Shown here: one piece after another, positions 1-64,000 of the stretch
Layout of the letters: every line of letters begins with the position of its first letter
Numbering within the stretch: the stretch's first letter is position 1
Assembly (NCBI GenBank): GCA_003222395.1
Contig: QHWB01000040.1
Coordinates: 570,488-634,487, forward strand
Source: Acidobacteriota bacterium
GTDB taxonomy: Bacteria; Acidobacteriota; Vicinamibacteria; Vicinamibacterales; CAVVIG01
Direction of reading: 5' to 3'
Length of the DNA stretch: 64,000 nucleotides
Program-made: the position numbers and the translations under genes
The notes under the pieces: model-generated
Databases searched by the model: none
Told to the model about the DNA's origin: nothing
What the model saw: only the letters and a program-made list of their open reading frames with translations

Positions 1-251
1 ATGGCCGTCAGCTCAGGACGTCCTTCTTCGGTCTTCCCGATCTCGACGACCGTCATCCGGTCGGATTCCTTGTCCAGCTTCTGGAGGTACTCGACGTACT
101 GCGTGTAGTTGACCAGGAAGTAGTCGTCGCCGATGTCGTGTCCGAACTGTTCCTTCGGGGTCGTCAGCTTGGGCGTTTTGGTTTGCGCCTGCGGAGCAAC
201 AACCGCGACCGCGACGGCGAACGCGATGAGCGCGATGAGTTTTTTGAACAT
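1..251 (-). CDS. M14-family zinc carboxypeptidase, N-terminal part only
   Basis: Only the first 83 codons lie in the window; the gene runs off the left edge. The ATG at 251 opens a signal peptide (Lys-Lys followed by a hydrophobic stretch ending AQT, residues 1-22). Then comes PKEQFGHDIGDDY and, after it, SDRMTVVEIGKTEEGRPE. That order (a FG-x-IGDDY entry, then a helix before the V-x-IG-x-T-x-EGR strand) is how secreted M14 carboxypeptidase-like proteins of Acidobacteria begin. The zinc-binding residues lie further in and are not visible. The family assignment rests on this N-terminal pattern alone. Confidence 0.72.
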   Translation of the reverse strand, partial: MFKKLIALIAFAVAVAVVAPQAQTKTPKLTTPKEQFGHDIGDDYFLVNYTQYVEYLQKLDKESDRMTVVEIGKTEEGRPELTA

Positions 252-295
252 GCGCGGATGGTAGCTCACGAGGGGGCTGGGGGCTAGCGGTCGCC

Positions 296-517
296 TCATC
301 GCGCGAACTCCGGCAGCAGGCGCGCCAGCTGCGCATGCGCCTCGAGAAGCCGGCGGCCGAGCGCCGTTGCTTCGTAGACTCGCCGCGGCAATCCGCCAGC
401 GGACGGCGGCGCATCCTCGAGCCGCGACGCGACGTATCGCTTGTCTTCCATTCGGCCGAGCGTGACGTACACCATGCCGCGCTTCAGTCGCCGGCGCGAC
501 ACGGCGACGAGCGTCAA
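296..517 (-). pseudogene. PadR-family regulator, C-terminal half only
   Basis: The 73 codons read LKRGMVYVTLGRMEDKRYV followed by a GLPRRVYEAT segment. This is the recognition helix, wing and C-terminal helix of a PadR winged-helix repressor (usual form: RGAVYVTLDRLEEKG, then GKPRRYY). The first 40 or so residues of the family, holding the first two helices, are absent. The only start available is a TTG directly after the stop codon of the upstream gene. It is therefore most likely a remnant, though a very short expressed product cannot be excluded. It lies between a protease-like gene and an M14 peptidase gene. Confidence 0.65.
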
Positions 518-1090
518 TCAGTCCGACGCCACCCGCACGGCGTCGTCCAGCCGCGCCGCGATCTGGAGCCACTCCCGCGCCGCGACGGCGAATCGCCTGC
601 GATCCGCGGAGAAGAATTCTGACGCCGTCCGGTTCGCCTTCATCAGGCCGTCCGCCGTGTGCGCCTTCGACGCCAGCAGATAATGGCCGAGCTCGTGCGC
701 GAGCGCCCGCCCCAACGCGCGGCTCAAGTAGATATCGCGCTCGAGGATGGTCATGTTGTGCGACAGGCCGAGGCTGTCGCGCGACGTTTCGAGCAGCGAC
801 ACGGCATTGGCGTAGGACAGATACATGTCCAGCGTCGGCCGGTCATCGTCGAATCGAATCCAGCCGAGCGGTTGCAGAGACGAGGTCGCGTTGCCGCGCT
901 CGTTTCCGAAGATGACGTGGAGCGTCCTCGACGAGGCGCGCGCCGGCTGACGCTCCCAGGTGATGGCGAGCCCGGCCGACCGCCAGATCGCGTCGGCTTC
1001 AGCGGTGACGCGGTCGACGAGCGACGATTTGACGTCGGCAGGGGCGGAGATGGTGACGACGATGGCGGCGAGGCTCGTGGCGATCAGCAT
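518..1090 (-). CDS. Small zinc metalloprotease-like protein (HELGH motif)
   Basis: 190 residues with a short hydrophobic start (residues 1-17) that may be an export signal. Residues 132-136 are HELGH, followed by a further His at 144 and a GLM turn at 148-150. An HExxH pair, a third His on the same helix extension and a downstream Met-turn are features of metzincin-type peptidases. The spacing between the second and third His is 7 residues rather than the usual 5, so this is at best a divergent relative. Residues 20-110 carry no motif I know. It ends directly against the PadR remnant. Protease activity is inferred only. Confidence 0.6.
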   Translation of the reverse strand: MLIATSLAAIVVTISAPADVKSSLVDRVTAEADAIWRSAGLAITWERQPARASSRTLHVIFGNERGNATSSLQPLGWIRFDDDRPTLDMYLSYANAVSLLETSRDSLGLSHNMTILERDIYLSRALGRALAHELGHYLLASKAHTADGLMKANRTASEFFSADRRRFAVAAREWLQIAARLDDAVRVASD

Positions 1091-1156
1091 CTTGCGCCTT
1101 GAGACGGATGCAATCGCCGAAAGTTTGATGTTCGAAATCGCGAAGATCGGGCGCTG

Positions 1157-1444
1157 TTACGTCTCGAAATCGACCGCGACGATGTGTTCGCTGACGGCCA
1201 CTCCGAGTTGCGCAATCGGAACGTGGCGATCGTTTTTCTGATACGCGTCGAGCGCCGCGCGGTCGCGGAACACGATCATCAACCCCGTGTCGTACGATCG
1301 CGCCGAGCGGACGATGTCCTCGCCAACCTTCAGGTCGATCACACCGTCTAAATCCTTCAACGCCCGCAGGCGGGCGCGGTGGTCGTCGCGCGCCGAGACG
1401 CCGGTGTCCTTCTTGTACTTGAAGCTCACCAGGTGAAGAATCAC
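1157..1444 (-). CDS. Dabb (stress-responsive A/B barrel) domain protein
   Basis: 95 residues opening ILHLVSFKYK, the typical first strand of the Dabb dimeric alpha/beta-barrel fold, and continuing with GVIDLKVGEDIV and a YDTGLMIVF strand. Proteins of this fold are small cytoplasmic dimers of mostly unknown function. I chose the GTG at 1444 because AAAGGAG lies 6 bases upstream and because the GTG overlaps the stop of the preceding gene in a GTGA junction, the commonest coupling seen in this window. An upstream extension in the same frame has no Dabb character and runs antisense to the neighbour. Confidence 0.82.
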   Translation of the reverse strand: MILHLVSFKYKKDTGVSARDDHRARLRALKDLDGVIDLKVGEDIVRSARSYDTGLMIVFRDRAALDAYQKNDRHVPIAQLGVAVSEHIVAVDFET

Positions 1445-1791
1445 AGTTCTTCTCCTTTGATCTCGTCCTCGGCCATGTCGACGACGATGTTGTGGATGTC
1501 GATGCGGAACCAGGCGCGGAAGGTCTTCAGATCGCGCGTCGGCGGCCACGTCGATTCGTCCTCGGTCCACGCCGAGAGCTGAAACTCGAACAGCCAGGAG
1601 GCGTTCTCCTCCACCCATTCCTGCACGTCCTCTTCGAGCTCGAACTCAGGCAGCAGGAACGCCGCGCCGTACGGTTTCGCGCGCCCGACGGTGATCTGGC
1701 CGCGGTCGGCGTCGGCGTCGTGGTGCAGCATCCAGTCGAGGTAGGGCTGCGCACCGGTGATCGTCACGGCGGTGCGATTCAGCAGGCGCAT
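1441..1791 (-). CDS. Conserved hypothetical protein, 116 residues
   Basis: An acidic soluble protein with no signal peptide or membrane segment. The central part (PEFELEEDVQEWVEEN, then LFEFQLSAWTEDESTWP) and the end (FRAWFRIDIHNIVVDM) alternate hydrophobic and acidic residues like a small alpha/beta fold. I do not recognise the family. Its stop overlaps the GTG of the Dabb gene and it starts 16 bases after the MocR stop, so the three genes probably form one transcript. Confidence 0.7.
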   Translation of the reverse strand: MRLLNRTAVTITGAQPYLDWMLHHDADADRGQITVGRAKPYGAAFLLPEFELEEDVQEWVEENASWLFEFQLSAWTEDESTWPPTRDLKTFRAWFRIDIHNIVVDMAEDEIKGEEL

Positions 1792-1807
1792 CCGGCAATT
1801 CTAGCCG

Positions 1808-3271
1808 TTAGACGAGCCGCGTCGGGGCCGCTGGATCCTCGCGCGCAGCCGCCGCGACGGCTCGCGCGAGCGTTCGCGCGGCCCTGTCCGCGCGTTCCGG
1901 CGGCTGCGACGTGTAGCAGATTCGCAGCCGATCGGCGCCACCCTGATCGACGTAGAACGGCTCGCCCGTGACCACCATCACCGACTCGCGCCGCGCGTGG
2001 TCCTGCACCGCGCGCGCGCGAACGCCCGGCTGCAGTTGACACCACAGATACATGCCGCCGTCGGGCACGTCGAACCGCAGCGCGCCCGCCGGCACATGCT
2101 GTCGCAGCGCGCCCACCATCGCGTCGCGCCGCCGCCGATGCTCGGTCTTGATCGTCGCGACGTGGCGATCGAACACGCCGCGCGCGATCAGCTCGCAGAC
2201 GACGAGCTGCGAGAGGTTCTGCGTGTGCGGATCGACCTGCTGCTTGATGAGCGACAGCTGCTCGACGATCGGGCGCACCGCGCTGATCCATCCGAGCCGC
2301 AGCCCCGGCGCGAGCATCTTCGAAAAGCTGTTCACCCGGATGACCACGCGGTGCGCGTCATCGAGCTTGAAGAGCGGCGGCGGCGACGGCGCGCCGAGCG
2401 CGAGCTCGCGATAGGTATCGTCCTCGACGATCGGGACACGGTAGCGCGCCGCCAGCTCGAGCAGCTCGCGCCGCGCGCGGATCGGCATCGTGTAGCCCGT
2501 GGGGTTGTGATGCGTCGGGTTGGTGTAGAGCAGCTTCGGCCGATAGCGCAGCATCAGCTCTTCGAGCTCGTCGAGATCGGCGCCCGCGATGTCCCAGCCG
2601 ACGAGCCGCGCGCCGGCCGTGCGGAACGACTGGATGGCGCCGAGATATCCGGGGCGATCGACGATGACGGCGTCGCCCGGATCGATCAGGCAGCGCGCGA
2701 GCAGATCGAGGCCCTGCTGCGCGCCCGCGATGACGAGGATGTGCTCGGGATCGCCGCCGAACCGCTCCGCCAGCGCCGCACGGAAGGCCCGCAGCCCTTC
2801 GGTCGGCCCGTGGCGCCACGCGACCGCCGCGTCCTTGCCGAGCACGTCGTTCATCGCGTGCTGGAACGCCGCGGTCGGAAAGCAGTCGAGCGCGGGAACG
2901 CCGGCGGCCAGCGACACGAGCGCCGGGTCGGCGGCGGCGCTCACGAGATCGCGCACCGTCGTGTCGTTCGAATTGAGCGCGGCCGCCGACATCTTGCCGC
3001 GCCACGCGAACGGCGCGCTGCCGGCATCGGGCTTCGCCGACACGAACGTGCCGCGTCCGACGTAGCCGCGCAGCAACCCGCGCGCCTCGAGCTCGCGGTA
3101 CGCGCTGACGACGGTGGCGCGGCTGACGCGCAGCCGCCTGGCGAGATCGCGCTCGGGCGGCAGCCGGAATCCTGGCGGCACCTCGCCGCGCGCGATGCCG
3201 CCTTCGACGAGCGCCACGAGCTGGCGGTAGATCGGCCGCGTGCGCGGCAGCGCGGCAGACAGTCCATTCAT
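1808..3271 (-). CDS. MocR/PdxR-type GntR regulator with aminotransferase domain
   Basis: About 487 residues. Residues 10-80 are a GntR winged helix (PIYRQLVALVEGGIARGE, PPERDLARRLRVSRATVVSA). The remainder is a fold-type-I aminotransferase-like domain with the PLP lysine in VNSFSKMLAPGLRLGW. MocR proteins use PLP or an amino acid as effector and usually control a neighbouring amino-acid or vitamin B6 gene. Here the divergent neighbour is ilvE. I place the start at 3271 (MNGLSAALPRTRP), where similarity to the family begins. An in-frame ATG at 3313 would add 14 residues and is possible. Longer extensions run into ilvE and are unlikely. Confidence 0.9.
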   Translation of the reverse strand: MNGLSAALPRTRPIYRQLVALVEGGIARGEVPPGFRLPPERDLARRLRVSRATVVSAYRELEARGLLRGYVGRGTFVSAKPDAGSAPFAWRGKMSAAALNSNDTTVRDLVSAAADPALVSLAAGVPALDCFPTAAFQHAMNDVLGKDAAVAWRHGPTEGLRAFRAALAERFGGDPEHILVIAGAQQGLDLLARCLIDPGDAVIVDRPGYLGAIQSFRTAGARLVGWDIAGADLDELEELMLRYRPKLLYTNPTHHNPTGYTMPIRARRELLELAARYRVPIVEDDTYRELALGAPSPPPLFKLDDAHRVVIRVNSFSKMLAPGLRLGWISAVRPIVEQLSLIKQQVDPHTQNLSQLVVCELIARGVFDRHVATIKTEHRRRRDAMVGALRQHVPAGALRFDVPDGGMYLWCQLQPGVRARAVQDHARRESVMVVTGEPFYVDQGGADRLRICYTSQPPERADRAARTLARAVAAAAREDPAAPTRLV

Positions 3272-3343
3272 CCATTGGACGGTTTGCTGGTTCCCGTTTT
3301 TCGGCATCATCCGACGCATGAGCACCTCGACGAACCAGTCCAA
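3262..3343. promoter_or_regulatory. Candidate MocR operator region between mocR and ilvE
   Basis: Three copies of a GTCCAAT-like half-site lie in the 80 bases around the two start codons: GTCCATT at 3262-3268, ATTGGAC (opposite strand) at 3274-3280 and GTCCAAT at 3337-3343. The first pair makes an inverted repeat and the third is in the coding start of ilvE. MocR regulators generally bind repeated half-sites in the divergent promoter, so these are reasonable candidates. No good -35/-10 pair was found for either gene. Function is inferred from position. Confidence 0.35.
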
Positions 3344-4292
3344 TTCTAACGCCGGTGCCGACGCCGTGCGAGCCTCCCTGCCCGACGGCCTCGTGTACGT
3401 GAGCGGCGCCTTCCGGTCCGCCGCCGACGCGACGGTGAGCGTCTTCGACCACGGGTTGCTGTATGGAGACGGCGTCTTCGAAGGCATCCGCGCCTACAAC
3501 GGCCGTGTCTTCAAGCTCGAACGCCACGTGGAGCGGCTGTTCGATTCCGCCAAGGCGATCCGGCTGGCGATCCCGCACACCCCGTCAGAGCTCTGCGACA
3601 TCGTTCTCGAATCGTGCCGCCGCAACGCCATCGTCGACGGGTACCTGCGCGTCGTCGTCACGCGCGGGCCTGGCGATCTCGGCGTCGATCCGCGCAAATG
3701 TCCGCGCGCCGAGCTCATCGTCATCGTCAAGCCGACGTTGTCGATCTACGCCGCGCCGTCGACCGGCATCCGCCTCGTCACGTCGACGTTCCGGCGGAAT
3801 TCCATCGAATGCCTCAGCCCCGCGATCAAGTCGCTGAATTATCTGAACAACGTGCTCGCGCGCATCGAGGCCAACGATCGCGGCGCCGACGAGGCGCTGA
3901 TGCTCGACATGAACGGCTTCGTCGCCGAAGCGACGGTCGACAATTTCTTCATCGTCACCGACCACGCGCTGGTGACGCCGCCGACCGCGACGAACCTGAA
4001 GGGAGTGACGCGCGAGACGATCCTCGCGGTCGCGGCGAGCCTGGGAATCAGGACCGAGGAGAAGCCGATCGCGTTGTTCGATGCGTGGACCACCCGCGAG
4101 GCGTTCATCTGCGGCACGGCCGCCGAAGTCGTGCCGGTGATCTCGATTGACGATCGCGTCATCGGATCGGGTGCAGTAGGTGCCGTGACCGGCCGAATCG
4201 TGACGGCGTATCACGATCTGGTGCGCTCGCAGGGCACGCCGATTCACGCATCACGGCCCAGTCAGGAGCTGGCGGCCAGCTTCAAAGTGTAG
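3318..4292 (+). CDS. ilvE: Branched-chain amino acid aminotransferase (fold type IV)
   Basis: 324 residues. It transfers the amino group between glutamate and the 2-oxo acids of leucine, isoleucine and valine. The features are VYVSGAFRSAADATVSVFDH near residue 27, the GDGVFEGIRAYNG block (50-62), the PLP lysine K171 in AIKSLNYLNNVLARIEA, EATVDNFFIV, and GTAAEVVPV near the end. These match the IlvE branch of class IV aminotransferases rather than D-amino-acid transaminase or PabC. The ATG at 3318 is preferred over an upstream in-frame codon at 3240, which would extend the protein across the regulator's start. Confidence 0.93.
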   Translation: MSTSTNQSNSNAGADAVRASLPDGLVYVSGAFRSAADATVSVFDHGLLYGDGVFEGIRAYNGRVFKLERHVERLFDSAKAIRLAIPHTPSELCDIVLESCRRNAIVDGYLRVVVTRGPGDLGVDPRKCPRAELIVIVKPTLSIYAAPSTGIRLVTSTFRRNSIECLSPAIKSLNYLNNVLARIEANDRGADEALMLDMNGFVAEATVDNFFIVTDHALVTPPTATNLKGVTRETILAVAASLGIRTEEKPIALFDAWTTREAFICGTAAEVVPVISIDDRVIGSGAVGAVTGRIVTAYHDLVRSQGTPIHASRPSQELAASFKV

Positions 4293-4855
4293 CGACGCCG
4301 AACCCCGAACCCTCGTGAGCCTGGCGCGCATCGTGTCGAGGGTTCTGAGCATCGACTCGCGCGCGACGCGGTCGATGAGCGGCGCTGCAAGAGGACGCGC
4401 CAGGCTCGGGACGCGGCGGCTGAGCGTCAGCGACTCGACTTCGACGACCACGCCTCCATCGACGCGCCGGTACCGCCAGTACGAGTTCATCCGCCACAGG
4501 AATCCGCGGTCGCCGCCGTCGGCTTCGCGAATACTCGTCGCGACGCTGCTCGCCGTGAGCAGTCCGGGCGTCCGCGGCGGAACGTCATCTGGTGCTCGGT
4601 GTCGTAGGTCATCGTGACGATCGTCTTCCGTACGAGCCTCAGGTACGTCCGCAGCGAATCCGGCGTGCGCTCAATCGTGATTCCAGGCATGAAAACGAGG
4701 CCGTGCCAGAAGAAGTTGCGGATGATGGACAGTTCGGCCGCGGCGCCGGTCGCCGGCAGCCACGACACGTGAACGACACTCGTCAACGCAACGGACGCCG
4801 CCATCTGGACGACAAACCCCATCCAGCCGACGGTGAAGAATCGTACGAGCCGCAT
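4251..4855 (-). pseudogene. Chimeric remnant: GtrA-like head fused to a frameshifted hypothetical
   Basis: Read from 4855, the first 50 codons (RLVRFFTVGWMGFVVQMAAS ... IIRNFFWH) are the start of a GtrA-like membrane protein. A GtrA protein would continue from FFWH into ERW-T-type residues. Here the frame passes straight into FMPGITIERTPDSLRTYLRL and TYDTEHQMTF, the middle of an unrelated conserved protein. After that the frame breaks near 4560-4600. The same protein resumes in another frame as GFLWRMNSYWRYRRVDGG and ends RESMLRTLDTMRARL. A deletion that joined two adjacent genes plus one indel explains this. It lies two bases after the phosphatidyltransferase stop. Confidence 0.7.
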
Positions 4856-4856
4856 G

Positions 4857-5510
4857 TCAGCGCGTCTCCGCGAAGTACAGCGCGCGGCTGTTGCGCAGCG
4901 CGGACAGCACGAACGCGCCGACGAGGCCGATGATGGCGGCGATCCCTCCGACGTCGAACAGCAGCAGGCGCCTGCCGACGACGTCGACCCACGGGCTGTC
5001 GGCGATCGCGACGGCGCCGATGGCGAGGACGATGCGCAGCTCGGTCGGTCCGAAGCCGCCGAACGAAATCCGGAACACGCCGAGCGCGTGCGTGGCGAGA
5101 AAGCTTTCGGCCGCGACGAGCACGTACGCCGAGAACAACAGGATGGCCAGCGAAGGATGCATCGCGCCGGACGCCGCGATGCCCGCGATGAGCGATGCCG
5201 TCCCGACGAGATCGACGACGTGATCGACGTAGTATCCGTAGCGCGGGCGCTGCCGGTTGCGGACGCGCGCGAGCGTGCCGTCGAGGCTGTCGCCGAACCA
5301 GTTGGCGGCGAGCGCGGCGACGAAGGTCGCGGCGGCCCAGGGCGTCCGCGGGATGAGCGCGAACGCGGCCCCCGCGATCGGCATCGAGACGAGGCCGAGC
5401 AGCGTCAGGTGGTCAGAGTTGATGGCGGCGGGCATCCGGCGCGCGATCGCCGTCAGCAGCCGTCTTTCCGGCTCGGCGAGGAAGCTGCAGTTTTCGCGGG
5501 TATGGTCCAT
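4857..5510 (-). CDS. CDP-alcohol phosphatidyltransferase family membrane protein
   Basis: 217 residues with about six hydrophobic segments. The family signature is complete around residues 70-100: DSLDGTLAR, nine residues, then GYYVDHVVD (the Asp set that binds CDP and the divalent metal). Such enzymes move a phosphatidyl group from CDP-diacylglycerol to an alcohol such as glycerol phosphate or inositol, at the inner membrane. The substrate cannot be read from the sequence. GGAG lies about 8 bases before the ATG. It is followed by the GtrA-like remnant, a type of gene that often accompanies lipid or glycan synthesis genes. Confidence 0.85.
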   Translation of the reverse strand: MDHTRENCSFLAEPERRLLTAIARRMPAAINSDHLTLLGLVSMPIAGAAFALIPRTPWAAATFVAALAANWFGDSLDGTLARVRNRQRPRYGYYVDHVVDLVGTASLIAGIAASGAMHPSLAILLFSAYVLVAAESFLATHALGVFRISFGGFGPTELRIVLAIGAVAIADSPWVDVVGRRLLLFDVGGIAAIIGLVGAFVLSALRNSRALYFAETR

Positions 5511-5629
5511 AACGTCTCCATACCCGAATGCGAAAGGCCGCCACCAACCGGCTCATCACCGTCGCGACCTGACACGAAGCCTCACGCGCGCGTCGTCAGG
5601 CCCATCCCAGACGATCATCACGTCAACAC

Positions 5630-5658
5630 GCGCAACGCCGAAATGATCGGCATGTCAA
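5630..5658 (-). promoter_or_regulatory. Possible promoter upstream of the phosphatidyltransferase
   Basis: On the minus strand a perfect TTGACA (5658-5653) is followed after 17 bases by TTGCGC, which is a poor -10. The site is 120 bases before the start codon in the otherwise featureless 5511-5722 interval. It is weak evidence, given mainly for the exact -35. Confidence 0.25.
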
Positions 5659-5722
5659 GATGTAGCCGCGCGATCGGGCAGGCGGACTCTTCAGGCAGCT
5701 GGTCGTGTCGAACGAGCGCGAA

Positions 5723-6001
5723 TCAGGCGTAGATCATGAATTCGAGCGGATTGCCGTCAGGATCCCGAACATAAACACTCGACCCGGTCTTCCGACGACC
5801 ACCCGGTCGATCTACTGGACCAACTTCGATCTTCGCTCCGGCGCGATCCAACATCGATTTGAGGGAGGCCGCGGTCCCATCCCAGACAAGGCACAGATCA
5901 CCACATGGCGGCTTCGCAGCCGGAGCCCGGAGGGTAAACGCTGATCTTATTAACGCCCCACCGGTCCTGCGCGACATGAAACGCACGCGACGGCAATTCA
6001 T
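5723..6001 (-). pseudogene. Glyoxalase/VOC-superfamily protein, C-terminal fragment
   Basis: The last 60 codons (CGDLCLVWDG ... SMLDRAGAKIEVGPVDRPG ... SVYVRDPDGNPLEFMIY) are the second half of a vicinal-oxygen-chelate domain, including the metal-ligand Glu of the NPLEF strand. The preceding strand is recognisable only in another frame (a V-N-K-I-S-V-Y-P stretch near 5945), so there is a frameshift. The first 40 or so residues, which would carry the first metal ligand, are missing. The fragment begins where the ABC-F gene ends (6003). Confidence 0.6.
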
Positions 6002-6002
6002 C

Positions 6003-7928
6003 TCAGGCGCGATCGTCGAGGTCGTGCCAGCGGGCGTACGCGGCGGAGATTTCGTGTTGAATATCCTCGGCGCGCGCGAGGGCGGCGCGGATCGCGTCCG
6101 GTGGCTCCTTATAAAAGGTTGGATCCGCGATCCGTTCGGCCAGCACGCGCTGCTCCTCCTCGAGCGCATCGATCCGCGCCGGCAGCGCCTCCAGCTCGTG
6201 CTGTTCCCTGTAGGTGAGTTTCTTGCGCTCGGCCGCTCGGCTAAAGCGTCCCGCCCCATCTCGCGCTCCATCGTCGGTCGCCACAATGGCCGCGTCGCCG
6301 TCACGTCGCGCACGCGCGGACGGCGAGGCGTTCGTGGAGCGCGAGGCTCTCGTGGAGCGCGGGGCTTCAGCCGAGCGTTGCTTTTCGCGATTGTCGGTCG
6401 CCAGGTCGCGCTGCCGCAGCCAATCTTCGTAGCCGCCGACGTACTCCTGCACCCGGCCGCCGCCTTCGAACACGAACGTGCTGGTGACGACGTTATCGAG
6501 GAACGCGCGATCGTGCGAGACGAGCAGCAGCGTGCCGGGCCATTCGACGAGCTGTTCTTCGACGAGCTCCAGCGTCTCGAGATCGAGATCGTTGGTCGGC
6601 TCGTCGAGCACGAGGACGTTCGCGGGCCGCGTGAACAGCCGCGCGAGCAGCAGGCGGTTCCGCTCGCCGCCTGACAGCGATCGAACCGGCGATCGCGCGC
6701 GCTCGTTCGAAAAAAGGAAATCGCGCAGATACGCATTCACGTGACGCGTGCGGCCGTTCGCCGTCACGGTATCGTTCCCCTCGCCGACCGTGTCGTACAC
6801 CGTCCGCTCGGGATCGAGCTGCTCGCGCTGCTGATCGTAGTAGGCGATCTGCACGTTCGCGCCGCGCCGCACTTCGCCCTCATCCGGCGGCAGCTCGCCG
6901 ATGATCATCCGCAGCAGCGTCGTTTTGCCCGATCCGTTCGGACCGATGAGGCCGATGCGATCGCCGCGCATGATGCGCGCCGAGAAATCGCGGACGACGG
7001 CAATCGGCTCGGGCGCATCCGACATCGTGCGGGCCGCATAAGCCTTTGATACGCGATCGAGCTCGAAGACCATCTTCCCCGACGGATCCGCCTGCTCGAC
7101 CTGGAGCCGCACGCTGCCGATCTGCTCCCGGCGAGCCGCGCGTTCCTCGCGCATCGCCACCAGCGCGCGGACGCGTCCTTCGTTGCGCGTGCGCCGCGCT
7201 TTGACGCCCTGCCGCAGCCAGGCTTCCTCCCCGGCGAGCTTCTTGTCGAATCGCTCCTGCCCGGCAGCCTCGCTGGCGAGCGCTTCCTCCTTTCTCTTCA
7301 GGTAGGTTGCGTAGTCGCCGGGCCACGACGTCAGCAGACCGCGATCAAGCTCCACGATGCGCGTCGCGAGCCGCTGCAGGAACGCGCGATCGTGCGTGAC
7401 GAACACGACCGCGCCGGCAAAATCGACGAGAAACGTCTCGAGCCATGTAATCGCGTCGATGTCGAGATGGTTCGTCGGCTCGTCGAGCAGCAGCAGGTCG
7501 GGCTGGCCGACGAGCGCGCGCGCCAGCAGGACGCGCCGCCGCCAGCCGCCCGACAATGTGTCGACGATGGCGTCAGCGGGCAGCTGCAGTCGGGACAGCA
7601 CGAGATCGACATGGTGTTCGCGCAGCCACGCTTGGTCTTCTACGAGATGATGCGTGTGCCCCTCGGCGACGATGTCGAACACCGTGCGGTGCTCGGAGAG
7701 CGGGATGTCCTGTTCGAGCCGCGCGACGCGGAGCGCCGGCTGCCGCCAGACTGTGCCGGCGTCGGGCACGACTTCGCCGGACATCATTTTCAGAAGCGTC
7801 GACTTGCCCGATCCGTTGCGGCCGATCACCGCGACGCGCTCGCGCGGATCGAGCTGCAAAGATACCTCGTCGAGGAGCGGCAGATGACCGAACGCGATTG
7901 AGACACGATCCAGCGACACGACCGCCAC
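6003..7928 (-). CDS. uup: ABC-F family ATPase (Uup-like)
   Basis: 641 residues with two ABC domains and no membrane segments. The first domain has Walker A GRNGSGKST (36-44) and signature LSGGWRRR; the second has GPNGSGKTT and LSGGERNR with LVLDEPTNDLD. A charged linker joins them. The last 85 residues form a coiled coil (KKLTYREQHELEALPARIDA ... ALARAEDIQHEI) typical of Uup. ABC-F proteins act on ribosomes or on DNA-related processes rather than in transport. The coiled coil favours Uup over EttA or an antibiotic-resistance ABC-F. No clear ribosome-binding site precedes the ATG. Confidence 0.9.
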   Translation of the reverse strand: MAVVSLDRVSIAFGHLPLLDEVSLQLDPRERVAVIGRNGSGKSTLLKMMSGEVVPDAGTVWRQPALRVARLEQDIPLSEHRTVFDIVAEGHTHHLVEDQAWLREHHVDLVLSRLQLPADAIVDTLSGGWRRRVLLARALVGQPDLLLLDEPTNHLDIDAITWLETFLVDFAGAVVFVTHDRAFLQRLATRIVELDRGLLTSWPGDYATYLKRKEEALASEAAGQERFDKKLAGEEAWLRQGVKARRTRNEGRVRALVAMREERAARREQIGSVRLQVEQADPSGKMVFELDRVSKAYAARTMSDAPEPIAVVRDFSARIMRGDRIGLIGPNGSGKTTLLRMIIGELPPDEGEVRRGANVQIAYYDQQREQLDPERTVYDTVGEGNDTVTANGRTRHVNAYLRDFLFSNERARSPVRSLSGGERNRLLLARLFTRPANVLVLDEPTNDLDLETLELVEEQLVEWPGTLLLVSHDRAFLDNVVTSTFVFEGGGRVQEYVGGYEDWLRQRDLATDNREKQRSAEAPRSTRASRSTNASPSARARRDGDAAIVATDDGARDGAGRFSRAAERKKLTYREQHELEALPARIDALEEEQRVLAERIADPTFYKEPPDAIRAALARAEDIQHEISAAYARWHDLDDRA

Positions 7929-7996
7929 GTCGTAATCGTATCGCGATGGCCGCGCTGGCCGCTGCCCTGAAAGGACCGCGCCACAGTGAGGCGATA

Positions 7997-9172
7997 ATGT
8001 CCCGCATGACGCGCGTCTTCGCTCTCGTCGTTCTGGTCGTTCTCGCCGGGGCGCACTCGCTCGCGCAGCCGCGGCTCACCTTCGATTACCCGGCAATGGC
8101 GAAGCGCATCGTCCAGCAGCTCGCGCTGAAGCCCGGCGAGCGCGTGATGTCGATCGCGCATCCGGGCCTGTTCGTCGAACTGCTGCCGCATATTCGCTAC
8201 GAGGTGCTGCGCGCCGGCGGCGTCGACCTCGGCGTCGTCGAAGTGCTGGCGGAGCCGTGGCCGGAGTCGTTCGAGACGCCGGTGCTGATCAAGAGCGCAC
8301 GCGAATCGCGGTCGCTCTACAAGGCGATGTTCCGCGATGTCGATGCCGCGATCATGATGCCGGGCGCGAACACGACGCATCCGGCGTATCTCGCCATGCA
8401 GGACTGGTTGAAGGACGATTTGACGGAGCATCGCGGCCGCCGGACGATTCATTTTCACTGGCTCGAGGCCGGCAGCGCGTACCCGATTGCCGGCCAGCCG
8501 CTCCCGCCGCGCTTCGCGCTCGATGCGTTCTACCAGCGCGCGCTGCTGCAGACCGACTATCAGGCGCTCGCGGCGGCGCAGCGCAAATTCGCCGACGCGC
8601 TGCGGAGCGGCGAGGTGCACATCTCCTCGCCGCTCGGCACCGACCTTCGCTTCCGGGCCGGCGATCGGCCCGTGAACCTCCAGGACGGCGACGCCTCGCA
8701 GTCGCGGGCAGCGCGGGGGAAAGTGCTCGTCGATCACGAGATTGAATTGCCCGCGGGCGCGATACGCGTCGCGCCGATCGAGGAATCGGTCGAGGGCGTC
8801 ATCGCATTTCCGCCGTCGCAGTGGGACGGCCGTCCGGTCGACGGCCTGAGGCTGCGCTTCTCGAAGGGCCGGGTGATCGAAATCACCGCGCGGTCGGGAG
8901 CGGATGCCGTCGAGGCGGAGATGCAGAAGGCAGGCGCTTCGGGTCGCGCGTTCCGCGAGTTCGCGCTGGGGATGAACCCGCTGCTCGCCGTGCCCGAACG
9001 CCAACCGTGGATCCCGTACTACGGATACGGATCCGGCGTCGTGCGCCTGTCGCTCGGCGACAACACGGAGCTCGGCGGGAACGTTGCGGGCGGGTACGTC
9101 CGCTGGAATTTCTTCACTGACCTGACCGTGATGGTCGGCGGCACGACGTGGGTTCGCGGCGGACGCATGTAA
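7997..9172 (+). CDS. Secreted M29-type aminopeptidase-like protein
   Basis: 391 residues with a signal peptide (MSRMTRVFALVVLVVLAGAH, then SLAQ). The body follows thermophilic aminopeptidase (M29) order: an N-terminal half with LKPGERVMSIAHPGL, the VEGVIAFPP region, and the C-terminal metal-site region EFALGMNPLL, SLGDNTELGGNVAGGY and WNFFTDLTVMVGG. M29 enzymes are cobalt- or zinc-dependent and remove N-terminal residues. A secreted form is unusual. GAGG lies five bases before the ATG at 7997. The frame stays open further upstream, but that sequence is antisense to the ABC-F gene and lacks M29 features. Confidence 0.8.
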   Translation: MSRMTRVFALVVLVVLAGAHSLAQPRLTFDYPAMAKRIVQQLALKPGERVMSIAHPGLFVELLPHIRYEVLRAGGVDLGVVEVLAEPWPESFETPVLIKSARESRSLYKAMFRDVDAAIMMPGANTTHPAYLAMQDWLKDDLTEHRGRRTIHFHWLEAGSAYPIAGQPLPPRFALDAFYQRALLQTDYQALAAAQRKFADALRSGEVHISSPLGTDLRFRAGDRPVNLQDGDASQSRAARGKVLVDHEIELPAGAIRVAPIEESVEGVIAFPPSQWDGRPVDGLRLRFSKGRVIEITARSGADAVEAEMQKAGASGRAFREFALGMNPLLAVPERQPWIPYYGYGSGVVRLSLGDNTELGGNVAGGYVRWNFFTDLTVMVGGTTWVRGGRM

Positions 9173-9282
9173 TATTGCACGGAGCGCGTCCGCCTTCGCA
9201 CCGAAGGCGCTTCGGCGCGGCCCGTCCAAGCTCGGTTGAAAGAGTCGAGCGGAGGCGGCGGCCTTCAGGCGAGTGATCACAC

Positions 9283-9582
9283 ATGGAAAAACCGCTCAAG
9301 TCGGCAGTCGAGCTCGCGATGGAACGTCTGCGCAGGCAGGACGCGGACGCGGGCATCGAATCGCGTCCGCTCACCGACGCCCAGAAGGCGTCGATCGCCG
9401 AGGTGCGCAACTTCTACCACGCGAAGATGGCGCAGGCGGACGTGCTGTACCGGTCGAACGTGCGCGCCACGTTCAGTCCGGAAGAGCGCCAGCGGATCGA
9501 GACGGAATTTCGCGTCGACCGCGAGCGACTGACGAGCGAGCGCGACGCGAAGATCGAGAAGATCCGGCGCGGCGAGACATGA
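9283..9582 (+). CDS. Conserved hypothetical, charged helical protein
   Basis: 99 residues, strongly charged, with no signal peptide and no membrane segment. After residue 30 the sequence is a long predicted helix (QKASIAEVRNFYHAKMAQAD ... SPEERQRIETEFRVDRERL ... RDAKIEKIRRG), a likely coiled coil. I do not recognise the family. It stands alone, 110 bases after the M29 gene, with no obvious Shine-Dalgarno sequence. Confidence 0.6.
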   Translation: MEKPLKSAVELAMERLRRQDADAGIESRPLTDAQKASIAEVRNFYHAKMAQADVLYRSNVRATFSPEERQRIETEFRVDRERLTSERDAKIEKIRRGET

Positions 9583-9689
9583 TACGGAAATGTACTATTC
9601 GAAACCGGAGATCATCTTTGCCGATTTCGATCGCGGACGAAACGTGGCCGGCATCGGCGCGCGCCGGAGAACGATGTCGTTGAGCGCGG

Positions 9690-9985
9690 CTCCGGTCGGG
9701 CAGCGGTGGTATTGTTTGCGCGGCGCGCAGGCGCCGGGCGACAGCGGCCGGGTGGGTCCCCGCGCGACAAACGCAAGTCGCGGCCCGGTGGCGACGTTCT
9801 GTTTCTCGATCGCTATGGGCCCGTGGCGACGTTCTGTTCTCGATACGCCCGAGCGCAACAGCGCGAACGCGTTAGCACGTGACGGTATGGGCCCGTGGCG
9901 ACGTTCTGTTCTAGATACGCGCGAGGGCTACGGCCCGAGCGCGTGTGCGCGTGGGGGTGGGGCCCCACGCGATTAAGAGAGGTCG
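9690..9985 (+). repeat. Family A intergenic element, copy a, with repeated left halves
   Basis: The sequence between the 9283 gene and the metallothionein-like gene belongs to a repeat found at four other places in the window (14996-15151, 49518-49740, 49771-49893, 55763-56012). GTGGCGACGTTCTGT occurs at 9788, 9823 and 9895. A longer unit starting TATGGGCCCGTGGCGACG occurs at 9814 and 9886, a 72-base period. The right end, GGGGCCCCACGCGATTAAG, is at 9960-9978, 11 bases before the next start codon. The stretch 9583-9690 holds nothing I recognise. Confidence 0.75.
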
Positions 9986-9988
9986 GCG

Positions 9989-10138
9989 ATGGCAGACAAG
10001 GTCAAATGCGCGCATCCGGCCTGCAGCTGCATGGTGGAAAAGGGCGGGCAGTACGGCAAGTACTGCAGCGAACACTGCAAGGAGAAACGCGATTCGATCG
10101 AGCTGCGATGCGAATGCCGGCACCCCGAATGCCGCTGA
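9989..10138 (+). CDS. Bacterial metallothionein-like protein (SmtA/BmtA type)
   Basis: 49 residues with 8 Cys and 3 His. The order is KCAHPACSC near the start (C7, C12, C14), YCSEHC in the middle (C26, C30) and CECRHPEC at the end (C41, C43, C48). This matches prokaryotic metallothioneins, which bind zinc or cadmium in a four-metal cluster plus a small zinc-finger-like fold (the YC-S-E-x-C part). SmtA of cyanobacteria has 9 Cys and 2 His, so one ligand may be exchanged. AGAGAGG lies 6 bases before the ATG. It is directly downstream of a family A element, which may carry its promoter. Confidence 0.85.
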   Translation: MADKVKCAHPACSCMVEKGGQYGKYCSEHCKEKRDSIELRCECRHPECR

Positions 10139-10228
10139 CTCGTGCGCGATAACGATCGGTAATCGTCATACGTTGACGCGTGGCTAAAGCCTCGCGCTCC
10201 AACCTGCTTGTCGCGCTTCAACTTCCTT

Positions 10229-11836
10229 ATGGTTGGCACGATTGCTGCTCGACTATGGGGTGTGACGCACGTCCGGCGGGCGATTTGGATTACGGTCGCG
10301 CTGAGCTCCGCGCTCGTCGTCCTCGCGGTTCTGTTCGTCGCCGCCGTTCCGCTCACCTCGAACACACTCCGTCACCGCATCGTCCGCACCCTCTCGGAAC
10401 GGCTGAACAGCGACGTCGAGCTCGGCGATTTGCACCTGCGCGTGTTCCCGCGTCTTCATGCAGACGGAGTGGCTCTTCGGATTCGGGAACATGGTCGGAC
10501 CGACGTCCCGCCGCTGATTGGCGTGAGGAATTTCACCGTCGAGGCGGATCTGCTCGGCCTGCTGCGCAAGCGCGTCGCCCACGTGCGGATCGATGGCCTC
10601 GAGATCAATATTCCGCCCGACGACGATCGCGGGAAGGTGAAGCAGGACGCGCGCGCTGCGCCGCGCAAGCCTGACGTCGATCCGTCGCACATCGAGGACG
10701 GCGTCGTCGTCGACGTGCTCGACGCGGATGGCGCGCGGCTCGTGATCATCCCGCGCAAGACCGGCAAGAAACCAAAGGTCTGGGACATCCACACCCTGCG
10801 AATGCGGAGCGTCGGCGGCGCGCAGGCGATGCCGTACGAGGCGACGCTGACCAACGGCGTGCCGCCCGGAGAGATCTTCACGTCGGGTCGATTCGGACCG
10901 TGGCAGCCCGACGCGCCGGGCACCACGCCGCTCGAGGGCAAGTTCACGTTCGATCGCGCCGACCTCAGCGTCTTCAAAGGCATCGCCGGAACGCTTGCGG
11001 CGCGCGGGACGTTCGGCGGCGCGTTGAACCGGATCGACATCCACGGCGAGACGGACACGCCTGATTTCGTCGTGAACGTCGGCGGTCACCCCTTCGATCT
11101 CCACGCGAAGTACCACACGATCGTCGACGGCACGAACGGCGACACCAGGCTGGAGCGAATCGACGCCAGCTTCCTGAACTCGTCGCTCGTCGCGTCGGGC
11201 AGCGTGCTCGATCCGCCCGGACACGAGCACGGGCGGCCCGTCTCGCTCGACGTACGAATGGACCACGCGCGCATCGAAGACGTGATGCGCATGGCCGTCA
11301 ACACGTCGCAGCCGCCGATGGTCGGCGGGCTGACGCTGACGACGAAATTCTTCCTGCCGGCCGAAGACAGGGACGTCGCGGAGCGCCTGCGACTCGACGG
11401 CCGGTTCGCGCTTGCCGGGGCGCGCTTCACCAACATCGATGTGCAGGGGAAGATCGACGAGCTCAGTCGCAGGAGCCGCGGGGAGCCGGAGCGGAAGGAT
11501 CGCGTGCTCTCGAATTTCTCGGGCCGATTCACGCTGGCTGACGGACGCTTGTCGCTGCCGGATCTGACGTTCGGCGTTCCAGGCGCGACGATTCGACTCG
11601 CGGGCGGTTATGCGCTGAAGCCGGGAACGCTCGACTTCCACGGCACGATGCTGATGGATGCGAAGATCTCGGAGATGACCACGGGGTTCAAGTCGCTGCT
11701 GCTCAAGGCGGTCGACCCGCTGTTCAACCGGAACGGCGGCGGCAGCGCGATACCGTTCACGATCACGGGGACGCGCAAGGACCCGTCCTTCGCGCTCGAT
11801 TACCACCGCGTCTTCAAGCGCGGGAATACGCCCTGA
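10229..11836 (+). CDS. AsmA-family envelope protein
   Basis: About 535 residues: one N-terminal membrane helix (WITVALSSALVVLAVLFVAA) followed by a periplasmic body. The body begins LRHRIVRTLSERLNSDVELG and later has DFHGTMLMDAKISEMTTGFK and a C-terminal SAIPFTITGTRKDPSFALD. These are hallmarks of the AsmA/TamB-like repeating beta-groove proteins proposed to carry phospholipids between the two membranes. I chose the ATG at 10229; a TTG at 10208 would add seven residues. The 3' end overlaps the convergent YgjP-like gene by 23 bases. Confidence 0.82.
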   Translation: MVGTIAARLWGVTHVRRAIWITVALSSALVVLAVLFVAAVPLTSNTLRHRIVRTLSERLNSDVELGDLHLRVFPRLHADGVALRIREHGRTDVPPLIGVRNFTVEADLLGLLRKRVAHVRIDGLEINIPPDDDRGKVKQDARAAPRKPDVDPSHIEDGVVVDVLDADGARLVIIPRKTGKKPKVWDIHTLRMRSVGGAQAMPYEATLTNGVPPGEIFTSGRFGPWQPDAPGTTPLEGKFTFDRADLSVFKGIAGTLAARGTFGGALNRIDIHGETDTPDFVVNVGGHPFDLHAKYHTIVDGTNGDTRLERIDASFLNSSLVASGSVLDPPGHEHGRPVSLDVRMDHARIEDVMRMAVNTSQPPMVGGLTLTTKFFLPAEDRDVAERLRLDGRFALAGARFTNIDVQGKIDELSRRSRGEPERKDRVLSNFSGRFTLADGRLSLPDLTFGVPGATIRLAGGYALKPGTLDFHGTMLMDAKISEMTTGFKSLLLKAVDPLFNRNGGGSAIPFTITGTRKDPSFALDYHRVFKRGNTP

Positions 11837-12380
11837 GCCAGGCTCGCGCCTCGCTGGAGGCCGGGCACGCCGCCGCCACCAGCCGCCAGAACCGCGGCGA
11901 ATGATCCATTCGCTTCAAATGCATCAACTCGTGGATCAGGACGTAGTCGCGCACCCAGTCGGGCATTCGGATGAGGCGCCAGTTCAGACAGATGTGTCCG
12001 CCGCGCGAGCACGATCCCCAGCGCCATTTCTGATTGCGCACGCTGACGCGCGTGACCGAGACGCCGTGCCGAGACGCGAGCTCCAGGAGCCGCGCCGGCA
12101 GCTCGCGTCGCGCGCGCGCGCGCAGATCCCGCAGAACGTCGGCGGGAACGTCCACCGACCGCGCGCGCTCCACGCGTTCGCGCTCCGCGCGACGCCGCTC
12201 GTTCTCGATCCATGCGCGCTCGCGCGCGGCGAACGCGGCCGCTTCCTTCCTGGACCCCCATCGCGGAATCGTCACGCGCACCATCCCATCGTCTGCGACG
12301 CGGATCACATAGCGTCGCGCGCGCGGATGGCGGACGAAGAGGATTTCTGGGGCGTCGAATGGCAGGTCGATTTGAATCAA
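11814..12380 (-). CDS. YgjP-like (DUF45) metal-dependent hydrolase
   Basis: 188 residues. The N-terminal beta part (FVRHPRARRYVIRVADDGMV, then VRVTIPR) and a charged helix precede the conserved block WRWGSCSRGGHICLNWRLI. The zinc site HELMH (150-154) and His 160 follow in HLKRMDHSPRFW. This is the UTP pyrophosphatase/YgjP family, related to minigluzincin-type peptidases. Either peptidase or nucleotide-related activity is possible. It lies four bases from the GIY-YIG gene and is probably cotranscribed with it. Confidence 0.85.
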   Translation of the reverse strand: MIQIDLPFDAPEILFVRHPRARRYVIRVADDGMVRVTIPRWGSRKEAAAFAARERAWIENERRRAERERVERARSVDVPADVLRDLRARARRELPARLLELASRHGVSVTRVSVRNQKWRWGSCSRGGHICLNWRLIRMPDWVRDYVLIHELMHLKRMDHSPRFWRLVAAACPASSEARAWLRAYSRA

Positions 12381-12772
12381 TGGCCTCCGTAGACGACGTA
12401 GCCGCGCTTGCGGAGGCTGTCGGCCAGAAAGACTTCCATCTCCTTCGCCTTCGCGTACGGCATCGGATTGAGGTGCGCGTACAGCTTCGGCACGAGCCGC
12501 TCGCCGCAGCGCTTCACGACGCGCGCGGCCTTGACGCCGTTCTTGTGATTCTCGAATCGCCGCTCGGGCGAGAGGCCCGTCATCCCGACGTAGTAGCCGG
12601 CCCTGCCATCCTTCTTCGGGTTTCGAAGATAGACGACGTAGACGTTGTGGTGATCGCTGTCTTTGCGGATGCCGGCCACGTTTCTCGACGAGCGACGCCG
12701 TTCATTATAGCTGTGGTAAATGTCGTCGATCGCTGACAACTCGTCGCAACTGGGCATCGACATCGCGGTCAT
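12377..12772 (-). CDS. GIY-YIG-like nuclease domain protein
   Basis: 131 residues from the ATG at 12772. Residues 44-49 (VYVVYL) and 60-66 (YYVGMTG) are the paired GIY and YIG strands, then SPERRFENHKNG supplies the conserved Arg and the helix, and KEMEVFLADSL the later Glu. Small stand-alone GIY-YIG proteins are endonuclease-like, but their targets are mostly unknown. Later in-frame Met codons at 12763 and 12757 are equally possible starts. Its 5' end abuts the efflux-factor remnant on the other strand. Confidence 0.75.
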   Translation of the reverse strand: MTAMSMPSCDELSAIDDIYHSYNERRRSSRNVAGIRKDSDHHNVYVVYLRNPKKDGRAGYYVGMTGLSPERRFENHKNGVKAARVVKRCGERLVPKLYAHLNPMPYAKAKEMEVFLADSLRKRGYVVYGGH

Positions 12773-12785
12773 CGTCGCGATGTTC

Positions 12786-13225
12786 CAAGTACGGCGGCCA
12801 GCAATTTCTGGACGGCGGGTCCCCTTGCGCTCGTCAACGTCTTCGACGCGGGACGGCGCCGCGCGGTCAAAGAGCAGGCGCTCGCGTCGTACGACCAGGC
12901 CGCCGCGTCGTACCGGGAATCGGTGCTGGCGGCGTTCCGCGAAGTGGAAGATCAGCTGTCGACGCTGCACGTTCTCGACGAGGAGGCCGCGATTCAGGCG
13001 AACGCCGTCGCCGCGTCGGAGCGATCGCTGACGCTCGCCAACAATCGCTATCGCGGCGGCGTGACCAGCTATTTCGAGGTGATCACCGCCCAGCAGGCGG
13101 CGCTCGCGAACGAGCGTGCAGCCGTCAACATCCTGATCCGCCGCATGAACGCGACGTTGCTGCTGCTCAAAGGGCTGGGCGGCGGCTGGAACGTGTCGAT
13201 GCTGCCGGCGATCTCCACACGGTAG
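12786..13225 (+). pseudogene. Outer-membrane efflux factor (OprM/NodT type), 3' fragment
   Basis: The frame reads ASNFWTAGPLALVNVFDAGR, then REVEDQLSTLHVLDEEA, TLANNRYRGGVTSYFEVITA and MNATLLLLKGLGGGW. This is the final third of an RND-type outer-membrane channel (last barrel strands, coiled coil and C-terminus). No start codon or signal peptide exists, because the sequence begins where the divergent GIY-YIG gene starts, so about 300 N-terminal residues are lost. A complete but different TolC-type gene lies at 17.0-18.3 kb. Confidence 0.72.
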
Positions 13226-13318
13226 CGCGAGCCTTTCAGGCGAGCGCGAGCCTTTCAGAAGAGCGCGAGCCTTTCAGGCGAGCGCGAGCCTTTCAGAAGA
13301 GCGCGAGCCTTTCAGGTG
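13224..13318. repeat. Five tandem 19-base units (family B core)
   Basis: GCGCGAGCCTTTCAG is repeated five times with an exact 19-base period, and the last four bases alternate GCGA, AAGA, GCGA, AAGA, GTGA. The core is the same as in the family B palindromes elsewhere in the window (23004, 27152, 30695, 59550). It fills the gap between the efflux-factor remnant and the alcohol dehydrogenase gene. There are no spacers of varying sequence, so it is not CRISPR. Confidence 0.9.
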
Positions 13319-13390
13319 AGCGATGCCGCGGCACGAGCCGTCAGGGCGAGCGCGTCAGTTCCCCGAGTCACGTTAGACTACCGGGACACC

Positions 13391-14377
13391 ATGCGAGCGA
13401 TGGTGCTCGAAGGCCCGGGCCCGAAGCGCCTGACGTCCGCGGATCGTGAAATTCCAATCGCGCTGCCCGGCGAAATCCGCGTCCGCGTCCGCGCGTGCGG
13501 CGTATGCCGGACCGACCTCCACCTCGTCGACGGCGACCTGCGCGACGGCGAGTTTCCGATCATTCCCGGACATGAGATTGTCGGCGTCGTCGATCAGCTC
13601 GGCGACGGAGTGACGGAGTTCGCGGTCGGCGATCGCGTGGGGATTCCATGGCTCGGCTACTCCTGCGGCGAGTGCGGGTTCTGCACGAGCGGACGCGAGA
13701 ACCTGTGTCCCGACGCGCGCTTCACCGGCTATCACATCGACGGCGGCTACGCCGACTTCACCGTCGCCGACGCGCGCTACACGTTCAAGATCCCCGACGG
13801 TTACGCCGACGCCGACGCCGCGCCGCTCCTGTGCGCCGGCCTCATCGGGTACCGCGCCTATCGAATGGCGGGCGCCGGCAGGTGTGTGGGCCTCTACGGA
13901 TTCGGCGCCGCCGCGCACTTGATCGCGCAGCTCGCCGTCTATCAGGGCAAAGAGGTGTTCGCCTTCACGTCGCCCGGAGACGACGCGGCGCAAACCTTCG
14001 CGCGATCGCTCGGCTGCGCCTGGGCGGGCGCCTCGACCGAGACGCCGCCCTCGCCAATGGACGCCGTCATCGTGTTCGCGCCGGTAGGCGCGCTTGTGCC
14101 CACGGCGCTCGCGCATCTGATGCCGGGCGGCGTCGTCGTGTGCGCCGGCATCCACATGAGCGATATCCCGTCGTTTCCATACTCGCTGCTGTGGCAGGAG
14201 CGCGTCATCCGGTCCGTCGCCAACCTCACGCGGCAGGACGCGCTCGAGTTCCTGACGATCGCGCCGAAGGTGCCGATCAAGACGCACGTCCAGTCTTACG
14301 CGATCGGCGAGGCGAACCGGGCGCTCGACGATCTGCGCGGCGGCCGCGTGACCGGCGCCGCCGTGCTGACGGTATGA
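13391..14377 (+). CDS. Zinc-dependent alcohol dehydrogenase
   Basis: 328 residues of the medium-chain dehydrogenase family. Catalytic-zinc ligands are in ACGVCRTDLHLVDGDL and PGHEIVG. The four-Cys structural zinc lobe is CGECGFCTSGRENLC. The Rossmann glycines are in VGLYGFGAAAHLIAQLA. The pattern is closest to AdhA/AdhP-type NAD-dependent alcohol dehydrogenases that oxidise primary alcohols. The ATG at 13391 starts the conserved sequence; a GTG at 13316 inside the tandem repeat would add 25 residues and is disfavoured. The stop overlaps the next gene in an ATGA junction. Confidence 0.92.
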   Translation: MRAMVLEGPGPKRLTSADREIPIALPGEIRVRVRACGVCRTDLHLVDGDLRDGEFPIIPGHEIVGVVDQLGDGVTEFAVGDRVGIPWLGYSCGECGFCTSGRENLCPDARFTGYHIDGGYADFTVADARYTFKIPDGYADADAAPLLCAGLIGYRAYRMAGAGRCVGLYGFGAAAHLIAQLAVYQGKEVFAFTSPGDDAAQTFARSLGCAWAGASTETPPSPMDAVIVFAPVGALVPTALAHLMPGGVVVCAGIHMSDIPSFPYSLLWQERVIRSVANLTRQDALEFLTIAPKVPIKTHVQSYAIGEANRALDDLRGGRVTGAAVLTV

Positions 14378-14865
14378 CGGAGGAAGAACGGCAGGTCGTC
14401 GCGCGGCTGACCGAGCTCGGCATCCCCTACACGCGGCACGAACATCCGCCGGTCGCGACGGTCGAAGAGGCGGAGCAGCACTGGACGGGCATCGACGCGA
14501 CGCATTGCAAGAATCTCTTTTTGCGGAATCAGAAGGGGAACCGCCATTACCTCGTCGTGCTGATGCATTTGAAAAAGGCGGATCTGCGGAAGGTCGCGGA
14601 TCAGATCGGCGACGGCAAGCTGAGCTTCGCCTCGCCCGAGCGGCTGATGACGCACCTCGGGTTGACGCCGGGATCGGTGTCGCCGTTCGGATTGATCAAC
14701 GATCGTGACCACTCCGTGCGTGTGGTGCTCGACCGCGATCTGAAGTCGGCGTCGCGGCTGTCGTTCCACCCCAACATCAATACGGTCACGTTCACCATTG
14801 CGGCCGCCGACTTCCAACGTTTCCTCCACGCCTGCGGCAACACCGTCCAGCACGTCACGGTTTGA
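14374..14865 (+). CDS. YbaK/ProX-type aminoacyl-tRNA deacylase
   Basis: 163 residues. The order ELGIPYTRHEHPPVATVEEA, CKNLFLRNQKGNRHYLVVL, KKADLRKVADQIG, LGLTPGSVSPFGLIND and SFHPNINTVTFTI matches the ProX/PrdX branch of the YbaK superfamily. These proteins clear mischarged Ala-tRNA(Pro) or a related tRNA in trans. The conserved lysine of the fold is in the CKNLFL strand. The start overlaps the alcohol dehydrogenase stop by four bases, so the two are translationally coupled, although no shared pathway is apparent. Confidence 0.9.
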   Translation: MTEEERQVVARLTELGIPYTRHEHPPVATVEEAEQHWTGIDATHCKNLFLRNQKGNRHYLVVLMHLKKADLRKVADQIGDGKLSFASPERLMTHLGLTPGSVSPFGLINDRDHSVRVVLDRDLKSASRLSFHPNINTVTFTIAAADFQRFLHACGNTVQHVTV

Positions 14866-14898
14866 CCAGGCATCAGAATCGGTCGACGTCCGATCCCC

Positions 14899-14931
14899 GG
14901 GTCTGACAAGGGTCGAACCGGTGTCAGACCC
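14899..14931. repeat. GGGTCTGACA inverted repeat
   Basis: GGGTCTGACA (14899-14908) and TGTCAGACCC (14922-14931) are perfect 10-base arms around a 13-base loop containing GGTCGAACCGG. It lies 34 bases after the deacylase stop. There is no T-run, so it is more likely a dispersed palindrome than a standard terminator. Confidence 0.6.
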
Positions 14932-14995
14932 GCGTCGGACGCGACAGCGCGTCGTTCGTTTTTGCCGCCTGCAATCCGAGTTGGACACCTACATC

Positions 14996-15151
14996 TGCGA
15001 CGTTCTGTTCTAGATACGCGCGCGGGCTACGGCCGCGCGCGTCAGCGCGTGACAGCCTTGAGCCGTTGCGAGGCGCGCATGCGCCGGGCAACAGCGGCGG
15101 GGGTGGATTCCCCGCCGCAGTGAATAAGTGGGGCTCCACGCGTTTAAGAGA
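14996..15151 (+). repeat. Family A intergenic element, copy b (most complete)
   Basis: This copy shows both halves once. The left half begins GCGACGTTCTGTTCTAGATA (14997) and continues through CGCGCGGGCTACGG. The right half runs from GACAGCCTTGAGCCGTTGCG (15051) through the hairpin GGCGGGGGTGGATTCCCCGCC to GGGGCTCCACGCGTTTAAG at 15130-15148. The right half is nearly identical to the reverse complement of 55763-55855. The element ends just before the 15172 gene, on the same strand. Confidence 0.8.
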
Positions 15152-15171
15152 AGTGACCTACCCTGTCACGC

Positions 15172-15735
15172 ATGCGCCGTATGCTGGCGGTCATGGCGCA
15201 CGAACCCGACGAAGTTGCGGCCGACGAATGGGTTAGCTTCCCAGGCGGAGAGCTGGAAGGCAGACGCCCCAGGGCGCTCTGTGCCGCTTGCCGCGAGGCG
15301 CTCAGGCGGGCGTCACTGCGCGGAAGCGCGGCGCCGCGCGACCAGCGGCGCGCCCGCACGCTGTGCTTCGGTTGCTACCGCGCTGAATTCGACCGGCAGA
15401 AAGCAATCGCCGCTGCCGGCGCGCTCGACACCGCGTCCGAGGCGCGGTTCCAGTTCCAGCTGCCGTTCGAGCCGCTCAATCGTCCGCGCCTGGAAATGTT
15501 GAAGGCCGACCGCGCCGCCGCGCGCAGGGCCGCGCTCGCGACGCCGGCCGGTGCGCGCGTCGACAAGCGGCGGCAGGGACAGATCGCCGCGCGCGATGCG
15601 CTGCAGCAGATCGTCGCCGAGCTCCACGCACGCCGCGTCGCCAACGCCGATTGCGATCGCGCGATCGCGTCCGCATTCCACGCCGCGGAGCTGCAGCTGC
15701 CCGATTCGTGGATTCCGTTCGTCATGTCGCGATAA
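15172..15735 (+). CDS. Conserved hypothetical with two CxxC zinc knuckles
   Basis: 187 residues. LCAACREAL (near residue 36) and LCFGCYRAEFDRQ (near 64) form a CxxC...CxxC pair that probably binds zinc. The rest is helical and Arg/Ala-rich (DRAAARRAALATPAGARVDK, then QGQIAARDALQQIVAELHAR), ending DSWIPFVMSR. I do not recognise a named family. In-frame ATG codons at 15172, 15181 and 15193 all precede the conserved part, and MAHEPDEVAA at 15193 is a realistic alternative. It lies 24 bases downstream of a family A element and 15 bases before rmuC. Confidence 0.65.
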   Translation: MRRMLAVMAHEPDEVAADEWVSFPGGELEGRRPRALCAACREALRRASLRGSAAPRDQRRARTLCFGCYRAEFDRQKAIAAAGALDTASEARFQFQLPFEPLNRPRLEMLKADRAAARRAALATPAGARVDKRRQGQIAARDALQQIVAELHARRVANADCDRAIASAFHAAELQLPDSWIPFVMSR

Positions 15736-15750
15736 ACGCATGCGATACTA

Positions 15751-17055
15751 ATGGCCATCGAACTCCTCAGCCTCATCACGCTTCTTGCAATCGGGATCGT
15801 CATTGGTGTCGTCATCGGATGGCTCGTCGCGGCGCCGTCGCAGAACCGCCTCCGGACGGAGCTCGAGAAGGAACGCGCGATTCACGCCGAGCGACTGAAA
15901 GCGTACGAGGAGGCCGGCGCGAAGCTGCGCGAGACGTTCCAGGCGCTCAGCGCCGACGCGCTCAGAAGTAACAACGAACAGTTCCTCTCGCTCGCGCAAA
16001 CCCGGTTGCAGCAGACACGGACCGAGACCGCCGCCGACATCGACGCGCGCAGGAAAGCGATCGAAGAGCTGCTGGCGCCGATGCAGAAGACGCTCGAGCA
16101 GGTGGACCGCGAAATCAAGGACGCGGAGCGCCGCCGCGTCGAATCGGGCGCGACGCTGCTCGAGAAAATCGCGTCGCTCGATTCGACGGGCCAGAACCTG
16201 CGCGACGAAACGCGCCGGCTCACCGACGCCTTGAAGCGGCCCGGCGTGCGCGGACGCTGGGGCGAGCTGCAGTTGAAGCGCGTGGTCGAGCTCGCCGGGA
16301 TGCTCGAGCATTGTCACTTCACCGAACAGGAGACGATCGCGTCCGAAAACGGGCGCGTCAGGCCGGACGTCATCGTGAATCTTCCCGGCGGCAAGCACGT
16401 CGTCGTCGATGCGAAGGTCCCGCTGGACGCCTACCTTCGCGCCCTCGAAGCTCCTGACGACGAGGCGCGGCAGCGAATGCTCGCCGAGCACGCGCGTCAG
16501 GTGCGCACGCACATGTCGCAGCTCTCGGCCAAGAGCTATTTCGACAAGGTGCCGGTTACGCCCGACTTCGTCGTCATGTTCCTTCCGGGCGAGATGTTTT
16601 TCAGCGCCGCTCTCGAGCAGGATCCGGCGCTCATCGAATTCGGAGTCGAGAAGCGCGTCATCCCGGCCAGCCCGACGACGCTGATTGCGCTCCTGCGCGC
16701 GGTGGCGTACGGCTGGCAACAGGAGGCGATGGAAGAGAACGCGCGCAAGATCAGCGATCTCGGCAAGAATCTCTACGAGGCGGTACGAACCCTCGGCGAC
16801 CGCTTCGCCGCTCTCGGCGGCAGGCTCAAATCGACGCTCGAAGCCTACAACGACGCCGTCGGCTCGCTCGAGGGCAACGTGCTGGTCAAGGCGCGCAGGT
16901 TCAAGGAACTGCAGGCCGCCAACGGCGGCGACGAGGTGAAGACGCTCGAGCCGATCGACCGGGTGCCGCGGATGCTCCAGGCGCCGGAGCTCACCGACGG
17001 TCTCCCGTTTCACGAAGAAGAAGAAGCGTCTACGGAAACCGTCCCAGTGCGGTGA
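15751..17055 (+). CDS. rmuC: DNA recombination protein RmuC
   Basis: 434 residues. An N-terminal membrane anchor (LLSLITLLAIGIVIGVVIGW, residues 5-24) is followed by a long coiled coil to about residue 150. Then comes the RmuC nuclease-like core: KRPGVRGRWGELQLKRVVEL, GGKHVVVDAKVPLDAYL, VPVTPDFVVMFLPGEMFF and PASPTTLIALLRAVAYGWQQ. The VVDAKVPLDAY strand is the conserved PD-(D/E)XK-like element. RmuC limits inversions between short inverted repeats in E. coli, which is notable in a genome with so many of them. The 3' end overlaps the convergent efflux gene by 26 bases. Confidence 0.93.
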   Translation: MAIELLSLITLLAIGIVIGVVIGWLVAAPSQNRLRTELEKERAIHAERLKAYEEAGAKLRETFQALSADALRSNNEQFLSLAQTRLQQTRTETAADIDARRKAIEELLAPMQKTLEQVDREIKDAERRRVESGATLLEKIASLDSTGQNLRDETRRLTDALKRPGVRGRWGELQLKRVVELAGMLEHCHFTEQETIASENGRVRPDVIVNLPGGKHVVVDAKVPLDAYLRALEAPDDEARQRMLAEHARQVRTHMSQLSAKSYFDKVPVTPDFVVMFLPGEMFFSAALEQDPALIEFGVEKRVIPASPTTLIALLRAVAYGWQQEAMEENARKISDLGKNLYEAVRTLGDRFAALGGRLKSTLEAYNDAVGSLEGNVLVKARRFKELQAANGGDEVKTLEPIDRVPRMLQAPELTDGLPFHEEEEASTETVPVR

Positions 17056-18274
17056 GCAGTTCCAGCCGTGCGCGGCGGAGCGTGTCTTCGGCGACCGCAA
17101 CCGCCGTTTCGGCGTCGCGAGCGCTGCGCTCGGCGTCGATGACTTCGATGTTGGTCGCCGCTCCGGCCCTGAACGCGATGTTCGTGATGTCGACGACGTC
17201 CCGAGCCTGTCCGGCGGCGCCGCGCGCCCTCGCCAGGACGCGCTCGCCGCTCGACACGGCCTCGCGCGCCGCGCGCACCTGCGAGGTCGCCTGCATCGTC
17301 GCGCCGGCGAACAGCGATCGCGTCTGCTCCAGCGCGGCCTGACGCTGAATCTTCGACGACGCACGCTGCCCGCTGTCGAACACCGGGACGTTCGCCTGCA
17401 GCAGGAATCGCCAGCTGTTCCCCGGCAGGAAGAACGGCGACGGATAGGTGCTCGACGGCTGGAACAGCGCGTCGATCGACGGCCACCAGTCCTTCGAGCT
17501 GTCGCGAACGATCCGCTCGGCTGCCAGCTGTTCGGCGGCGAAGAGTTTCAAATCGGAGCGGAACGACGTCAACGATGCTGTCTGCGACGACGGCGCGTCT
17601 GGCGGCAGGTCGAATGCGGGCTCGTCGGACGCATCGGCCGGCTCGTCGGCGGCGATCAGGACGCCGAGCGCTTCCTGCGCGCCATAGAGCGCGAGGCGCG
17701 CTGTCTCGACGAGCGCTTCGTCGGTCGAAAACTGCTGCTGCGCGCGCAGGGCGTTGAGGCGGCTGCCGGCGCCGCGTTGCTCGAGCTCGGTCGCCAGGTC
17801 GAAGTGCGCTTTCGCAGTGTCGCGCGCGCGCGCATTCGCCTCGACGACGCGCCGCGCAGCCAGGATCGTCAAGTACGCGTCGGCGGCTGCGAGCGCGACC
17901 TGCCGCCGCGTATCGGCGACGGCGAACTCGGCGACGTTGCGCGCGTCCTCGGCCTGTGCGCGCCGCGCCCACGCGGCGGCGGCCACGATCGGCATGTCGG
18001 CAGTGAGCGTCGCCGCCAGCGAATTGCGCGGCGTCACCGTCGTGCCCTGAAAGTCGACACCGGTATTGAGCGTCGTCGTCGTGATGTTGCCGAAGACCTG
18101 GAGCCGCGTCGCGGCGCGCGCCTGACGCAGAAGTCCCTCGGCGCGAAGGATGCCCGCGGCCGCCGCCTGCACCGTCGGGTTCTTCTCGATCGCCCGCCTG
18201 ATCGCCTCGTCGAACGTGATGCGCAGCACGGGTGCGGGCGCCTGAGCACGACCGACGACGCACGCCACCACCAT
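17030..18274 (-). CDS. TolC-family outer-membrane efflux protein
   Basis: About 414 residues from the ATG at 18274. The first conserved block is LRITFDEAIRRAIEKNPTVQ, followed by alternating coiled-coil and barrel segments (DRPI-type TADMPIVAAAAWARRAQAED, FRSDLKLFAAEQ, VFDSGQRASSKIQRQAALEQ) and an end at LELLTALGRFP. This is the channel of the RND pump encoded just upstream. The start is uncertain. A hydrophobic signal core (LVMVVACVVGRAQ) is preceded by a family C repeat that stays in frame up to an ATG at 18439, inside the pump gene. A GTG at 18283 is also possible. Confidence 0.85.
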   Translation of the reverse strand: MVVACVVGRAQAPAPVLRITFDEAIRRAIEKNPTVQAAAAGILRAEGLLRQARAATRLQVFGNITTTTLNTGVDFQGTTVTPRNSLAATLTADMPIVAAAAWARRAQAEDARNVAEFAVADTRRQVALAAADAYLTILAARRVVEANARARDTAKAHFDLATELEQRGAGSRLNALRAQQQFSTDEALVETARLALYGAQEALGVLIAADEPADASDEPAFDLPPDAPSSQTASLTSFRSDLKLFAAEQLAAERIVRDSSKDWWPSIDALFQPSSTYPSPFFLPGNSWRFLLQANVPVFDSGQRASSKIQRQAALEQTRSLFAGATMQATSQVRAAREAVSSGERVLARARGAAGQARDVVDITNIAFRAGAATNIEVIDAERSARDAETAVAVAEDTLRRARLELLTALGRFP

Positions 18275-18283
18275 TACGAGCAC

Positions 18284-18382
18284 GGTAGGGGCCGACCAAC
18301 GTGTCGGCCCCGACCAACGTGTCGGCCCCGACCGACGGATCGCCACGACGCCGTGGGGCGGACATGTTGGTCCGCCCCTACC
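18284..18382. repeat. Family C hairpin element (GTAGGGGCGGACC), expanded copy
   Basis: The ends are GTAGGGGCCGACC (18285) and GGTCCGCCCCTACC (18369-18382). Between them CCGACCAACGTGTCGGCC is repeated, giving nested palindromes. The element sits between the RND pump stop and the signal-peptide core of the TolC-type gene and leaves an open frame through itself, encoding an Arg/Pro/Trp-rich stretch ending TRWSAP. Confidence 0.75.
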
Positions 18383-18401
18383 TTTGACGGCATCCGAGCC
18401 A

Positions 18402-21400
18402 CTACGATCGACGGCGTCCAAGACTTTTGACGACGACATACAACACGGGAATGAACGCGAGGTTGAGGAACGTCGACGCGATCATGCCGCCGGCCACGGC
18501 GGTGCCGACCGAATGCCGCGCTTCGCGTCCCGCGCCGCTGGCGACGACGAGCGGCATAACGCCGAGGATGAAGGCGAGCGACGTCATGAGGATGGGCCGC
18601 AGACGGATGCGCGCCGCCTCGACCGCCGCCTCGGCGATCGTCAGGCCGCGCGCGCGAAGCTGCTCGGCGAATTCGACGACGAGGATGCCGTTCTTCGCCG
18701 ACAGACCGATCAGCATGACGAGCCCGATCTGGCAGTACACGTCGTCGATGAGACCGCGCGCCCACTGCGCGCCGAGCGCCCCAAGTATCGCAAGCGGCAC
18801 CGAGAGCAGGATGATGAACGGCAGCGTGACGCTCTCGTACTGCGCGGCGAGCGTCAGATACACGAGCAGCAGCCCCAGGCCGAAGATGATCGCCGATTGG
18901 CCGCCGGCCTTGACCTCCTCGAGCGACAGGCCCGACCACGCGTACGAAAAGCCCTGCGGCAGCGCGCGATCGGACAGCTGCTGCATGACCGCGAGCGCCT
19001 GACCGGAGCTGAATCCCGGCGCGGCCGATCCGTTGATTTCGGCCGAGCGGAACAGGTTGAAGTGATTGATGCTCTGCGGCGCGGTCGACTCGCGCACGGA
19101 GACGACGTTGCTCAGCGGCATCATCGAGCCCGCCGACGTCCGGACGTAGTAGCGCTCGATGTCCGACGGCGTCGATCGGAATTGCTGATCGGCCTGCACG
19201 TACACCCGATACGATCGGTTGTTGAAGTCGAAGTCGTTCACGTAGCTCGAACCGAGCAGCACCTGCATCGTTTCAGTGATGTCGCCGAGCGACATCCCGA
19301 CGCTCTTCGCCTGTTCGCGATCGATGTCGACGACGAGCTGCGGATCGTTGGCGGTGAACTGCGTGAAGAGCGCGGTCAGGCCCGGCGTCGCGTTGCCCTG
19401 TCCGATGATCTGCTGCGCGGCGGCGGCAAGGTTCTCGATCGGACCGCCGCTCTGATCGAGCAGCTCGTACGTGAAACCGCCGAAGACGGCAAGGCTCGGA
19501 ATCGACGGCGGCAGGAACGGCAGCACCATCGCGCCGGTGATGGCGCTGAACTCGCCGTACAACCGGCCGACGATGGCCCTTGCCGACTGCTCCGGCCGCC
19601 GCCGCTCGGGGAAATCCTTGAGCTGCACGAACACGATGCCCTGATTCGGCGCCGAGCCGGCGAAGCTGAATCCGCCGGCGGCGAACATGCGCTCCGACTC
19701 GGGCAGCCGCTGCATGATTCGTTCGGTCTGCCGCACCACGTTCATCGTGTACTCGAGCGACGCGCCCTGCGGCGCCTGGATGAGGATCATCACGTAGCCC
19801 TGATCTTCGTCGGGCACGAAGCCGGTCGGCACGCGGGTGTACACCCAGTAAGTTGCCGCGAGCAGGAGGAGGAACAGCAGCGTGACGATGGCGCGCGCGC
19901 GCACGAGACGCCGCAGGGCTCTGACGAGCGACGCCGTCCCGCCGTCGATCACGCGGTTCACGCCGCGGAAGAACGCGCCTTTCGGCTTCTCCGCCTTCGC
20001 CAGCAGGAGCGCGGCGAGCGCGGGCGTCAGCGTGAGCGCGCAGAACGCCGAAATGGCCATCGACACCGCGATCGTCAGCGCGAACTGCTGATACAGGCGT
20101 CCCGTCGTTCCCGGGAAGAACGCGACCGGCACGAACACGGCCGCGAGCACGAGCGCGGTGGCGATCACGGCGCCGGTCACTTCGCTCATGGCCGTCGACG
20201 CCGCCTCCGATGCGGGACGGTGGTAGTCGTGGATGTGCCGCTCGATGTTCTCGATGACGACAATCGCATCGTCGACGACGAGGCCGGTGGCGAGGGTGAT
20301 TCCGAACAGCGTGAGCGTGTTGATCGAAAAGCCGAAGAGCTTCACGAACGCGAAGGTCCCGATCAGCGCAACCGGAATGGTGATCGCCGGAATCAGCGTC
20401 GTGCGCCAGTTCTGAAGGAACAGGAACATGACGAGCACGACGAGCGCGATGGCCTGCGCGAGCGTCGTCACGACCTCGCGAATCGATTCGGAGACGACGC
20501 TCGTTGTCTCGAACGCGACGTCCACCTTCATGCCCGGCGGAAAGCGCCTGGACAGACGATCGATTTCCGCGCTCACGTCGCGAAACACCTGCAGCGAGTT
20601 CGCGGTCGGGAGCTGCAGGACGCCGATGCCGACGGCATCGCGCGCCTGGTAGCGCGACGCGGTGCCGTAGCTCTCGGCGCCGAGCTCGGTGCGCGCGACG
20701 TCCTTCACGCGCACGAGCGCGCCGTCGGTCGCGCGCTTCAGGATGACGTTGTCGAATTCCACCGGATCGGTCAGCCGTCCGGCGGCGCGGACGCTGATCT
20801 GAAAGGTCTGTCCCGGGCGCGCCGGCTGCTGTCCGACGGCACCCGCCGCCACCTGGACGTTCTGCTCGCGCAGCGCCTGCACGACTTCGCCGGCCGTGAT
20901 GTTGCGGCCGGCGAGGCGATCGGGATCGAGCCACAGGCGCATGGCGTAGCGGCCGACGCCGAAGACGATCACGTTCCCGACGCCGGGCACGCGCTTGAGC
21001 TCGTCGATGACGAAGCGATCGACGTAGTTGCTGATGAAGAGCGGATCGTACTCGCCGTGCTCGGCATATGCAGCGGCGGCGAGCACGAAGTTCGTCGACA
21101 CCTTCGCGACCGAGATGCCGACCTGCTTGACCTCGTTCGGCAGCCGCCCTTCGGCCTGCGAGATGCGGTTCTGGACGTCGACGGCGGCGACGTCGAGATT
21201 TCGCGAGACCTCGAACGTGATGGTGATCGCGCACGTGCCGTCGTTGCCGCTCGTCGAGGTCATGTACTGCATGCCCTCGACGCCGTTGATCGCCTGCTCG
21301 AGCGGAATCGTCACCCCGGTCTCGACCGTCTGCGCGTTCGCGCCGTTGTAGAACGCAATCACCTGCACCTGCGGCGGCGACAGCTCGGGGAACTGCGCGA

Positions 21401-21497
21401 TTGGCAGCGTGGGAATGGCGATCGCGCCGGCAAGAATCAGCACGAGCGAGCAAACGCTCGCGAGGATCGGACGGCGGATGAAGGTATCGACGAACAC
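18402..21497 (-). CDS. RND efflux pump, HAE1 family (AcrB/MexB-like)
   Basis: 1031 residues, full length for the family, beginning FVDTFIRRPILASVCSLVLI. It has twelve predicted membrane segments and two large periplasmic loops. The proton-relay Asp pair is in TGLVVDDAIVVIENIERH and the relay Lys in GLSAKNGILVVEFAEQLRAR. The motif APQGASLEYTMNVV follows the central loop. It exchanges protons for drugs or other hydrophobic compounds in the inner membrane and works with the adaptor upstream (5 bases away) and the TolC-type channel downstream. Substrates cannot be predicted. Confidence 0.95.
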   Translation of the reverse strand: MFVDTFIRRPILASVCSLVLILAGAIAIPTLPIAQFPELSPPQVQVIAFYNGANAQTVETGVTIPLEQAINGVEGMQYMTSTSGNDGTCAITITFEVSRNLDVAAVDVQNRISQAEGRLPNEVKQVGISVAKVSTNFVLAAAAYAEHGEYDPLFISNYVDRFVIDELKRVPGVGNVIVFGVGRYAMRLWLDPDRLAGRNITAGEVVQALREQNVQVAAGAVGQQPARPGQTFQISVRAAGRLTDPVEFDNVILKRATDGALVRVKDVARTELGAESYGTASRYQARDAVGIGVLQLPTANSLQVFRDVSAEIDRLSRRFPPGMKVDVAFETTSVVSESIREVVTTLAQAIALVVLVMFLFLQNWRTTLIPAITIPVALIGTFAFVKLFGFSINTLTLFGITLATGLVVDDAIVVIENIERHIHDYHRPASEAASTAMSEVTGAVIATALVLAAVFVPVAFFPGTTGRLYQQFALTIAVSMAISAFCALTLTPALAALLLAKAEKPKGAFFRGVNRVIDGGTASLVRALRRLVRARAIVTLLFLLLLAATYWVYTRVPTGFVPDEDQGYVMILIQAPQGASLEYTMNVVRQTERIMQRLPESERMFAAGGFSFAGSAPNQGIVFVQLKDFPERRRPEQSARAIVGRLYGEFSAITGAMVLPFLPPSIPSLAVFGGFTYELLDQSGGPIENLAAAAQQIIGQGNATPGLTALFTQFTANDPQLVVDIDREQAKSVGMSLGDITETMQVLLGSSYVNDFDFNNRSYRVYVQADQQFRSTPSDIERYYVRTSAGSMMPLSNVVSVRESTAPQSINHFNLFRSAEINGSAAPGFSSGQALAVMQQLSDRALPQGFSYAWSGLSLEEVKAGGQSAIIFGLGLLLVYLTLAAQYESVTLPFIILLSVPLAILGALGAQWARGLIDDVYCQIGLVMLIGLSAKNGILVVEFAEQLRARGLTIAEAAVEAARIRLRPILMTSLAFILGVMPLVVASGAGREARHSVGTAVAGGMIASTFLNLAFIPVLYVVVKSLGRRRS

Positions 21498-21501
21498 GGA
21501 A

Positions 21502-22587
21502 TTAGCGATCGGCCTGTATCGGCGCGCCGTCGGCCAGCTTTTGCGTTCCGGAGACGACGACGCGGTCGCCCGGCTTCAGACCCTCGACGACGGGATAGCT
21601 GTCGCCGGCGATGGGACCGACTTTGATCGCGCGCTGCTTCGCGACGAGCCGTCCTCCGGCATCTTCGGCGACGAAGGCGAAGAACTGACCGCTGACGCGC
21701 AGCACCGCCGTCACTGGAATGACGATGCCTTGCGTCGTCTTCCAGATGATGCGCGCGCGAACGTACTGGGACGCGCGCAGCGCGAGACCGGGATTGCGGA
21801 CCAGGCCCTTCACGAGGACCGACTGCGTCTGATCGTCGACGTGCGGCGAGATGAAATAGGCGGTGGTGACGGCCAGCAGCTGCGATCCATCGCTGCTTCG
21901 AACCTGAACCGGCAGGCCGACCCGCAGCTCGCGCACGCGCTCGATCGGCACCGACACGTACACTTCGAGCGTCTCGTTCTGATCGAGCGTCGTCAGCAGC
22001 GTCTGGGTCGTCACCTGGCTGCCGACGCGAACGGGGATATCGCCGATCGTCCCCTCTGTCGGCGCGCTGATCGTGAAATAGCGCAGCTGCACTTCCTGCT
22101 GCCGCACCTGCGCGTCGAGCGACGCGAGATCGGCCTCCGCCGTCCGCAACGCGGTCTCCGATTGTTCCTGTTCCTGTTTGCTGACGGCGCCGGCGGCATA
22201 GAGCTCGCGCGCCCGCTGCGCCCGCTGGCGCGCATAGGCCACCGCCGCCTCGCGCGCGGCACGCTCGGCCTGCTGGCTCGAGACGGCGGCCTGCTGCCGG
22301 CGCGGATCGATCTGCATCAGCGGCGCGCCGGCCGCGACGCGGTCGCCCGATTTCACGAAGATTTGCGTGATCTGCCCGTCGATCTGCGGCTGGATGGCCG
22401 TCGAATGCAGCGACTTGAGCGTGGCGACGTATTCGGTCGCGTCCTCGATCGGCGCCGGCCGGGCCGGCGCAATCGTCACCACGACGGGCGGAAAGGCCGG
22501 CGGCGCGGCGGTCGACTGAGCCCTGTTGCAGGCCGCGGCCAGCGCTGCGGCCAGCACGACGACGGATTGACGGCTGCGGAACACCAT
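21502..22587 (-). CDS. RND efflux periplasmic adaptor lipoprotein
   Basis: 361 residues from the ATG at 22587. A lipoprotein signal (VVVLAAALAAAC, Cys 20) anchors it. The following order is standard for MexA/AcrA adaptors: lipoyl half (ATEYVATLKSLHSTAIQPQI), helical hairpin (QQAERAAREAAVAYARQRAQ), second lipoyl half (LRYFTISAPTEGTIGDIPV), beta-barrel and C-terminal domain (VVEGLKPGDRVVVSGTQKL). AAGAGGTGG precedes the ATG by about 11 bases. The frame stays open far upstream, across the divergent padR gene, and is not coding there. Confidence 0.92.
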   Translation of the reverse strand: MVFRSRQSVVVLAAALAAACNRAQSTAAPPAFPPVVVTIAPARPAPIEDATEYVATLKSLHSTAIQPQIDGQITQIFVKSGDRVAAGAPLMQIDPRRQQAAVSSQQAERAAREAAVAYARQRAQRARELYAAGAVSKQEQEQSETALRTAEADLASLDAQVRQQEVQLRYFTISAPTEGTIGDIPVRVGSQVTTQTLLTTLDQNETLEVYVSVPIERVRELRVGLPVQVRSSDGSQLLAVTTAYFISPHVDDQTQSVLVKGLVRNPGLALRASQYVRARIIWKTTQGIVIPVTAVLRVSGQFFAFVAEDAGGRLVAKQRAIKVGPIAGDSYPVVEGLKPGDRVVVSGTQKLADGAPIQADR

Positions 22588-22616
22588 CCCGGCTATATCC
22601 ACCTCTTGTACTACGC

Positions 22617-22659
22617 TTGACAATGTGTCGTGGCGCGACATATCGTCGTACGCCATATG
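22617..22659 (+). promoter_or_regulatory. padR promoter with overlapping palindromic operator
   Basis: TTGACA (22617-22622) is followed after 18 bases by TATCGT (22641-22646). Between them lies TGTCG-TGGCG-CGACA (22626-22640), an inverted repeat that would place a bound repressor over the promoter. PadR proteins commonly bind ATGT...ACAT inverted repeats, and here ATGT starts at 22623 and ACAT ends at 22641. Transcription would start close to the ATG at 22657, so the padR message may be nearly leaderless. The same site lies 35-65 bases before the divergent adaptor gene, so one repressor could control both. Confidence 0.55.
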
Positions 22660-23007
22660 ATCAGGCGCGACGCCGACGATCTGCTGCCGCTGACCCCGGC
22701 GATGTTCCACGTGCTCGTCGCGCTTGCCGACGGCGAAACGCACGGCTACGCGATCATGAAAGAAGTCGAGGAGCTCACGGGCGGCGGCGTCCGTCTCAGC
22801 ACCGGCACGCTCTACGGGATCATCAAGCGGCTGCTCGCCGACGGACTGATTCGCGAGTCGTACGGACATGGCGCGCAGCGCGGCGATGACAGGCGGCGCG
22901 CGTATTCCCTCACCGCATTCGGCCGCGACGTCGCGCGCGCCGAGGCGGCGCGCCTCGAGCACACGCTCGCGATCGCCAGGCGCAAGCCGCTGTTCCGCCG
23001 GGCGTAG
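22657..23007 (+). CDS. PadR-family transcriptional regulator
   Basis: 116 residues. Winged-helix block LTPAMFHVLVALADGETHGYAIMKEVEELTGG, recognition region VRLSTGTLYGIIKRLLADGL and wing DDRRRAYSLTAFG, then a C-terminal dimerisation helix (ARAEAARLEHTLAIARR). PadR repressors release DNA on binding a phenolic or drug-like ligand. Divergent to a complete RND operon and next to an ADOP permease, it probably controls efflux. The ATG at 22657 is preferred to a GTG at 22630, which lies within the promoter palindrome. Confidence 0.9.
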   Translation: MIRRDADDLLPLTPAMFHVLVALADGETHGYAIMKEVEELTGGGVRLSTGTLYGIIKRLLADGLIRESYGHGAQRGDDRRRAYSLTAFGRDVARAEAARLEHTLAIARRKPLFRRA

Positions 23008-23060
23008 CGCGAGGCTTTCAGCCGAGCGAGGCGACGCTCGCCTGAAAGGCGCGCGCTACC
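23004..23060. repeat. Family B palindrome, intergenic copy
   Basis: GTAGCGCGAGGCTTTCAG (23004-23021) is mirrored by CTGAAAGGCGCGCGCTAC (23042-23060), with CCGAGCG and CGCTCG as inner arms. A long stem-loop is expected. It begins within the padR stop codon region and could act as a transcription barrier before the permease gene, but it has no T-run. Confidence 0.8.
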
Positions 23061-23079
23061 GCGAGCGTACGGTGAATCC

Positions 23080-25752
23080 ATGTCCCGATCGCAACGCTTC
23101 TTTCGTGCGCTGCTGCGGCTGTTCCCGGCCGAGTTCCGCGGCGACTTCGGCGACGACATGGCGGCGACGTTCAACGACCAGGCGCGCGACGCGCTCGCGC
23201 AGGGAGATCGCATGGCGGCCCTCAGGCTGTGGCGCGATACGATTGCCGGCATCCTCACGACCGCGCCGCGCGAGCACCTCGACGTCCTGCGCAACGACGT
23301 CCGCTACGCCCTCCGGAATCTCCGCCGCAATCCCGGATTCACCGCGGTCGCCGTGGTGGCGCTCGCGGTCGGCATCGGCGCCAACACCGCCGTCTTCAGC
23401 ATCGTCAACGGCGTGCTCCTGCAGTCGCTGCCCTACAAGGATCCCGGCGCGCTCGTATTGATGTTCGAGAAGTGGCCGACCGGGCCGGTCGACAAGTGGG
23501 AGTTCTCCGCGCCCGACTTCGAGATCGTCCGCGGCCGTGCGCGGTCGTTCTCGGGGATGGCCGCGTACCGCAGCACCACGTACGAGCTCTCGGGCACGAT
23601 GGCGCCGCAGCGGATTATCGGTACGAAGATTTCGCCGGAGCTCTTCGACGTGCTCGGCGTCGCGCCGGCATTCGGCCGGGCCATCACCGCGGACGACGAC
23701 CGCACGTCGTCGAAAGTCGTCGTCCTCGGCCACGGGCTGTGGACGCGCGCGTTCGGCCGCGACCCGGGAATCGTCGGTCGGACGATTCAGATCGACGGCC
23801 AATCCTACGCCGTCATCGGCGTCATGCCGGAACAGCTCGTGTTTCCGCCGCGCGGTGGCGGCAGGAACTCCGAGCCGACGGATCTGTACCTGCCGATGTC
23901 GTTCACGCCGTTCGAACGCGGTGCGTTCGGCATGATGTACAACAACACCGTCGTCGCGCGCCTCGCGCCAGGCGTGACGCTCGCGCTGGCGCGCGCCGAA
24001 ATATCGTCGCTCGTTCCGACAGTGATCGAGAAGTATCCGCCGATGTTGCGGCAGTTCGTCTCGCGGATGACGATCCCGATGTTCGACTTCGCGGACGAAG
24101 TGGTGGGCGGCAGCCGTCGCATGATTCTGGTGTTGATGGGCGCGGTGGCCATGGTGCTGCTGATCGGCTGCGTCGACGTCGCCAACCTGATGCTGACGCG
24201 CGCCGGCTCGCGTCAACGCGAGCTCGCCGTTCGCTCGGCGCTCGGCGCCAGCGGTCCCCGCATGGTTCGTCAGCTCCTGACGGAAGGGTTCGTCCTCGCG
24301 TCCCTGGGCGCAGTCGCCGGCGGCCTTCTTGCGTACTGGACCATGCATTTGCTCCTGTCGCTCGCGGGCACTTCTCTTCCGCGCGTCGAATCGATCCGCT
24401 TCGACGGACGCGTGATCGTCTTTACCGTCGCCCTGGCGCTCGCCACGCCGCTCGTTTTCGGCGTCGTCCCAGCGATTCGCGCGGCGATGCAGTCGACGTT
24501 CGAGGCGTTGAAGGAAGGCGCGCGCGCCGTGACTTCCGGCCGCGGGCGCCATCGTCTGCTCGCGTCGCTGGTGGTCGCGCAGTTCGCGCTGGCGCTGATG
24601 TTGTCGGTCGGCGCCGGATTGCTGGTCCGCAGCTTCATCCGGCTTCTCGCCTCGAATCCCGGCTTCAGAACCGAGCACGTCGTCACCGCGACGACCACGG
24701 TGCCTGTCGGGCGATACGCATCGGGGCCGCAGGTCAAACAGTTCTATCTGCGTGCTGCCGAGGCGACGCACGCCATTCCCGGCGTCACGGCTAATGGCGC
24801 GAGCACCGATCGGCCGCTGAACGTGCAGGAACGCCGTACCTTCACGCCCGATTCATCAGCGCGCGAGATTCCGGAGCTCGGCCGTGTAATCGCCGCGACA
24901 TGGACCATCGGCAACTACTTCGACGCGCTCGGCATCCCGCTGAAACGCGGCCGCTTTTTCACCGACGCCGACGGACGCGGCGGACAGCCGGTCGTCATCA
25001 TCAACGAGCTGATGGCGAACCGCCTCTGGCCGAACCAGGATCCGATTGGCCATCAGATCAAATGGGGTATTCCGGCGTCCACTGCGCCGTGGATGACGAT
25101 CGTCGGCGTGGCCGGCAACGTGAATCAGTCGGCGCTCGGAACCGAGACGATTCCGCAGACGTACGAACCGCTGTTCCAGTTGCCAGATGGGGCGCGCGCT
25201 GCCTTCTTCTATCGAACCGTCAATCTCGTCGTCCGGTCGAACCGCGAGCCGGCGAGCGTGCTCGCCGATCTGCGCGCGACGATTCAGCGGCTCGATCCTG
25301 CGCTGCCGGTCACGAACGCGCAGGCGCTCGCCGACGTCGTGGGCGAGTCGGTCAAGCCGCAGCGATTCAGCATGACCGTCGTGGCGGCGTTCGCGCTGAT
25401 CGCGCTTGGCCTCGCCGCCATCGGCATCTATGGCGTCCTCGCGAACACCGTGAGCCAGGAGACGCACGAGATCGGCGTCCGCATGGCGCTCGGCGCGCAA
25501 CCGACGACGGTCGTCTGGTCGGTGCTGCGGCGGTCGCTGTCGCTGATGGCGGTTGGCGTCGTGATCGGCGGCGCCGGCGCGCTCGCGATCACCCGTGTGA
25601 TGAGCGGTCTCCTGTACGAAGTGCGGCCGACCGACGCCACGACGTTCGCGACCTCTGTGCTCGTGCTGGCGATCCTGGCCGTCGCGGCGAGCCTCGTGCC
25701 TGCATGGCGCGCGACACGCGTCGATCCGTTGATTGCTCTCAGAGCAGAATAA
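23080..25752 (+). CDS. ADOP-type ABC transporter permease (MacB/FtsX domains), first copy
   Basis: 890 residues. Residues 1-75 are an N-terminal helical prefix (RFFRALLRLFPAEFRGDFGDDM) seen in acidobacterial permeases. Then comes a membrane helix (GFTAVAVVALAVGIGANTAVF), a MacB-like periplasmic domain, three FtsX membrane helices (MILVLMGAVAMVLLIGCVDVANLMLTR region), a second periplasmic domain and a final FtsX set ending RVDPLIALRAE. The duplicated layout without its own ATPase defines acidobacterial duplicated orphan permeases. Their substrates are unknown. It lies 72 bases after padR, a very common pairing in this phylum. Confidence 0.9.
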   Translation: MSRSQRFFRALLRLFPAEFRGDFGDDMAATFNDQARDALAQGDRMAALRLWRDTIAGILTTAPREHLDVLRNDVRYALRNLRRNPGFTAVAVVALAVGIGANTAVFSIVNGVLLQSLPYKDPGALVLMFEKWPTGPVDKWEFSAPDFEIVRGRARSFSGMAAYRSTTYELSGTMAPQRIIGTKISPELFDVLGVAPAFGRAITADDDRTSSKVVVLGHGLWTRAFGRDPGIVGRTIQIDGQSYAVIGVMPEQLVFPPRGGGRNSEPTDLYLPMSFTPFERGAFGMMYNNTVVARLAPGVTLALARAEISSLVPTVIEKYPPMLRQFVSRMTIPMFDFADEVVGGSRRMILVLMGAVAMVLLIGCVDVANLMLTRAGSRQRELAVRSALGASGPRMVRQLLTEGFVLASLGAVAGGLLAYWTMHLLLSLAGTSLPRVESIRFDGRVIVFTVALALATPLVFGVVPAIRAAMQSTFEALKEGARAVTSGRGRHRLLASLVVAQFALALMLSVGAGLLVRSFIRLLASNPGFRTEHVVTATTTVPVGRYASGPQVKQFYLRAAEATHAIPGVTANGASTDRPLNVQERRTFTPDSSAREIPELGRVIAATWTIGNYFDALGIPLKRGRFFTDADGRGGQPVVIINELMANRLWPNQDPIGHQIKWGIPASTAPWMTIVGVAGNVNQSALGTETIPQTYEPLFQLPDGARAAFFYRTVNLVVRSNREPASVLADLRATIQRLDPALPVTNAQALADVVGESVKPQRFSMTVVAAFALIALGLAAIGIYGVLANTVSQETHEIGVRMALGAQPTTVVWSVLRRSLSLMAVGVVIGGAGALAITRVMSGLLYEVRPTDATTFATSVLVLAILAVAASLVPAWRATRVDPLIALRAE

Positions 25753-26123
25753 GCCAGCCCTGAAAGGGCCGCCCCACGATCATCCTTCAGCACTTTCTGC
25801 GTCACAGATCGCCGCACTCGTCTACGATTCAGTCGCACTATCGCTTCCGGACACTCTGTGCAGCCTGCTGCATAGGTTTGCACCCCGGATTCCACCGATC
25901 ATTTCATTTCCACGTTCTTTCGCAAAACGGCGAACGACAAAGCTGTAATTCATCCACGAGGTCGTAATCCGCCGCCGTGTCCGTTTTGAGTAACCTCAAC
26001 TTTTTGAACCAGTTTCCGCGCGTCGACACGATCACAAAACCGGCATCAGAGTTGCCATCGGGGGCGGTGGCGATCCGCGGCTGAACAGTTCCTGCATCAC
26101 CTGCGGTAAAGGAGTTTTCCTCC
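25753..26123. other. 371-base gap upstream of mreB
   Basis: This is less GC-rich than its surroundings (for example AACCTCAACTTTTTGAACC at 25993-26011). No convincing protein is encoded on either strand. The only clear signal is the ribosome-binding site AAAGGAG at 26108-26114, nine bases before the GTG start of mreB. A promoter for mreB is presumably here, but I could not pick a reliable -35/-10 pair. Confidence 0.5.
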
Positions 26124-27146
26124 GTGTTTGATTCCCTGCTCTCCCGCTTCTGCCACGACCTGGCCATCGATCTCGGCACCGCCAACACGTGCGTCTACGC
26201 GCGCGGGAGGGGCATCGTTGTCAGCGAGCCGTCGATCGTGGCGCTCAACAAAGTGAACGGCCGCATCGAGGCGGTCGGCACCGAGGCGAAGGAAATGCTC
26301 GGGCGCACGCCCGGCAACATCACCGCCATCAAGCCGATGAAGGACGGCGTCATCGCCGACTTCGAGGCCGCGGAAAAGATGCTGACCCACTTCATCCGCA
26401 AAGCGCACAAGCGCAGCGGCTGGCTCCGCCCGCGCGTCGTCATCGGCGTGCCGTCCGAGATCACGCAGGTCGAGCGCCGCGCCGTCAAGGACAGCGCGAT
26501 GCGGGCCAAGGCGAGCGAAGTGCACCTGGTCGAGGAAGCGATGGCGGCGGCGATCGGCGCCGGGATGCCGATCACGGAAGCGTCGGGCAACATGGTGGTC
26601 GACATCGGCGGAGGCACCACCGACATCGCGGTGATCTCGCTGGCGGGCGTCGTCTACGGCAAGTCCGTTCGCATCGCCGGCAACGAGCTCGACGAATCGA
26701 TCATGCTGCACGCCCGCAAGACGCACAACCTGCTCATCGGCGAGCGGACGGCCGAGCAGATCAAGATCGAGATCGGCTCCGCGTTCCCGCTCGAAGCGTC
26801 GATGACGATGGAGGTCAAGGGACGGCATCTCACCGAAGGGCGTCCGAAGACGGTGACGATGACCGACGGCGAAATCCGCATCGCGCTGGCCGAGCCGGTG
26901 AAGGCGATCGTCCAGGCCGTGCACGACGCGCTCGAGCGCATTCCGCCGGAGCTGTCGGCGGACATCTTCGATCGCGGCATCATTCTCACCGGCGGCGGAG
27001 CGCTGCTCAAGAATTTCGACAAGCGGCTGCGCGAGGAAACGGGTCTGCCGGTGCAGCTCGCGGAAGATCCGCTGTCGTCGGTCGTGCTGGGCGCGGGCAA
27101 GATGCTGTCGGACTTCAATCTCCTGCGCCGCATCTCTCTCGATTAG
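26124..27146 (+). CDS. mreB: Rod-shape-determining protein MreB
   Basis: 340 residues of the actin fold. Phosphate 1 motif is LAIDLGTANTCVYARGRGIV, phosphate 2 NMVVDIGGGTTDIAVISLAG and adenosine motif GIILTGGGALLKNFDKRL. An N-terminal FDSLLSRF helix could bind the membrane. MreB forms filaments that direct cell-wall synthesis along the cylinder. The GTG start is fixed by AAAGGAG upstream. mreC, mreD, mrdA and rodA do not follow, so this copy stands alone: a repeat and a regulator gene come next. Confidence 0.95.
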   Translation: MFDSLLSRFCHDLAIDLGTANTCVYARGRGIVVSEPSIVALNKVNGRIEAVGTEAKEMLGRTPGNITAIKPMKDGVIADFEAAEKMLTHFIRKAHKRSGWLRPRVVIGVPSEITQVERRAVKDSAMRAKASEVHLVEEAMAAAIGAGMPITEASGNMVVDIGGGTTDIAVISLAGVVYGKSVRIAGNELDESIMLHARKTHNLLIGERTAEQIKIEIGSAFPLEASMTMEVKGRHLTEGRPKTVTMTDGEIRIALAEPVKAIVQAVHDALERIPPELSADIFDRGIILTGGGALLKNFDKRLREETGLPVQLAEDPLSSVVLGAGKMLSDFNLLRRISLD

Positions 27147-27149
27147 ACC

Positions 27150-27280
27150 GCCGCTCGCCCGAAAGGCTCGCGCTACAACCCAGACGGCAGGGCACGGTGT
27201 CCAGACCGTGCCTCACGCGCGGGGACACGAAGGGCTCGCGCTGCACGTTGCACTGTAGCGCGAGGCTTTCAGCCGAGCGT
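27150..27280. repeat. Family B inverted pair enclosing a second hairpin
   Basis: CGCTCGCCCGAAAGGCTCG (27152) through CGCTACA at 27177 and TGTAGCGCGAGGCTTTCAGC (27254) through CGAGCG at 27279 are long inverted arms. Between them GGCACGGTGTCCAGACCGTG (27191) plus CC is a perfect 8-base stem with a 6-base loop. Together they fill the space between mreB and the WYL regulator, and may act as a terminator after mreB. Confidence 0.75.
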
Positions 27281-27291
27281 AAGATCGCTCG

Positions 27292-28281
27292 GTGCCCCGG
27301 AACGCCGAAGTCATCCGCCAATGGACGATCCTGCGCGAGATCGAGCGGGCGCGCGGCGCGGGCGTCACCATCGACGACCTGGCGTCGCTCTGCGATGTCA
27401 CGACCCGCACGATTCGGCGCGACCTCCAGGCGCTCGAAGAAGCGGGATTTCCTCTCTACGACGATCGATCGCATGACGACGGCCGCACGCGGTGGCAGGT
27501 GAGCGGCCAGGCCTTCAAGGGCCTCGCCGCCGGCCTGACCGTCTCCGAGCTGTGCGCGCTGTATTTCAGCCGCTCGCTGCTCGAATCGCTGTCCGGCACG
27601 CCGTTCCGTGACGATGTCGAGAGCGCGTTCGAAAAGCTGGCTTCCGTCCTGACGCCGCATATGCGGCAATTCCTCGATCAACTGCCGCGCATCATCGCAA
27701 CCAAGCCGGATCCGATGCGCCGCAAAGACGACCCGCGCCAGCAGCGGATCATCGCGCGCGCGATCGACGCGACGCTGCATCATCGCCAGGCGACGATCGT
27801 CTATCATTCGGCGTCGAGCGATCGGACCAAAACCTATCTGGTTCATCCCTGCCGCCTCGCGTACGCGCAAGGCGGGCTCTACCTCCTCGCGTACGTGCCC
27901 GAGTACGGCGAAGTCCGCACGTTCGCCGTCGAGCGCGTTCAGGAACTGTCGCTGCTGGAAGAGCGATTTACTCCGATCGAGGAATTGCCCGACACGGCGT
28001 TTCCGCACTCGCTCGGCGTGCACACCGGACCGCCGGAACGCGTGGAGCTCGAGTTCGAGCCCGCGGTCGCCGACTACGTGCGTGCGCGCGAATGGCACCC
28101 ATCGCAAGCGATGCGCGACACCGAATCGGGCGGCCTGCACATGACGCTGGACGTCTGCCTCGACCGCGCGCTCGAGAGCTGGATCCTCAGCTTCGGCCCG
28201 TTCGCACGCGTCATCGCACCGGATAGTCTTGCCCGCGAAATCGCCGGACGATTCGAAGAAGCACGAGCGAGGTACGCATGA
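27292..28281 (+). CDS. HTH- and WYL-domain transcriptional regulator
   Basis: 329 residues. The N-terminal DeoR-type winged helix is AEVIRQWTILREIERARGAG ... ASLCDVTTRTIRRDLQALEE. A WYL domain spans about residues 140-230 (IVYHSASSDRTKTYLVHPCR, then GGLYLLAYVPEYGEVRTF), followed by a WCX C-terminal extension (VELEFEPAVADYVRAREWHP). WYL regulators sense ligands or nucleic acids, and many control DNA-damage or defence genes. The GTG at 27292 is the only start ahead of the HTH. The stop overlaps the amidohydrolase start. Confidence 0.88.
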   Translation: MPRNAEVIRQWTILREIERARGAGVTIDDLASLCDVTTRTIRRDLQALEEAGFPLYDDRSHDDGRTRWQVSGQAFKGLAAGLTVSELCALYFSRSLLESLSGTPFRDDVESAFEKLASVLTPHMRQFLDQLPRIIATKPDPMRRKDDPRQQRIIARAIDATLHHRQATIVYHSASSDRTKTYLVHPCRLAYAQGGLYLLAYVPEYGEVRTFAVERVQELSLLEERFTPIEELPDTAFPHSLGVHTGPPERVELEFEPAVADYVRAREWHPSQAMRDTESGGLHMTLDVCLDRALESWILSFGPFARVIAPDSLAREIAGRFEEARARYA

Positions 28282-30029
28282 TGAGCGCTATCGTTGGTAG
28301 GCGCCGACCAGTGGGTCGGCCCGGTCGCGCATGTCGGCGCGGAGAGGCACGCGAACCGCGGCGGACGCGCTGGTCCGCCCCTATTGCGATCTTGTTGTTG
28401 ATGATGAGCGCTCCCCTATCCGCTCAGATGAAAGCGATCCGCGCCGGGCGCCTCGTCGACGGGTCGGGTAAAGTCGTCGCGAACGCCGTGATCCTGATCG
28501 ATCGCGATCGAATCACGTCTGTCGGCGCGAGCGCTCCGCCAGCCGGCGCCGAGGTGATCGATTTGAGCCGCTTCACTCTGGTGCCGGGGCTCATCGATGT
28601 CCACACGCACATGACCTATTACTGGGACGGCGCGCCTGGCACGCGTCCGCTCGGACAGCCGCGGCGTCCCGCCGGCGTCACGACGGTGCTCGCGGCGGAG
28701 AACGCACGGCGCACGCTCGAGACCGGCGTGACGACGATTCGCGATCTCGGCGCCAGCAACGAAGTCGATTACGCCATGCGCGACCTGATCAACATGGGGA
28801 AGATGGTTGGACCGCGGATGTTCGTCGCCGGCCAGGGACTGTCCGCCGGACGCGGCGGTCCACCCGATCCGGGCGCGTTTCGAGAGCAGGCCGAAGCGCG
28901 TCTCGCCGCCGGATCGGACTGGGTGAAAATCTTCGGTTCGCGCGGCAGCTTCCAAAGCGTCGAGACGACGCAGACCGTGCCCTTCGAGGCGATGAAGGCC
29001 GTCGTCGACGCGGCGCATGCGAAGGGACGTCGCGTGGCGATTCATTCGTACGGTCCATCGGGCGTGAAGGACGCTGTCCGCGCCGGCGCCGACTCGGTCG
29101 AGCACGGCATCGACCTCGACGACGAAACGATCGCCGAGATGGTGAAGCGCGGAACGGTGTGGGTTCCGACGATCGATCACAACCGCTACTACGTCGACGC
29201 GAAGGACGAGTACGGTTTCGCGCCCGACACGATTCCGCCGCTGCAGGAGTACATCGAGAAGAACCTCGAGTCGGCGAAGCGTGCGGTGAGGGCCGGCGTG
29301 AAGATCGCGATGGGATCGGATGCGGTTTACACGATGTTCGGCCAGAACACGCGTGAGCTCGGATGGTTCGTGAGGGCCGGGATGACGCCGGCGCAGGCGC
29401 TCGCCTCGGCGACGACGATCCCCGCGGCGCTGCTGGGTCACGAGAAGGATCTGGGTGCGATCGCGCCCGGCTACCTCGCCGACATCGTCGCCGTCGACGG
29501 CGACCCGCTCGCCGACGTGAACGCGCTGATCAACGGTGTCCGCTGGGTGATGAAAGACGGGCAGGTGGTTGTCGACGGGCGGTCGGGTGGGTCAGGTCGG
29601 TCGAGTGGGTCGGGTGGGGCAGGCAGGTTGGGTGGGTTGGATCGGGAGGTTCAGAGCGTCGTCGAAGCGTTCCTGCTGCACCTCGGCGATCACGAATGGG
29701 ACAAGGTGGCGGCGGATCTCGCGCCGAACGCGATGATCGTCGTCACGCGCCAGCGACCGGGAGAGACCGACTGGACGAACTCCTACCAGACGCGCGACGA
29801 ATGGCTCGCGTCGCTGCGCCGCAATCCGAACCCGACGACGTTTCGCGAGCCGATCACGAACGTCCAGGTGACCGTCGACAGCGATCACCTCGCGTACCTG
29901 CGCGCCGACTTTCAGGTGATGCGCGACGGCGCCGCGCAGTCGCACGGCGTCGATCAATTCACGCTCGTGCGCGAAGGCGGCGCGTGGAAGATCGCGATCG
30001 TCGCCTACACGTCGATGCCCCTCAGGTGA
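28278..30029 (+). CDS. Secreted amidohydrolase fused to a SnoaL-like domain
   Basis: 583 residues. Residues 50-430 are an imidazolonepropionase-like amidohydrolase: GLIDVHTHMTYYWDG (metal His pair), WVKIFGSRG (bridging Lys), VAIHSYG, SVEHGIDLDD and MGSDAVYTMFG. Residues 455-583 (VQSVVEAFLLHLGDHEWDKV ... YTSMPLR) resemble a SnoaL/DUF4440 domain. The joining segment is Gly/Ser/Arg-rich and is encoded by a G-rich array. The signal-peptide core (IAILLLMMSAPLSAQ) is preceded by about 31 residues encoded by a family C repeat. If that extension is translated, export may be affected. Substrate unknown. Confidence 0.87.
   Translation: MMSAIVGRRRPVGRPGRACRRGEAREPRRTRWSAPIAILLLMMSAPLSAQMKAIRAGRLVDGSGKVVANAVILIDRDRITSVGASAPPAGAEVIDLSRFTLVPGLIDVHTHMTYYWDGAPGTRPLGQPRRPAGVTTVLAAENARRTLETGVTTIRDLGASNEVDYAMRDLINMGKMVGPRMFVAGQGLSAGRGGPPDPGAFREQAEARLAAGSDWVKIFGSRGSFQSVETTQTVPFEAMKAVVDAAHAKGRRVAIHSYGPSGVKDAVRAGADSVEHGIDLDDETIAEMVKRGTVWVPTIDHNRYYVDAKDEYGFAPDTIPPLQEYIEKNLESAKRAVRAGVKIAMGSDAVYTMFGQNTRELGWFVRAGMTPAQALASATTIPAALLGHEKDLGAIAPGYLADIVAVDGDPLADVNALINGVRWVMKDGQVVVDGRSGGSGRSSGSGGAGRLGGLDREVQSVVEAFLLHLGDHEWDKVAADLAPNAMIVVTRQRPGETDWTNSYQTRDEWLASLRRNPNPTTFREPITNVQVTVDSDHLAYLRADFQVMRDGAAQSHGVDQFTLVREGGAWKIAIVAYTSMPLR
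28297..28384. repeat. Family C hairpin element within the amidohydrolase 5' end
   Basis: Ends GTAGGCGCCGACC (28297) and GGTCCGCCCCTAT (28372-28384), with inner GTGGGTCGGCCC. It is in frame with the gene and encodes an Arg-rich run ending TRWSAP. The 12-base word ATGATGAGCGCT occurs on both sides (28278-28289 and 28401-28412). Confidence 0.72.
29576..29646. repeat. G-rich degenerate array inside the amidohydrolase gene
   Basis: About 70 bases built from GGTCGGGTGGGTCAGGTCGG-like words with a 5-10 base period. Its translation is the Gly/Ser/Arg linker between the amidohydrolase and SnoaL-like domains. The array resembles those at 40833-40960 and, on the other strand, 41515-41595. Confidence 0.8.
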
Positions 30030-31441
30030 TCGCCTTCCGCCTTCCGAATCCCTCAGTCCTGCTCCTCAGCGGCGTCCTGGTCGCGGCCGCGCTCACCTGG
30101 GTGCTGCCGGCCGGCCAATACGATCGGCGCGACGATGCGGCCACAGGGCGTCGCGTGGCGGTGCCCGGAACCTATCACTCGGTGCCGCGCGCGCCGGTCG
30201 GTCTCCTCGCGGCGGCGGTTGCCGTGCCGCGCGGGTTCGTCGCAGCGGCCGACGTCATCGCCGTGATCTTCTTCGTCGGCGGCGCGTGGTTCATCGTCGA
30301 TCGGCTGGGCACGCTGCCGGCTGTCGTCGGCGGGCTGGTGCGGACGTTCGGCGATCGCGGGCTGTACATCATTCCGGTCGTGTCGGCGTTCTTCGGCGTC
30401 ATGGGCGCCGTCGAGAACATGCAGGAAGAGATCATTCCGCTGATTCCGGTGCTGCTGGTCCTCGGCCGAGGGCTCGGCGTCGACGCTGTCGTCGTGGTCT
30501 CGATGAGCATGGGCGCCGCGATGGTCGGCAGTGCCTTCGGGCCGACGAACCCGTTTCAAGCCGGCATCGCGATGAAGCTGGCGCAGCTGCCGCTGTTCGC
30601 CGCCGGCCGGCTGCGGCTGGCGATGTTTGTCGTCGGAACGATCGTGTGGATCGCCTGGACGATGCGCTACGCGTCGCGAAATCGTGCGGGTCGCCCGGCT
30701 CAAAGCCTCGCGCTACAGAGTACGCTCACAGTACCGTCGCCCGGTACGAACACGGTAGCGCGAGGCTTTCAGCCGAGCGAGCCGCCGGCCGCAGACGCGA
30801 CGTGGCATCCGCGCCACGCCCTGATCCTCGCGATTGTCGTCGCGCCAATCGGCGCGTATGTGTACGGCGCGCTGAGGCTCGACTGGGGGTTCAACGAGCT
30901 CTCAGGCGCGTTCCTGATCGCGGCGATTGCGGCGGGACTCGCCGGCGGACTGTCGTTGACGGCGACCGTCGTCACCTACATCGAGGGGATGCGAGAAGTC
31001 GTGTCGGCCGCGCTGATGATCGGCATCGCGCGCAGCATCTCGCTCGTTCTCGAAGACGGACACGTGATCGACACGATCCTGTACGCGCTCGCGTCGGCCC
31101 TGACCGCGGCGCCGAAGACGGTCGCGGCGCTCCTGATGGTTCCGAGCCAGGCGCTCATCCACATTCCAGTGCCGAGCGTCAGCGGTCATGCGATGTTGAC
31201 GGTGCCGGTGTTCGTCGCCCTCGGCGATCTGCTCGGCATGTCGCGGCAGGTTCCGGTGCTCGCGTATCAAACGGGCGCGGGACTCATGGAGCTGCTGACG
31301 ACGACCAACGGCGCGCTGATGGCCATTCTTCTCGCAGCAGGCGTTCCGTACCAGCGATGGGTCCGCTTCACCGTCGGCGGCGTCCTTCTCCTGGCGGCGA
31401 TCGGCATCCTGGCGATCGCCGTCGTGCTTCGCTTCCCGTGA
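30026..31441 (+). CDS. YfcC-family membrane transporter
   Basis: 471 residues with 11-12 predicted membrane helices. The start RLPNPSVLLLSGVLVAAALT and WVLPAGQYDR, then ENMQEEIIPLIPVLLVLGRG, GSAFGPTNPFQAGIAMKLAQ and IPVPSVSGHAMLTVPVFVAL, are typical of YfcC proteins of the ion-transporter superfamily (relatives of ArcD and DcuC). They are usually assigned to basic amino acid or C4-acid uptake. The GTG at 30026 overlaps the amidohydrolase stop. Residues near 222-255 are encoded by a family B palindrome and form an extra hydrophilic loop between helices. Cotranscription with the amidohydrolase suggests uptake of its substrate or product. Confidence 0.85.
   Translation: MIAFRLPNPSVLLLSGVLVAAALTWVLPAGQYDRRDDAATGRRVAVPGTYHSVPRAPVGLLAAAVAVPRGFVAAADVIAVIFFVGGAWFIVDRLGTLPAVVGGLVRTFGDRGLYIIPVVSAFFGVMGAVENMQEEIIPLIPVLLVLGRGLGVDAVVVVSMSMGAAMVGSAFGPTNPFQAGIAMKLAQLPLFAAGRLRLAMFVVGTIVWIAWTMRYASRNRAGRPAQSLALQSTLTVPSPGTNTVARGFQPSEPPAADATWHPRHALILAIVVAPIGAYVYGALRLDWGFNELSGAFLIAAIAAGLAGGLSLTATVVTYIEGMREVVSAALMIGIARSISLVLEDGHVIDTILYALASALTAAPKTVAALLMVPSQALIHIPVPSVSGHAMLTVPVFVALGDLLGMSRQVPVLAYQTGAGLMELLTTTNGALMAILLAAGVPYQRWVRFTVGGVLLLAAIGILAIAVVLRFP
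30695..30774. repeat. Family B palindrome inside the YfcC-family gene
   Basis: Arms CGGCTCAAAGCCTCGCGCTAC-type at 30695-30715 and GTAGCGCGAGGCTTTCAGCC plus G at 30754-30774 are reverse complements over 21 bases with one mismatch. The loop contains a smaller palindrome, GTACCGTCGCCCGGTAC. The reading frame of the transporter is kept through the whole element. Confidence 0.88.
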
Positions 31442-32283
31442 TCCGTCTCCTCGCCATCGACATCGATGGCACGCTGCTCGACAGCCGCGGACGCCTTCCT
31501 GAGACGCACCGCGACGCGGTCGTCGCCGCCGTTGCGGGCGGCGTCGAGATCGCGCTCGTCACCGGCCGCAGCTTTCATTTCACGCGTCCCATCGCGGATC
31601 TGCTGCCGGTTCCGCTGACGCTCGTCGTCAACAACGGAGCGCTCGTGAAGAAGACGGACGGCGCCACCGAGATGAGGAATCTCCTGCGCCGCGGTGTGGC
31701 GCGCGAGCTCCTCGAGGCGACGCGCGCCTACGAGGATAGCGTGGCGATCGTGTTCGATCGGCCAAACGAGCGCCAGATCGTCTTCGAACGCATGGACTGG
31801 ACGCACCCGCACCGCCGCGGCTACTACGAGAAGAACAAGGCGTTCATCGCCGAAGCGCCGGCGCCGCTCGCCGAAATGCTCACCGAGGATCCAGTCCAGG
31901 TGATGTTCAACGGCGGCGTCGCCTCGATGCGGATGCTGGTCGACGCGCTGCGGTCGCTGCCTGGCGCCGAGCGCTACACCGTGGCGATCACGGAGTACGA
32001 GCCGCGCGACTTCTCGCTCGTCGACGTGAACGGCCCGAACTGCTCGAAGGGGACGACGCTCGCGCGGTGGACGCAGTCGCGCGGCTGGACGCGGGACGAG
32101 GTGATGGCGGTCGGCGACAACCTGAACGACGTGGAGATGCTCGACTTCGCCGGAACGGCCGTCGTGATGGGCAACGCGAGCCAGGCGGTCAAGCGCCGCG
32201 GCTATCAGCTGACGGGCACCAACGACGAAGGCGGGCTGGCGGCAGCCATCAGGCTGCACCTGCTCTCGCGATCGTCACCTTGA
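31438..32283 (+). CDS. HAD-superfamily phosphatase, Cof/YidA type
   Basis: 281 residues. Motif I is LLAIDIDGTLLDSRG with the nucleophile Asp, motif II LVTGRS, and motifs III/IV NGPNCSKGTTLAR and AVGDNLNDVEMLDFAG. A C2B-type cap lies between. Cof proteins remove phosphate from sugar phosphates and cofactors. The GTG at 31438 overlaps the transporter stop in a GTGA junction, so it is the third gene of the amidohydrolase-transporter operon. Confidence 0.92.
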   Translation: MIRLLAIDIDGTLLDSRGRLPETHRDAVVAAVAGGVEIALVTGRSFHFTRPIADLLPVPLTLVVNNGALVKKTDGATEMRNLLRRGVARELLEATRAYEDSVAIVFDRPNERQIVFERMDWTHPHRRGYYEKNKAFIAEAPAPLAEMLTEDPVQVMFNGGVASMRMLVDALRSLPGAERYTVAITEYEPRDFSLVDVNGPNCSKGTTLARWTQSRGWTRDEVMAVGDNLNDVEMLDFAGTAVVMGNASQAVKRRGYQLTGTNDEGGLAAAIRLHLLSRSSP

Positions 32284-32319
32284 CGGCCACCGCGTGTTGT
32301 CTACAATGTAGATATCTTG
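32280..32319 (+). promoter_or_regulatory. Promoter with palindromic operator for a PadR operon
   Basis: TTGACG (32280-32285) and TACAAT (32302-32307) are separated by 16 bases. The -10 is embedded in the perfect palindrome TCTACA-A-TGTAGA (32300-32312). Similar TACA/TGTA sites bind BlaI-, CopY- and PadR-type winged-helix repressors. Transcription would begin near 32315, at the TTG start codon of the next gene (32317), suggesting a leaderless message. The likeliest repressor is the PadR protein of the same operon. Confidence 0.55.
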
Positions 32320-32823
32320 CGAGGCCCTTGGTGGAGATCCATCGCGGCGTCTGCTGCAATCATCGGCGGCGGATTGATCGCGGCCGCCAGCATCCGCGCA
32401 GTCGTCTTCTTGTACCAGCACGTGCAGGAGCAGCCCGTCACAGCGCAAGCAGCCCGCTCGGAATTGACCGCCATCGAAGCGCGGTTCGCTGGCGAGATGC
32501 CGCTCATCGACGTTCGCGACGGTCATGAGCCCGTCGTCCAACGGACAAAGCCTGCCACCACGCGCGACGCGACAACGCTTCGAGCGGTCATTTACGATGC
32601 CGCGACCGCCAGAATCGTCCGAGACGATCTTCCTATTGCCGTGCTTCGCGTGTTCAAAGGCGCCGGCTTCAAGTACCTCGGTGAGTTGACGCCGCTGCGC
32701 GGCGATACGGAGTTCGAACGAGATCGCGTCGATCTGACGCTCGACGACATCCGTCATCATGCCGGCCTGGTGCTGAGCCATCATCACGACACTGGATCGC
32801 ACATCATCATCTGGGTGGAATAG
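32317..32823 (+). CDS. Membrane-anchored hypothetical protein
   Basis: 168 residues from a TTG start. One N-terminal membrane helix (IAASAAIIGGGLIAAASIRA) is followed by a soluble periplasmic part with DVRDGHEPVVQRTKPATTRD and a His-rich end (DDIRHHAGLVLSHHHDTGSH, then IIIWVE). The five His residues close together could bind metal. I do not recognise the family. It is the first gene after the palindromic promoter and lies 12 bases before padR. Confidence 0.6.
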   Translation: MRGPWWRSIAASAAIIGGGLIAAASIRAVVFLYQHVQEQPVTAQAARSELTAIEARFAGEMPLIDVRDGHEPVVQRTKPATTRDATTLRAVIYDAATARIVRDDLPIAVLRVFKGAGFKYLGELTPLRGDTEFERDRVDLTLDDIRHHAGLVLSHHHDTGSHIIIWVE

Positions 32824-32835
32824 CAGGCCGACGCC

Positions 32836-33177
32836 ATGTCCGAGCACCTCGGCACATTCGAACAGGCGGTGCTCCTCTCGCTGGCGCACCCGCGCACGGA
32901 GCTCGGGCGCGAAGGGTACGGCCGCGCGATCATCAAAGAAGTGGAACATCGCCTCGAACGCGGGGTTTCCGCGGGCGCCGTGTACGCGACGCTGGATCGA
33001 CTGGAGGCGAAGGGGCTGGTTTCCTCCAAGCTGGCACCGGGCACGGCCGTGCGCGCCGGACGGCCGCGGCGTCATTACACGATCACCTGCAACGGGGTGC
33101 ACGAACTGCGGAGCGCGAAGGCGGCGGTCCGGCGTCTCTGGACGGGCGTACGGCTGCCGGTAAAAGGAACACCATGA
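32836..33177 (+). CDS. PadR-family transcriptional regulator
   Basis: 113 residues with the usual order: GTFEQAVLLSLAHPRTELGR, GYGRAIIKEVEHRLERGVSA, GAVYATLDRLEAKGLVSSK and wing GRPRRHYTITCNG. The C-terminal helix is short. In Acidobacteria this subtype is usually followed by a permease-type membrane protein, as here. The stop overlaps an ATG at 33174 (ATGA). Confidence 0.9.
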   Translation: MSEHLGTFEQAVLLSLAHPRTELGREGYGRAIIKEVEHRLERGVSAGAVYATLDRLEAKGLVSSKLAPGTAVRAGRPRRHYTITCNGVHELRSAKAAVRRLWTGVRLPVKGTP

Positions 33178-33278
33178 ATGCGCCACGCCGGTAGGAAGCG
33201 CTTCTGCGCCTCATACTGCGCGATCGCGATCGCGACACGATCAACGGGGATTTACTCGAGGAGTACCGGGAGGTCGCC

Positions 33279-34217
33279 GTGCCCATGCGTGGAGCGGCCG
33301 GCGCTCGGTGGTGGTACCGGCGACAGGTGGGCGGGTTTGTCTGGCGCGCCGCCTGGAGGTGGGGCGCGATTGCAGGCGCCATTCTCGTCGGGCGCTATTT
33401 TCTGGACGACTTCGTCTTGCCGCGCATTTTCGATCCCCTTCGCGCGAGCGCGATGTCGCAGGCGCTGATCACGACCTACTTCCTCGCCGCCGCCGTCACC
33501 TCGTGGTGGACGTGCCGCATCGGGGCCGGCGTTCTCGTCGCGATCATCGCCAGCCTGATCGGATCGTTCGCCTCGTTCATATATGCGGCAGTCGTCCTGA
33601 TCGCTCCGGTCGATGCATGGTCCACACGCGCGGGACTCGACGAAGTGCTCGGCGTTCCGGTGATCCTCGTGGCGGTCAGCGCCGCGGCCGGCACGATCGG
33701 CGGGTTCGTCGGCCGGCTTCTCCGCCGCGGCAATCGGCATTCGCCCGCGATGTTCGGGATATCGATCGGCACGCTGATCGGCGGCATGAATCTACTCGAC
33801 ACGGCGATGCATCCCTTTGCTGACGACGACGCAGCGCTGATGCTCGTTTATGTCGGCGGCCTGCTGCTGCTGTGGAGCATCGCCGGCTTCGGCGCTGCGG
33901 GGCGGACGCGGCGGCTCGCCGACGCGATGAAGGCTGGCGCCATCGTCGGCGTGATCACGATCGCCGTCTTCCACGTCGCGTCGATCGCGCGAATCAACTT
34001 CTTTCTCGACACGATCCGCTATCGCGACGACTGGCGGAACCTGCTCGCGCGCTTCGACGCGAGCGGTTTCCATAGCCTCCGCACGTACGCGACCTACGAG
34101 TACATGAGGATGACGCCGATCGTTCTTGGGCTCGGAGCGTTTGGTCGCGCGATCAGCGGGGCGCTCGGCGGCGCCGTCAGTGGTGCGACTCGGACTTCGA
34201 GCTCCCCTTCCCGATGA
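33279..34217 (+). CDS. Membrane protein after padR; conserved N-terminus cut by a TAG codon
   Basis: 312 residues from a GTG at 33279, with about seven hydrophobic segments (GAIAGAILVGRYFLDD, ALITTYFLAAAVTSWWTC, LVAIIASLIGSFASFIYAAV and others). No named transporter family is evident. The natural start appears to be the ATG at 33174, coupled to the padR stop. That frame reads MNAPRR, a TAG at 33192-33194, then EALLRLILRDRDRDTINGDL and LEEYREVAV before reaching 33279. The post-stop segment is the conserved prefix found on acidobacterial permeases. The gene is either decayed or expressed from a downstream start. Its end overlaps the convergent phosphatase by 41 bases. Confidence 0.6.
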   Translation: MPMRGAAGARWWYRRQVGGFVWRAAWRWGAIAGAILVGRYFLDDFVLPRIFDPLRASAMSQALITTYFLAAAVTSWWTCRIGAGVLVAIIASLIGSFASFIYAAVVLIAPVDAWSTRAGLDEVLGVPVILVAVSAAAGTIGGFVGRLLRRGNRHSPAMFGISIGTLIGGMNLLDTAMHPFADDDAALMLVYVGGLLLLWSIAGFGAAGRTRRLADAMKAGAIVGVITIAVFHVASIARINFFLDTIRYRDDWRNLLARFDASGFHSLRTYATYEYMRMTPIVLGLGAFGRAISGALGGAVSGATRTSSSPSR

Positions 34218-35622
34218 ACACTCCGACGATTGGCTTGCCGTCGGCGTCGGGCAACTGCAGTCCCAGCAGCATCGCGATCGTCGGACCGACGTCGATCGTG
34301 TTCGTCACGGGCAGCACCCACCCGGCGCGGATGCCTGCGCCGTACGCGATGAAGCCCGTTTCCATGCCCGGCGTGTCGGGGCGATAGCCATGACCCGCCG
34401 CGCGCGCGTGCGGCTGCGCGAACGGCGGCGCGAGGCGCGCGTCGAGCACGTATCCGACCGTCGGCTCGATGCCGAGCACCGCGTCGCGATCCGCGCTCCA
34501 CTGATCGAGCTCGGCGCGCTCGATGATCCGGAAGCGCCGCGGGTACAGCGCGGCGTACTTCTCGAGCGCCTGCCGCGCCTTCGCCGTCGTCTCTGGCGAC
34601 CGATCCTTTATATAGAGCGAGCCAAGACCGCGGTTGGCGGCGACGATCGCCGTCCACGACGGATGGCCGTCGGCGCCTTTCGCGATCAGCCCAGCCTCGA
34701 TGAGCGGCAGGTTGATCGCGAGCTCGGTGTGCATCGGGATGAACCCGTGATCGCCGGTCACGATCAGCGTCGTCCCCGTATTCGCCGCGAGCCCGGCCGC
34801 CTGGATTCCCGCGACGACGTCGCCGACATTCTGATCGGATTCCTCCATGGCCGCAAACGCCGCCGGCGTCAGCGGTCCGTTGGCATGCTGCACCGTATCG
34901 GTCAGCGAGAAATGAATCGCCATCAGCGACGGTTGAAACTGTTTCAGGATTTCGACGGCCACGAGCGCTTTGAGGTGATCGGCCATGCGGCCGTCGGTCG
35001 CCTGCAGCGGACCCAGCTTCTGCTCGACCTTCTCCAGCCAGCCGGGCGACGCGCTTTGTGACGTGCGCTGATGCGACTCGGCGCCGGTTGCTGCGGCGCC
35101 GATGTCGATGCGGTAATCGATTGGACCGCCGGCCGTCTGCGGCCAGCCGATCGCCGCGGTCTTCAGCCCTTTCGCCCGCGCGGCGCTCCAGAGCGTGGCG
35201 ACTTTGATCTCGGCGTAATCGCGAAACGTCGGCTGCAGATCGTAGTTGTCCGGGTTGTCGTCCCGGTACACCCAGGTCGTCGGATCGAACTTGTTGTTTC
35301 CGAGAATCCCGTGCTTCATCGCACCGGTGCCGGTGACGAGCGCCGTGTGCGCGGTTCCAGTGAGCGTGGGAAACACGCTCAGCGTCCTGGGACTGTACGA
35401 ACCTTCGTGCATCAGCCGGCGCAGATTCGGGATTCGGAGCTGATACGCGTCCGCGTTTCCGAGATAGTCGCCGCGCATCCCGTCGATGGTGACGAGAACG
35501 ACACGGCGTGTCAGCGTCGACACATCGCCCTGTCCGGCGCCGCCGGCCGGATTCTGCGGTTCTGCGTGAAATGCGACGGTCAGGGCAATGAGTGCCGCGA
35601 AAACGGACGCGATGTTCTTCAT
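34177..35622 (-). CDS. Secreted alkaline-phosphatase-superfamily hydrolase (nucleotide pyrophosphatase type)
   Basis: 481 residues from the ATG at 35622. Signal peptide KNIASVFAALIALTVAFHA. Metal and nucleophile motifs are VLVTIDGMRGDYL (Asp), FPTLTGTAHTALVTG (Thr nucleophile region), HFSLTDTVQHANG and VTGDHGFIPMHTE. This is the order of type I phosphodiesterase/nucleotide pyrophosphatases, two-zinc enzymes that cleave phosphodiester or phosphomonoester bonds outside the cytoplasm. The longer frame starting at 35694 lacks a signal at its N-terminus, so the later ATG is chosen. Confidence 0.9.
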   Translation of the reverse strand: MKNIASVFAALIALTVAFHAEPQNPAGGAGQGDVSTLTRRVVLVTIDGMRGDYLGNADAYQLRIPNLRRLMHEGSYSPRTLSVFPTLTGTAHTALVTGTGAMKHGILGNNKFDPTTWVYRDDNPDNYDLQPTFRDYAEIKVATLWSAARAKGLKTAAIGWPQTAGGPIDYRIDIGAAATGAESHQRTSQSASPGWLEKVEQKLGPLQATDGRMADHLKALVAVEILKQFQPSLMAIHFSLTDTVQHANGPLTPAAFAAMEESDQNVGDVVAGIQAAGLAANTGTTLIVTGDHGFIPMHTELAINLPLIEAGLIAKGADGHPSWTAIVAANRGLGSLYIKDRSPETTAKARQALEKYAALYPRRFRIIERAELDQWSADRDAVLGIEPTVGYVLDARLAPPFAQPHARAAGHGYRPDTPGMETGFIAYGAGIRAGWVLPVTNTIDVGPTIAMLLGLQLPDADGKPIVGVFIGKGSSKSESHH

Positions 35623-35699
35623 GGCGGCGCAGACAGTAGCACACGCGCCCTGCTTTCTGAGGCTTGCGCGTGCGTCGATCCGTTTCAACATCACAGCTG

Positions 35700-35943
35700 A
35701 GTCGTGGCGCGCCGATTGCTAGGTCCACAGGCGTCGGGGCCACGCCCGGGCGACGCGCCCAGCACGGTCGATTCGACACGCCGCGCCGAACGCGACTTGG
35801 TTGAACAAGGTCGCCAAGGCGGGGGGTTTCTAGAGCCCTGGCCCTTCGGGCCGCCTGTGGAGCCGACCGACGCCGCGTTTCGCGCTGGAAACGCGCCCCG
35901 ACATTTCCTTGTACGCGGCCAGCGCGTGCTTACCGAGGCGCTC
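35700..35943. other. Gap between the phosphatase and S8 protease genes
   Basis: About 240 GC-rich bases. I see no convincing gene on either strand. Short open frames exist (for example 35704-35949 plus and 35830-36033 minus) but have neither a ribosome-binding site nor a recognisable composition. No repeat family of the window was found here. Confidence 0.4.
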
Positions 35944-35973
35944 TTGTGACGAACGGGGCGATCGGCCTATAGT
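35944..35973 (+). promoter_or_regulatory. Candidate promoter of the S8 protease gene
   Basis: TTGTGA (35944-35949), an 18-base spacer and TATAGT (35968-35973), 36 bases before the ATG at 36009. GGGAGG lies 7-12 bases before the start codon. Confidence 0.5.
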
Positions 35974-36008
35974 CCGGCTCCGAAACCCACCACCCAGGGA
36001 GGTCACCG

Positions 36009-38219
36009 ATGCTCCGTCGACGGTTTCTGACACTCGTCTCGCTGTTCGTACTCGCCGTCGCCACGTCGACTCCGTACACCCTTCACGCGCAAAATGCCGT
36101 GACGACGGCGATAGGCGCCGCTGCCGACGGTTACGCGATCGTCATTCTGGCCGACCCGCCGCTGGCCGCCTGGCCGGGCACCGCACGAACCGCAAACGGC
36201 AAGATCGATTTCGCGAGCGGCGCGAATGCCCGTTACCAGGCGGCGCTGGCGCAGGCGCGCAACGCCTTCAAGCAATGGCTGCGATCAACCCGCTCACCCG
36301 CACAAGTGCTGCGCGAGTACGACACCGTGCTGCACGGCCTGGCGGTGCGCCTCGACGGCGCCACACTCGACTCGCTGCGCGCCGGTCCTGGCGTGACCAT
36401 CGTCGAGCCGAGCCTTCTCTACTCCCCGGTGATGAACCGCTCGCTCGATCTCATCAACGCGTCTGCCGCCTGGGCGGCCGTCGGCGGCGTCGCGAACGCC
36501 GGCGCCGGCATCAAGGTCGGAGTCATTGACACGGGCATCGATCAGACGCACCCGTTTCTCACCGACACCTCGCTGAATCCACCAGCCGGCTTCCCCAAAT
36601 TCGATCGCGGCAACCAGGCGTTCACCAGCAAGAAAGTGATCGTGGCGCGTGTGTATTTCACTGGCGCGCCTGGACTCTTCACTGCGCAGGCGCTTCAGGA
36701 TCACGGGACGCACGTCTCGGGGACGATCGCCGGCGTGAACGCGACGACGGCGCCGCCAGACGGCGCGCGGCCGGCCATCAGCGGCTTGTCCGGCGTCGCA
36801 CCCAAAGCGTTTCTCGGCAACTACAACGTGTTCCCGGGTCAGACAGGGAGCGCTACGTCGCACGACATCGCTCAGGCGGTCGAGGACGCAGTGAAGGACG
36901 GCATGGACGTCATCAACATGAGCCTTGGGGGCGGGATCGCAGGCTTTCAAGATCAGTTGACGGTTGCCGTCAACCGCGCGGTGGACGCCGGCGTCGTCGC
37001 CGCAGTCGCGGCCGGGAACGCAGGTCCGGGAGCGAACACGGTCGCAAGCCCCGGGCAGGCGGAAAATGCGATCACGGCTGCAGCGTCGACCAACAAGCAC
37101 TTTTTCGGAGTCCTGGTGCACGTGGGCGCTGCGTCGTTCGGCGCAGCGGCGGGGGACTTCAACGCGTACGTTCCCGCGGTGACGGCCACGCTTGCCAATT
37201 GGAGCAACAGCGCCGGCGGCACCCCTAACGGCGCAGCGACGCAGGCATGCACGGCGGTCGCGGCGGGCACTCACGCGGGCCAGATCGTCGTGATCGATCG
37301 CGGCACGTGCACGTTCTCGACGAAGATCCGCAACGCGCAGAACGCGGGCGCGGCGGGAGCGCTGGTGGTGAACAACGTCGCCGGCGATCCGATTGCGATG
37401 GGAAGCGACGGCACCGCGGACCAGCCGACGATTCCTGCCGTCATGCTGGCGATTTCAGACCGCGGCGCAATCCGCGCGGCCGCTGCGGCCGCGACCACGG
37501 CAAGCGCCGACGGCAGCGTGCTCAGCGAAATCGTCACGACGAACGGCAACATCCTCGCGGGCTTCTCGAGCCGCGGACCGGCGAACCTGCTCGACATCAA
37601 GCCGGACGTGACGGCGCCCGGCGTGAACGTGTTCTCGTCGATTCTCGGAGGGAAGTTCGCGCTGTTCTCGGGAACGAGCATGGCGACGCCCCACGTCGCC
37701 GGCTCCGCCGCGCTGCTGCTGCAGCTGCATCCGGACTGGACGCCGGCCATGGTGAAGAGCGCGCTCGTCACGTCGGCCGCGCGCCCCGCAGCGCTCGGCA
37801 CATCGAATCCGCAGAATCGCGGCGGCGGAATCGTGAACCTGGCGGCGGCCACGACCGTGACCGCGTCGCTCAGCCCGTCGGTGCTCTCGTTCCGCAAGAT
37901 CGAGCCTGAGTCGGGCCGATCGAAAACGATCGATGTGACGATCACCAACGTCTTCGGCACGACACAAACATACGCGGCGGCGGCGGCACTGACCCGCACT
38001 CCGGTGGCGCCGGGCGACGCGACGGCGCACGTCACGCCGTCATCGGTCACGCTGGCGCCGGGTCAATCGGCAGTCTTCTCGGTAACAGTGGAGACGAGTC
38101 ATGCCTCGCCGAGCGGGCAGTACTGGGGCGATCTCACCGTGACGTCAAAGGGCGGCACGTTGAAGGCGCCCTTCTGGTTTGCCGTGCGCACCACCGTCGA
38201 CGCTGGACCGCTGCAGTAG
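36009..38219 (+). CDS. Secreted S8 subtilisin-family protease with PA domain
   Basis: 736 residues. Signal peptide to about residue 28. An N-terminal propeptide-like region (40-140) is followed by the subtilisin core with Asp 174 (GVIDTGID), His 232 (DHGTHVSG), the oxyanion Asn near 337 (AAGNAGPG) and Ser 557 (GTSMATPHVAG). A protease-associated domain is inserted at about 370-505 (AGQIVVIDRGTCTFSTKIRN). Residues 615-736 are a C-terminal beta-sandwich (PSSVTLAPGQSAVFSVTVET). This is the lactocepin/cucumisin-like layout of proteases that degrade external protein. All catalytic residues are intact. GGGAGG precedes the ATG. Confidence 0.95.
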   Translation: MLRRRFLTLVSLFVLAVATSTPYTLHAQNAVTTAIGAAADGYAIVILADPPLAAWPGTARTANGKIDFASGANARYQAALAQARNAFKQWLRSTRSPAQVLREYDTVLHGLAVRLDGATLDSLRAGPGVTIVEPSLLYSPVMNRSLDLINASAAWAAVGGVANAGAGIKVGVIDTGIDQTHPFLTDTSLNPPAGFPKFDRGNQAFTSKKVIVARVYFTGAPGLFTAQALQDHGTHVSGTIAGVNATTAPPDGARPAISGLSGVAPKAFLGNYNVFPGQTGSATSHDIAQAVEDAVKDGMDVINMSLGGGIAGFQDQLTVAVNRAVDAGVVAAVAAGNAGPGANTVASPGQAENAITAAASTNKHFFGVLVHVGAASFGAAAGDFNAYVPAVTATLANWSNSAGGTPNGAATQACTAVAAGTHAGQIVVIDRGTCTFSTKIRNAQNAGAAGALVVNNVAGDPIAMGSDGTADQPTIPAVMLAISDRGAIRAAAAAATTASADGSVLSEIVTTNGNILAGFSSRGPANLLDIKPDVTAPGVNVFSSILGGKFALFSGTSMATPHVAGSAALLLQLHPDWTPAMVKSALVTSAARPAALGTSNPQNRGGGIVNLAAATTVTASLSPSVLSFRKIEPESGRSKTIDVTITNVFGTTQTYAAAAALTRTPVAPGDATAHVTPSSVTLAPGQSAVFSVTVETSHASPSGQYWGDLTVTSKGGTLKAPFWFAVRTTVDAGPLQ

Positions 38220-38241
38220 ATCGATCGTCAACGCTGGTACT

Positions 38242-38286
38242 GGCAGGAAGGGCGGGCTAAGCATTACTTGTCCCGCCCTTCCTGCC
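38242..38286. terminator. 15-base perfect stem-loop between the S8 protease and ligD
   Basis: GGCAGGAAGGGCGGG (38242-38256) pairs perfectly with CCCGCCCTTCCTGCC (38272-38286) around a 15-base loop that contains the ligD stop codon. It lies 23 bases after the protease stop and could end transcription from both sides, although no T-run follows. Its arms resemble the units of the G-rich arrays at 40.9 and 41.5 kb. Confidence 0.6.
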
Positions 38287-39148
38287 CAACAAGACTGTCG
38301 ATTGAGCGCCGCAGCGACTCTGGACGCGTCGGCATCTCCTCCCACACGTCGCCGGCCTGCGCGACGCGCTCCGCCATCGTTCGCAGCGTGAACGTGCGCG
38401 GGCCGACGTCGCCGCCCTCGATCTCCTCCCACGTGCACGGCGCCGAGACAGGCGCGCTCCGCTTCGCGCGGACCGTGTAGGCGGCGGCGAACGTGGCGCT
38501 GTAGCCGTTTCTTCCGGTGTCGACGAAAATGCGGCCGCCGCGATCGGCCTTGCTGAACTCCTGCGTCAGGTGATCCGGATCGCGCTTCACCAGCAGGGTC
38601 CCCACGGCGTGCGCGAACCCTGCGACGTCGTCCATGCGCGACTTGCCGTCGAGCCCGACGACGATGTGGAATCCTTTCGAGCCCGAGGTCTTCACCCAGC
38701 ATGGCAGATGGAGCTCGCCGAGGAGGTCGCGCAGGGCGAGCGCGGCCGACCGGAGCACCTCCGGCTCGTCTTCGTTCGCCGGATCGAGATCGAACACACA
38801 GACGTCCGGGTAATGCAACTTCGGCGCGCGCGACGTCCACACGTGCTGGGTGATCGTGTTCTGGTTCGTCACCCAGAGCAGCGACCGCGTGTCGGTGACG
38901 AGCGGATGGTGGACGATCCCATCCTTCTTCGGAACCTCGATCCGTTCGAGCCACGACGGAAATCCGCGCGATACGTCCTTCTGCCAGAACCCTTTCCTGC
39001 CGATGCCGGAGGGATATCGCTCCATCGTGATCGGCCGCCGGCTGATGTGCGGCAGCATGATCGGCGCGATCGACTCGTAATACGACGCGAGCTCGCCCTT
39101 GGTGATCCCGTCGTCGGGAAACAGAATCTTTTCCGGATGCGTGATCAC
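38264..39148 (-). CDS. ligD: LigD-type polymerase/primase (non-homologous end joining)
   Basis: 294 residues of the archaeo-eukaryotic primase type found in LigD. Landmarks are THPEKILFPDDGITKGELAS, RPITMERYPSGI, FWQKDVSRGFPSW, the metal Asp pair in VCVFDLDPANED, and TSGSKGFHIVVGLDGKS. It adds nucleotides, often ribonucleotides, at double-strand breaks. The start is a GTG at 39148 preceded by GGGAG and overlapping the ligase stop. No 3'-phosphoesterase domain and no ku gene are visible in the window. Confidence 0.92.
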   Translation of the reverse strand: MITHPEKILFPDDGITKGELASYYESIAPIMLPHISRRPITMERYPSGIGRKGFWQKDVSRGFPSWLERIEVPKKDGIVHHPLVTDTRSLLWVTNQNTITQHVWTSRAPKLHYPDVCVFDLDPANEDEPEVLRSAALALRDLLGELHLPCWVKTSGSKGFHIVVGLDGKSRMDDVAGFAHAVGTLLVKRDPDHLTQEFSKADRGGRIFVDTGRNGYSATFAAAYTVRAKRSAPVSAPCTWEEIEGGDVGPRTFTLRTMAERVAQAGDVWEEMPTRPESLRRSIDSLVGQEGRDK

Positions 39149-40011
39149 CCGATCTCCCTGACGACGTCGCGCGCCGCCTTGTCGGTGCGCACGCCGAGGA
39201 GCCGCGGATGACGAAGCTTGCCGTGAACCGTCCATTCGATGAAGGCGACCTGCACGACGACCTCGGGCTGCACCCAATGCGCGCGCAGCCGCGGCAGCCC
39301 GGACCCTCTCGTGAAGGGCGGCCTGGCGATCTCGATCGCGTCGAGCCGCGCGCGCAGCTGCAGCAGCAGCTTCGTGTCGAATCCGGTGCCAATCTTTCCC
39401 GCGAACACGAAATTGCCGTTCTCGAAATATCCGACGAGCAGCGCGCCGAGGCCGACCCGCTTGCCTCGGGGATCGGTGAAGCCGCCGACGACGAGCTCCT
39501 GCGACGCCTCGCACTTCATCTTCAGCCAGTGCGGCGAGCGGCGGTGCTCGTACGGCGAATCGCGCCGCTTGGCGACGACGCCCTCCCATCCCTCGCGACA
39601 CGCGCGGTCCCACGGCTTCTCGTCGTCTATCGACGCCACGCGCTGCAGCGGCGATCGAAGCGGCAGCTCGCCCAGCATCGCGCGGCGGGCGTGGAGCGGC
39701 AGCGCCATGACGTCGCGGCCGTCGATCCACACGACGTCGAACACGTGGTAGGCGACAGTTCCCGATCCCCACGTGACTTCACCGTCGAAGATTGCATCGC
39801 CGACCGGAAGACCCGCAATCGCCTCGGCGATGGACGGCAGGTTCTGAGGCAGCCGGTTGCGCGACAGCAGGCGAACATCGCGTCCGCGCTTGAAGGCGAG
39901 CAGCCGAATGCCGTCGAGCTTCCGTTCGAAAATCCAGTCAGGTCCGGTGAAGCGGTCCTGCGTGAGCGTCGCCGCCATCGGCTCGATCCAGTCGGGAAAG
40001 GGGTCCGCCAT
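39145..40011 (-). CDS. ATP-dependent DNA ligase (LigD/LigC type)
   Basis: 288 residues. The nucleotidyl Lys is K31 in ERKLDGIRLLAFK (motif I). Motif III is AIFDGEV and motif V is EGVVAKRRDSPYE ... WLKMKC. An OB-fold follows (KIGTGFDTKLLLQLRARLDA ... VVQVAFIEWTVHGKLRHPRL). Compared with full LigD, the ligase and polymerase are separate genes joined by a 4-base overlap. It seals nicks using ATP and probably works with the polymerase in end joining. The ATG at 40011 is about 50 bases from the divergent esterase gene. Confidence 0.92.
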   Translation of the reverse strand: MADPFPDWIEPMAATLTQDRFTGPDWIFERKLDGIRLLAFKRGRDVRLLSRNRLPQNLPSIAEAIAGLPVGDAIFDGEVTWGSGTVAYHVFDVVWIDGRDVMALPLHARRAMLGELPLRSPLQRVASIDDEKPWDRACREGWEGVVAKRRDSPYEHRRSPHWLKMKCEASQELVVGGFTDPRGKRVGLGALLVGYFENGNFVFAGKIGTGFDTKLLLQLRARLDAIEIARPPFTRGSGLPRLRAHWVQPEVVVQVAFIEWTVHGKLRHPRLLGVRTDKAARDVVREIG

Positions 40012-40061
40012 CGCAGGTGTTATAGTCGCCCGAACAGCGGCAGATTGAACAGGATCGACGC

Positions 40062-40835
40062 GTGCAGATCACCAGACGCCGCTTCAGCGGAATTCTCGGC
40101 AGCGCCGCTGCATCGTGCGCGTTCGGCGCCGCGTGCCGGCTGGAAAGCCGGCCGACGCAGCCGAACGACGGGAGGCTGACCGTCGTCCTGCGCGCCGGCG
40201 TCGCGACATCGGTCGAAGGAACACGCCCGCTCGGGATCGAGCGCGGACGCGACGGGCTCCTTCAGCTGCCCGGCAACGCTGCGAGCGCTCAACTGCCGCT
40301 GCTGATCGTGCTGCACGGCGCCAACGGCAGCGGCGAAGGGATGCTGCGCCGAATCGGATCGGCGGCCAGTGCGGCCGGTGTCGCCGTGCTCGCGCCCGAC
40401 TCGCGCGAGTCGACGTGGGACGGCGTGAGAGACGGCTTCGGACGCGACGTCGTCTTCCTCGATCGCGCGCTGGCGCGCGTATTCGACACCGTGTCGGTCG
40501 ATCCGACGCGCATCGCGGTCGGCGGCTTCTCCGACGGCGCGACCTACGCGCTCTCGCTCGGATTGATCAACGGCGATCTCTTCCGCCGCGTGGCCGCCTT
40601 CTCGCCCGGATTCATCGTCGACGGTCCGCCCCACGGCAAGCCGCAGTTCTTCATCTCACACGGCACCGCCGACCCCATCCTGCCGATCGATCAGTGCAGT
40701 CGCACAATCGTTCCTCTCTTGCGCAGACGGGGCTACGACGTCACGTTTCGGGAATTCCAGGGCGGTCACACCGTGCCGGCGGAAATCGCGACAGATGCCC
40801 TGCGTTGGATCGCAGGGACGGAAAGGGCGGGATAG
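40062..40835 (+). CDS. Tat-exported alpha/beta hydrolase (PHB depolymerase/esterase type)
   Basis: 257 residues. The N-terminus has a twin-arginine signal (TRRRFSGILGSAAASCAFGA, then AC). A Cys at 25 could be a lipidation site. LPLLIVLHGANGSGEGM carries the oxyanion strand, Ser 157 the nucleophile elbow (GGFSDGAT), Asp near 205 (HGTADPILPI) and His near 236 (QGGHTVP) complete the triad. Family members hydrolyse polyhydroxybutyrate, feruloyl or acetyl esters. The GTG at 40062 has only a weak upstream AGGA. Confidence 0.85.
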   Translation: MQITRRRFSGILGSAAASCAFGAACRLESRPTQPNDGRLTVVLRAGVATSVEGTRPLGIERGRDGLLQLPGNAASAQLPLLIVLHGANGSGEGMLRRIGSAASAAGVAVLAPDSRESTWDGVRDGFGRDVVFLDRALARVFDTVSVDPTRIAVGGFSDGATYALSLGLINGDLFRRVAAFSPGFIVDGPPHGKPQFFISHGTADPILPIDQCSRTIVPLLRRRGYDVTFREFQGGHTVPAEIATDALRWIAGTERAG

Positions 40836-40960
40836 CGGGACGGGCGGACGGGCGGACGGGCGGGAGCGGCAGGACGGGCGGGCAGGCGGGAGGGGCAGGA
40901 CGGACGGGACAGGCGGGACGGGCGGGACAGGCGGGACAGGCGGGATCGGCCACAAGAAGA
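40833..40960. repeat. G-rich tandem array upstream of the four-helix-bundle gene
   Basis: About 125 bases of GGCGGGAC, GGCGGACG and GGCAGGAC words, starting inside the esterase stop codon region and ending GGCGGGACAGGCGGGATCGG. The repeat period is about 8-9 bases. The G-runs could form G-quadruplexes on the plus strand. 40961-41077 contains a partial inverted repeat (GTAGGTAGTTCC at 40966 and GGAACCTACCTC at 41029). Confidence 0.85.
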
Positions 40961-41077
40961 TCGGGTAGGTAGTTCCCGGATGGGTAGGAAGTCACACCTC
41001 CTCCAAACCGTCCTACTGGAAATTCGAGGAACCTACCTCAACGCCCCTGGCAGAATCGTTGAATCGTCTTTTCGGTT

Positions 41078-41503
41078 ATGCAGAAGCTGCGGCATCACTC
41101 GCTCGTTGCGTGGCAACGCGCGGACGATCTGTTCATCAGCGTTCACAAACTCACGCTTCGATCGTTTCCACTGCTCGAGCGCTTTGAGCTCAGCTCGCAG
41201 TCAAGAAAGGCCGCGTACTCGGTCGCAGCGAACATCGTCGAAGGGTTCGCGCGCCGCCACAAACGAGAACGTCTCCGTTTCTTGAACATCTCGGAAGGCT
41301 CGCTCGCGGAAGTCGGCTACTGCCTTCACGTCGCGCATCGACTTGGTTACATCAACGAGAACACGCTTGCGGAGTTCGAGCGTGAACTGAACGGCGTCGG
41401 TGCTCCGCTGACCGGTCTTATTCACTCGGTGCGAATTTCGAAGGATGTCGTTTTCGGCGCTGTCTTCATCTTCGGGTTCGTGCTTGGGCGCTGGATCTTT
41501 TAA
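41078..41503 (+). CDS. Four-helix-bundle protein (23S rRNA intervening-sequence family)
   Basis: 141 residues. KLRHHSLVAWQRADDLFISV, FPLLERFELSSQSRKAAYSV, AANIVEGFARR and FLNISEGSLAEVGYCLHVAH are the four helices of the S23/bIVP family. It was first seen inside 23S rRNA genes but is usually a free-standing gene of unknown function, and is related to the Avd protein of diversity-generating retroelements. The last 15 residues (FGAVFIFGFVLGRWIF) are hydrophobic and unlike the family. The gene is enclosed by G/C-rich arrays of opposite orientation. No reverse transcriptase is near. Confidence 0.88.
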   Translation: MQKLRHHSLVAWQRADDLFISVHKLTLRSFPLLERFELSSQSRKAAYSVAANIVEGFARRHKRERLRFLNISEGSLAEVGYCLHVAHRLGYINENTLAEFERELNGVGAPLTGLIHSVRISKDVVFGAVFIFGFVLGRWIF

Positions 41504-41514
41504 GGTCAGTCACG

Positions 41515-41595
41515 TTTCTGCCCTCCTGCCCTCCTGCCCTCCTGCCCTTCCCGCCCTTCCCGCCCTTCCCGCCCTCCTGCCCTTCCTGCCCTACT
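41515..41595. repeat. C-rich tandem array downstream of the four-helix-bundle gene
   Basis: Units CTGCCCTC and CCGCCCTT repeated about nine times. On the minus strand this is a strong G-quadruplex candidate made of GGGCGGGAAGGGCGGG-like runs. It is the inverted counterpart of the upstream array and touches the stop codon of the second ADOP permease. Confidence 0.88.
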
Positions 41596-44071
41596 CATAT
41601 CGCAGCGCGATCATCGGATCGATCCTGGTTGCGCGAAGCGCCGGCAGATAGCTCGCGCCGAGCGCCGCCACCGCGAGCAGCGCCGGAACGGCGACGAACG
41701 TGACGAGATCGGTCGGGCTCACGTTGAACAGCAGCGTCGCGACCAGCCGCGTCACCGCGAGCGAGACGGCCAGGCCGACGATCACGCCGGCGATCGTGAG
41801 CCGAAGTCCCTGCAGGACGACGAGCCGCACGACGTCGGCGCGGCCGGCGCCGAGCGCCATCCGGATGCCGAGCTCGCGCGTGCGCTGGCTGACCGAGTAC
41901 GCCATGACGCCGTAGATGCCGATGACGGCGAGCACCAATGACAGGCCGGCGAATACGGCGAGCAGCCACGCGCCCATGCGCGGCGCCCACAGCGACTGAT
42001 CGAAGATCTCGTTCAGCGTGAACACGCCGGTCAGCGGCAGATTGCGATCCAGCTGCTGCACCTCGCCGCGCACCGTCCCGATGACCGCCTGCGGGTTCGG
42101 CGCCTTCACGAACAGCGACAGCTGCGGCTGGTACACCTGTGTCGTGGCCTGATAGATGTAGGGCGTCGGATCCTCGCCGATGAAGTTGTACTTGCTGTCC
42201 CTCGCAATGCCGACCACCTGCTGAAAATTGTCCTGGCCGAAGAACTTGAACCGTTTCCCGATCGCGTCCTGATCGGGCCAGAACCTCTTCGCCATCGTCT
42301 CGTTGATGACGACGGCCGACGGCGTGTTGGGCTGATCGATCTCCGATGTCGGTCGCCCGCGCACGAGCGCGATGCCCAGCGTCTCAAGGTAATGCGAGCT
42401 GGCCACGGCGATCTGGACAAGGCGGCCTGCTCGGCGGTCCGACGCGTCCTGCCCTTCGAGGAACACGGTGCGCGCGAAGCCGCCAGCAAAGAGCGGCACG
42501 GTGCTCGCGAGCGTGGCCGACTGCACGCCGGGGACCGAGGCCGCGCGCTCGAGCACGCGCTGCTGGAACTGTCGTCCACGCTCTTCCGTGTAGCCCTGCG
42601 CGCCGAGATCGAACGACATCGTCGCGAGCCGCTCCACGTCGAAGCCAGGATTGATTCTCTGCGCGTTCTGCAGGCTGCGCAGGAACAAGCCGGCGCCGAT
42701 CAGGGCGATGAGCGACAGCGCGATCTGCGCCGCGACCAGGACGTTGCGGAGGCTCAACGGACTCCGCGATCCTGTCGGCGCGCTCGTCTTCTCCTTCAAC
42801 TCGACGACCAGATCCGGCCGCGACGCCTGAATGGCCGGTGCGAGCCCGAACAGGACGCCGGTTGCCAGCGCGATCCCGAGCGTGAACAGCAGGACGCGCG
42901 CGTCCGGGTGAATGTCGATCGCGTCTGCCTGCAGGAACGGCGGACGGAACGACCACAGGACGTCCTGCGCCCAGTACGCGAGCATCAGGCCCGCTGCGCC
43001 GCCGACGACCGCGAGCAGCGTGCCCTCCGTGAGCAGCTGCCGAATCAACTGAGCGCGCGTCGCGCCGAGCGACAGGCGGACCGCGATTTCCTTCTGGCGC
43101 GCGGCCGCGCGCGCGAGCAGCAGATTGGCCACGTTCGCGCACGCGATGAGCAGCACGAGCGCCACGATCGTCATCAGCAGCCCGCCCGCGGCGACGATGT
43201 TGCCGCGGAAGCCGGGATTGATCGTCGCCTGCGCGAGCGGCACGAGCGTCACGTTGCGACCCTTGTTGTCGTTCGGGTATTCCTGCTCGAGCTGACGGGC
43301 GAGCGTTTTCAGATTCGCTTCGGCCTGGCGCACCGACACACCGGGTTTCAACCGACCCGTCACATTGAACACGAGACCGCGGCGCTGATCGGGCCGAATC
43401 AATTCGAGGAAGAAGCCGGTCGTCGTCTGCTGGTACGTCATGTACGGAACCCACACTGCCGGAGCGCCGATTGCGTTGGTCCCCTTGAATCCCTTCGGCA
43501 TCACGCCGACGACGGTGAACTGCCGGCCGTTCAGTGAAATCGTCCGGCCGACGATCGAGGGCTCGCCGCCGAACCGCTTCTGCCATTCGCCGTAGCCGAG
43601 CACGCACACCAGCTTCGCTCCCGGCTTCTGATCTTCGTCGGGCAGGAAGCCGCGGCCGATCGCCGGCTTCGCGCCGAGCACGCTGAAATAGTTGCCTGTG
43701 ACGATTTCGCCGAACACCTGCTGTGGATCGCCCGTGCCGCCGGTGATGTTCAGCGGCAGCCCCGCGTGCGCGGCGATCCCCGAGAACACCTCGTTCTTGT
43801 CGCGCAGGTCCTTGTAATTCATCGGGGACGTCTGCAGGAATCCAAACCCGAATCCGCCGCTCCGATTGAGCTCGTCGGTCGTCCACACGCTCACCAACTG
43901 AGACGGATCCTCGACCGGCAGCGGGTTCAGGAGGACGGCGTTGATGAGCGTGAAGATGGTCGTGTTGGCGCCGATGCCGAGCGCCAGAGAGAGCGCGGCG
44001 ATGAGCGTAAACCCGGGCGTCTTGAGCAGCAGGCGCGCGCCATACCGCAAATCCTGCAGGAGCGTGGACAT
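41591..44071 (-). CDS. ADOP-type ABC transporter permease (MacB/FtsX domains), second copy
   Basis: 826 residues from the ATG at 44071 (STLLQDLRYGARLLLKTPGF). First membrane helix LIAALSLALGIGANTTIFTL, periplasmic domain with FLPDEDQKPGAKLVCVLGYG, FtsX helices with ANVANLLLARAAARQKEIAV, a second periplasmic domain and a final FtsX block (AYSVSQRTRELGIRMALGAG) ending RIDPMIALRYE. Unlike the first copy it lacks the helical prefix. An in-frame ATG 12 codons upstream is less likely, since the family starts at M-S/T-L. No ATPase gene is adjacent. The end lies in the C-rich array. Confidence 0.9.
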   Translation of the reverse strand: MSTLLQDLRYGARLLLKTPGFTLIAALSLALGIGANTTIFTLINAVLLNPLPVEDPSQLVSVWTTDELNRSGGFGFGFLQTSPMNYKDLRDKNEVFSGIAAHAGLPLNITGGTGDPQQVFGEIVTGNYFSVLGAKPAIGRGFLPDEDQKPGAKLVCVLGYGEWQKRFGGEPSIVGRTISLNGRQFTVVGVMPKGFKGTNAIGAPAVWVPYMTYQQTTTGFFLELIRPDQRRGLVFNVTGRLKPGVSVRQAEANLKTLARQLEQEYPNDNKGRNVTLVPLAQATINPGFRGNIVAAGGLLMTIVALVLLIACANVANLLLARAAARQKEIAVRLSLGATRAQLIRQLLTEGTLLAVVGGAAGLMLAYWAQDVLWSFRPPFLQADAIDIHPDARVLLFTLGIALATGVLFGLAPAIQASRPDLVVELKEKTSAPTGSRSPLSLRNVLVAAQIALSLIALIGAGLFLRSLQNAQRINPGFDVERLATMSFDLGAQGYTEERGRQFQQRVLERAASVPGVQSATLASTVPLFAGGFARTVFLEGQDASDRRAGRLVQIAVASSHYLETLGIALVRGRPTSEIDQPNTPSAVVINETMAKRFWPDQDAIGKRFKFFGQDNFQQVVGIARDSKYNFIGEDPTPYIYQATTQVYQPQLSLFVKAPNPQAVIGTVRGEVQQLDRNLPLTGVFTLNEIFDQSLWAPRMGAWLLAVFAGLSLVLAVIGIYGVMAYSVSQRTRELGIRMALGAGRADVVRLVVLQGLRLTIAGVIVGLAVSLAVTRLVATLLFNVSPTDLVTFVAVPALLAVAALGASYLPALRATRIDPMIALRYE

Positions 44072-44146
44072 CCGGGGCAGGATCGCAGAATTGCGGGACG
44101 GCAGCAAGACAATGCCGCCGTCCCATGGTCGGTCGGCGTCCGCGAT

Positions 44147-45810
44147 CTACCAGTTGAAGCGCGTGACCAGCTGAATCTGCCGGCTCGTGTTCGTGCCCGT
44201 CAGCGTCGTCACTTCATAGTTGTTGATGTTGTTGCCGACGGCGGTGTTGGTGGCCACGCCGCCGACCGGAACGAAGTTCGGCTGGTTGAACGCGTTGAGC
44301 ATCTCGATCGCAAGCTCGAAGTCGGTGCGGCCGGCCACGCGCGTCCGCTTCGACACGCGCAGATCGGTCTGCCGGAACATCGGGCCGGTGACGACCAGCG
44401 ACTGCGACGCGCACTGGCCGTATCGAGCGCCGCTGTCGACTTCGATGCAGTCGGGCCCGTTGGCCGGCGCCAGGTAGCGACCCGTCGGCGGCGCGCCCGC
44501 ATACCCGGTCGGCGACGTCGCGCTGACGCTGAACGCCGCGATCGTCTGATCGATGACGTCCTGCGGCAGCATCCACACCTTGCGTCCCGCGGCGTCGACG
44601 CGGAGGTCGAAAATCTTCTCGAGCTCCGCGCGCGTCATGCCGACGAGCCGGAGGTTGCCGAGATCGATCAGGCGGCCGCTCCGCGCGATCGTCGACGCGC
44701 CGATTTGCCAGCCGCCTACGATTCGATCGCGCACGCCGCCGTCCGCGCCGATCCGGCGTGCCTCGCCGAACGGCAGGTCGTACACCAGATTCAGCTTGAA
44801 CGCGTGCGTGATGTCGCCCGGGTCGCCGCTGTTGCGCAGGTAGTACTGCGGCCGGCGGAAGGTGAAAAACGACAGGCCGTTGGTCAGCGCCGCCGATCCC
44901 GACGTGACGTACTGATGGCCGAACGTGTAATTCGCCTGCGCCTGCAGGCCGCCGGCCAGCCGCCGCCGCATCTCGATCTGCAGCGCGCTGTACTTCGAGC
45001 CGCCGATGTTGGTTCGGAAGCTCGTCCCCGGCAGCGTGCCCTGCGCCGTGTTGTTGTTGATCGTTCCGAGCACGTCGGGGTTCGCGACGAAGAAGTTGGC
45101 CGGCAGGCCGGCGTTGATCGCGTTCTGCCTGAACGTCGCGTTGTTGAGGATGCCGGTGCTCGCCGTGTTGCTGAGCAAGTTGAACGGCAGCGGGTTGCGC
45201 GCCGCGAGAAACGCTTCCAGCGTTGCGCTCGTCCAGTTCGCGCTGCTGTATGCCGCCAGGTTGCCCGCCTGCGATGCAGGCTGGCCGTTCAGATACGCGA
45301 GGAGGATCGGCAGCGGCGACGTTCCCGCGGTACCGGTGTACGCAAAGGTCGCCCGCGCCCGGCCGCAATGTTCGCCGCAAGGTTGGCCTGCGCGTTCTTG
45401 AATTCGTTGAGAAAGCCGTTCTCGAAGATGTCGATCTCGTTGACGTTCACGTTGGCGAACGCGTCGCGCGCGCGGGTGCCGACGTAGCGCACTTCCACCG
45501 ACGTGTCGCGGCCGAACGCGCGCTGAATGCCGACCGACCAGGAATCGGCCGACGGCGTTCTCAGGTTCGCGTCGAACGTGTTCACCGAGTTCGTAATGGA
45601 CGGGATCATGGGATAGGTCGGCGTGGCGCTGAACGCAGCCGGTCCGAGCTGGTTGTCGCGGAACAGCAGCACCGACTGACCGGGGAGCGTCAGGTTGCCC
45701 GCCGTCGCCGCGCGGTTGACCGGAATCGTCACGCCACGGTTCGCGTTGTAGATCGCGAGGAAGTTGCGGGACGGTACGATGGTCGGAATCGAGCAGTCAA
45801 TCCAATTTCG
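44147..45810 (-). pseudogene. Oar-like TonB-dependent receptor, C-terminal part, frameshifted
   Basis: Reading from about 45810: IPTIVPSRNFLAIYNANRGV, then LTPSADSWSVGIQR-type outer-membrane strands (TPSADSWSVGIQRAFGRDTS, VEVRYVGTRARDAFANVNVN). The frame shifts near 45370, after NIAAG, and continues as ATFAYTGTAGTSPLPILLAY. Later come NYTFGHQYVTSGSA, GDITHAFKLNLVYDLPFGEA and the typical end QIQLVTRFNW (stop at 44147). This is the barrel half of a receptor of about 1,100 residues. The N-terminal piece of apparently the same gene lies at 47812-48105, beyond an ABC exporter. Confidence 0.75.
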
Positions 45811-45876
45811 GCGTTTCGCGCAGCCCTACCCGTTCGGATAGGCCGGCGATCCAAAGACCCGACGTATGATCGAGCC

Positions 45877-47811
45877 GTGCCTCACGCTGAACGGGTACCG
45901 CGAACTGTAGCCAGCTCGAGTGGCGTCCAGCTCAAGCCGGACTCCGCTGGAGAGACTGCTGGCGCGAAAGCCCCAAATCAACCGAAGAAACCAGCGTTTT
46001 CCGCCGGCGCGTGGGAAGAAGCGCGCGCGCTGATCTGGATCCACCGCAAGCGGCTCGCGCTCGGCCTCGTGCTGATGCTGATCAACCGGCTGTCCGGCCT
46101 CGTGCTGCCGACGACGACGAAATACCTGATGGACGACGTGATCAGCAAGGGCAACTGGGATCTGCTGCCGAAGCTGGCGCTTGCCGCCGGCCTCGCGACC
46201 ACGGTCGACGCGCTCACGGCGTTCACCAACTCCCAGGTGCTCGGCGTGGCGGCGCAGCGCGCCATCACCGAGATGCGCAAGGACGTCGAGGCGCACGTGA
46301 TGCGCCTGCCGATTCGGTACTTCGACTCGACGAAGAGCGGCATCCTGATTTCGCGCATCATGACCGACGCGGAAGGCATCCGGAACCTCGTCGGCACCGG
46401 CCTCGTGCAGCTCACCGGATCGATCGTCACTGCCCTGCTGGCGCTCTGCGTCCTGCTGTACCTGAACTGGAAGCTGACGCTCGTGACCATCGTCATCCTC
46501 GGCCTGTTCGGCGGCGGGATGGCGACGGCGTTCAACCGGCTGCGGCCGCTGTTCCGCGAGCGCGGGAAGATCAACGCCGAGGTCACCGGCCGCCTCGCCG
46601 AAACGCTCGGCGGCGTCCGCATCGTCAAGTCGTACACCGCCGAGAAGCGCGAAGAGCTGGTCTTCGCCAAAGGTGCGCACCGGCTTCTCCGCAACGTCGC
46701 CAAATCGCTGACCGGCGTGTCCGCCGTGACGTCGTTTTCCTCGGTCGTCATCGGCGCCACGGGCATCGCGATGATGCTGATCGGCGGCACCTCGATCAGG
46801 AACGGATCGATGACGGTCGGGGATCTCGTGATGTATCTCTCGTTCACCGCGCTGATGACGATGCCCGTGATCCAGCTCGCGTCCATCGGGACGCAGTTGA
46901 GCGAGGCGTTCGCGGGCCTCGATCGCATCCGCGAGATCCGCCGGATGGCGACCGAGGACGAAGAGGACGCGTCGCGCGCCCCGCTGCCGGACATCCGCGG
47001 CGAGGTCGCCTTCGACGACGTGACGTTCGAGTACAACAACGGCGTTCCGGTGCTCAAGCGCGTCGCGTTCGTGGCGCCGGCCGGATCGACGACGGCGCTC
47101 GTCGGCTCGAGCGGATCGGGCAAGAGCACGCTGATCAGCCTGGTGATGACGTTCAACCGGCCGCTGTCGGGGCGCGTGCTCGTGGACGGCCGCGACCTGA
47201 CGGGCATCAAGCTGCGCGACTATCGATCGCATCTCGGCGTGGTGCTGCAGGACAACTTCCTGTTCGACGGGACGATTGCCGAGAACATCGCCTACGCCAA
47301 GCCGCACGCAACGCGCGGCGAGATCAAGGCGGTCAGCCGAATCGCGCACTGCGACGAGTTCATCGAAGCGTTCGAGAACGGGTACGACACGATCGTCGGC
47401 GAACGCGGCGTCCGCCTCTCGGGCGGTCAGCGGCAGCGCGTGTCGATCGCGCGCGCGATCCTCGCGGATCCGCGGATCCTCATTCTCGACGAGGCGACGT
47501 CGAGCCTCGACAGCGAGAGCGAGGCGATGATTCAGGACGGCCTGCGATCGCTGCGCCGCGGCCGGACCACGTTCGTCATCGCGCACCGGCTGTCGACGAT
47601 CCAGAGCGCAGATCAGATTCTCGTCCTCGAAGGCGGCGAGATCGTCGAGCGCGGCACGCACGAGGAGCTGCTCGCGAAGAACGGGCGCTACCGGCAGCTG
47701 TACGACAAGCAGTACCGGTTCGAGAAGGATCGGTTCATCAATCCCGGAGAAGACTTCACGCCGGAGCCGGAAAAAGTCGTGGCGTCTGCGAGGGTGAGCA
47801 ATACGCTGTGA
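45877..47811 (+). CDS. MsbA-like ABC exporter, permease and ATPase in one chain
   Basis: About 644 residues. Six membrane helices (residues 55-345) begin LIWIHRKRLALGLVLMLINR. The ATPase domain has Walker A VGSSGSGKST, a Q-loop (LGVVLQDNFLFDGTIAENIA), signature LSGGQRQRVSIARAI, Walker B ILILDEATSSLD and switch His in IAHRLSTI. The order matches homodimeric lipid or drug exporters. The start is uncertain: a GTG at 45877 is the nearest codon before the conserved part, and no ribosome-binding site is evident. It occupies the middle of a TonB receptor gene on the other strand. Confidence 0.88.
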   Translation: MPHAERVPRTVASSSGVQLKPDSAGETAGAKAPNQPKKPAFSAGAWEEARALIWIHRKRLALGLVLMLINRLSGLVLPTTTKYLMDDVISKGNWDLLPKLALAAGLATTVDALTAFTNSQVLGVAAQRAITEMRKDVEAHVMRLPIRYFDSTKSGILISRIMTDAEGIRNLVGTGLVQLTGSIVTALLALCVLLYLNWKLTLVTIVILGLFGGGMATAFNRLRPLFRERGKINAEVTGRLAETLGGVRIVKSYTAEKREELVFAKGAHRLLRNVAKSLTGVSAVTSFSSVVIGATGIAMMLIGGTSIRNGSMTVGDLVMYLSFTALMTMPVIQLASIGTQLSEAFAGLDRIREIRRMATEDEEDASRAPLPDIRGEVAFDDVTFEYNNGVPVLKRVAFVAPAGSTTALVGSSGSGKSTLISLVMTFNRPLSGRVLVDGRDLTGIKLRDYRSHLGVVLQDNFLFDGTIAENIAYAKPHATRGEIKAVSRIAHCDEFIEAFENGYDTIVGERGVRLSGGQRQRVSIARAILADPRILILDEATSSLDSESEAMIQDGLRSLRRGRTTFVIAHRLSTIQSADQILVLEGGEIVERGTHEELLAKNGRYRQLYDKQYRFEKDRFINPGEDFTPEPEKVVASARVSNTL

Positions 47812-48105
47812 TCAGCCACCCGATACGCGCATCCTTGCGCTCGAACGTCTTGAAGCCGGCGACCGACGCGCGAATCGTGTACACGCCCGGCGGTACTCCT
47901 GGAAACGAGTATTCGCCGGCGTCGTTCGTGGTCGTGTGGCGCGACACGCCGGCTTCCTGATTGACGAGCGTGACGTTCGCGCCGGGAATCACGCCTTGCG
48001 GATCCCGGACGGACCGCGCTGGCCGCCCTGGAACGATTGCGCCGCGAGATGTTCGGCGAAGAGCAACACGACGAGCGCCGCGAGGACGAGCCGTATCGTT
48101 CGCAT
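47812..48105 (-). pseudogene. Oar-like TonB-dependent receptor, N-terminal part, frameshifted
   Basis: The ATG at 48105 has GAGGAGA nine bases upstream. A signal peptide follows (RTIRLVLAALVVLLFAEHLA, then AQSFQGGQRG). The frame shifts near 48025, where the other frame supplies VRDPQGVIPGANVTLVNQEA, TNDAGEYSFPGVPPGVYTIR and ASVAGFKTFERKDARIG. This is the carboxypeptidase-like regulatory domain at the front of Oar-type receptors. Similarity stops at the point where the ABC exporter gene on the opposite strand ends (47811). The plug and about a third of the barrel are absent from the window. Confidence 0.75.
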
Positions 48106-48126
48106 GAATGTCTCCTCGGCGGGTGG

Positions 48127-49476
48127 CTACGCCGCGCCTCGGCCGCGTCCGCCGCGACCGTTGGTCGGCGCGGGCAGCCCGTCGTTCGCAACCTCGAGCA
48201 GCGCGTGCGCGAAGGTGTCGATTTCTTCGAGCGTGGTGTACACGTTCGGCGTGACGCGGAGGCCCGAATAGTCGAACACCTGCGCCGGCGGCGTGCCGCC
48301 GACGACGGCGTTCACGACGATGCGGTACTTGTCCATCATGTACTGCGAGAGCGCGCGCGGATCGACGCCGTCGATCGAAACCATCGCGACGCCCCACGTC
48401 TGCCCCGGCTCGAGGCTCGAGAGAATCTTGATTTTCGAGTGAGTCTTGACCGCGTTCGCCCAGCGCAGCGTCAGATAGCGCAGGCGTGCCGCCTTCCGTT
48501 CCGCGCCGATCGCCTGATGGAACGCGAGCGCCTCGGCGACCGCCGCTCGAAGCGCCTCGGGATGCGTCCCGATCGCCTCGAACTTCGTGATGTCGCCCGC
48601 CTGTCGATCCGGCACCGCCTGAAGCGGCCACGTCTTCGCGATGTTCTCCTTGCGAACGTACAGCAGACCGTTGCCGATTGGCGCGAGAAGCCACTTGTGA
48701 AGGCTGACGCCGTAGTAGTCCATCTCGAGGTCGCGCAGCTTGAACGGGAAGTGCGCGAGCGCGTGCGCGCCGTCGACGATCGTCAGGATGCCGCGCGAGC
48801 GCGCGAGGCGCGCGAGGCGCTGCACCGGAAAGAGCTGTCCCGTGAGATTGGTGATGTGACAGAAATGCAGAACCTTCGTCTGCGGCGTGATGGCGCGCTC
48901 GAACCGTTGATACAGATCGTCCTGCGTCGTGGGCACCGGGAACTGGATGCGCGTCACCTTGATCTTGTCGCGGCGCATGCGCTGATCCCAGGTCGTCAGC
49001 ATCCGCGGATAGTCCTGCTCGGTCGTCAGCACTTCATCGCCGGCCTTCAGGTCGATGCCGTTCTGCGCAATCTGCAGCGACTCGCTCGCGTTGCGCGTCA
49101 GCGCGAGCTCCGACGGATCGCACCCGAATTCCGCGGCCATGCGGCGGCGCACCGTGTCGATGTTCCGGCCGATCATGCCGTTGTACTGGACCGGCAGCAT
49201 GTTGGCCATGTCCATGTACCGCTTGACCGCCTCGTGCACGACGCGCGGCGCCGGACACGTGTTGCCGTTGTTGAGATTGGTAAGTGTCCGATCGAGCGTG
49301 AACGCTTCCTGGATCTCGCGCCAGTAGAACTCGTCCTGCGCGACGTCTTCAGGCGTGCGATCGGCGACGGCGGCCGACGCTGCAGCGATGTGCTCGGTCG
49401 TCTTGAACGGCCTGGGAGTGAACGCGGCGGCCCCGAGGGCGCCGCCCATGCGGAGAACATCGCGCCGGTTCAACAT
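48127..49476 (-). CDS. Tat-exported class V aminotransferase (isopenicillin N epimerase-like)
   Basis: 449 residues. The twin-arginine signal is LNRRDVLRMGGALGAAAFTP. The fold-type-I PLP core has NNGNTCPAPRVVHEA, TRNASESLQIAQNG, the cofactor Asp near 235 (IVDGAHALAHFP) and the PLP Lys 261 (SLHKWLLAP). The set fits the cysteine desulfurase/isopenicillin N epimerase branch. An exported PLP enzyme is unusual but common in this family in Acidobacteria. The substrate is unknown. The upstream DNA is a family A element. GAGGAGG lies about 5 bases before the ATG. Confidence 0.88.
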   Translation of the reverse strand: MLNRRDVLRMGGALGAAAFTPRPFKTTEHIAAASAAVADRTPEDVAQDEFYWREIQEAFTLDRTLTNLNNGNTCPAPRVVHEAVKRYMDMANMLPVQYNGMIGRNIDTVRRRMAAEFGCDPSELALTRNASESLQIAQNGIDLKAGDEVLTTEQDYPRMLTTWDQRMRRDKIKVTRIQFPVPTTQDDLYQRFERAITPQTKVLHFCHITNLTGQLFPVQRLARLARSRGILTIVDGAHALAHFPFKLRDLEMDYYGVSLHKWLLAPIGNGLLYVRKENIAKTWPLQAVPDRQAGDITKFEAIGTHPEALRAAVAEALAFHQAIGAERKAARLRYLTLRWANAVKTHSKIKILSSLEPGQTWGVAMVSIDGVDPRALSQYMMDKYRIVVNAVVGGTPPAQVFDYSGLRVTPNVYTTLEEIDTFAHALLEVANDGLPAPTNGRGGRGRGAA

Positions 49477-49517
49477 GCAACCTCCTCGTGTGAAAGTTGC
49501 AGGATGCTAGCATTTTT

Positions 49518-49740
49518 TTAACGCGTGGGGCCCCACCCCCACGCGCAGACGCGCTCGCGGCGTAAACCGCTCGCGCGTATTTAGAACAGAACGTCACCAC
49601 GCCCCACCACGGCGCCCGACCCGGCTCGCGGCGTAAACCGCTCGCGCGTATTTAGAACAGAATGTCACCACGCCCCACCACGGCGCCCGACCCGGCTCGC
49701 GGCGTAAACCGCTCGCGCGTATTTGGAACAGAACGTCACC
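49518..49740 (-). repeat. Family A intergenic element, copy c, with three tandem left halves
   Basis: On the minus strand the left half (GTGACGTTCTGTTCTAAATA ... CGCGCGAGCGGTTTACGCC) is repeated three times with a 71-base period (CGTAAACCGCTCGCGCGTAT on the plus strand at 49561, 49632, 49703). A short right half follows, GCGCGTGGGGGTGGGGCCCC and ACGCGTTAA, ending at 49518. The aminotransferase start codon is 42 bases further on the same strand. Confidence 0.85.
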
Positions 49741-49770
49741 AATCAGTCATGGAACTCGGCCCGGCGGGAA

Positions 49771-49893
49771 TCTGCGACGCTTTGTTCTAGATACGCGCGA
49801 GGGCAGCGCCCGCGGCCAAAGCGAGCGGGGTGGGAACCCGCGAGCCGTGAAGAAGTCCCGAACGCATCAGCGCGCCGCGCGACTAAGAAACGC
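49771..49893 (+). repeat. Family A intergenic element, copy d (diverged)
   Basis: TCTGCGACGCTTTGTTCTAG (49771) and ATACGCGCGAGGGC match the left half. The right half is degenerate but keeps AGCGGGGTGGGAACCCGC and ends GACTAAGAAACGC just before the stop codon of the minus-strand gene at 49894. It is the one copy not followed by a start codon. Confidence 0.65.
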
Positions 49894-50271
49894 TTAGTGC
49901 CCGGCGCCGTTCGCGATGACGTTGACTTGCTGGCGCGCCTGCGCGCGCGGCTGACCGTCGGCGCCGTACAGAATTGCCTTCACCTCATAGGTGCCGGACG
50001 GCACGCTGCGGAACTCGAACGTGTTCGTCCGCGGCGCGTTGTCGCCGTCGAGTTGGATTTCGCTACTGCGGTAGAACTCGGATGATTCGGCGATGATTTC
50101 GATGGAGCGATTGCCCGCGTCGGCTTCGATTGTCGCGCGCACGATCAGATTGGCCGGGGCGAACGAAACAGCAGGCGAAACCCGGACCGCGAGCGGCTCG
50201 CGTGTGCCCGCGCCGAGCGGCAAGGCCGAAGAGAACAATAAGAGTCCGAGCAGCGTGAAACGAACCTTCAT
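49894..50271 (-). CDS. Secreted hypothetical protein with a beta-sandwich-like domain
   Basis: 125 residues from the ATG at 50271. Signal peptide KVRFTLLGLLLFSSALPLGA. The mature part (SFAPANLIVRATIEADAGNR, RSIEIIAESSEFYRSSEIQL, RTNTFEFRSVPSGTYEVKAI) reads as a small Ig-like beta-sandwich, ending QVNVIANGAGH. No catalytic motif. The longer open frame upstream is antisense to the promoter of the M28 gene and is not included. Confidence 0.7.
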   Translation of the reverse strand: MKVRFTLLGLLLFSSALPLGAGTREPLAVRVSPAVSFAPANLIVRATIEADAGNRSIEIIAESSEFYRSSEIQLDGDNAPRTNTFEFRSVPSGTYEVKAILYGADGQPRAQARQQVNVIANGAGH

Positions 50272-50449
50272 CGCGGTCACCGTCGCAACAACGCGTCGCG
50301 CATGCTCACCGGCCAATTCCCTCACGTCCGGCTCGTGTGTGCCGCACCGTGCGGCGATGACTCGACGGCTGCAAGTCATGGACCACGCGAACAAGACGCA
50401 AAAACGGCCGAACGTTGCGGTAATCTGACGCTGCGGAGGATTGAACCGG

Positions 50450-51847
50450 ATGGTGCGACGCGCGTGTCTCGTGGCTGCTCTACCGTTTCTGATGCTTTCG
50501 GGTACCACTTCTCGCGCGCAGGCGTCACATGGCGCGCGCGCTGCGAACCCCACCGTCTGGATCGATCGCTACCGCGAGCCGGCCGCGCGTCTGATTGGCG
50601 AAGCCGTCGGAAGCACGTTCGCGTGGCACCGCTTGGCGGTGCTGACCGATACGATTGGGAACCGATTGAGCGGATCGCCGGCGCTCGATCGCGCCATCCA
50701 ATGGGCGGTCGGCGAGATGAAGCGCGACGGCCTCGAGAACGTCCACACCGAGCGCGTGATGGTGCCGCGATGGGTGCGCGGCGCCGAGAGTGCAGAAATC
50801 GTCACACCGTTGCAACAACCGCTCATGATGCTTGGCCTCGGCGACAGCGTCGGCACGCCGTCTGACGGTCTGCGCGCCGATGTCGTCATCGTCCACAGCT
50901 TCGAGGAGCTCGATGCAAAGGCGTCGCAGGCGCGTGGGCGCATCGTGCTGTTCAACGTCCCGTTCACGACCTACGGCGAGACCGTGCGCTTTCGATCGAC
51001 CGGGCCAGCGCGCGCGGCGCGCCACGGCGCGGTTGCGGCGCTGGTCCGCGCCGTCGGACCGCCCGGACTGCGCACGCCGCACACCGGCGCGCTGCAGTAC
51101 GCGTCGGACGCGCCGAAAATTCCCGCGGCGGCGATTGCCACCGAGGATGCCGACCTGCTGCAGCGCATCGCCGATCGCGGCGAGCGCGTCACCCTCCGCC
51201 TGAAGATGGATGCGCATTTCGAGGCGGACGTCGAATCGGCAAACGTCGTCGGCGAAATCCGCGGACGCGAGAAGCCCGAAGAAATCGTGGTCGTCAGCGG
51301 TCACCTCGATTCGTGGGACGTCGGCGCCGGCGCCACCGACGATGGCGGCGGCTGCATCGTGACGTGGGAAGCGCTTCGACTGATGCGGAAGCTGAACCTC
51401 CGTCCGCGCCGGACCGTGCGTGTCGTGCTGTGGACCAACGAAGAGAACGGCGGACGCGGCGGCCAGGGATATCGCGATCAGCATCGCGCGGAGCTCGGCC
51501 GGCACGTGCTGATGCTCGAGTCCGATGGCGGCGTCTTCCGTCCGCTCGGTTTCGGGTTCACCGGCAGCGATTCGGCGCGCGACACCGTCCGCACGATCGC
51601 GACGCTGTTGTCGGGCATCGCCGCCGATCAGATCACCGTCGGCGGCGGCGGCGCCGACATCGGCCCGAGCGTCCAGGAGGCGCACATCCCCGCCATGTCG
51701 CTCGACGTCGACGGATCGAAGTACTTCCTCATCCACCACACGCCGGCCGATACGATCGACAAGATCGATCCGGTCGAAATGGCCAAATGCGCGGCCGCGG
51801 TCGCCGTCATGTCGTACGTCGTCGCAGATCTTCCGGAGCGGCTATGA
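50450..51847 (+). CDS. Secreted M28-family zinc aminopeptidase with PA domain
   Basis: 465 residues. Signal peptide RRACLVAALPFLMLSG-type. A PA-like insert spans about residues 120-245 (ARGRIVLFNVPFTTYGETVR). The two-zinc peptidase site is VVSGHLDSWDVGAGATDDGG (His, Asp), TNEENGGRGG (Glu pair), MLESDGGVF (Asp) and HHTPADTIDKID (His). This matches plasma glutamate carboxypeptidase-like M28 enzymes, which release N-terminal residues from peptides. GGAGGA at 50435-50440 fixes the ATG at 50450 rather than a TTG at 50441. The stop overlaps the next gene. Confidence 0.93.
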   Translation: MVRRACLVAALPFLMLSGTTSRAQASHGARAANPTVWIDRYREPAARLIGEAVGSTFAWHRLAVLTDTIGNRLSGSPALDRAIQWAVGEMKRDGLENVHTERVMVPRWVRGAESAEIVTPLQQPLMMLGLGDSVGTPSDGLRADVVIVHSFEELDAKASQARGRIVLFNVPFTTYGETVRFRSTGPARAARHGAVAALVRAVGPPGLRTPHTGALQYASDAPKIPAAAIATEDADLLQRIADRGERVTLRLKMDAHFEADVESANVVGEIRGREKPEEIVVVSGHLDSWDVGAGATDDGGGCIVTWEALRLMRKLNLRPRRTVRVVLWTNEENGGRGGQGYRDQHRAELGRHVLMLESDGGVFRPLGFGFTGSDSARDTVRTIATLLSGIAADQITVGGGGADIGPSVQEAHIPAMSLDVDGSKYFLIHHTPADTIDKIDPVEMAKCAAAVAVMSYVVADLPERL

Positions 51848-52896
51848 TGGGAAATATGCAAGGTCACAGGCTCTCGGTCGCCGCCGTTCTCCTTCTCACG
51901 GCGTGCTCATCGTCCGCGCAGACCCCGCGCACGCTGCTGCCCACCGATGTGGTCGCCACCGTCGGATCCGGATCGATCACGCTGGCTCAAGTGGATGAAA
52001 AAGCGATGCAGCAGCCGACGGGGAACTTCGGCAGCATGAAGCTCTCGCAGGCGATCTACGAGGCGCGCCGCGCGGCGCTCGACGAGCTGGTCGCGAACAT
52101 GCTGATCGACCGCGAGGCGAAGCTGCGCGAACTGGATCGAAGCGCGCTGGTGGAGCAGGAAGTCATCTCGAAGGTGTCGACGGTCACCGATGCGGAGATC
52201 GCGGCGTGGTATCAGGCGAACCAGTCGCGCGTGCAGGGCGCGACGCTCGATCAGGTGCGGCAGCCTATTCGTTCGTACCTGACGCAGGAGCGGACGCAGG
52301 CCGCGCGCGAGCGATACCTCGAGGAGCTGAAAGAGAAGACACCAGTGCGTCTCACGCTCGAGCCGCCGCGGCAGGCGCTGTCGAACGCGAAAGCGCCGGC
52401 CAAAGGCGCGGCGAACGCGCCGATCGAGTTCGTGGAGTTCTCCGATTTCCAGTGTCCGTTCTGTCTTCGCGCGCAGCCGACCGTCGAGCAGGTGTTGAGC
52501 ACCTATGGCGATCGCATACGCTTCGTGTATCGCCATTACCCGCTACCCAACCATCCGAACGCCCGCCCCGCCGCTGAAGCGTCCGCGTGCGCCGGCGAGC
52601 AGGGCAGGTTCTGGCCGTACCACGACAAGCTGTTTGCCAACCCGTCGAAGCTCGCAGACGCCGATTTGAAACGCGACGCGGCCGAGCTTGGGCTCGACGC
52701 CACGAAGTTCAATGCCTGCCTCGATTCGCACAAATACAGGAGCGACGTCGATGCCGACATCAAAGCCGGCGAGGAAGCCGGCGTCAGCGGCACGCCGGCC
52801 TTCTTCGTGAACGGCCGGATGATCAGCGGCGCGCAGCCTTTCGACGCCTTCAAGCGGATCATCGACGAAGAGCTGCAGATGAAAAAGACAAGGTAG
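51844..52896 (+). CDS. DsbA-like lipoprotein with SurA-type N-terminal domain
   Basis: 350 residues. Lipoprotein signal ends LLLTACSSS. Residues 35-165 resemble a SurA/PpiC chaperone N-terminal domain (VVATVGSGSITLAQVDEKAM ... ANMLIDREAKLRELDRSALV). Residues 180-350 are a DsbA-like thioredoxin fold with active site FSDFQCPFCLRAQP and cis-Pro loop VSGTPAFFVNG. Such fusions assist disulfide formation or isomerisation in periplasmic proteins. Several in-frame ATG codons (51844, 51847, 51856) are possible; 51844 overlaps the M28 stop as ATGA. It is probably made together with the secreted peptidase. Confidence 0.88.
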   Translation: MMGNMQGHRLSVAAVLLLTACSSSAQTPRTLLPTDVVATVGSGSITLAQVDEKAMQQPTGNFGSMKLSQAIYEARRAALDELVANMLIDREAKLRELDRSALVEQEVISKVSTVTDAEIAAWYQANQSRVQGATLDQVRQPIRSYLTQERTQAARERYLEELKEKTPVRLTLEPPRQALSNAKAPAKGAANAPIEFVEFSDFQCPFCLRAQPTVEQVLSTYGDRIRFVYRHYPLPNHPNARPAAEASACAGEQGRFWPYHDKLFANPSKLADADLKRDAAELGLDATKFNACLDSHKYRSDVDADIKAGEEAGVSGTPAFFVNGRMISGAQPFDAFKRIIDEELQMKKTR

Positions 52897-52939
52897 AGGT
52901 CGGTCCCGCGATGGCATGTTCATTGGTTGCCATCGTCGT

Positions 52940-54040
52940 ATGCCGCAACTGGATCAGCTCACCGCCGCCCTCGACCGCGTCGCTGCGTTCGACCCCGGCC
53001 CGTTTCCCGTCGTCAGCCTCTACCTGAACCTCCAGCCCGATCAGCAGGGCCGCAACCGCTTCGACGCGTTCCTGCGGAAGGAACTGACCGAGCGCGTGCG
53101 GACGTACGCCGCGAGCGGGCCGGAGCGCGAAAGCCTCGACACGGATGCCGCGAAGATCGAGGCCTACGTGCGCGACATTCCGGGCTCCGCCAACGGACTG
53201 GCGCTGTTCGCGTGCTCGGGCGCTGACTTCTTCGAAGCGTTCCCGCTCGATCCGCCGATCGATCGGCATCGCCTGTACATTTCCGATCAGGCGCACGTGT
53301 ATCCGCTCGCGCGCGTCCTCGAGCAGTACGCGCCCTATCTCGTTGTGCTCGCCGACACGCACGTCGCCCGCATCTTCGTGTTCGCGCTCAACACCGTGCA
53401 GCGCGAAGAGCGCATCGAGGGCACCAAGACGCGGCGCCACAAGATGGGCGGATGGTCGCAGAAACGCTATCAGCGCCACATCGAGAACTTTCATGTGCAG
53501 CACGCGAAGGAAGTCGTCGATCACGTGGCGCGCATCGTCCGCGACGAGCGAATCGACCGGATCATCCTCTCGTGCGATGAGGTCATCCTGCCGGTCCTTC
53601 GCGAGCAGATGGCGAAGGACGTGGCCGAACGCGTCGTCGACGTGATGCACATCGAGATGCTGGCGCCGGAGCGCGAGGTACTCGACGCGACGATCGACGC
53701 GCTGCGCGAGAAGGACGCCGTCTCCGATCGAGAACGCGTGGAGCAGCTGATCGGCGCCTACCGCGGCAGCGGCCTCGCCGTGGTCGGCGTCGAGGCGACG
53801 TGCAAGGCGTTCGAGCTCGGTCAGGTCGACGAACTGGTCATCACCGCCCGGCCGGAGACAATTGGCGGCATGAAACACGGTGCGGGCGAGCAGCAGCCGG
53901 ATCGATCGGCCGAAGAGCGGGCGGCCGACGAGCTGATCGCGCAGGCACGCAATACGTCCGCGAAGATTCGAGTCATCGAAGACCCGTCGCTGCTCGCACC
54001 CGTCGGCGGCGTGGGCGCGTTTCTGAGGTTCAAGCTGTGA
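52940..54040 (+). CDS. Vms1/Ankzf1-like peptidyl-tRNA hydrolase (eRF1-type release factor fold)
   Basis: 366 residues, soluble. After an N-terminal domain (PFPVVSLYLNLQPDQQGRNR) comes the conserved HKMGGWSQKRYQRHIENFHV at about residues 170-190. Its GGWSQ stretch corresponds to the catalytic loop of the Vms1/Ankzf1 and bacterial VLRF1-like proteins. Then VVDHVARIVRDERIDRIILS and an eRF1 domain-3-like C-terminus. These proteins release nascent chains from stalled ribosomal subunits. Role here is inferred from the family. The ATG at 52940 is chosen; an in-frame codon at 52916 would add eight residues. It is coupled to the following small gene. Confidence 0.8.
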   Translation: MPQLDQLTAALDRVAAFDPGPFPVVSLYLNLQPDQQGRNRFDAFLRKELTERVRTYAASGPERESLDTDAAKIEAYVRDIPGSANGLALFACSGADFFEAFPLDPPIDRHRLYISDQAHVYPLARVLEQYAPYLVVLADTHVARIFVFALNTVQREERIEGTKTRRHKMGGWSQKRYQRHIENFHVQHAKEVVDHVARIVRDERIDRIILSCDEVILPVLREQMAKDVAERVVDVMHIEMLAPEREVLDATIDALREKDAVSDRERVEQLIGAYRGSGLAVVGVEATCKAFELGQVDELVITARPETIGGMKHGAGEQQPDRSAEERAADELIAQARNTSAKIRVIEDPSLLAPVGGVGAFLRFKL

Positions 54041-54201
54041 GCAAACGGATCAACGTCAATCCCGACCACTACAAAGTCGCCGGACGCGAGCGCCCGGGCG
54101 ACCTCGTCGCGGGCCGCGCGCCGAAGGCGCATGCGCGGGAAGACGAGAAAGAACGCGAGCGGTGGGAGCGGAAACAGAAGAAGGCGCGGCGAAAGAGGTA
54201 G
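54037..54201 (+). CDS. Small basic hypothetical protein, 54 residues
   Basis: From a GTG that overlaps the previous stop (GTGA). KRINVNPDHYKVAGRERPGD is a compact conserved-looking head and the rest is highly charged (EDEKERERWERKQKKARRKR), as in small RNA- or ribosome-associated proteins. Being coupled to a release-factor-like gene, a ribosome-linked role is an attractive guess but nothing more. Confidence 0.6.
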   Translation: MSKRINVNPDHYKVAGRERPGDLVAGRAPKAHAREDEKERERWERKQKKARRKR

Positions 54202-54229
54202 GGGCGGACCCATGGGTCCGCCCCCGTAC
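54198..54229. repeat. Family C hairpin, minimal intergenic copy
   Basis: GGGGCGGACC (54201-54210) and GGTCCGCCCC (54215-54224) are perfect arms around CATG, bracketed by GTA and TAC-like ends. It lies exactly between the convergent stops at 54201 and 54233, so it may serve as a bidirectional terminator. Confidence 0.8.
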
Positions 54230-54232
54230 CTG

Positions 54233-54805
54233 CTATTTCTTGGGCTGTTTCGCCGGCTTGGTCGCCGTCCCCGAGGTACCGACCGCCTTGTTGGTGTCCT
54301 CCGCGAGCTTCAGGTGCTCTTCGATCGTCGGGAGCGTCTTCGATGCAAACGCCTTGATGTCGGGATCCTTCCCGATCTGCGATTCGTGACGGAACTCGTT
54401 GGCGACCTTCCGATGGTCGGTCAGCATCGCCTGCATGTACGCATGATCGAACTGCGCGCCTGAAAGCTTCGAGAGACGATCGCGGAGCGCTTTGTCGTGC
54501 GGATCGATATCGGTGGGCAGCGTGATGTTCTTGTTCTGCGCGAGCGTTTTCAGCTCGTCGTTGGCCTTGTTGTGATCGGTCACCATCCGCTGAGCGAAGC
54601 TCTTGACCTGGTCGCTCGTCCCTTTTTCCTGCGCGAGCTTGCCGAGCTCGACTTCGGCCATTCCGCCCGCCGCGGTCTTGGTGACGAACGTCTGATCGGT
54701 CATCTGTTTTGCGCCCGCGTTCTTTTGGGCCTTCTGCCCTTTCGCGAACGCCGGCACGGCGGCGAGCGCGATGGCTACGGTCGCCGTAAGCACGACATTT
54801 CTCAT
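54233..54805 (-). CDS. Secreted DUF4142-family protein
   Basis: 190 residues from the ATG at 54805, which has GGAGG 7 bases upstream. Signal peptide RNVVLTATVAIALAAVPAFA. The body is the four-helix DUF4142 domain: DQTFVTKTAAGGMAEVELGK, VKSFAQRMVTDHNKANDELK, KLSGAQFDHAYMQAMLTDHR, DPDIKAFASKTLPTIEEHLK. The conserved DH pairs in the second and third helices suggest a ferritin-like or metal-binding bundle. The family is periplasmic and of unknown function, often linked with stress. The last 15 residues are Lys/Pro-rich. Confidence 0.92.
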   Translation of the reverse strand: MRNVVLTATVAIALAAVPAFAKGQKAQKNAGAKQMTDQTFVTKTAAGGMAEVELGKLAQEKGTSDQVKSFAQRMVTDHNKANDELKTLAQNKNITLPTDIDPHDKALRDRLSKLSGAQFDHAYMQAMLTDHRKVANEFRHESQIGKDPDIKAFASKTLPTIEEHLKLAEDTNKAVGTSGTATKPAKQPKK

Positions 54806-54870
54806 AATGAGCCTCCTTTTGCATGGAGACTCATCGCAAGGCCGGTGCCATGCGAAATCGGCAATCTGAA

Positions 54871-55743
54871 CTAGACGATGCCCAAGCCGTGAACGACGGA
54901 GAACAGGATTGCGAGCAGCGTTGCAAAGAGACACGCGACAGCGGCGAGCATGTGATCGCCCCGCTCCCGCGTCAACGGATTGAAGAAGGCTGAGGTGATG
55001 TAGCCACCTGCGAAGCCGCCGGCGTGCGCGTAGTTGTCGACTCCGGGCATGATCAGGCCGAAGATGAACAAGATGACCGCATAGCGCATCGCCTGCCCGT
55101 GGATGAAGCTGCTACCGCTTGTCCGCCCGTAATGCACCAGGGCACCGAGCAGCCCGAAGATCGACGCCGAAGCACCCATCGTGAACGCTGCCCCATGCAG
55201 CAGCGGGATCGGCAGCCCGCCGAGGAAATATCCAGTGGCAGAGCTCAGCAGAAATCCACAAACGCCGGCGACCGTGTAAATGATGACAGTCCGTGACGCG
55301 CCGATGACATCGGCGGTCGCCGGCGCGAGATCGCGCACCCACATCATGTTGAACAGGATGTGCAGCAGGCTGCCGTGCAGCCACGTCGCGCTCAACAGCG
55401 TCCACCACCATCCGTCTTCGAAAACAGGCACCGCACCACTCATGCCGAAGAGCCGCAGCGCGTATTGGTTCGGAGCAAGAAACGAGAAGCCGCCGCCGCC
55501 GACGATGTCGACCCTCCCGGTCGTCAAGAGCGTCAACAACAGCGTCAACGCGTAGAGCGTCGTCGAGGCGCCGATGACCAGCGGCACGAAGCCGAGATCG
55601 TTCCCGAGCTGCCGCAGCATCGGCGCGAATCCCCACAGTCCGGGATTCGATCGACCGCACGTATAACATTTGTCGTCGCGGACGCCGACGAGCGATCCGC
55701 ACGACGGACACACCACTGAGCCGGTTGTTCGACGCTTGAGCAC
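54871..55743 (-). CDS. Rhomboid-family intramembrane serine protease with N-terminal zinc ribbon
   Basis: 290 residues. A zinc ribbon (CPSCGSLV ... CYTCGRSNPG, residues 12-34) precedes six or seven membrane helices. LLHILFNMMWVRDLAP holds the conserved loop Asn, GASASIFGLLGALVHYG the catalytic Ser, and VDNYAHAGGFAGGY the catalytic His. Rhomboids cut membrane proteins within the bilayer. The start is a GTG at 55743, directly after a family A element on the same strand. Confidence 0.9.
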   Translation of the reverse strand: MLKRRTTGSVVCPSCGSLVGVRDDKCYTCGRSNPGLWGFAPMLRQLGNDLGFVPLVIGASTTLYALTLLLTLLTTGRVDIVGGGGFSFLAPNQYALRLFGMSGAVPVFEDGWWWTLLSATWLHGSLLHILFNMMWVRDLAPATADVIGASRTVIIYTVAGVCGFLLSSATGYFLGGLPIPLLHGAAFTMGASASIFGLLGALVHYGRTSGSSFIHGQAMRYAVILFIFGLIMPGVDNYAHAGGFAGGYITSAFFNPLTRERGDHMLAAVACLFATLLAILFSVVHGLGIV

Positions 55744-55762
55744 TCTTCATCATATCTTCAAC

Positions 55763-56012
55763 GCATGGGGCCCAACTTCGTCCTAATGCGGCGGCGCCCC
55801 ACCTCCGCCGCTGTCGCTCGGCGCATTCACGCCTCGCAACGGCTCAAGGCTGTCGCGCGCAGACGCGCTCGCGGCGTAAACCGCTCGCGCGTATCCAGAA
55901 CAGAACGTCACCGCGCATGGGGCCCAACTTCGTCCTAATGCGGCGGGGCCCAGCCCCGCCGCTGTTGCTCGGCGCATTCACGCCTCGCAACGGCTCGAGG
56001 CTCTCGCGGCGC
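55763..56012 (-). repeat. Family A intergenic element, copy e (right-left-right)
   Basis: The right half occurs twice: GCATGGGGCCCAACTTCGTC at 55763 and 55914 on the plus strand, 151 bases apart, each running through CTCGGCGCATTCACGCCTCG. One left half lies between (CGTAAACCGCTCGCGCGTAT ... CCAGAACAGAACGTCACC, 55876-55912). On the minus strand the element ends about 20 bases before the rhomboid start codon. Confidence 0.85.
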
Positions 56013-56015
56013 AAC

Positions 56016-56495
56016 CTACAGGCGCGCCGTCCACCCGACGATGGCGCCGTAGACGATGTGCGCGGCGAGCGTGATGAGGAATGTATTGCGACCGTAGTTC
56101 AGCATGAGAAACCCTGGCGGCTCGACGAGCGCGACTTCGTTCGCTGCCGTGTCGGGCGTGGCGATGCGCGGGTGAACGACGGGGAGGATCGCGTTGAGGA
56201 GCACGGTCGCGGTGAACACCGCTTGCACCGCGCCGAGCAGCGCGCCAAGCCACCACGAGCTGTAGCCGACGGCGTGGAAGAACACGCCGTAGAGCAGCGC
56301 GAACACCATCCCGATCACGAAATGAAACACGTAGCCGATCGCCTTCGCTCTGCGGCGGTTGTCGCTGACCGTCGTGCCGAGCAGCAGCGCGATGTCCATG
56401 CGCGTCAATCCCATCTCGTTCGCCGCGCGCACCATGGTCGTGAGTACCATGGTGCCGATGAAGCCGCCGGCGAGATGAGACCAAAGGGTGCTCAC
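56016..56495 (-). CDS. Small polytopic membrane protein
   Basis: 159 residues with four hydrophobic segments (LAGGFIGTMVLTTMVRAANE, AIGYVFHFVIGMVFALLYGV, LGALLGAVQAVFTATVLLNA and LITLAAHIVYGAIVGWTARL). No family recognised beyond a general DUF-type membrane protein. A GTG at 56495 overlaps the glucanase stop; another GTG at 56516 would add seven residues. It probably shares a transcript with the GH15 gene. Confidence 0.7.
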   Translation of the reverse strand: MSTLWSHLAGGFIGTMVLTTMVRAANEMGLTRMDIALLLGTTVSDNRRRAKAIGYVFHFVIGMVFALLYGVFFHAVGYSSWWLGALLGAVQAVFTATVLLNAILPVVHPRIATPDTAANEVALVEPPGFLMLNYGRNTFLITLAAHIVYGAIVGWTARL

Positions 56496-58276
56496 GATCG
56501 GTTCCGGATCGCGCACGCCGCGTCGACGAGCGCGAGGTGGACGAGCGCCTGCGGATGGTTGCCGAGGAACGCGCCGCTGTTCGGATCGACCTCCTCGGCG
56601 TACAGGCCCACGTCGTTCGCACGCGCGACGAGACGATCCATCAGCGACGTCGCTTCATCGACGCGCCCGGCGCGAGCGAGCGCGCTGACCAGCCAGAACG
56701 AGCAGTTCAGAAAGCATCCCTCACCGCCCGGCACCCCGTCGTCGGCGCGATAGCGATACACGAAGTCGCCGTGCCGCAGCGATCGAGTCACGGCGTCGAT
56801 CGTGCCGGCGATACGTCCGCCGCGCGGATCGCCGTACCCGACGATTGGCAGCATGAGCAGGCTCGCGTCGACGTCTGAACTCCCGGCGATTCTCGAGTAG
56901 CTGCCGAGCGCGTCGGACCAGCAGCGGCCCTCGACGAACGCGCGAATCGCGTCGGCTTCACGCCGCCACCGATCGCGGTGGCGCGCCGGCAGCTCGCCGC
57001 GATCGGCGAGGCGGCCTGCGCGATCCAGCGCGAGCCAGCACATCACCTTCGAGTGCGTGAAATGAAACGGACCGTTGCGCACTTCCCAGATGCCCGAATC
57101 CGGGCCCTGCCAAATCGTACACACGTAATCGGCGATGCGCGCGAGGACGCGGCCCGTATCGCGATCGATGACGTGTTTCCCTTCGCTGTACAGCCACGCC
57201 GTTTCGAAGAGCGCGCCGTAGATGTCGAGCTGCCGCTGCTCGAGGGCGCCGTTGCCGACCCGGACCGGGCGCGAGCCGCGATAGCCGGCGAGCGGCAGGT
57301 CGTGCTCGGTCGTCCCGATGCCGCCGTCCAGACGATACAGGACGTGGAGCTCCGGCTCGGTGATCGCCGTCGCCTGCATGAACCACCAGAACAGCGATCG
57401 CGTTTCGTCGTAGCAGTTCAACTCGAGCAGCGCGTCGATGAGGAAGCTCGAATCGCGAATCCAACAGAAGCGGTAGTCCCAATTGCGCTCGCCGCCGATT
57501 TCCTCCGGCAGCGAGGTCGTCGGCGCCGCCACGGATGCGCCCGACGGCGCGAAGATGAGCGCCTTGAGCACGAGGGCGCTGCGCGTCACCGGATCGCGCC
57601 AGGGACCGTCGTAGCCGCGTCCGGCGACCCACGACTGCCAGAACGAGATCGTGTACGCGAGCCGTGCCTCCAGCGCCTGACGCGTCGGAAACACGAGCGG
57701 TTCGGCATACGCCGTCGAGAGCGCGAGCAGCGCACGCGCGCCGCTCTCCAGTTCGAAGTCGGCGCCCACCGCGTCGTCGTGTTGGGAGGCGGCGCCGGCA
57801 TTCCAGCTCGAGATCGCCATCGCAACTGCGCCGGACGTCGCGACCGGTCGGCCGTTGCGCGTGTCCCACCGCGGCGACGCCGCGGCGTAGTCGAACCGCG
57901 GCGCGAAATGCCAGCGCATCGGCACCGCGCCGGAGAGCCCTTCGAGCGACCGCACGATCTCGCGCATCGGCTCGAGGCGTCCGTCCGGCAGCGTCAGCGC
58001 GTCGATCACCCGCACCGATCCGCGCGCGGTCGTAAAGGTGGTTTCGAGCACGTTCGTGTTCGGCACGTATCGGCGAGAGCTGTCGAATGGAATCGACGGT
58101 TGAACGACGAACGCGCCGCCGCGCGAGGCGTCGAGGATCGCCGCGAACACGCTCGGCGAGTCCATGTTCGGGAGGCACAGCCAATCGATGGCGCCGTCGC
58201 GCGCCACGAGCGCGGCGGTCCGGCCGTCGCCAATCAGCGCGTAGTCTTCGATCGGAGCGTAACCGTCGACGCGCAT
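56492..58276 (-). CDS. GH15-family glucoamylase/trehalase-like enzyme
   Basis: 594 residues from the ATG at 58276, no signal peptide. The N-terminal domain opens YAPIEDYALIGDGRTAALVA and DGAIDWLCLPNMDSPSVFAA. The (alpha/alpha)6 domain has EIGGERNWDYRFCWIRDSSF, the substrate-binding W-D-Y-R-x-x-W-x-R-D signature, and near the end GLYAEEVDPNSGAFLGNHPQ with the likely catalytic Glu and QALVHLALVDAA. Bacterial members act on trehalose or maltose-type glucans in the cytoplasm. Which one cannot be read from the sequence. The longer frame upstream of 58276 is antisense to the next operon. Confidence 0.92.
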   Translation of the reverse strand: MRVDGYAPIEDYALIGDGRTAALVARDGAIDWLCLPNMDSPSVFAAILDASRGGAFVVQPSIPFDSSRRYVPNTNVLETTFTTARGSVRVIDALTLPDGRLEPMREIVRSLEGLSGAVPMRWHFAPRFDYAAASPRWDTRNGRPVATSGAVAMAISSWNAGAASQHDDAVGADFELESGARALLALSTAYAEPLVFPTRQALEARLAYTISFWQSWVAGRGYDGPWRDPVTRSALVLKALIFAPSGASVAAPTTSLPEEIGGERNWDYRFCWIRDSSFLIDALLELNCYDETRSLFWWFMQATAITEPELHVLYRLDGGIGTTEHDLPLAGYRGSRPVRVGNGALEQRQLDIYGALFETAWLYSEGKHVIDRDTGRVLARIADYVCTIWQGPDSGIWEVRNGPFHFTHSKVMCWLALDRAGRLADRGELPARHRDRWRREADAIRAFVEGRCWSDALGSYSRIAGSSDVDASLLMLPIVGYGDPRGGRIAGTIDAVTRSLRHGDFVYRYRADDGVPGGEGCFLNCSFWLVSALARAGRVDEATSLMDRLVARANDVGLYAEEVDPNSGAFLGNHPQALVHLALVDAACAIRNRS

Positions 58277-58319
58277 GAGCCGGCGAGAACCAATGCAGTG
58301 GGCATGCCATAATCCGGCG

Positions 58320-59141
58320 ATGCTGACGTTCGTCGCTGCCCTGGCGTGCGCGATCGCGCTCGATGCCGCGCCCGACGTCCTCGTCTCGCGGCAGCTGGCC
58401 GCGCGGGCGCACCTGACCGTCGGCGACACGGTGACGCTCGCCGCCGACGCCAACGGCGCGCGCGCCCGCACGTTCCGCGTCGCCGGAGTCTACGAGCCGA
58501 CGCCCGATCCGATGCGGTTCACCGCCGAACGGATCGAGGGGCGCCTGCATCTGCCGGATCTCATCGCGTTGACCGCCGATCCTCACGATCCGGCGTCGGC
58601 CGAGTCAGTGAACACGATCAACATGACGCTCGCGCCCGGAATCGATACGCGCCGCTTCATCGCCGACCTCGCGTCGCAGGCGCCGGGGGTCACCGGCTGG
58701 CCGACCGCCCGATCGCGAGACGACGATCCGTTCGTCGTCCTCGATCGGTTCCACCTCGCGATTTCCGTCGTGACCGTCGTCGGATCGACCGCGTTCCTTC
58801 TCGCGCTGATGGTCATTCGCGCCGAAGAGCGCCGCGACACGATCGCGATCCTGCGCATGGTCGGCATCTCGCGTCGATCGCTTCTGACCTCGGTCGCCGT
58901 CGAAGGGCTCGTCACCGCGATCGCCGGCGCGATTTTCGGCGTCGCGCTCGCCTTCACGACCGAAGGGCTCGTCAACCGCATCTTCCAGACGCGCTACGAT
59001 ACGGCGCTCGTCTTCGTCCGCGTCACGCCGGCGCTCGCATGGCGGGCCGTCGCTGTCGCGGCGCCGCTCGGCATCGCGGCGGGGCTGGCGGCGTCCTGGA
59101 CGCTGCTGCGCCGCAACATCCTGTCGCTCTTTCGCCGATGA
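58320..59141 (+). CDS. FtsX-like permease, first of the AttEFGH-like operon
   Basis: 273 residues. It starts with one hydrophobic segment (LTFVAALACAIALDAAPDVL) that may be a signal peptide. A periplasmic part follows (HLTVGDTVTLAADANGARAR, FRVAGVYEPTPDPMRFTAER), then a C-terminal FtsX block of three helices (SVVTVVGSTAFLLALMVIRA, RRDTIAILRMVGISRRSLLT). It is shorter than usual FtsX/MacB permeases (about 400 residues), lacking most of the N-terminal periplasmic domain. The similar second permease next to it would complete the pair. Stop and next start overlap as ATGA. Confidence 0.8.
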   Translation: MLTFVAALACAIALDAAPDVLVSRQLAARAHLTVGDTVTLAADANGARARTFRVAGVYEPTPDPMRFTAERIEGRLHLPDLIALTADPHDPASAESVNTINMTLAPGIDTRRFIADLASQAPGVTGWPTARSRDDDPFVVLDRFHLAISVVTVVGSTAFLLALMVIRAEERRDTIAILRMVGISRRSLLTSVAVEGLVTAIAGAIFGVALAFTTEGLVNRIFQTRYDTALVFVRVTPALAWRAVAVAAPLGIAAGLAASWTLLRRNILSLFRR

Positions 59142-60397
59142 CGTCGCTCGGGCTCGCGTGGCGAACGGCAAGGCGCTACCGCGCGCGGACACTGCTCGCT
59201 GTCGCGGGCGTCGCCATCATTGGCGCGCTCCTCTTCGACATGCTGCTCCTGTCGAGAGGGTTGCTGGCGTCGTTCGCCGATCTCCTCGACAGCGAAGGAT
59301 TCGACGTTCGCGTCATCGCCAGCGAAGGGCTGCCCGCGATGCGCGTGCCGATTCCAGGATCGGCCGACCTGGCGGATCGTATCCGCGGGATGCCATCGGT
59401 GCGTGACGTCGCGCTGATCCGGATGGAACGCGCGCGCGTCCGCCGCGGAGCGGACCGACCTCGCGTCGTGACCCTCGTCGGCCGCACGCAGTCGGGCGTC
59501 GGGCCGTGGACCGTCGTGCGAGGCGCGAGCCTGTCCTACGGGCCCGTCGGTAGCGCACGCGCGTCAGGCGAGCGTGATAGTGCGAGCCTTCCAAGCGAAC
59601 GCGGGGACTGCCCCGTCGTCATCGGCCGCAACCTTGCGACCGCCTTTGCGCTCGAACCCGGATCGTCGCTCGACGTCACGGCTACACCGGCCGGCATCGC
59701 GTCGGCGCTGCCTTCGGTCGCGTGCCGCGTCGTGGGTCTGGTCGACTTCGGCTTCGCCGGCGTCGACGAATACGCCGTGGCGACGACGATGGACGCGTTC
59801 GAGGCGATCGTCGCGGAACCGAGTCACGGCGAGGCCGACTTGATCCTCGTGGCGTCGCGCGCCGAGTCGGGCGGCGGCGCGGCCGCCGCACGCGCGATCG
59901 CCGGGCTTCGTCCGGATCTTCGCGTGTACTCGAACGAAGACGTCGTCGCGCAGTTCAATCGCAACGGCTTTGCGTACTTCAGACAGATCTCGTTCGTGCT
60001 CTCGTCGCTGACGATGTCGTTCGCGTTTCTCCTGGTGGCGACGCTGCTGACCGTCTCGATCAACCAGCGGCTCGGCGAGATTGCGGCGCTGCGCGCGCTC
60101 GGGATCGGCCGGCGGCGCATCGCGGCCATGCTCCTGTGGGAGTCTGCGCTGCTCGTCGGCGCCGGCGCGCTGCTCGCCCTTCCGCTCGGCGGCGTGCTGG
60201 CGCTGCTGCTCGATCACATCCTGCGGCAGATGCCGGGTCTGCCCGAGCGGCTGCACTTCTTCGTCTTCGAGCCGCGGGCGCTCGTCATTCACGTCGTCCT
60301 GTTCGTCATCACTGCCGCCGCCGCCGCGGCGTATCCCGTCTGGCTGACATCGCGGCTGCCGATTGCCGCCACGCTGCGCCGCGAGGTCGTCGGCTGA
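59138..60397 (+). CDS. FtsX-like permease, second of the AttEFGH-like operon
   Basis: 419 residues: first helix RTLLAVAGVAIIGALLFDML, a MacB-like periplasmic domain (SEGFDVRVIASEGLPAMRVP ... VVIGRNLATAFALEPGSSLD) and a final FtsX block (ISFVLSSLTMSFAFLLVATL, LGEIAALRALGIGRRRIAAM). About 20 residues near 137-157 (GSARASGERDSASLPSERGD) are encoded by a diverged family B repeat and form an additional loop. It is coupled to the genes on both sides. Confidence 0.85.
   Translation: MTSLGLAWRTARRYRARTLLAVAGVAIIGALLFDMLLLSRGLLASFADLLDSEGFDVRVIASEGLPAMRVPIPGSADLADRIRGMPSVRDVALIRMERARVRRGADRPRVVTLVGRTQSGVGPWTVVRGASLSYGPVGSARASGERDSASLPSERGDCPVVIGRNLATAFALEPGSSLDVTATPAGIASALPSVACRVVGLVDFGFAGVDEYAVATTMDAFEAIVAEPSHGEADLILVASRAESGGGAAAARAIAGLRPDLRVYSNEDVVAQFNRNGFAYFRQISFVLSSLTMSFAFLLVATLLTVSINQRLGEIAALRALGIGRRRIAAMLLWESALLVGAGALLALPLGGVLALLLDHILRQMPGLPERLHFFVFEPRALVIHVVLFVITAAAAAAYPVWLTSRLPIAATLRREVVG
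59550..59606. repeat. Family B-like element inside the second permease gene
   Basis: GTAGCGCACGCGCGTCAGGC plus GAGCG (from 59550) and GTGCGAGCCTTCCAAGCG-type sequence up to about 59606 resemble two diverged copies of the GTAGCGCGAG...TTTCAGGCGAGCG unit. The reading frame is kept. Confidence 0.55.
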
Positions 60398-61074
60398 TGC
60401 CGGCGTCGTTGGTCGTCGAGGCGCGTGGCGTGAGCCGTGTGTTCCCGATGTCGGCCGGTCCAGTGACAGCGCTGCGCGACGTGACGCTTCACGTCGCCGC
60501 CGGCGAGTACGTCGCCATCGCCGGACCGTCGGGCTGCGGCAAGTCGACGCTGCTGCACCTGGTCGGCTGCGTCGACACGCCCTCGTCGGGATCGATCCTC
60601 TTCGAGCACCGCGATGTCGCGGCGCTGTCGGAGGCGGCGCGCAGCCGCATCCGGCTGACGCGCATCGGCTTCGTCTTTCAGCGATTCTTCCTGCTGCCGA
60701 TGTTGACGGCAGCGGAGAATATCGAGCTGCCGCAGGCCGAAGCCGGCGTCGCCCCTGCGGCGCGCCGCGCGCGGACGCGCGCGCTGCTCGAGTACGTGGA
60801 GCTGGTCGATCGCGCGGATCATCTGCCGTCGCAGCTCTCGGGCGGCGAGATGCAGCGCATCGCCATCGCGCGGGCGCTGGCGAACAATCCTGTGCTGCTC
60901 GTCGCCGACGAGCCGACGGGCGAGCTCGACGAGACCACCGGCGAGCACATCGCCGACCTCTTCGACCGCGTCCACGCCGACGGCACCGCCATCCTCGTCG
61001 TGACGCACAACCCGACGTTGGCGATTCGAGCGTCGCGACGGCTCGCCATGAAGAGCGGGAGCCTGGTCGCATGA
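60397..61074 (+). CDS. ABC transporter ATP-binding protein (MacB/LolD-like)
   Basis: 225 residues. Walker A AGPSGCGKST, Q-loop RIGFVFQRFFLLPMLTAAEN, signature QLSGGEMQRIAIARAL, Walker B VLLVADEPTGELDE and switch His VVTHN. The Q-R-F-F-L-L-P pattern is characteristic of MacB/LolD/AttE-type ATPases that partner FtsX permeases. It starts on the last base of the preceding stop (TGATG) and its own stop overlaps the next ATG, so the four genes form one tight operon. Confidence 0.93.
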   Translation: MPASLVVEARGVSRVFPMSAGPVTALRDVTLHVAAGEYVAIAGPSGCGKSTLLHLVGCVDTPSSGSILFEHRDVAALSEAARSRIRLTRIGFVFQRFFLLPMLTAAENIELPQAEAGVAPAARRARTRALLEYVELVDRADHLPSQLSGGEMQRIAIARALANNPVLLVADEPTGELDETTGEHIADLFDRVHADGTAILVVTHNPTLAIRASRRLAMKSGSLVA

Positions 61075-62600
61075 TCGTTCGACTTGCCATTCGCTCGCTC
61101 ACCACGCGGCCCCTGAGAAGCGCGGTGCTCGCGGCCGGCTTCGGTCTGGGGATCGGCGTCATGGTGGAGCTGCTCGGCGTCGGTCAGGTGATTCTCGAGC
61201 AGGCGCACTCGCCGGCGCTGCAGGGCGGCGGCACCGTCGTCGTCGGCGGCGCATTCGGTCCGCTCGACAGCGCGCGGTTTCTGTTGTCGCAGCTGTCCTC
61301 GTCGAAACGCCTGCGAGGTCAGGTGGTGGCCGCGTCGCCGAATCGCCGCGCGACGGTCTTTCTCATCAAACCCGGGCTCGCAATCGCGGTGTCGATGCGT
61401 GGAGGCGTACCGAGCCTCGAGAAGGCCGTTGGCGATTCCGAGGTGTCGGGGCGCGCGGAATGGCGCGACGCCGCCACGGACGCCGCGTGGACGAACGCGC
61501 TCCCCGGCGACGTCCTCCGCGCAATGGACCGCTTCCATCCCGTTCCTGATTTGTGGGGAAATTCTTCTGACTCCAATCAGCAGTCCTCAGCCACCAGCAA
61601 CCAGCAGCCAGCAACCAGCCCCCAGCAACCAGCCCCCAGCCCCAAGGGATGGGCCGAGTGGCTGTACTTCAACGGCCGCAGCACTGATGGGCGACTGCGG
61701 TTCTATCTGTCGTTCATCGCCGGCGCGGTGCATGCGTCGGGTGCGCGGCCGATCACGGCACGGCTCCAGCTCGAACGCGACGGTCGCTCGACGAATTATT
61801 TGGCGGCGGCGGAGGTCGACGATCGCGAACTGCTCGCACGTGCTCCCGATCTGGACGTTGGTGACACCCACGTACGACTCGAAGGCACGCGGTACACGAT
61901 CACGCTCGCGCTCCGCGCGGAAGCGTCGGCTACGCCTCTAACCGGACTGCTGACGCTCGATGCCGCCCCCGGCCGATCGCTGCCGCCCGCAGCGATTCAT
62001 GGCGCCGGCGGATGGGTATCGGGGTACGTCGTGCCGGTGCTGGCAGGCACGTTTCAAGGCGTGCTTCGCATCGGCGGCGACACAATCCGGGTCGAGAACG
62101 CATCCGGCTACCACGATCACAACTGGGGATTCTGGGAAGGAGTGCACTGGCAGTGGGGTCAGGTGGCGAACGGCGACCTCTCGATCGTGTACGGCCGCGT
62201 CTTCCCGCCGGCAAACGTCGCCGATCCCCGGCGCATCCCCGGGTTCCTCGGGTTGCTCGGAGCCGACGGTCCTCTGGCCTTCTCCACCGACGTCGCGATC
62301 ACCGAGGAGGACGATCGCGGTCTCCCACGCGCCATCCACATTCAGGCGCGAGGCGACGAGACCGACCTGACGCTCCACTTCACAGTCGCCGAACAGGTGC
62401 GCACGTCGACGTTCCTGCAGATGGGAGGGACGTACGAAGTGCGCGGCCGTGCCGCCAGCCGAGACATTTCTTTCACCGCCCGCGGATCAGCAGAAACATT
62501 TCGACCTACTCCCGACTCTTCGGTCTCATATTCGCCGCGAGGACTTTCTTTCGCAGGCGGATCGACGCCGGCGTCACCTCGACGAGCTCGTCGTCGTTGA
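61071..62600 (+). CDS. AttH/CrtC-like lipocalin-fold protein with N-terminal membrane helix
   Basis: 509 residues. The head ([34 protein letters not shown]) looks like the first helix of an FtsX permease. The C-terminal 250 residues contain [19 protein letters not shown] and [20 protein letters not shown], the signature of the CrtC/AttH double-lipocalin fold. In the att operons AttH accompanies an AttE ATPase and AttF/AttG permeases, as here. Ligand unknown. Residues near 165-193 are a Ser/Gln/Pro-rich linker encoded by a CA-rich array. The last 32 codons lie antisense to typA, so the natural C-terminus may have been replaced. Confidence 0.78.
61565..61648. repeat. CAACCAGC-type degenerate array inside the AttH-like gene
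   Basis: CAGCAACCAGCAGCCAGCAA and CCAGCCCCCAGCAACCAGCC repeat a 7-13 base word. The array is in frame and encodes Asn, Gln, Ser, Ala and Pro only, between the membrane-helix region and the lipocalin part. Confidence 0.8.
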
Positions 62601-64000
62601 TGAACTCGATTGCCTGCTCGAGCCCCAGCTTGCGCGGCGGAATCAGGCGGATCGCTTCGTCCGCCGTCGATGCGCGCATGTTGGTCTGCTTCTTTTCCTT
62701 GGTGACGTTGACGTCCATGTCGTTGGGGCGCGCGTTCTCACCGACGATCATCCCCTCGTAGACCTGCGTCCCCGGGTCGATGAAGATCTCGCCGCGCTCC
62801 TGCAGGTTGTAGATGGCGTACGACGTCGCCGGCCCCGGCCGATCGGCCACGAGCGCGCCGTTGACGCGCGAGGGAATCGCGCCGTGCCACGGCTCCCAGC
62901 TCGCGAAGATGTGGTTCATGATGCCGGTGCCCTTCGTGTCGGTCATGAACTGCGAGCGGAAGCCAATCAGGCCGCGCGCCGGCATCCGGAATTCGAGGCG
63001 CACCCGCCCGCTGCCGTTATTGACCATCTTGGTCATCACGCCCTTGCGCTCGCCCACCTGCGCGATGACGACGCCCTGATGCTCTTCGGGCACGTCGATC
63101 ACGAGATCCTCGACCGGCTCGACGATCTCGCCGTTCTTCTCCTTCGTGACGATGTCGGGGCGGGAGACCTGCAGCTCGTAGCCTTCGCGCCGCATCATCT
63201 CTATCAGAATCGACAGCTGCAGCTCGCCGCGGCCGACGACTTTCACCTGCTCGGGTGAATCGGTCGGCTCGATCCGAATGGACACGTTCCCGAGCAGCTC
63301 GCGGTCGAGGCGATCGCGGAGCTGGCGCGACGTGACGTACTGCCCCTCGCGTCCCGCCACCGGCGACGTGTTGACGCCGAAGATCATCGAGACCGTCGGC
63401 TCGTCGATCGCAATCGGCGGGATCGCGATGCGGTGCTCGACGTCGGTGATCGTCTCTCCGATCGTGATGTCGTCGATGCCGGCGAGGCACACGATGTCGC
63501 CGGCGGCAGCCTCCTGGATGTCGATCCGCTTCAGTCCGTCGAACGCGTACAGCTTCGTGACCTTCGTCTCCTGGACGGCCGCATCGAGCTTGCAGACGGC
63601 GACGGGATCGCCGACCTTCACGCGCCCGTTGAAGATCCGGCCGACGGCGATGCGGCCGACATAGTCGCTCGAGTCGAGATTCGCGACGAGCAGCTGCAGC
63701 GGCGCGTCGGGGTTTCCTCTCGGCGGCGGTACGTGCTCGACGACGGCGTCGAACAGCGGACGCAGATCGTCGCCCGCGCCCGCCGGATCGCGCGTAGCCG
63801 TGCCGACGCGCGCATTGGTGTAGAGCACGGGAAAGTCGAGCTGATCCTCGTTCGCGTCGAGGTCGATGAAGAGGTCGTAGATCTCGTTGAGCACCTCGCC
63901 GGCGCGCGCATCGGGGCGGTCGATCTTGTTGATGACCACAATCGGCGTCAGCCGGCGCTCGAGGGCCTTTCGGAGAACGAAGCGGGTCTGCGGCAGCGGC
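62506..64000 (-). CDS. typA: Translational GTPase TypA/BipA, C-terminal part (5' end outside window)
   Basis: About 497 residues are present. The first visible residues ([36 protein letters not shown]) are the end of the GTPase domain, including the G4 motif NKID. Domain II follows ([20 protein letters not shown]), then the EF-G-like domain III ([40 protein letters not shown]), domain V and the TypA-specific C-terminal domain with [20 protein letters not shown] and [14 protein letters not shown]. TypA assists ribosome assembly and function under stress. The stop at 62506 lies within the 3' end of the convergent AttH-like gene. Confidence 0.96.

What the first reader, a model, noticed from the sequence alone, without database searches (positions are those of the whole stretch)
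40833..41595. Four-helix-bundle gene framed by inverted G-rich and C-rich arrays: possible mobile cassette
The gene at 41078-41503 is preceded by a 125-base GGCGGGAC array and followed by an 80-base array whose units are complementary (CCGCCCTT). It lies between the 3' ends of two convergent, unrelated genes. The whole 760-base block looks like a unit with inverted repetitive ends. The 23S-IVS family already has a known history of insertion into rRNA genes and a link to retroelement helpers.
Basis: partly seen in the sequence, partly recalled or inferred. Interest (0 to 1): 0.65.

Follow-up and report, generated by a model that had tools for sequence, protein, structure and literature searches.

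The report
Hairpin-ended mobile elements carrying S23 genes
A small bacterial gene of unknown function turns out, here and in many bacterial phyla, to sit inside a hairpin made of short repeats that has inserted between other genes, which suggests a widespread and so far unrecognised kind of mobile element.

Summary
An S23/IVP four-helix-bundle gene (41078-41503) lies between a G-rich 9-bp array and its inverted counterpart, between two convergent genes. It is not peculiar to this locus. The six S23 genes found in this genome all sit between inverted arrays of 7-9-bp units, mostly a different unit for each gene. So do 57 of 76 S23 loci from many phyla (same-locus controls 4 of 126) and 28 of 29 in the phylum (ParE controls 2 of 30). 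The upstream arm is the G-rich one in 109 of 118; the usual period is 7.

Mobility is well supported. In one genus the clpP-clpX junction is bare, holds a hairpin without S23, or holds an S23 element, depending on species. Elsewhere S23 elements lie between E1-alpha/E1-beta, kinase/regulator and cas6/cas4 genes. Similar S23 proteins at unrelated sites tend to share arm units, and dispersed hairpins match S23 arms of their own genome.

I read these as hairpin mobile elements, with S23 as the factor that recognises the hairpin (inferred). S23-bearing rRNA intervening sequences and the heptameric repeats of Xanthomonas and Nostoc look like members. No nuclease was identified; 6 of 12 genomes with 3-17 S23 genes have no RVT_1 reverse transcriptase.

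The parts
40833..40945 (+). 5' arm: G-rich array, 9-bp unit GGCRGGANN; its first repeat contains the stop codon of the upstream hydrolase
   Evidence: TRF row 40835-40945; pattern 9 matches on +; sequence
41078..41503 (+). S23 / 23S-rRNA-IVP four-helix-bundle protein gene, 141 aa
   Evidence: PF05635 101.3 bits, TIGR02436 99.8 bits; profile of 15 S23 proteins matches PDB 2gsc and 2rld
41518..41592 (-). 3' arm: C-rich on the + strand, reverse complement of the same unit type; abuts the ADOP stop codon
   Evidence: TRF row 41518-41592; pattern 3 matches on -; inverted alignment score 27.0
40833..41592 (+). whole element: 5' arm, S23 gene, 3' arm (about 760 bp)
   Evidence: the RNA fold pairs the two arms, -341.6 kcal/mol, z -2.79, 1 of 20 shuffles folds as well
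40062..40835 (+). upstream host gene, alpha/beta-hydrolase; 11 homologues examined in relatives have no S23 hit beside them
41591..44107 (-). downstream convergent host gene, ADOP-family permease (start codon uncertain); an ADOP 81% identical over 826 aa lies beside the S23 gene of G040
   Evidence: TIGR03434 956 bits

Best explanation
This is one copy of a widespread class of small mobile hairpin element: a G-rich array of 7-9-bp units, an S23 (PF05635) gene in the loop, and the inverse-complementary array. The S23 protein most likely recognises the hairpin of its own unit type and helps it to be copied or inserted elsewhere, using host replication or repair enzymes. It would also serve hairpins without S23 but of the same unit in the same genome, as RAYT genes are thought to serve REPINs. 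Insertions survive where they do little harm: after stop codons, between operon genes, in tolerant protein linkers and, as 23S rRNA intervening sequences, in rRNA loops. Shown by comparison: anatomy, generality, full/solo/bare sites, a matching of S23 and arm unit. Inferred: that S23 acts in trans, the copying mechanism, and the identity with rRNA intervening sequences.
For: Own genome: 6 of 6 S23 genes between inverted arrays. Broad set: inverted flanks (score 14 or more) at 57 of 76 loci, against 4 of 126 position controls and 20 of 760 swapped-flank pairs. Phylum: 28 of 29, against 2 of 30 ParE loci. Twelve genomes of the broad set searched whole: 22 of 27, nine of the 27 being loci of the broad set again; eight cyanobacterial plasmid loci (of 26 records with a hit) all, two of them identical. 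Period 7 or 14 in 64 of 90 arms; upstream arm G-skewed in 109 of 118, 8 the other way. clpP-clpX junction, 30 read: 3 with S23 element, 10 with a hairpin but no S23, 8 with 22 bp or less. S23 pairs at unrelated sites with at least 65% protein identity share arms in 11 of 22 cases, against 24 of 2138 at 35-45%; 3 of 500 permutations reach the overall correlation. In 464 kb of own genome, 6 of 9 tandem-armed hairpins match an own S23 arm, random S23 sets 0.29 on average, 0 of 2000 draws reach 6. Scan: G000 5 of 5 own arms against 4 of 40 foreign arms; G164 4 of 9 against 2 of 40.
Against: The element's own gene has no nuclease or recombinase domain and no target duplication was seen. 19 of 76 broad-set loci lack a clear inverted flank. 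G002 (100% complete) and G017 (87%) hold 20 and 80 GGCRGGA matches but no hit with the window S23 protein, so arrays can persist, or arise, without a recognisable helper. The de novo hairpin scan of G164 found one hairpin and no match. The rank correlation of protein and arm similarity is small (0.095). At clpP-clpX the arms of two of the three S23 elements are degenerate (12 and 11.5). Arm mismatches show no G.U preference (142 against 157), so selection on an RNA stem is not supported. Many loci are MAG contigs, and related loci are not independent.
Confidence: 0.62

Rival explanations
1. The hairpins are an independent class of dispersed repeats, spread by host replication errors. S23 genes tend to land in, or be tolerated in, existing hairpins and do not act on them.
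For: Arrays without S23 are common and occur in genomes with no S23 hit. Hairpins without S23 at clpP-clpX are more frequent than S23 elements, 10 against 3 of 30.
Against: S23 proteins at unrelated sites often share arm units when similar (11 of 22 pairs). Hairpins and arm-like stretches match S23 arms of the same genome above those of other genomes.
Confidence: 0.22
2. S23 elements are retroelements: S23, an Avd relative, works with a reverse transcriptase in trans to copy the transcribed hairpin.
For: PF05635 is related to DGR Avd (NCBIfam DivGenRetAVD 33 bits on the window protein, below its cut-off of 80; PMC10053308 passages). The gene upstream of S23 is on the same strand in 63 of 76 broad-set, 23 of 29 phylum and 19 of 20 g65 loci.
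Against: 6 of 12 genomes, among them G164 (17 S23 genes) and the single-contig G027 (10), have no RVT_1 match; other reverse transcriptase families were not sought. In three of eight cyanobacterial plasmid loci (Nostoc edaphicum, Calothrix PCC 7716, Stanieria) S23 is antisense to both neighbours. Own genome 3 of 6 same strand; ParE 18 of 28.
Confidence: 0.08
3. The inverted arrays are a fixed regulatory or RNA-processing device of the S23 gene (for example an RNase III stem) and the gene is not mobile; copies are old duplications.
For: The arms pair in the RNA fold. In the rRNA case RNase III cuts such a stem (PMC4990558, passages).
Against: S23 is absent from the same junction in close species. 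Copy numbers run from 5 to 17 among the six g65 genomes listed with a match. Hairpins without S23 exist. No G.U preference in the arms.
Confidence: 0.08

Closest known systems
23S rRNA intervening sequences (IVS) with an S23 ORF (Leptospira, Coxiella)
   Same: Same protein family in the loop of a hairpin with inverted ends. The Coxiella IVS has a 28-bp terminal inverted-repeat stem, S23 in the loop and tandem heptamers (GACAGAT) before S23 (PMC4990558, passages). That short IVSs without an ORF exist is recalled.
   Different: Here the element lies between protein genes, not in rRNA. 20 other S23 loci scanned with Rfam gave no rRNA match. RNase III excision was not tested.
REPIN / RAYT systems (PMC3116915, abstract)
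   Same: Dispersed inverted doublets predicted to form hairpins, related to specific genes near them.
   Different: The gene is a four-helix-bundle S23 protein with no transposase domain in Pfam. Arms are tandem arrays of 7-9-bp units of variable length, with units that differ between S23 genes.
GGGNATC / GGGGA(C/T)T heptameric repeats of Xanthomonas and Nostoc (Rehm 2015, PMC4692102, abstract and passages)
   Same: Heptameric G-rich arrays near stop codons; 70 and 75 inverted convergent pairs in two Xanthomonas strains. The S23 arms of Luteimonas (L115) have the unit GGGAATC and those of Dokdonella (L105) the similar GGGATTC.
   Different: That paper treats them as G-quadruplex repeats, says they were generally not found with mobile elements, and its text has no occurrence of 'S23'.
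23S_rRNA_IVP genes in cas loci (Zhang 2013, PMC3936711, passages)
   Same: 18 S23 genes found in cas loci, often with Cas4 and/or Cas6; found here between cas6 and cas4 in Anabaena sp. 90 and Pseudanabaena galeata plasmids.
   Different: Reported there among functions associated with CRISPR-Cas; here both cas6-S23-cas4 loci have inverted arrays around S23 (28.0 and 30.5) and are read as insertions.

Membership tests
PF05635 / TIGR02436 (S23, 23S rRNA IVP) | profile score over the curated cut-off | tested here: met
   101.3 bits against 33.8; 99.8 against 24
DGR accessory protein Avd | score over the DivGenRetAVD cut-off | tested here: not met
   33.0 against 80
DGR accessory protein Avd | reverse transcriptase beside the gene | tested here: not met
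   the three RVT_1 matches of the genome lie on contigs C96 and C8, not on C14
23S rRNA intervening sequence | located inside a 23S rRNA gene | tested here: not met
   window neighbours are protein genes; Rfam on 20 other S23 loci gave no rRNA (the window itself was not scanned)
23S rRNA intervening sequence | S23 ORF in the loop of a hairpin with inverted ends | tested here: met
23S rRNA intervening sequence | excised by RNase III | not testable with these tools
   needs an RNA experiment
REPIN / RAYT | REP-associated tyrosine transposase | tested here: not met
   Pfam finds only 23S_rRNA_IVP and bAvd in the protein
REPIN / RAYT | dispersed hairpins whose repeat matches a gene-linked repeat of the same genome | tested here: met
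   own genome: 6 of 9, 0 of 2000 random draws reach it and 5 of 5 arms in the scan. G164: hairpin scan inconclusive with one hairpin, arm scan 4 of 9 against 2 of 40
classical insertion sequence or MITE | transposase or target-site duplication | tested here: inconclusive
   no transposase domain in the element's gene; target duplications not systematically tested

The most novel reading that the evidence does not exclude
S23/IVP proteins are the helper proteins of a bacterium-wide class of hairpin mobile elements that carry no known transposase, integrase or reverse transcriptase. 23S rRNA intervening sequences and the heptameric G-rich repeats of cyanobacteria and xanthomonads are special cases of this one class.
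Probability: 0.45. Interest if true: 0.92.

Novelty: new variant of a known kind. Interest (0 to 1): 0.83.

Why it matters
PF05635 is common (78 of 149 genomes sampled in this phylum, up to 17 copies; none in the 14 well-known control genomes). A paper seen here calls its function unknown (PMC4990558 passages), and it is annotated after the rRNA insertion where it was first seen. The comparison gives it a context and a testable partner, the hairpin that flanks it. It also offers one origin for three separate puzzles: ORFs in rRNA intervening sequences, heptameric repeats in bacterial genomes, and S23 genes reported inside cas loci. If S23 moves hairpins without a known nuclease, the mechanism is new.

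Tried and rejected
First idea, dropped: that G-rich arrays merely follow stop codons and that convergent genes give the inverted pair by chance. It explains the window but not S23 genes inside operons, nor matched arms at 6 of 6 own loci. My home-made gene caller was crude and is not relied on.

Note 1 said that only the window S23 gene had arrays; that looked for the G-rich unit only, and overturned it.

RNA-stem selection: mismatch types in the arms gave no signal (142 G.U-type, 157 A.C-type; in the broad set alone 53 against 92). Array insertion into penicillin acylase as a clean empty site: the array lies in a linker that differs in the relatives aligned, so it shows tolerance only. Matching of GGCRGGA counts with presence of the window-type S23 across relatives: no clear relation; in one relative (G019) only the backwards control pattern matched. 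Target-site duplications: looked at by eye only at clpP-clpX, nothing clear.

Literature: searches of the held open-access library found no paper that joins S23 genes to flanking heptamer hairpins in general; most subscription papers are not held.

Full report
CHECK. The window gene 41078-41503 is an S23/IVP protein (PF05635 101.3 bits, TIGR02436 99.8 bits). It lies between a G-rich 9-bp array (40835-40945) and its inverse-complementary array (41518-41592), between a hydrolase and an ADOP permease that converge on it. The unit is 9 bp, not 8.

ARRAYS ALONE. GGCRGGANNx3 occurs 86 times in the genome (backwards control 4) and in 13 of 40 genomes searched, the own one included, all 13 of this family. 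Some arrays are inverted pairs without S23 and some lie in frame inside ORFs. This first looked like a refutation.

ALL S23 GENES FOUND IN THE GENOME. There are six PF05635 matches. A blast of their surroundings and the sequences show that each is flanked by inverted arrays, with units read by eye as AGCTGTC (L075), GGGCAAA (L076), ATTGCTG-like (L077), GGGATTT (L078), GGGTAATT (L079) and the window's 9-mer. Inverted-alignment scores run from 23.5 to 37.5.

GENERALITY. I aligned 500 bp upstream with the reverse complement of 500 bp downstream. Four were dropped for short flanks. Score 14 or more: 57 of 76, against 4 of 126 positions elsewhere in the same loci and 20 of 760 swapped pairs. Phylum: 28 of 29 (one dropped for N) against 2 of 30 ParE loci; the 30 loci of each are the best-scoring matches, one per genome. 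Family: 13 of 15 relatives (one more dropped for N; three contig-limited loci not entered). Genus g65: 18 of 20, two at 12 and 13.5. Twelve genomes of the first set searched whole: 22 of 27 (three skipped), nine of these genes being in the first set already. Eight cyanobacterial plasmid loci, chosen from 26 records, two of them identical, all pass. Pooled, 118 of 142 (two duplicates and loci with short or N flanks dropped); the best period is 7 in 50, 14 in 14, 8 in 16, 9 in 9 and 15 in 1 of 90 arms long enough; the upstream arm has positive G-skew in 109 and negative in 8 of 118, where background pieces are positive in 58%.

INSERTION. G164 has 17 S23 genes. Elements there lie between genes that Pfam identifies as dehydrogenase E1 alpha and transketolase-like E1 beta (L240), histidine kinase and response regulator (L242), Clp protease and ClpX (L244), asparaginase and CinA (L246); one side was tested for ScpB (L247) and ThiG (L248) (the other sides, read as rluB and thiS, by eye). 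One site, clpP-clpX, was followed through its genus: 40 of 41 genomes have a match and the 30 loci returned were read. Three hold an S23 element of 462-487 bp. Ten hold 65-218 bp with a hairpin that at most 1 of 100 mononucleotide shuffles equals and no S23 hit; nine of the ten look heptameric by eye, L286 does not. Eight have 22 bp or less. One is weak (2 of 100) and eight have 35-64 bp without a significant hairpin. Arms of two of the three S23 elements are degenerate there (12 and 11.5). G196, 91-93% identical to G164 in the flanks, has a hairpin without S23 whose unit resembles, by eye, the arms of another G164 S23 gene (L241). At the window locus, 11 hydrolase homologues in relatives (10 of the 14 loci returned besides the own one, and the 77% one of G040) have no S23 hit beside them; L350 has, by eye, a hairpin of another unit. 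The closest S23 homologues: in G040 beside an ADOP 81% identical over 826 aa, perhaps the same site, with the hydrolase on another contig; in G007, G009, G010 and G019 no hit to the window's neighbours, G010 ending at a contig end. In named plasmids S23 lies between cas6 and cas4 (Anabaena sp. 90, Pseudanabaena galeata), between ribonucleotide reductase genes (Nostoc edaphicum, antisense) and between two secretion genes (Calothrix, antisense).

MATCHING. For pairs of S23 loci without homologous flanks (13 pairs set aside), arms share a unit in 11 of 22 pairs with at least 65% protein identity, 20 of 332 at 55-65%, 51 of 1981 at 45-55%, 24 of 2138 at 35-45%, 3 of 943 at 25-35% and 7 of 349 below 25%. 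The overall rank correlation is small (0.095), reached by 3 of 500 permutations; pairs are not independent. In 464 kb of own genome (20 stretches chosen by position, and the window) 32 inverted pairs were found, nine of them tandem-armed; six of the nine match an own S23 arm at a threshold (15) set after one search had shown the scores, random sets of six S23 loci from elsewhere give 0.29 on average, and 0 of 2000 draws reach six. In 400 kb of G164 that scan found one hairpin and no match, with 9 of its 17 S23 arms in hand. A direct scan for arm-like stretches gave G000 5 of 5 own arms (window arm left out) against 4 of 40 foreign arms, and G164 4 of 9 against 2 of 40; some G164 matches could belong to its S23 genes that were not fetched. 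The L075 unit occurs 204 times in the genome, backwards control 0.

MECHANISM. Shown by comparison: a unit of arms and gene, insertion between host genes, forms without S23, matching within genomes. Inferred: S23 recognises its own hairpin and helps to spread it with host enzymes. Its relatives of known structure are 2gsc (XCC0516) and 2rld; XCC0516 is described as a toroidal homopentamer of four-helix bundles (PMC4990558 passage). Reverse transcription is unlikely to be general: 6 of 12 genomes with 3-17 S23 genes have no RVT_1 match. The RNA of the window element folds with its arms paired (z -2.79; 1 of 20 shuffles folds as well), but arm mismatches show no G.U preference.

KNOWN PIECES. 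Coxiella's rRNA IVS has S23 in the loop, a 28-bp terminal stem and tandem heptamers before S23; transposition and mobility were proposed for IVSs earlier (PMC4990558 passages). Rehm 2015 described heptameric repeats and inverted pairs, with no mention of S23 (PMC4692102 abstract and passages). Zhang 2013 reported 18 S23 genes in cas loci (PMC3936711 passages). REPINs and RAYTs are the nearest working analogue (PMC3116915 abstract). I found no paper joining these pieces in the searches listed under Tried and rejected.

LIMITS. Many loci are MAG contigs; neighbour orientation used longest-ORF calls; related loci are not independent; genomes G002 and G017 have many arrays but no S23 hit.

Noticed in passing
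L052:7431-7577; also L051, L056, L058, L059, L062: G-rich arrays lie in frame inside ORFs; in L052 both arms are translated, in a linker of a penicillin amidase (PF01804). The other gene names in my notes are by eye only.
   Followed up: partly
window 29581-29637: A short 9-bp G-rich array (GGTCGGGTG) inside the predicted gene 28398-30029, similar by eye to the S23 arm unit of relatives.
   Followed up: no
window 49553-49741: Tandem repeat of a 71-bp unit, 2.7 copies, 97% alike.
   Followed up: no
window 13224-13322: Tandem repeat with 19/38-bp unit, 90-98% alike.
   Followed up: no
G002 and G017: 20 and 80 GGCRGGA matches but no S23 hit with the window protein: orphan arrays, or a missed or lost helper gene.
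   Followed up: no
L363:8361-8591 and L392:17313-17431: Another kind of hairpin with CACAGAGACACGGAG-like arms and little G-skew (-0.12, 0.09), in two genomes of the same phylum.
   Followed up: no
L332, L333, L334, L336, L337 (cyanobacterial plasmids): S23 genes lie between ribonucleotide-reductase, secretion and cas6-cas4 genes; in three of the eight loci fetched (L332, L333, L337) S23 is antisense to both neighbours.
   Followed up: partly
L243 and L249: S23 at what looks like the same site in two species: flank DNA 77-81% identical, S23 proteins 69% identical, and the arm units have drifted apart.
   Followed up: no
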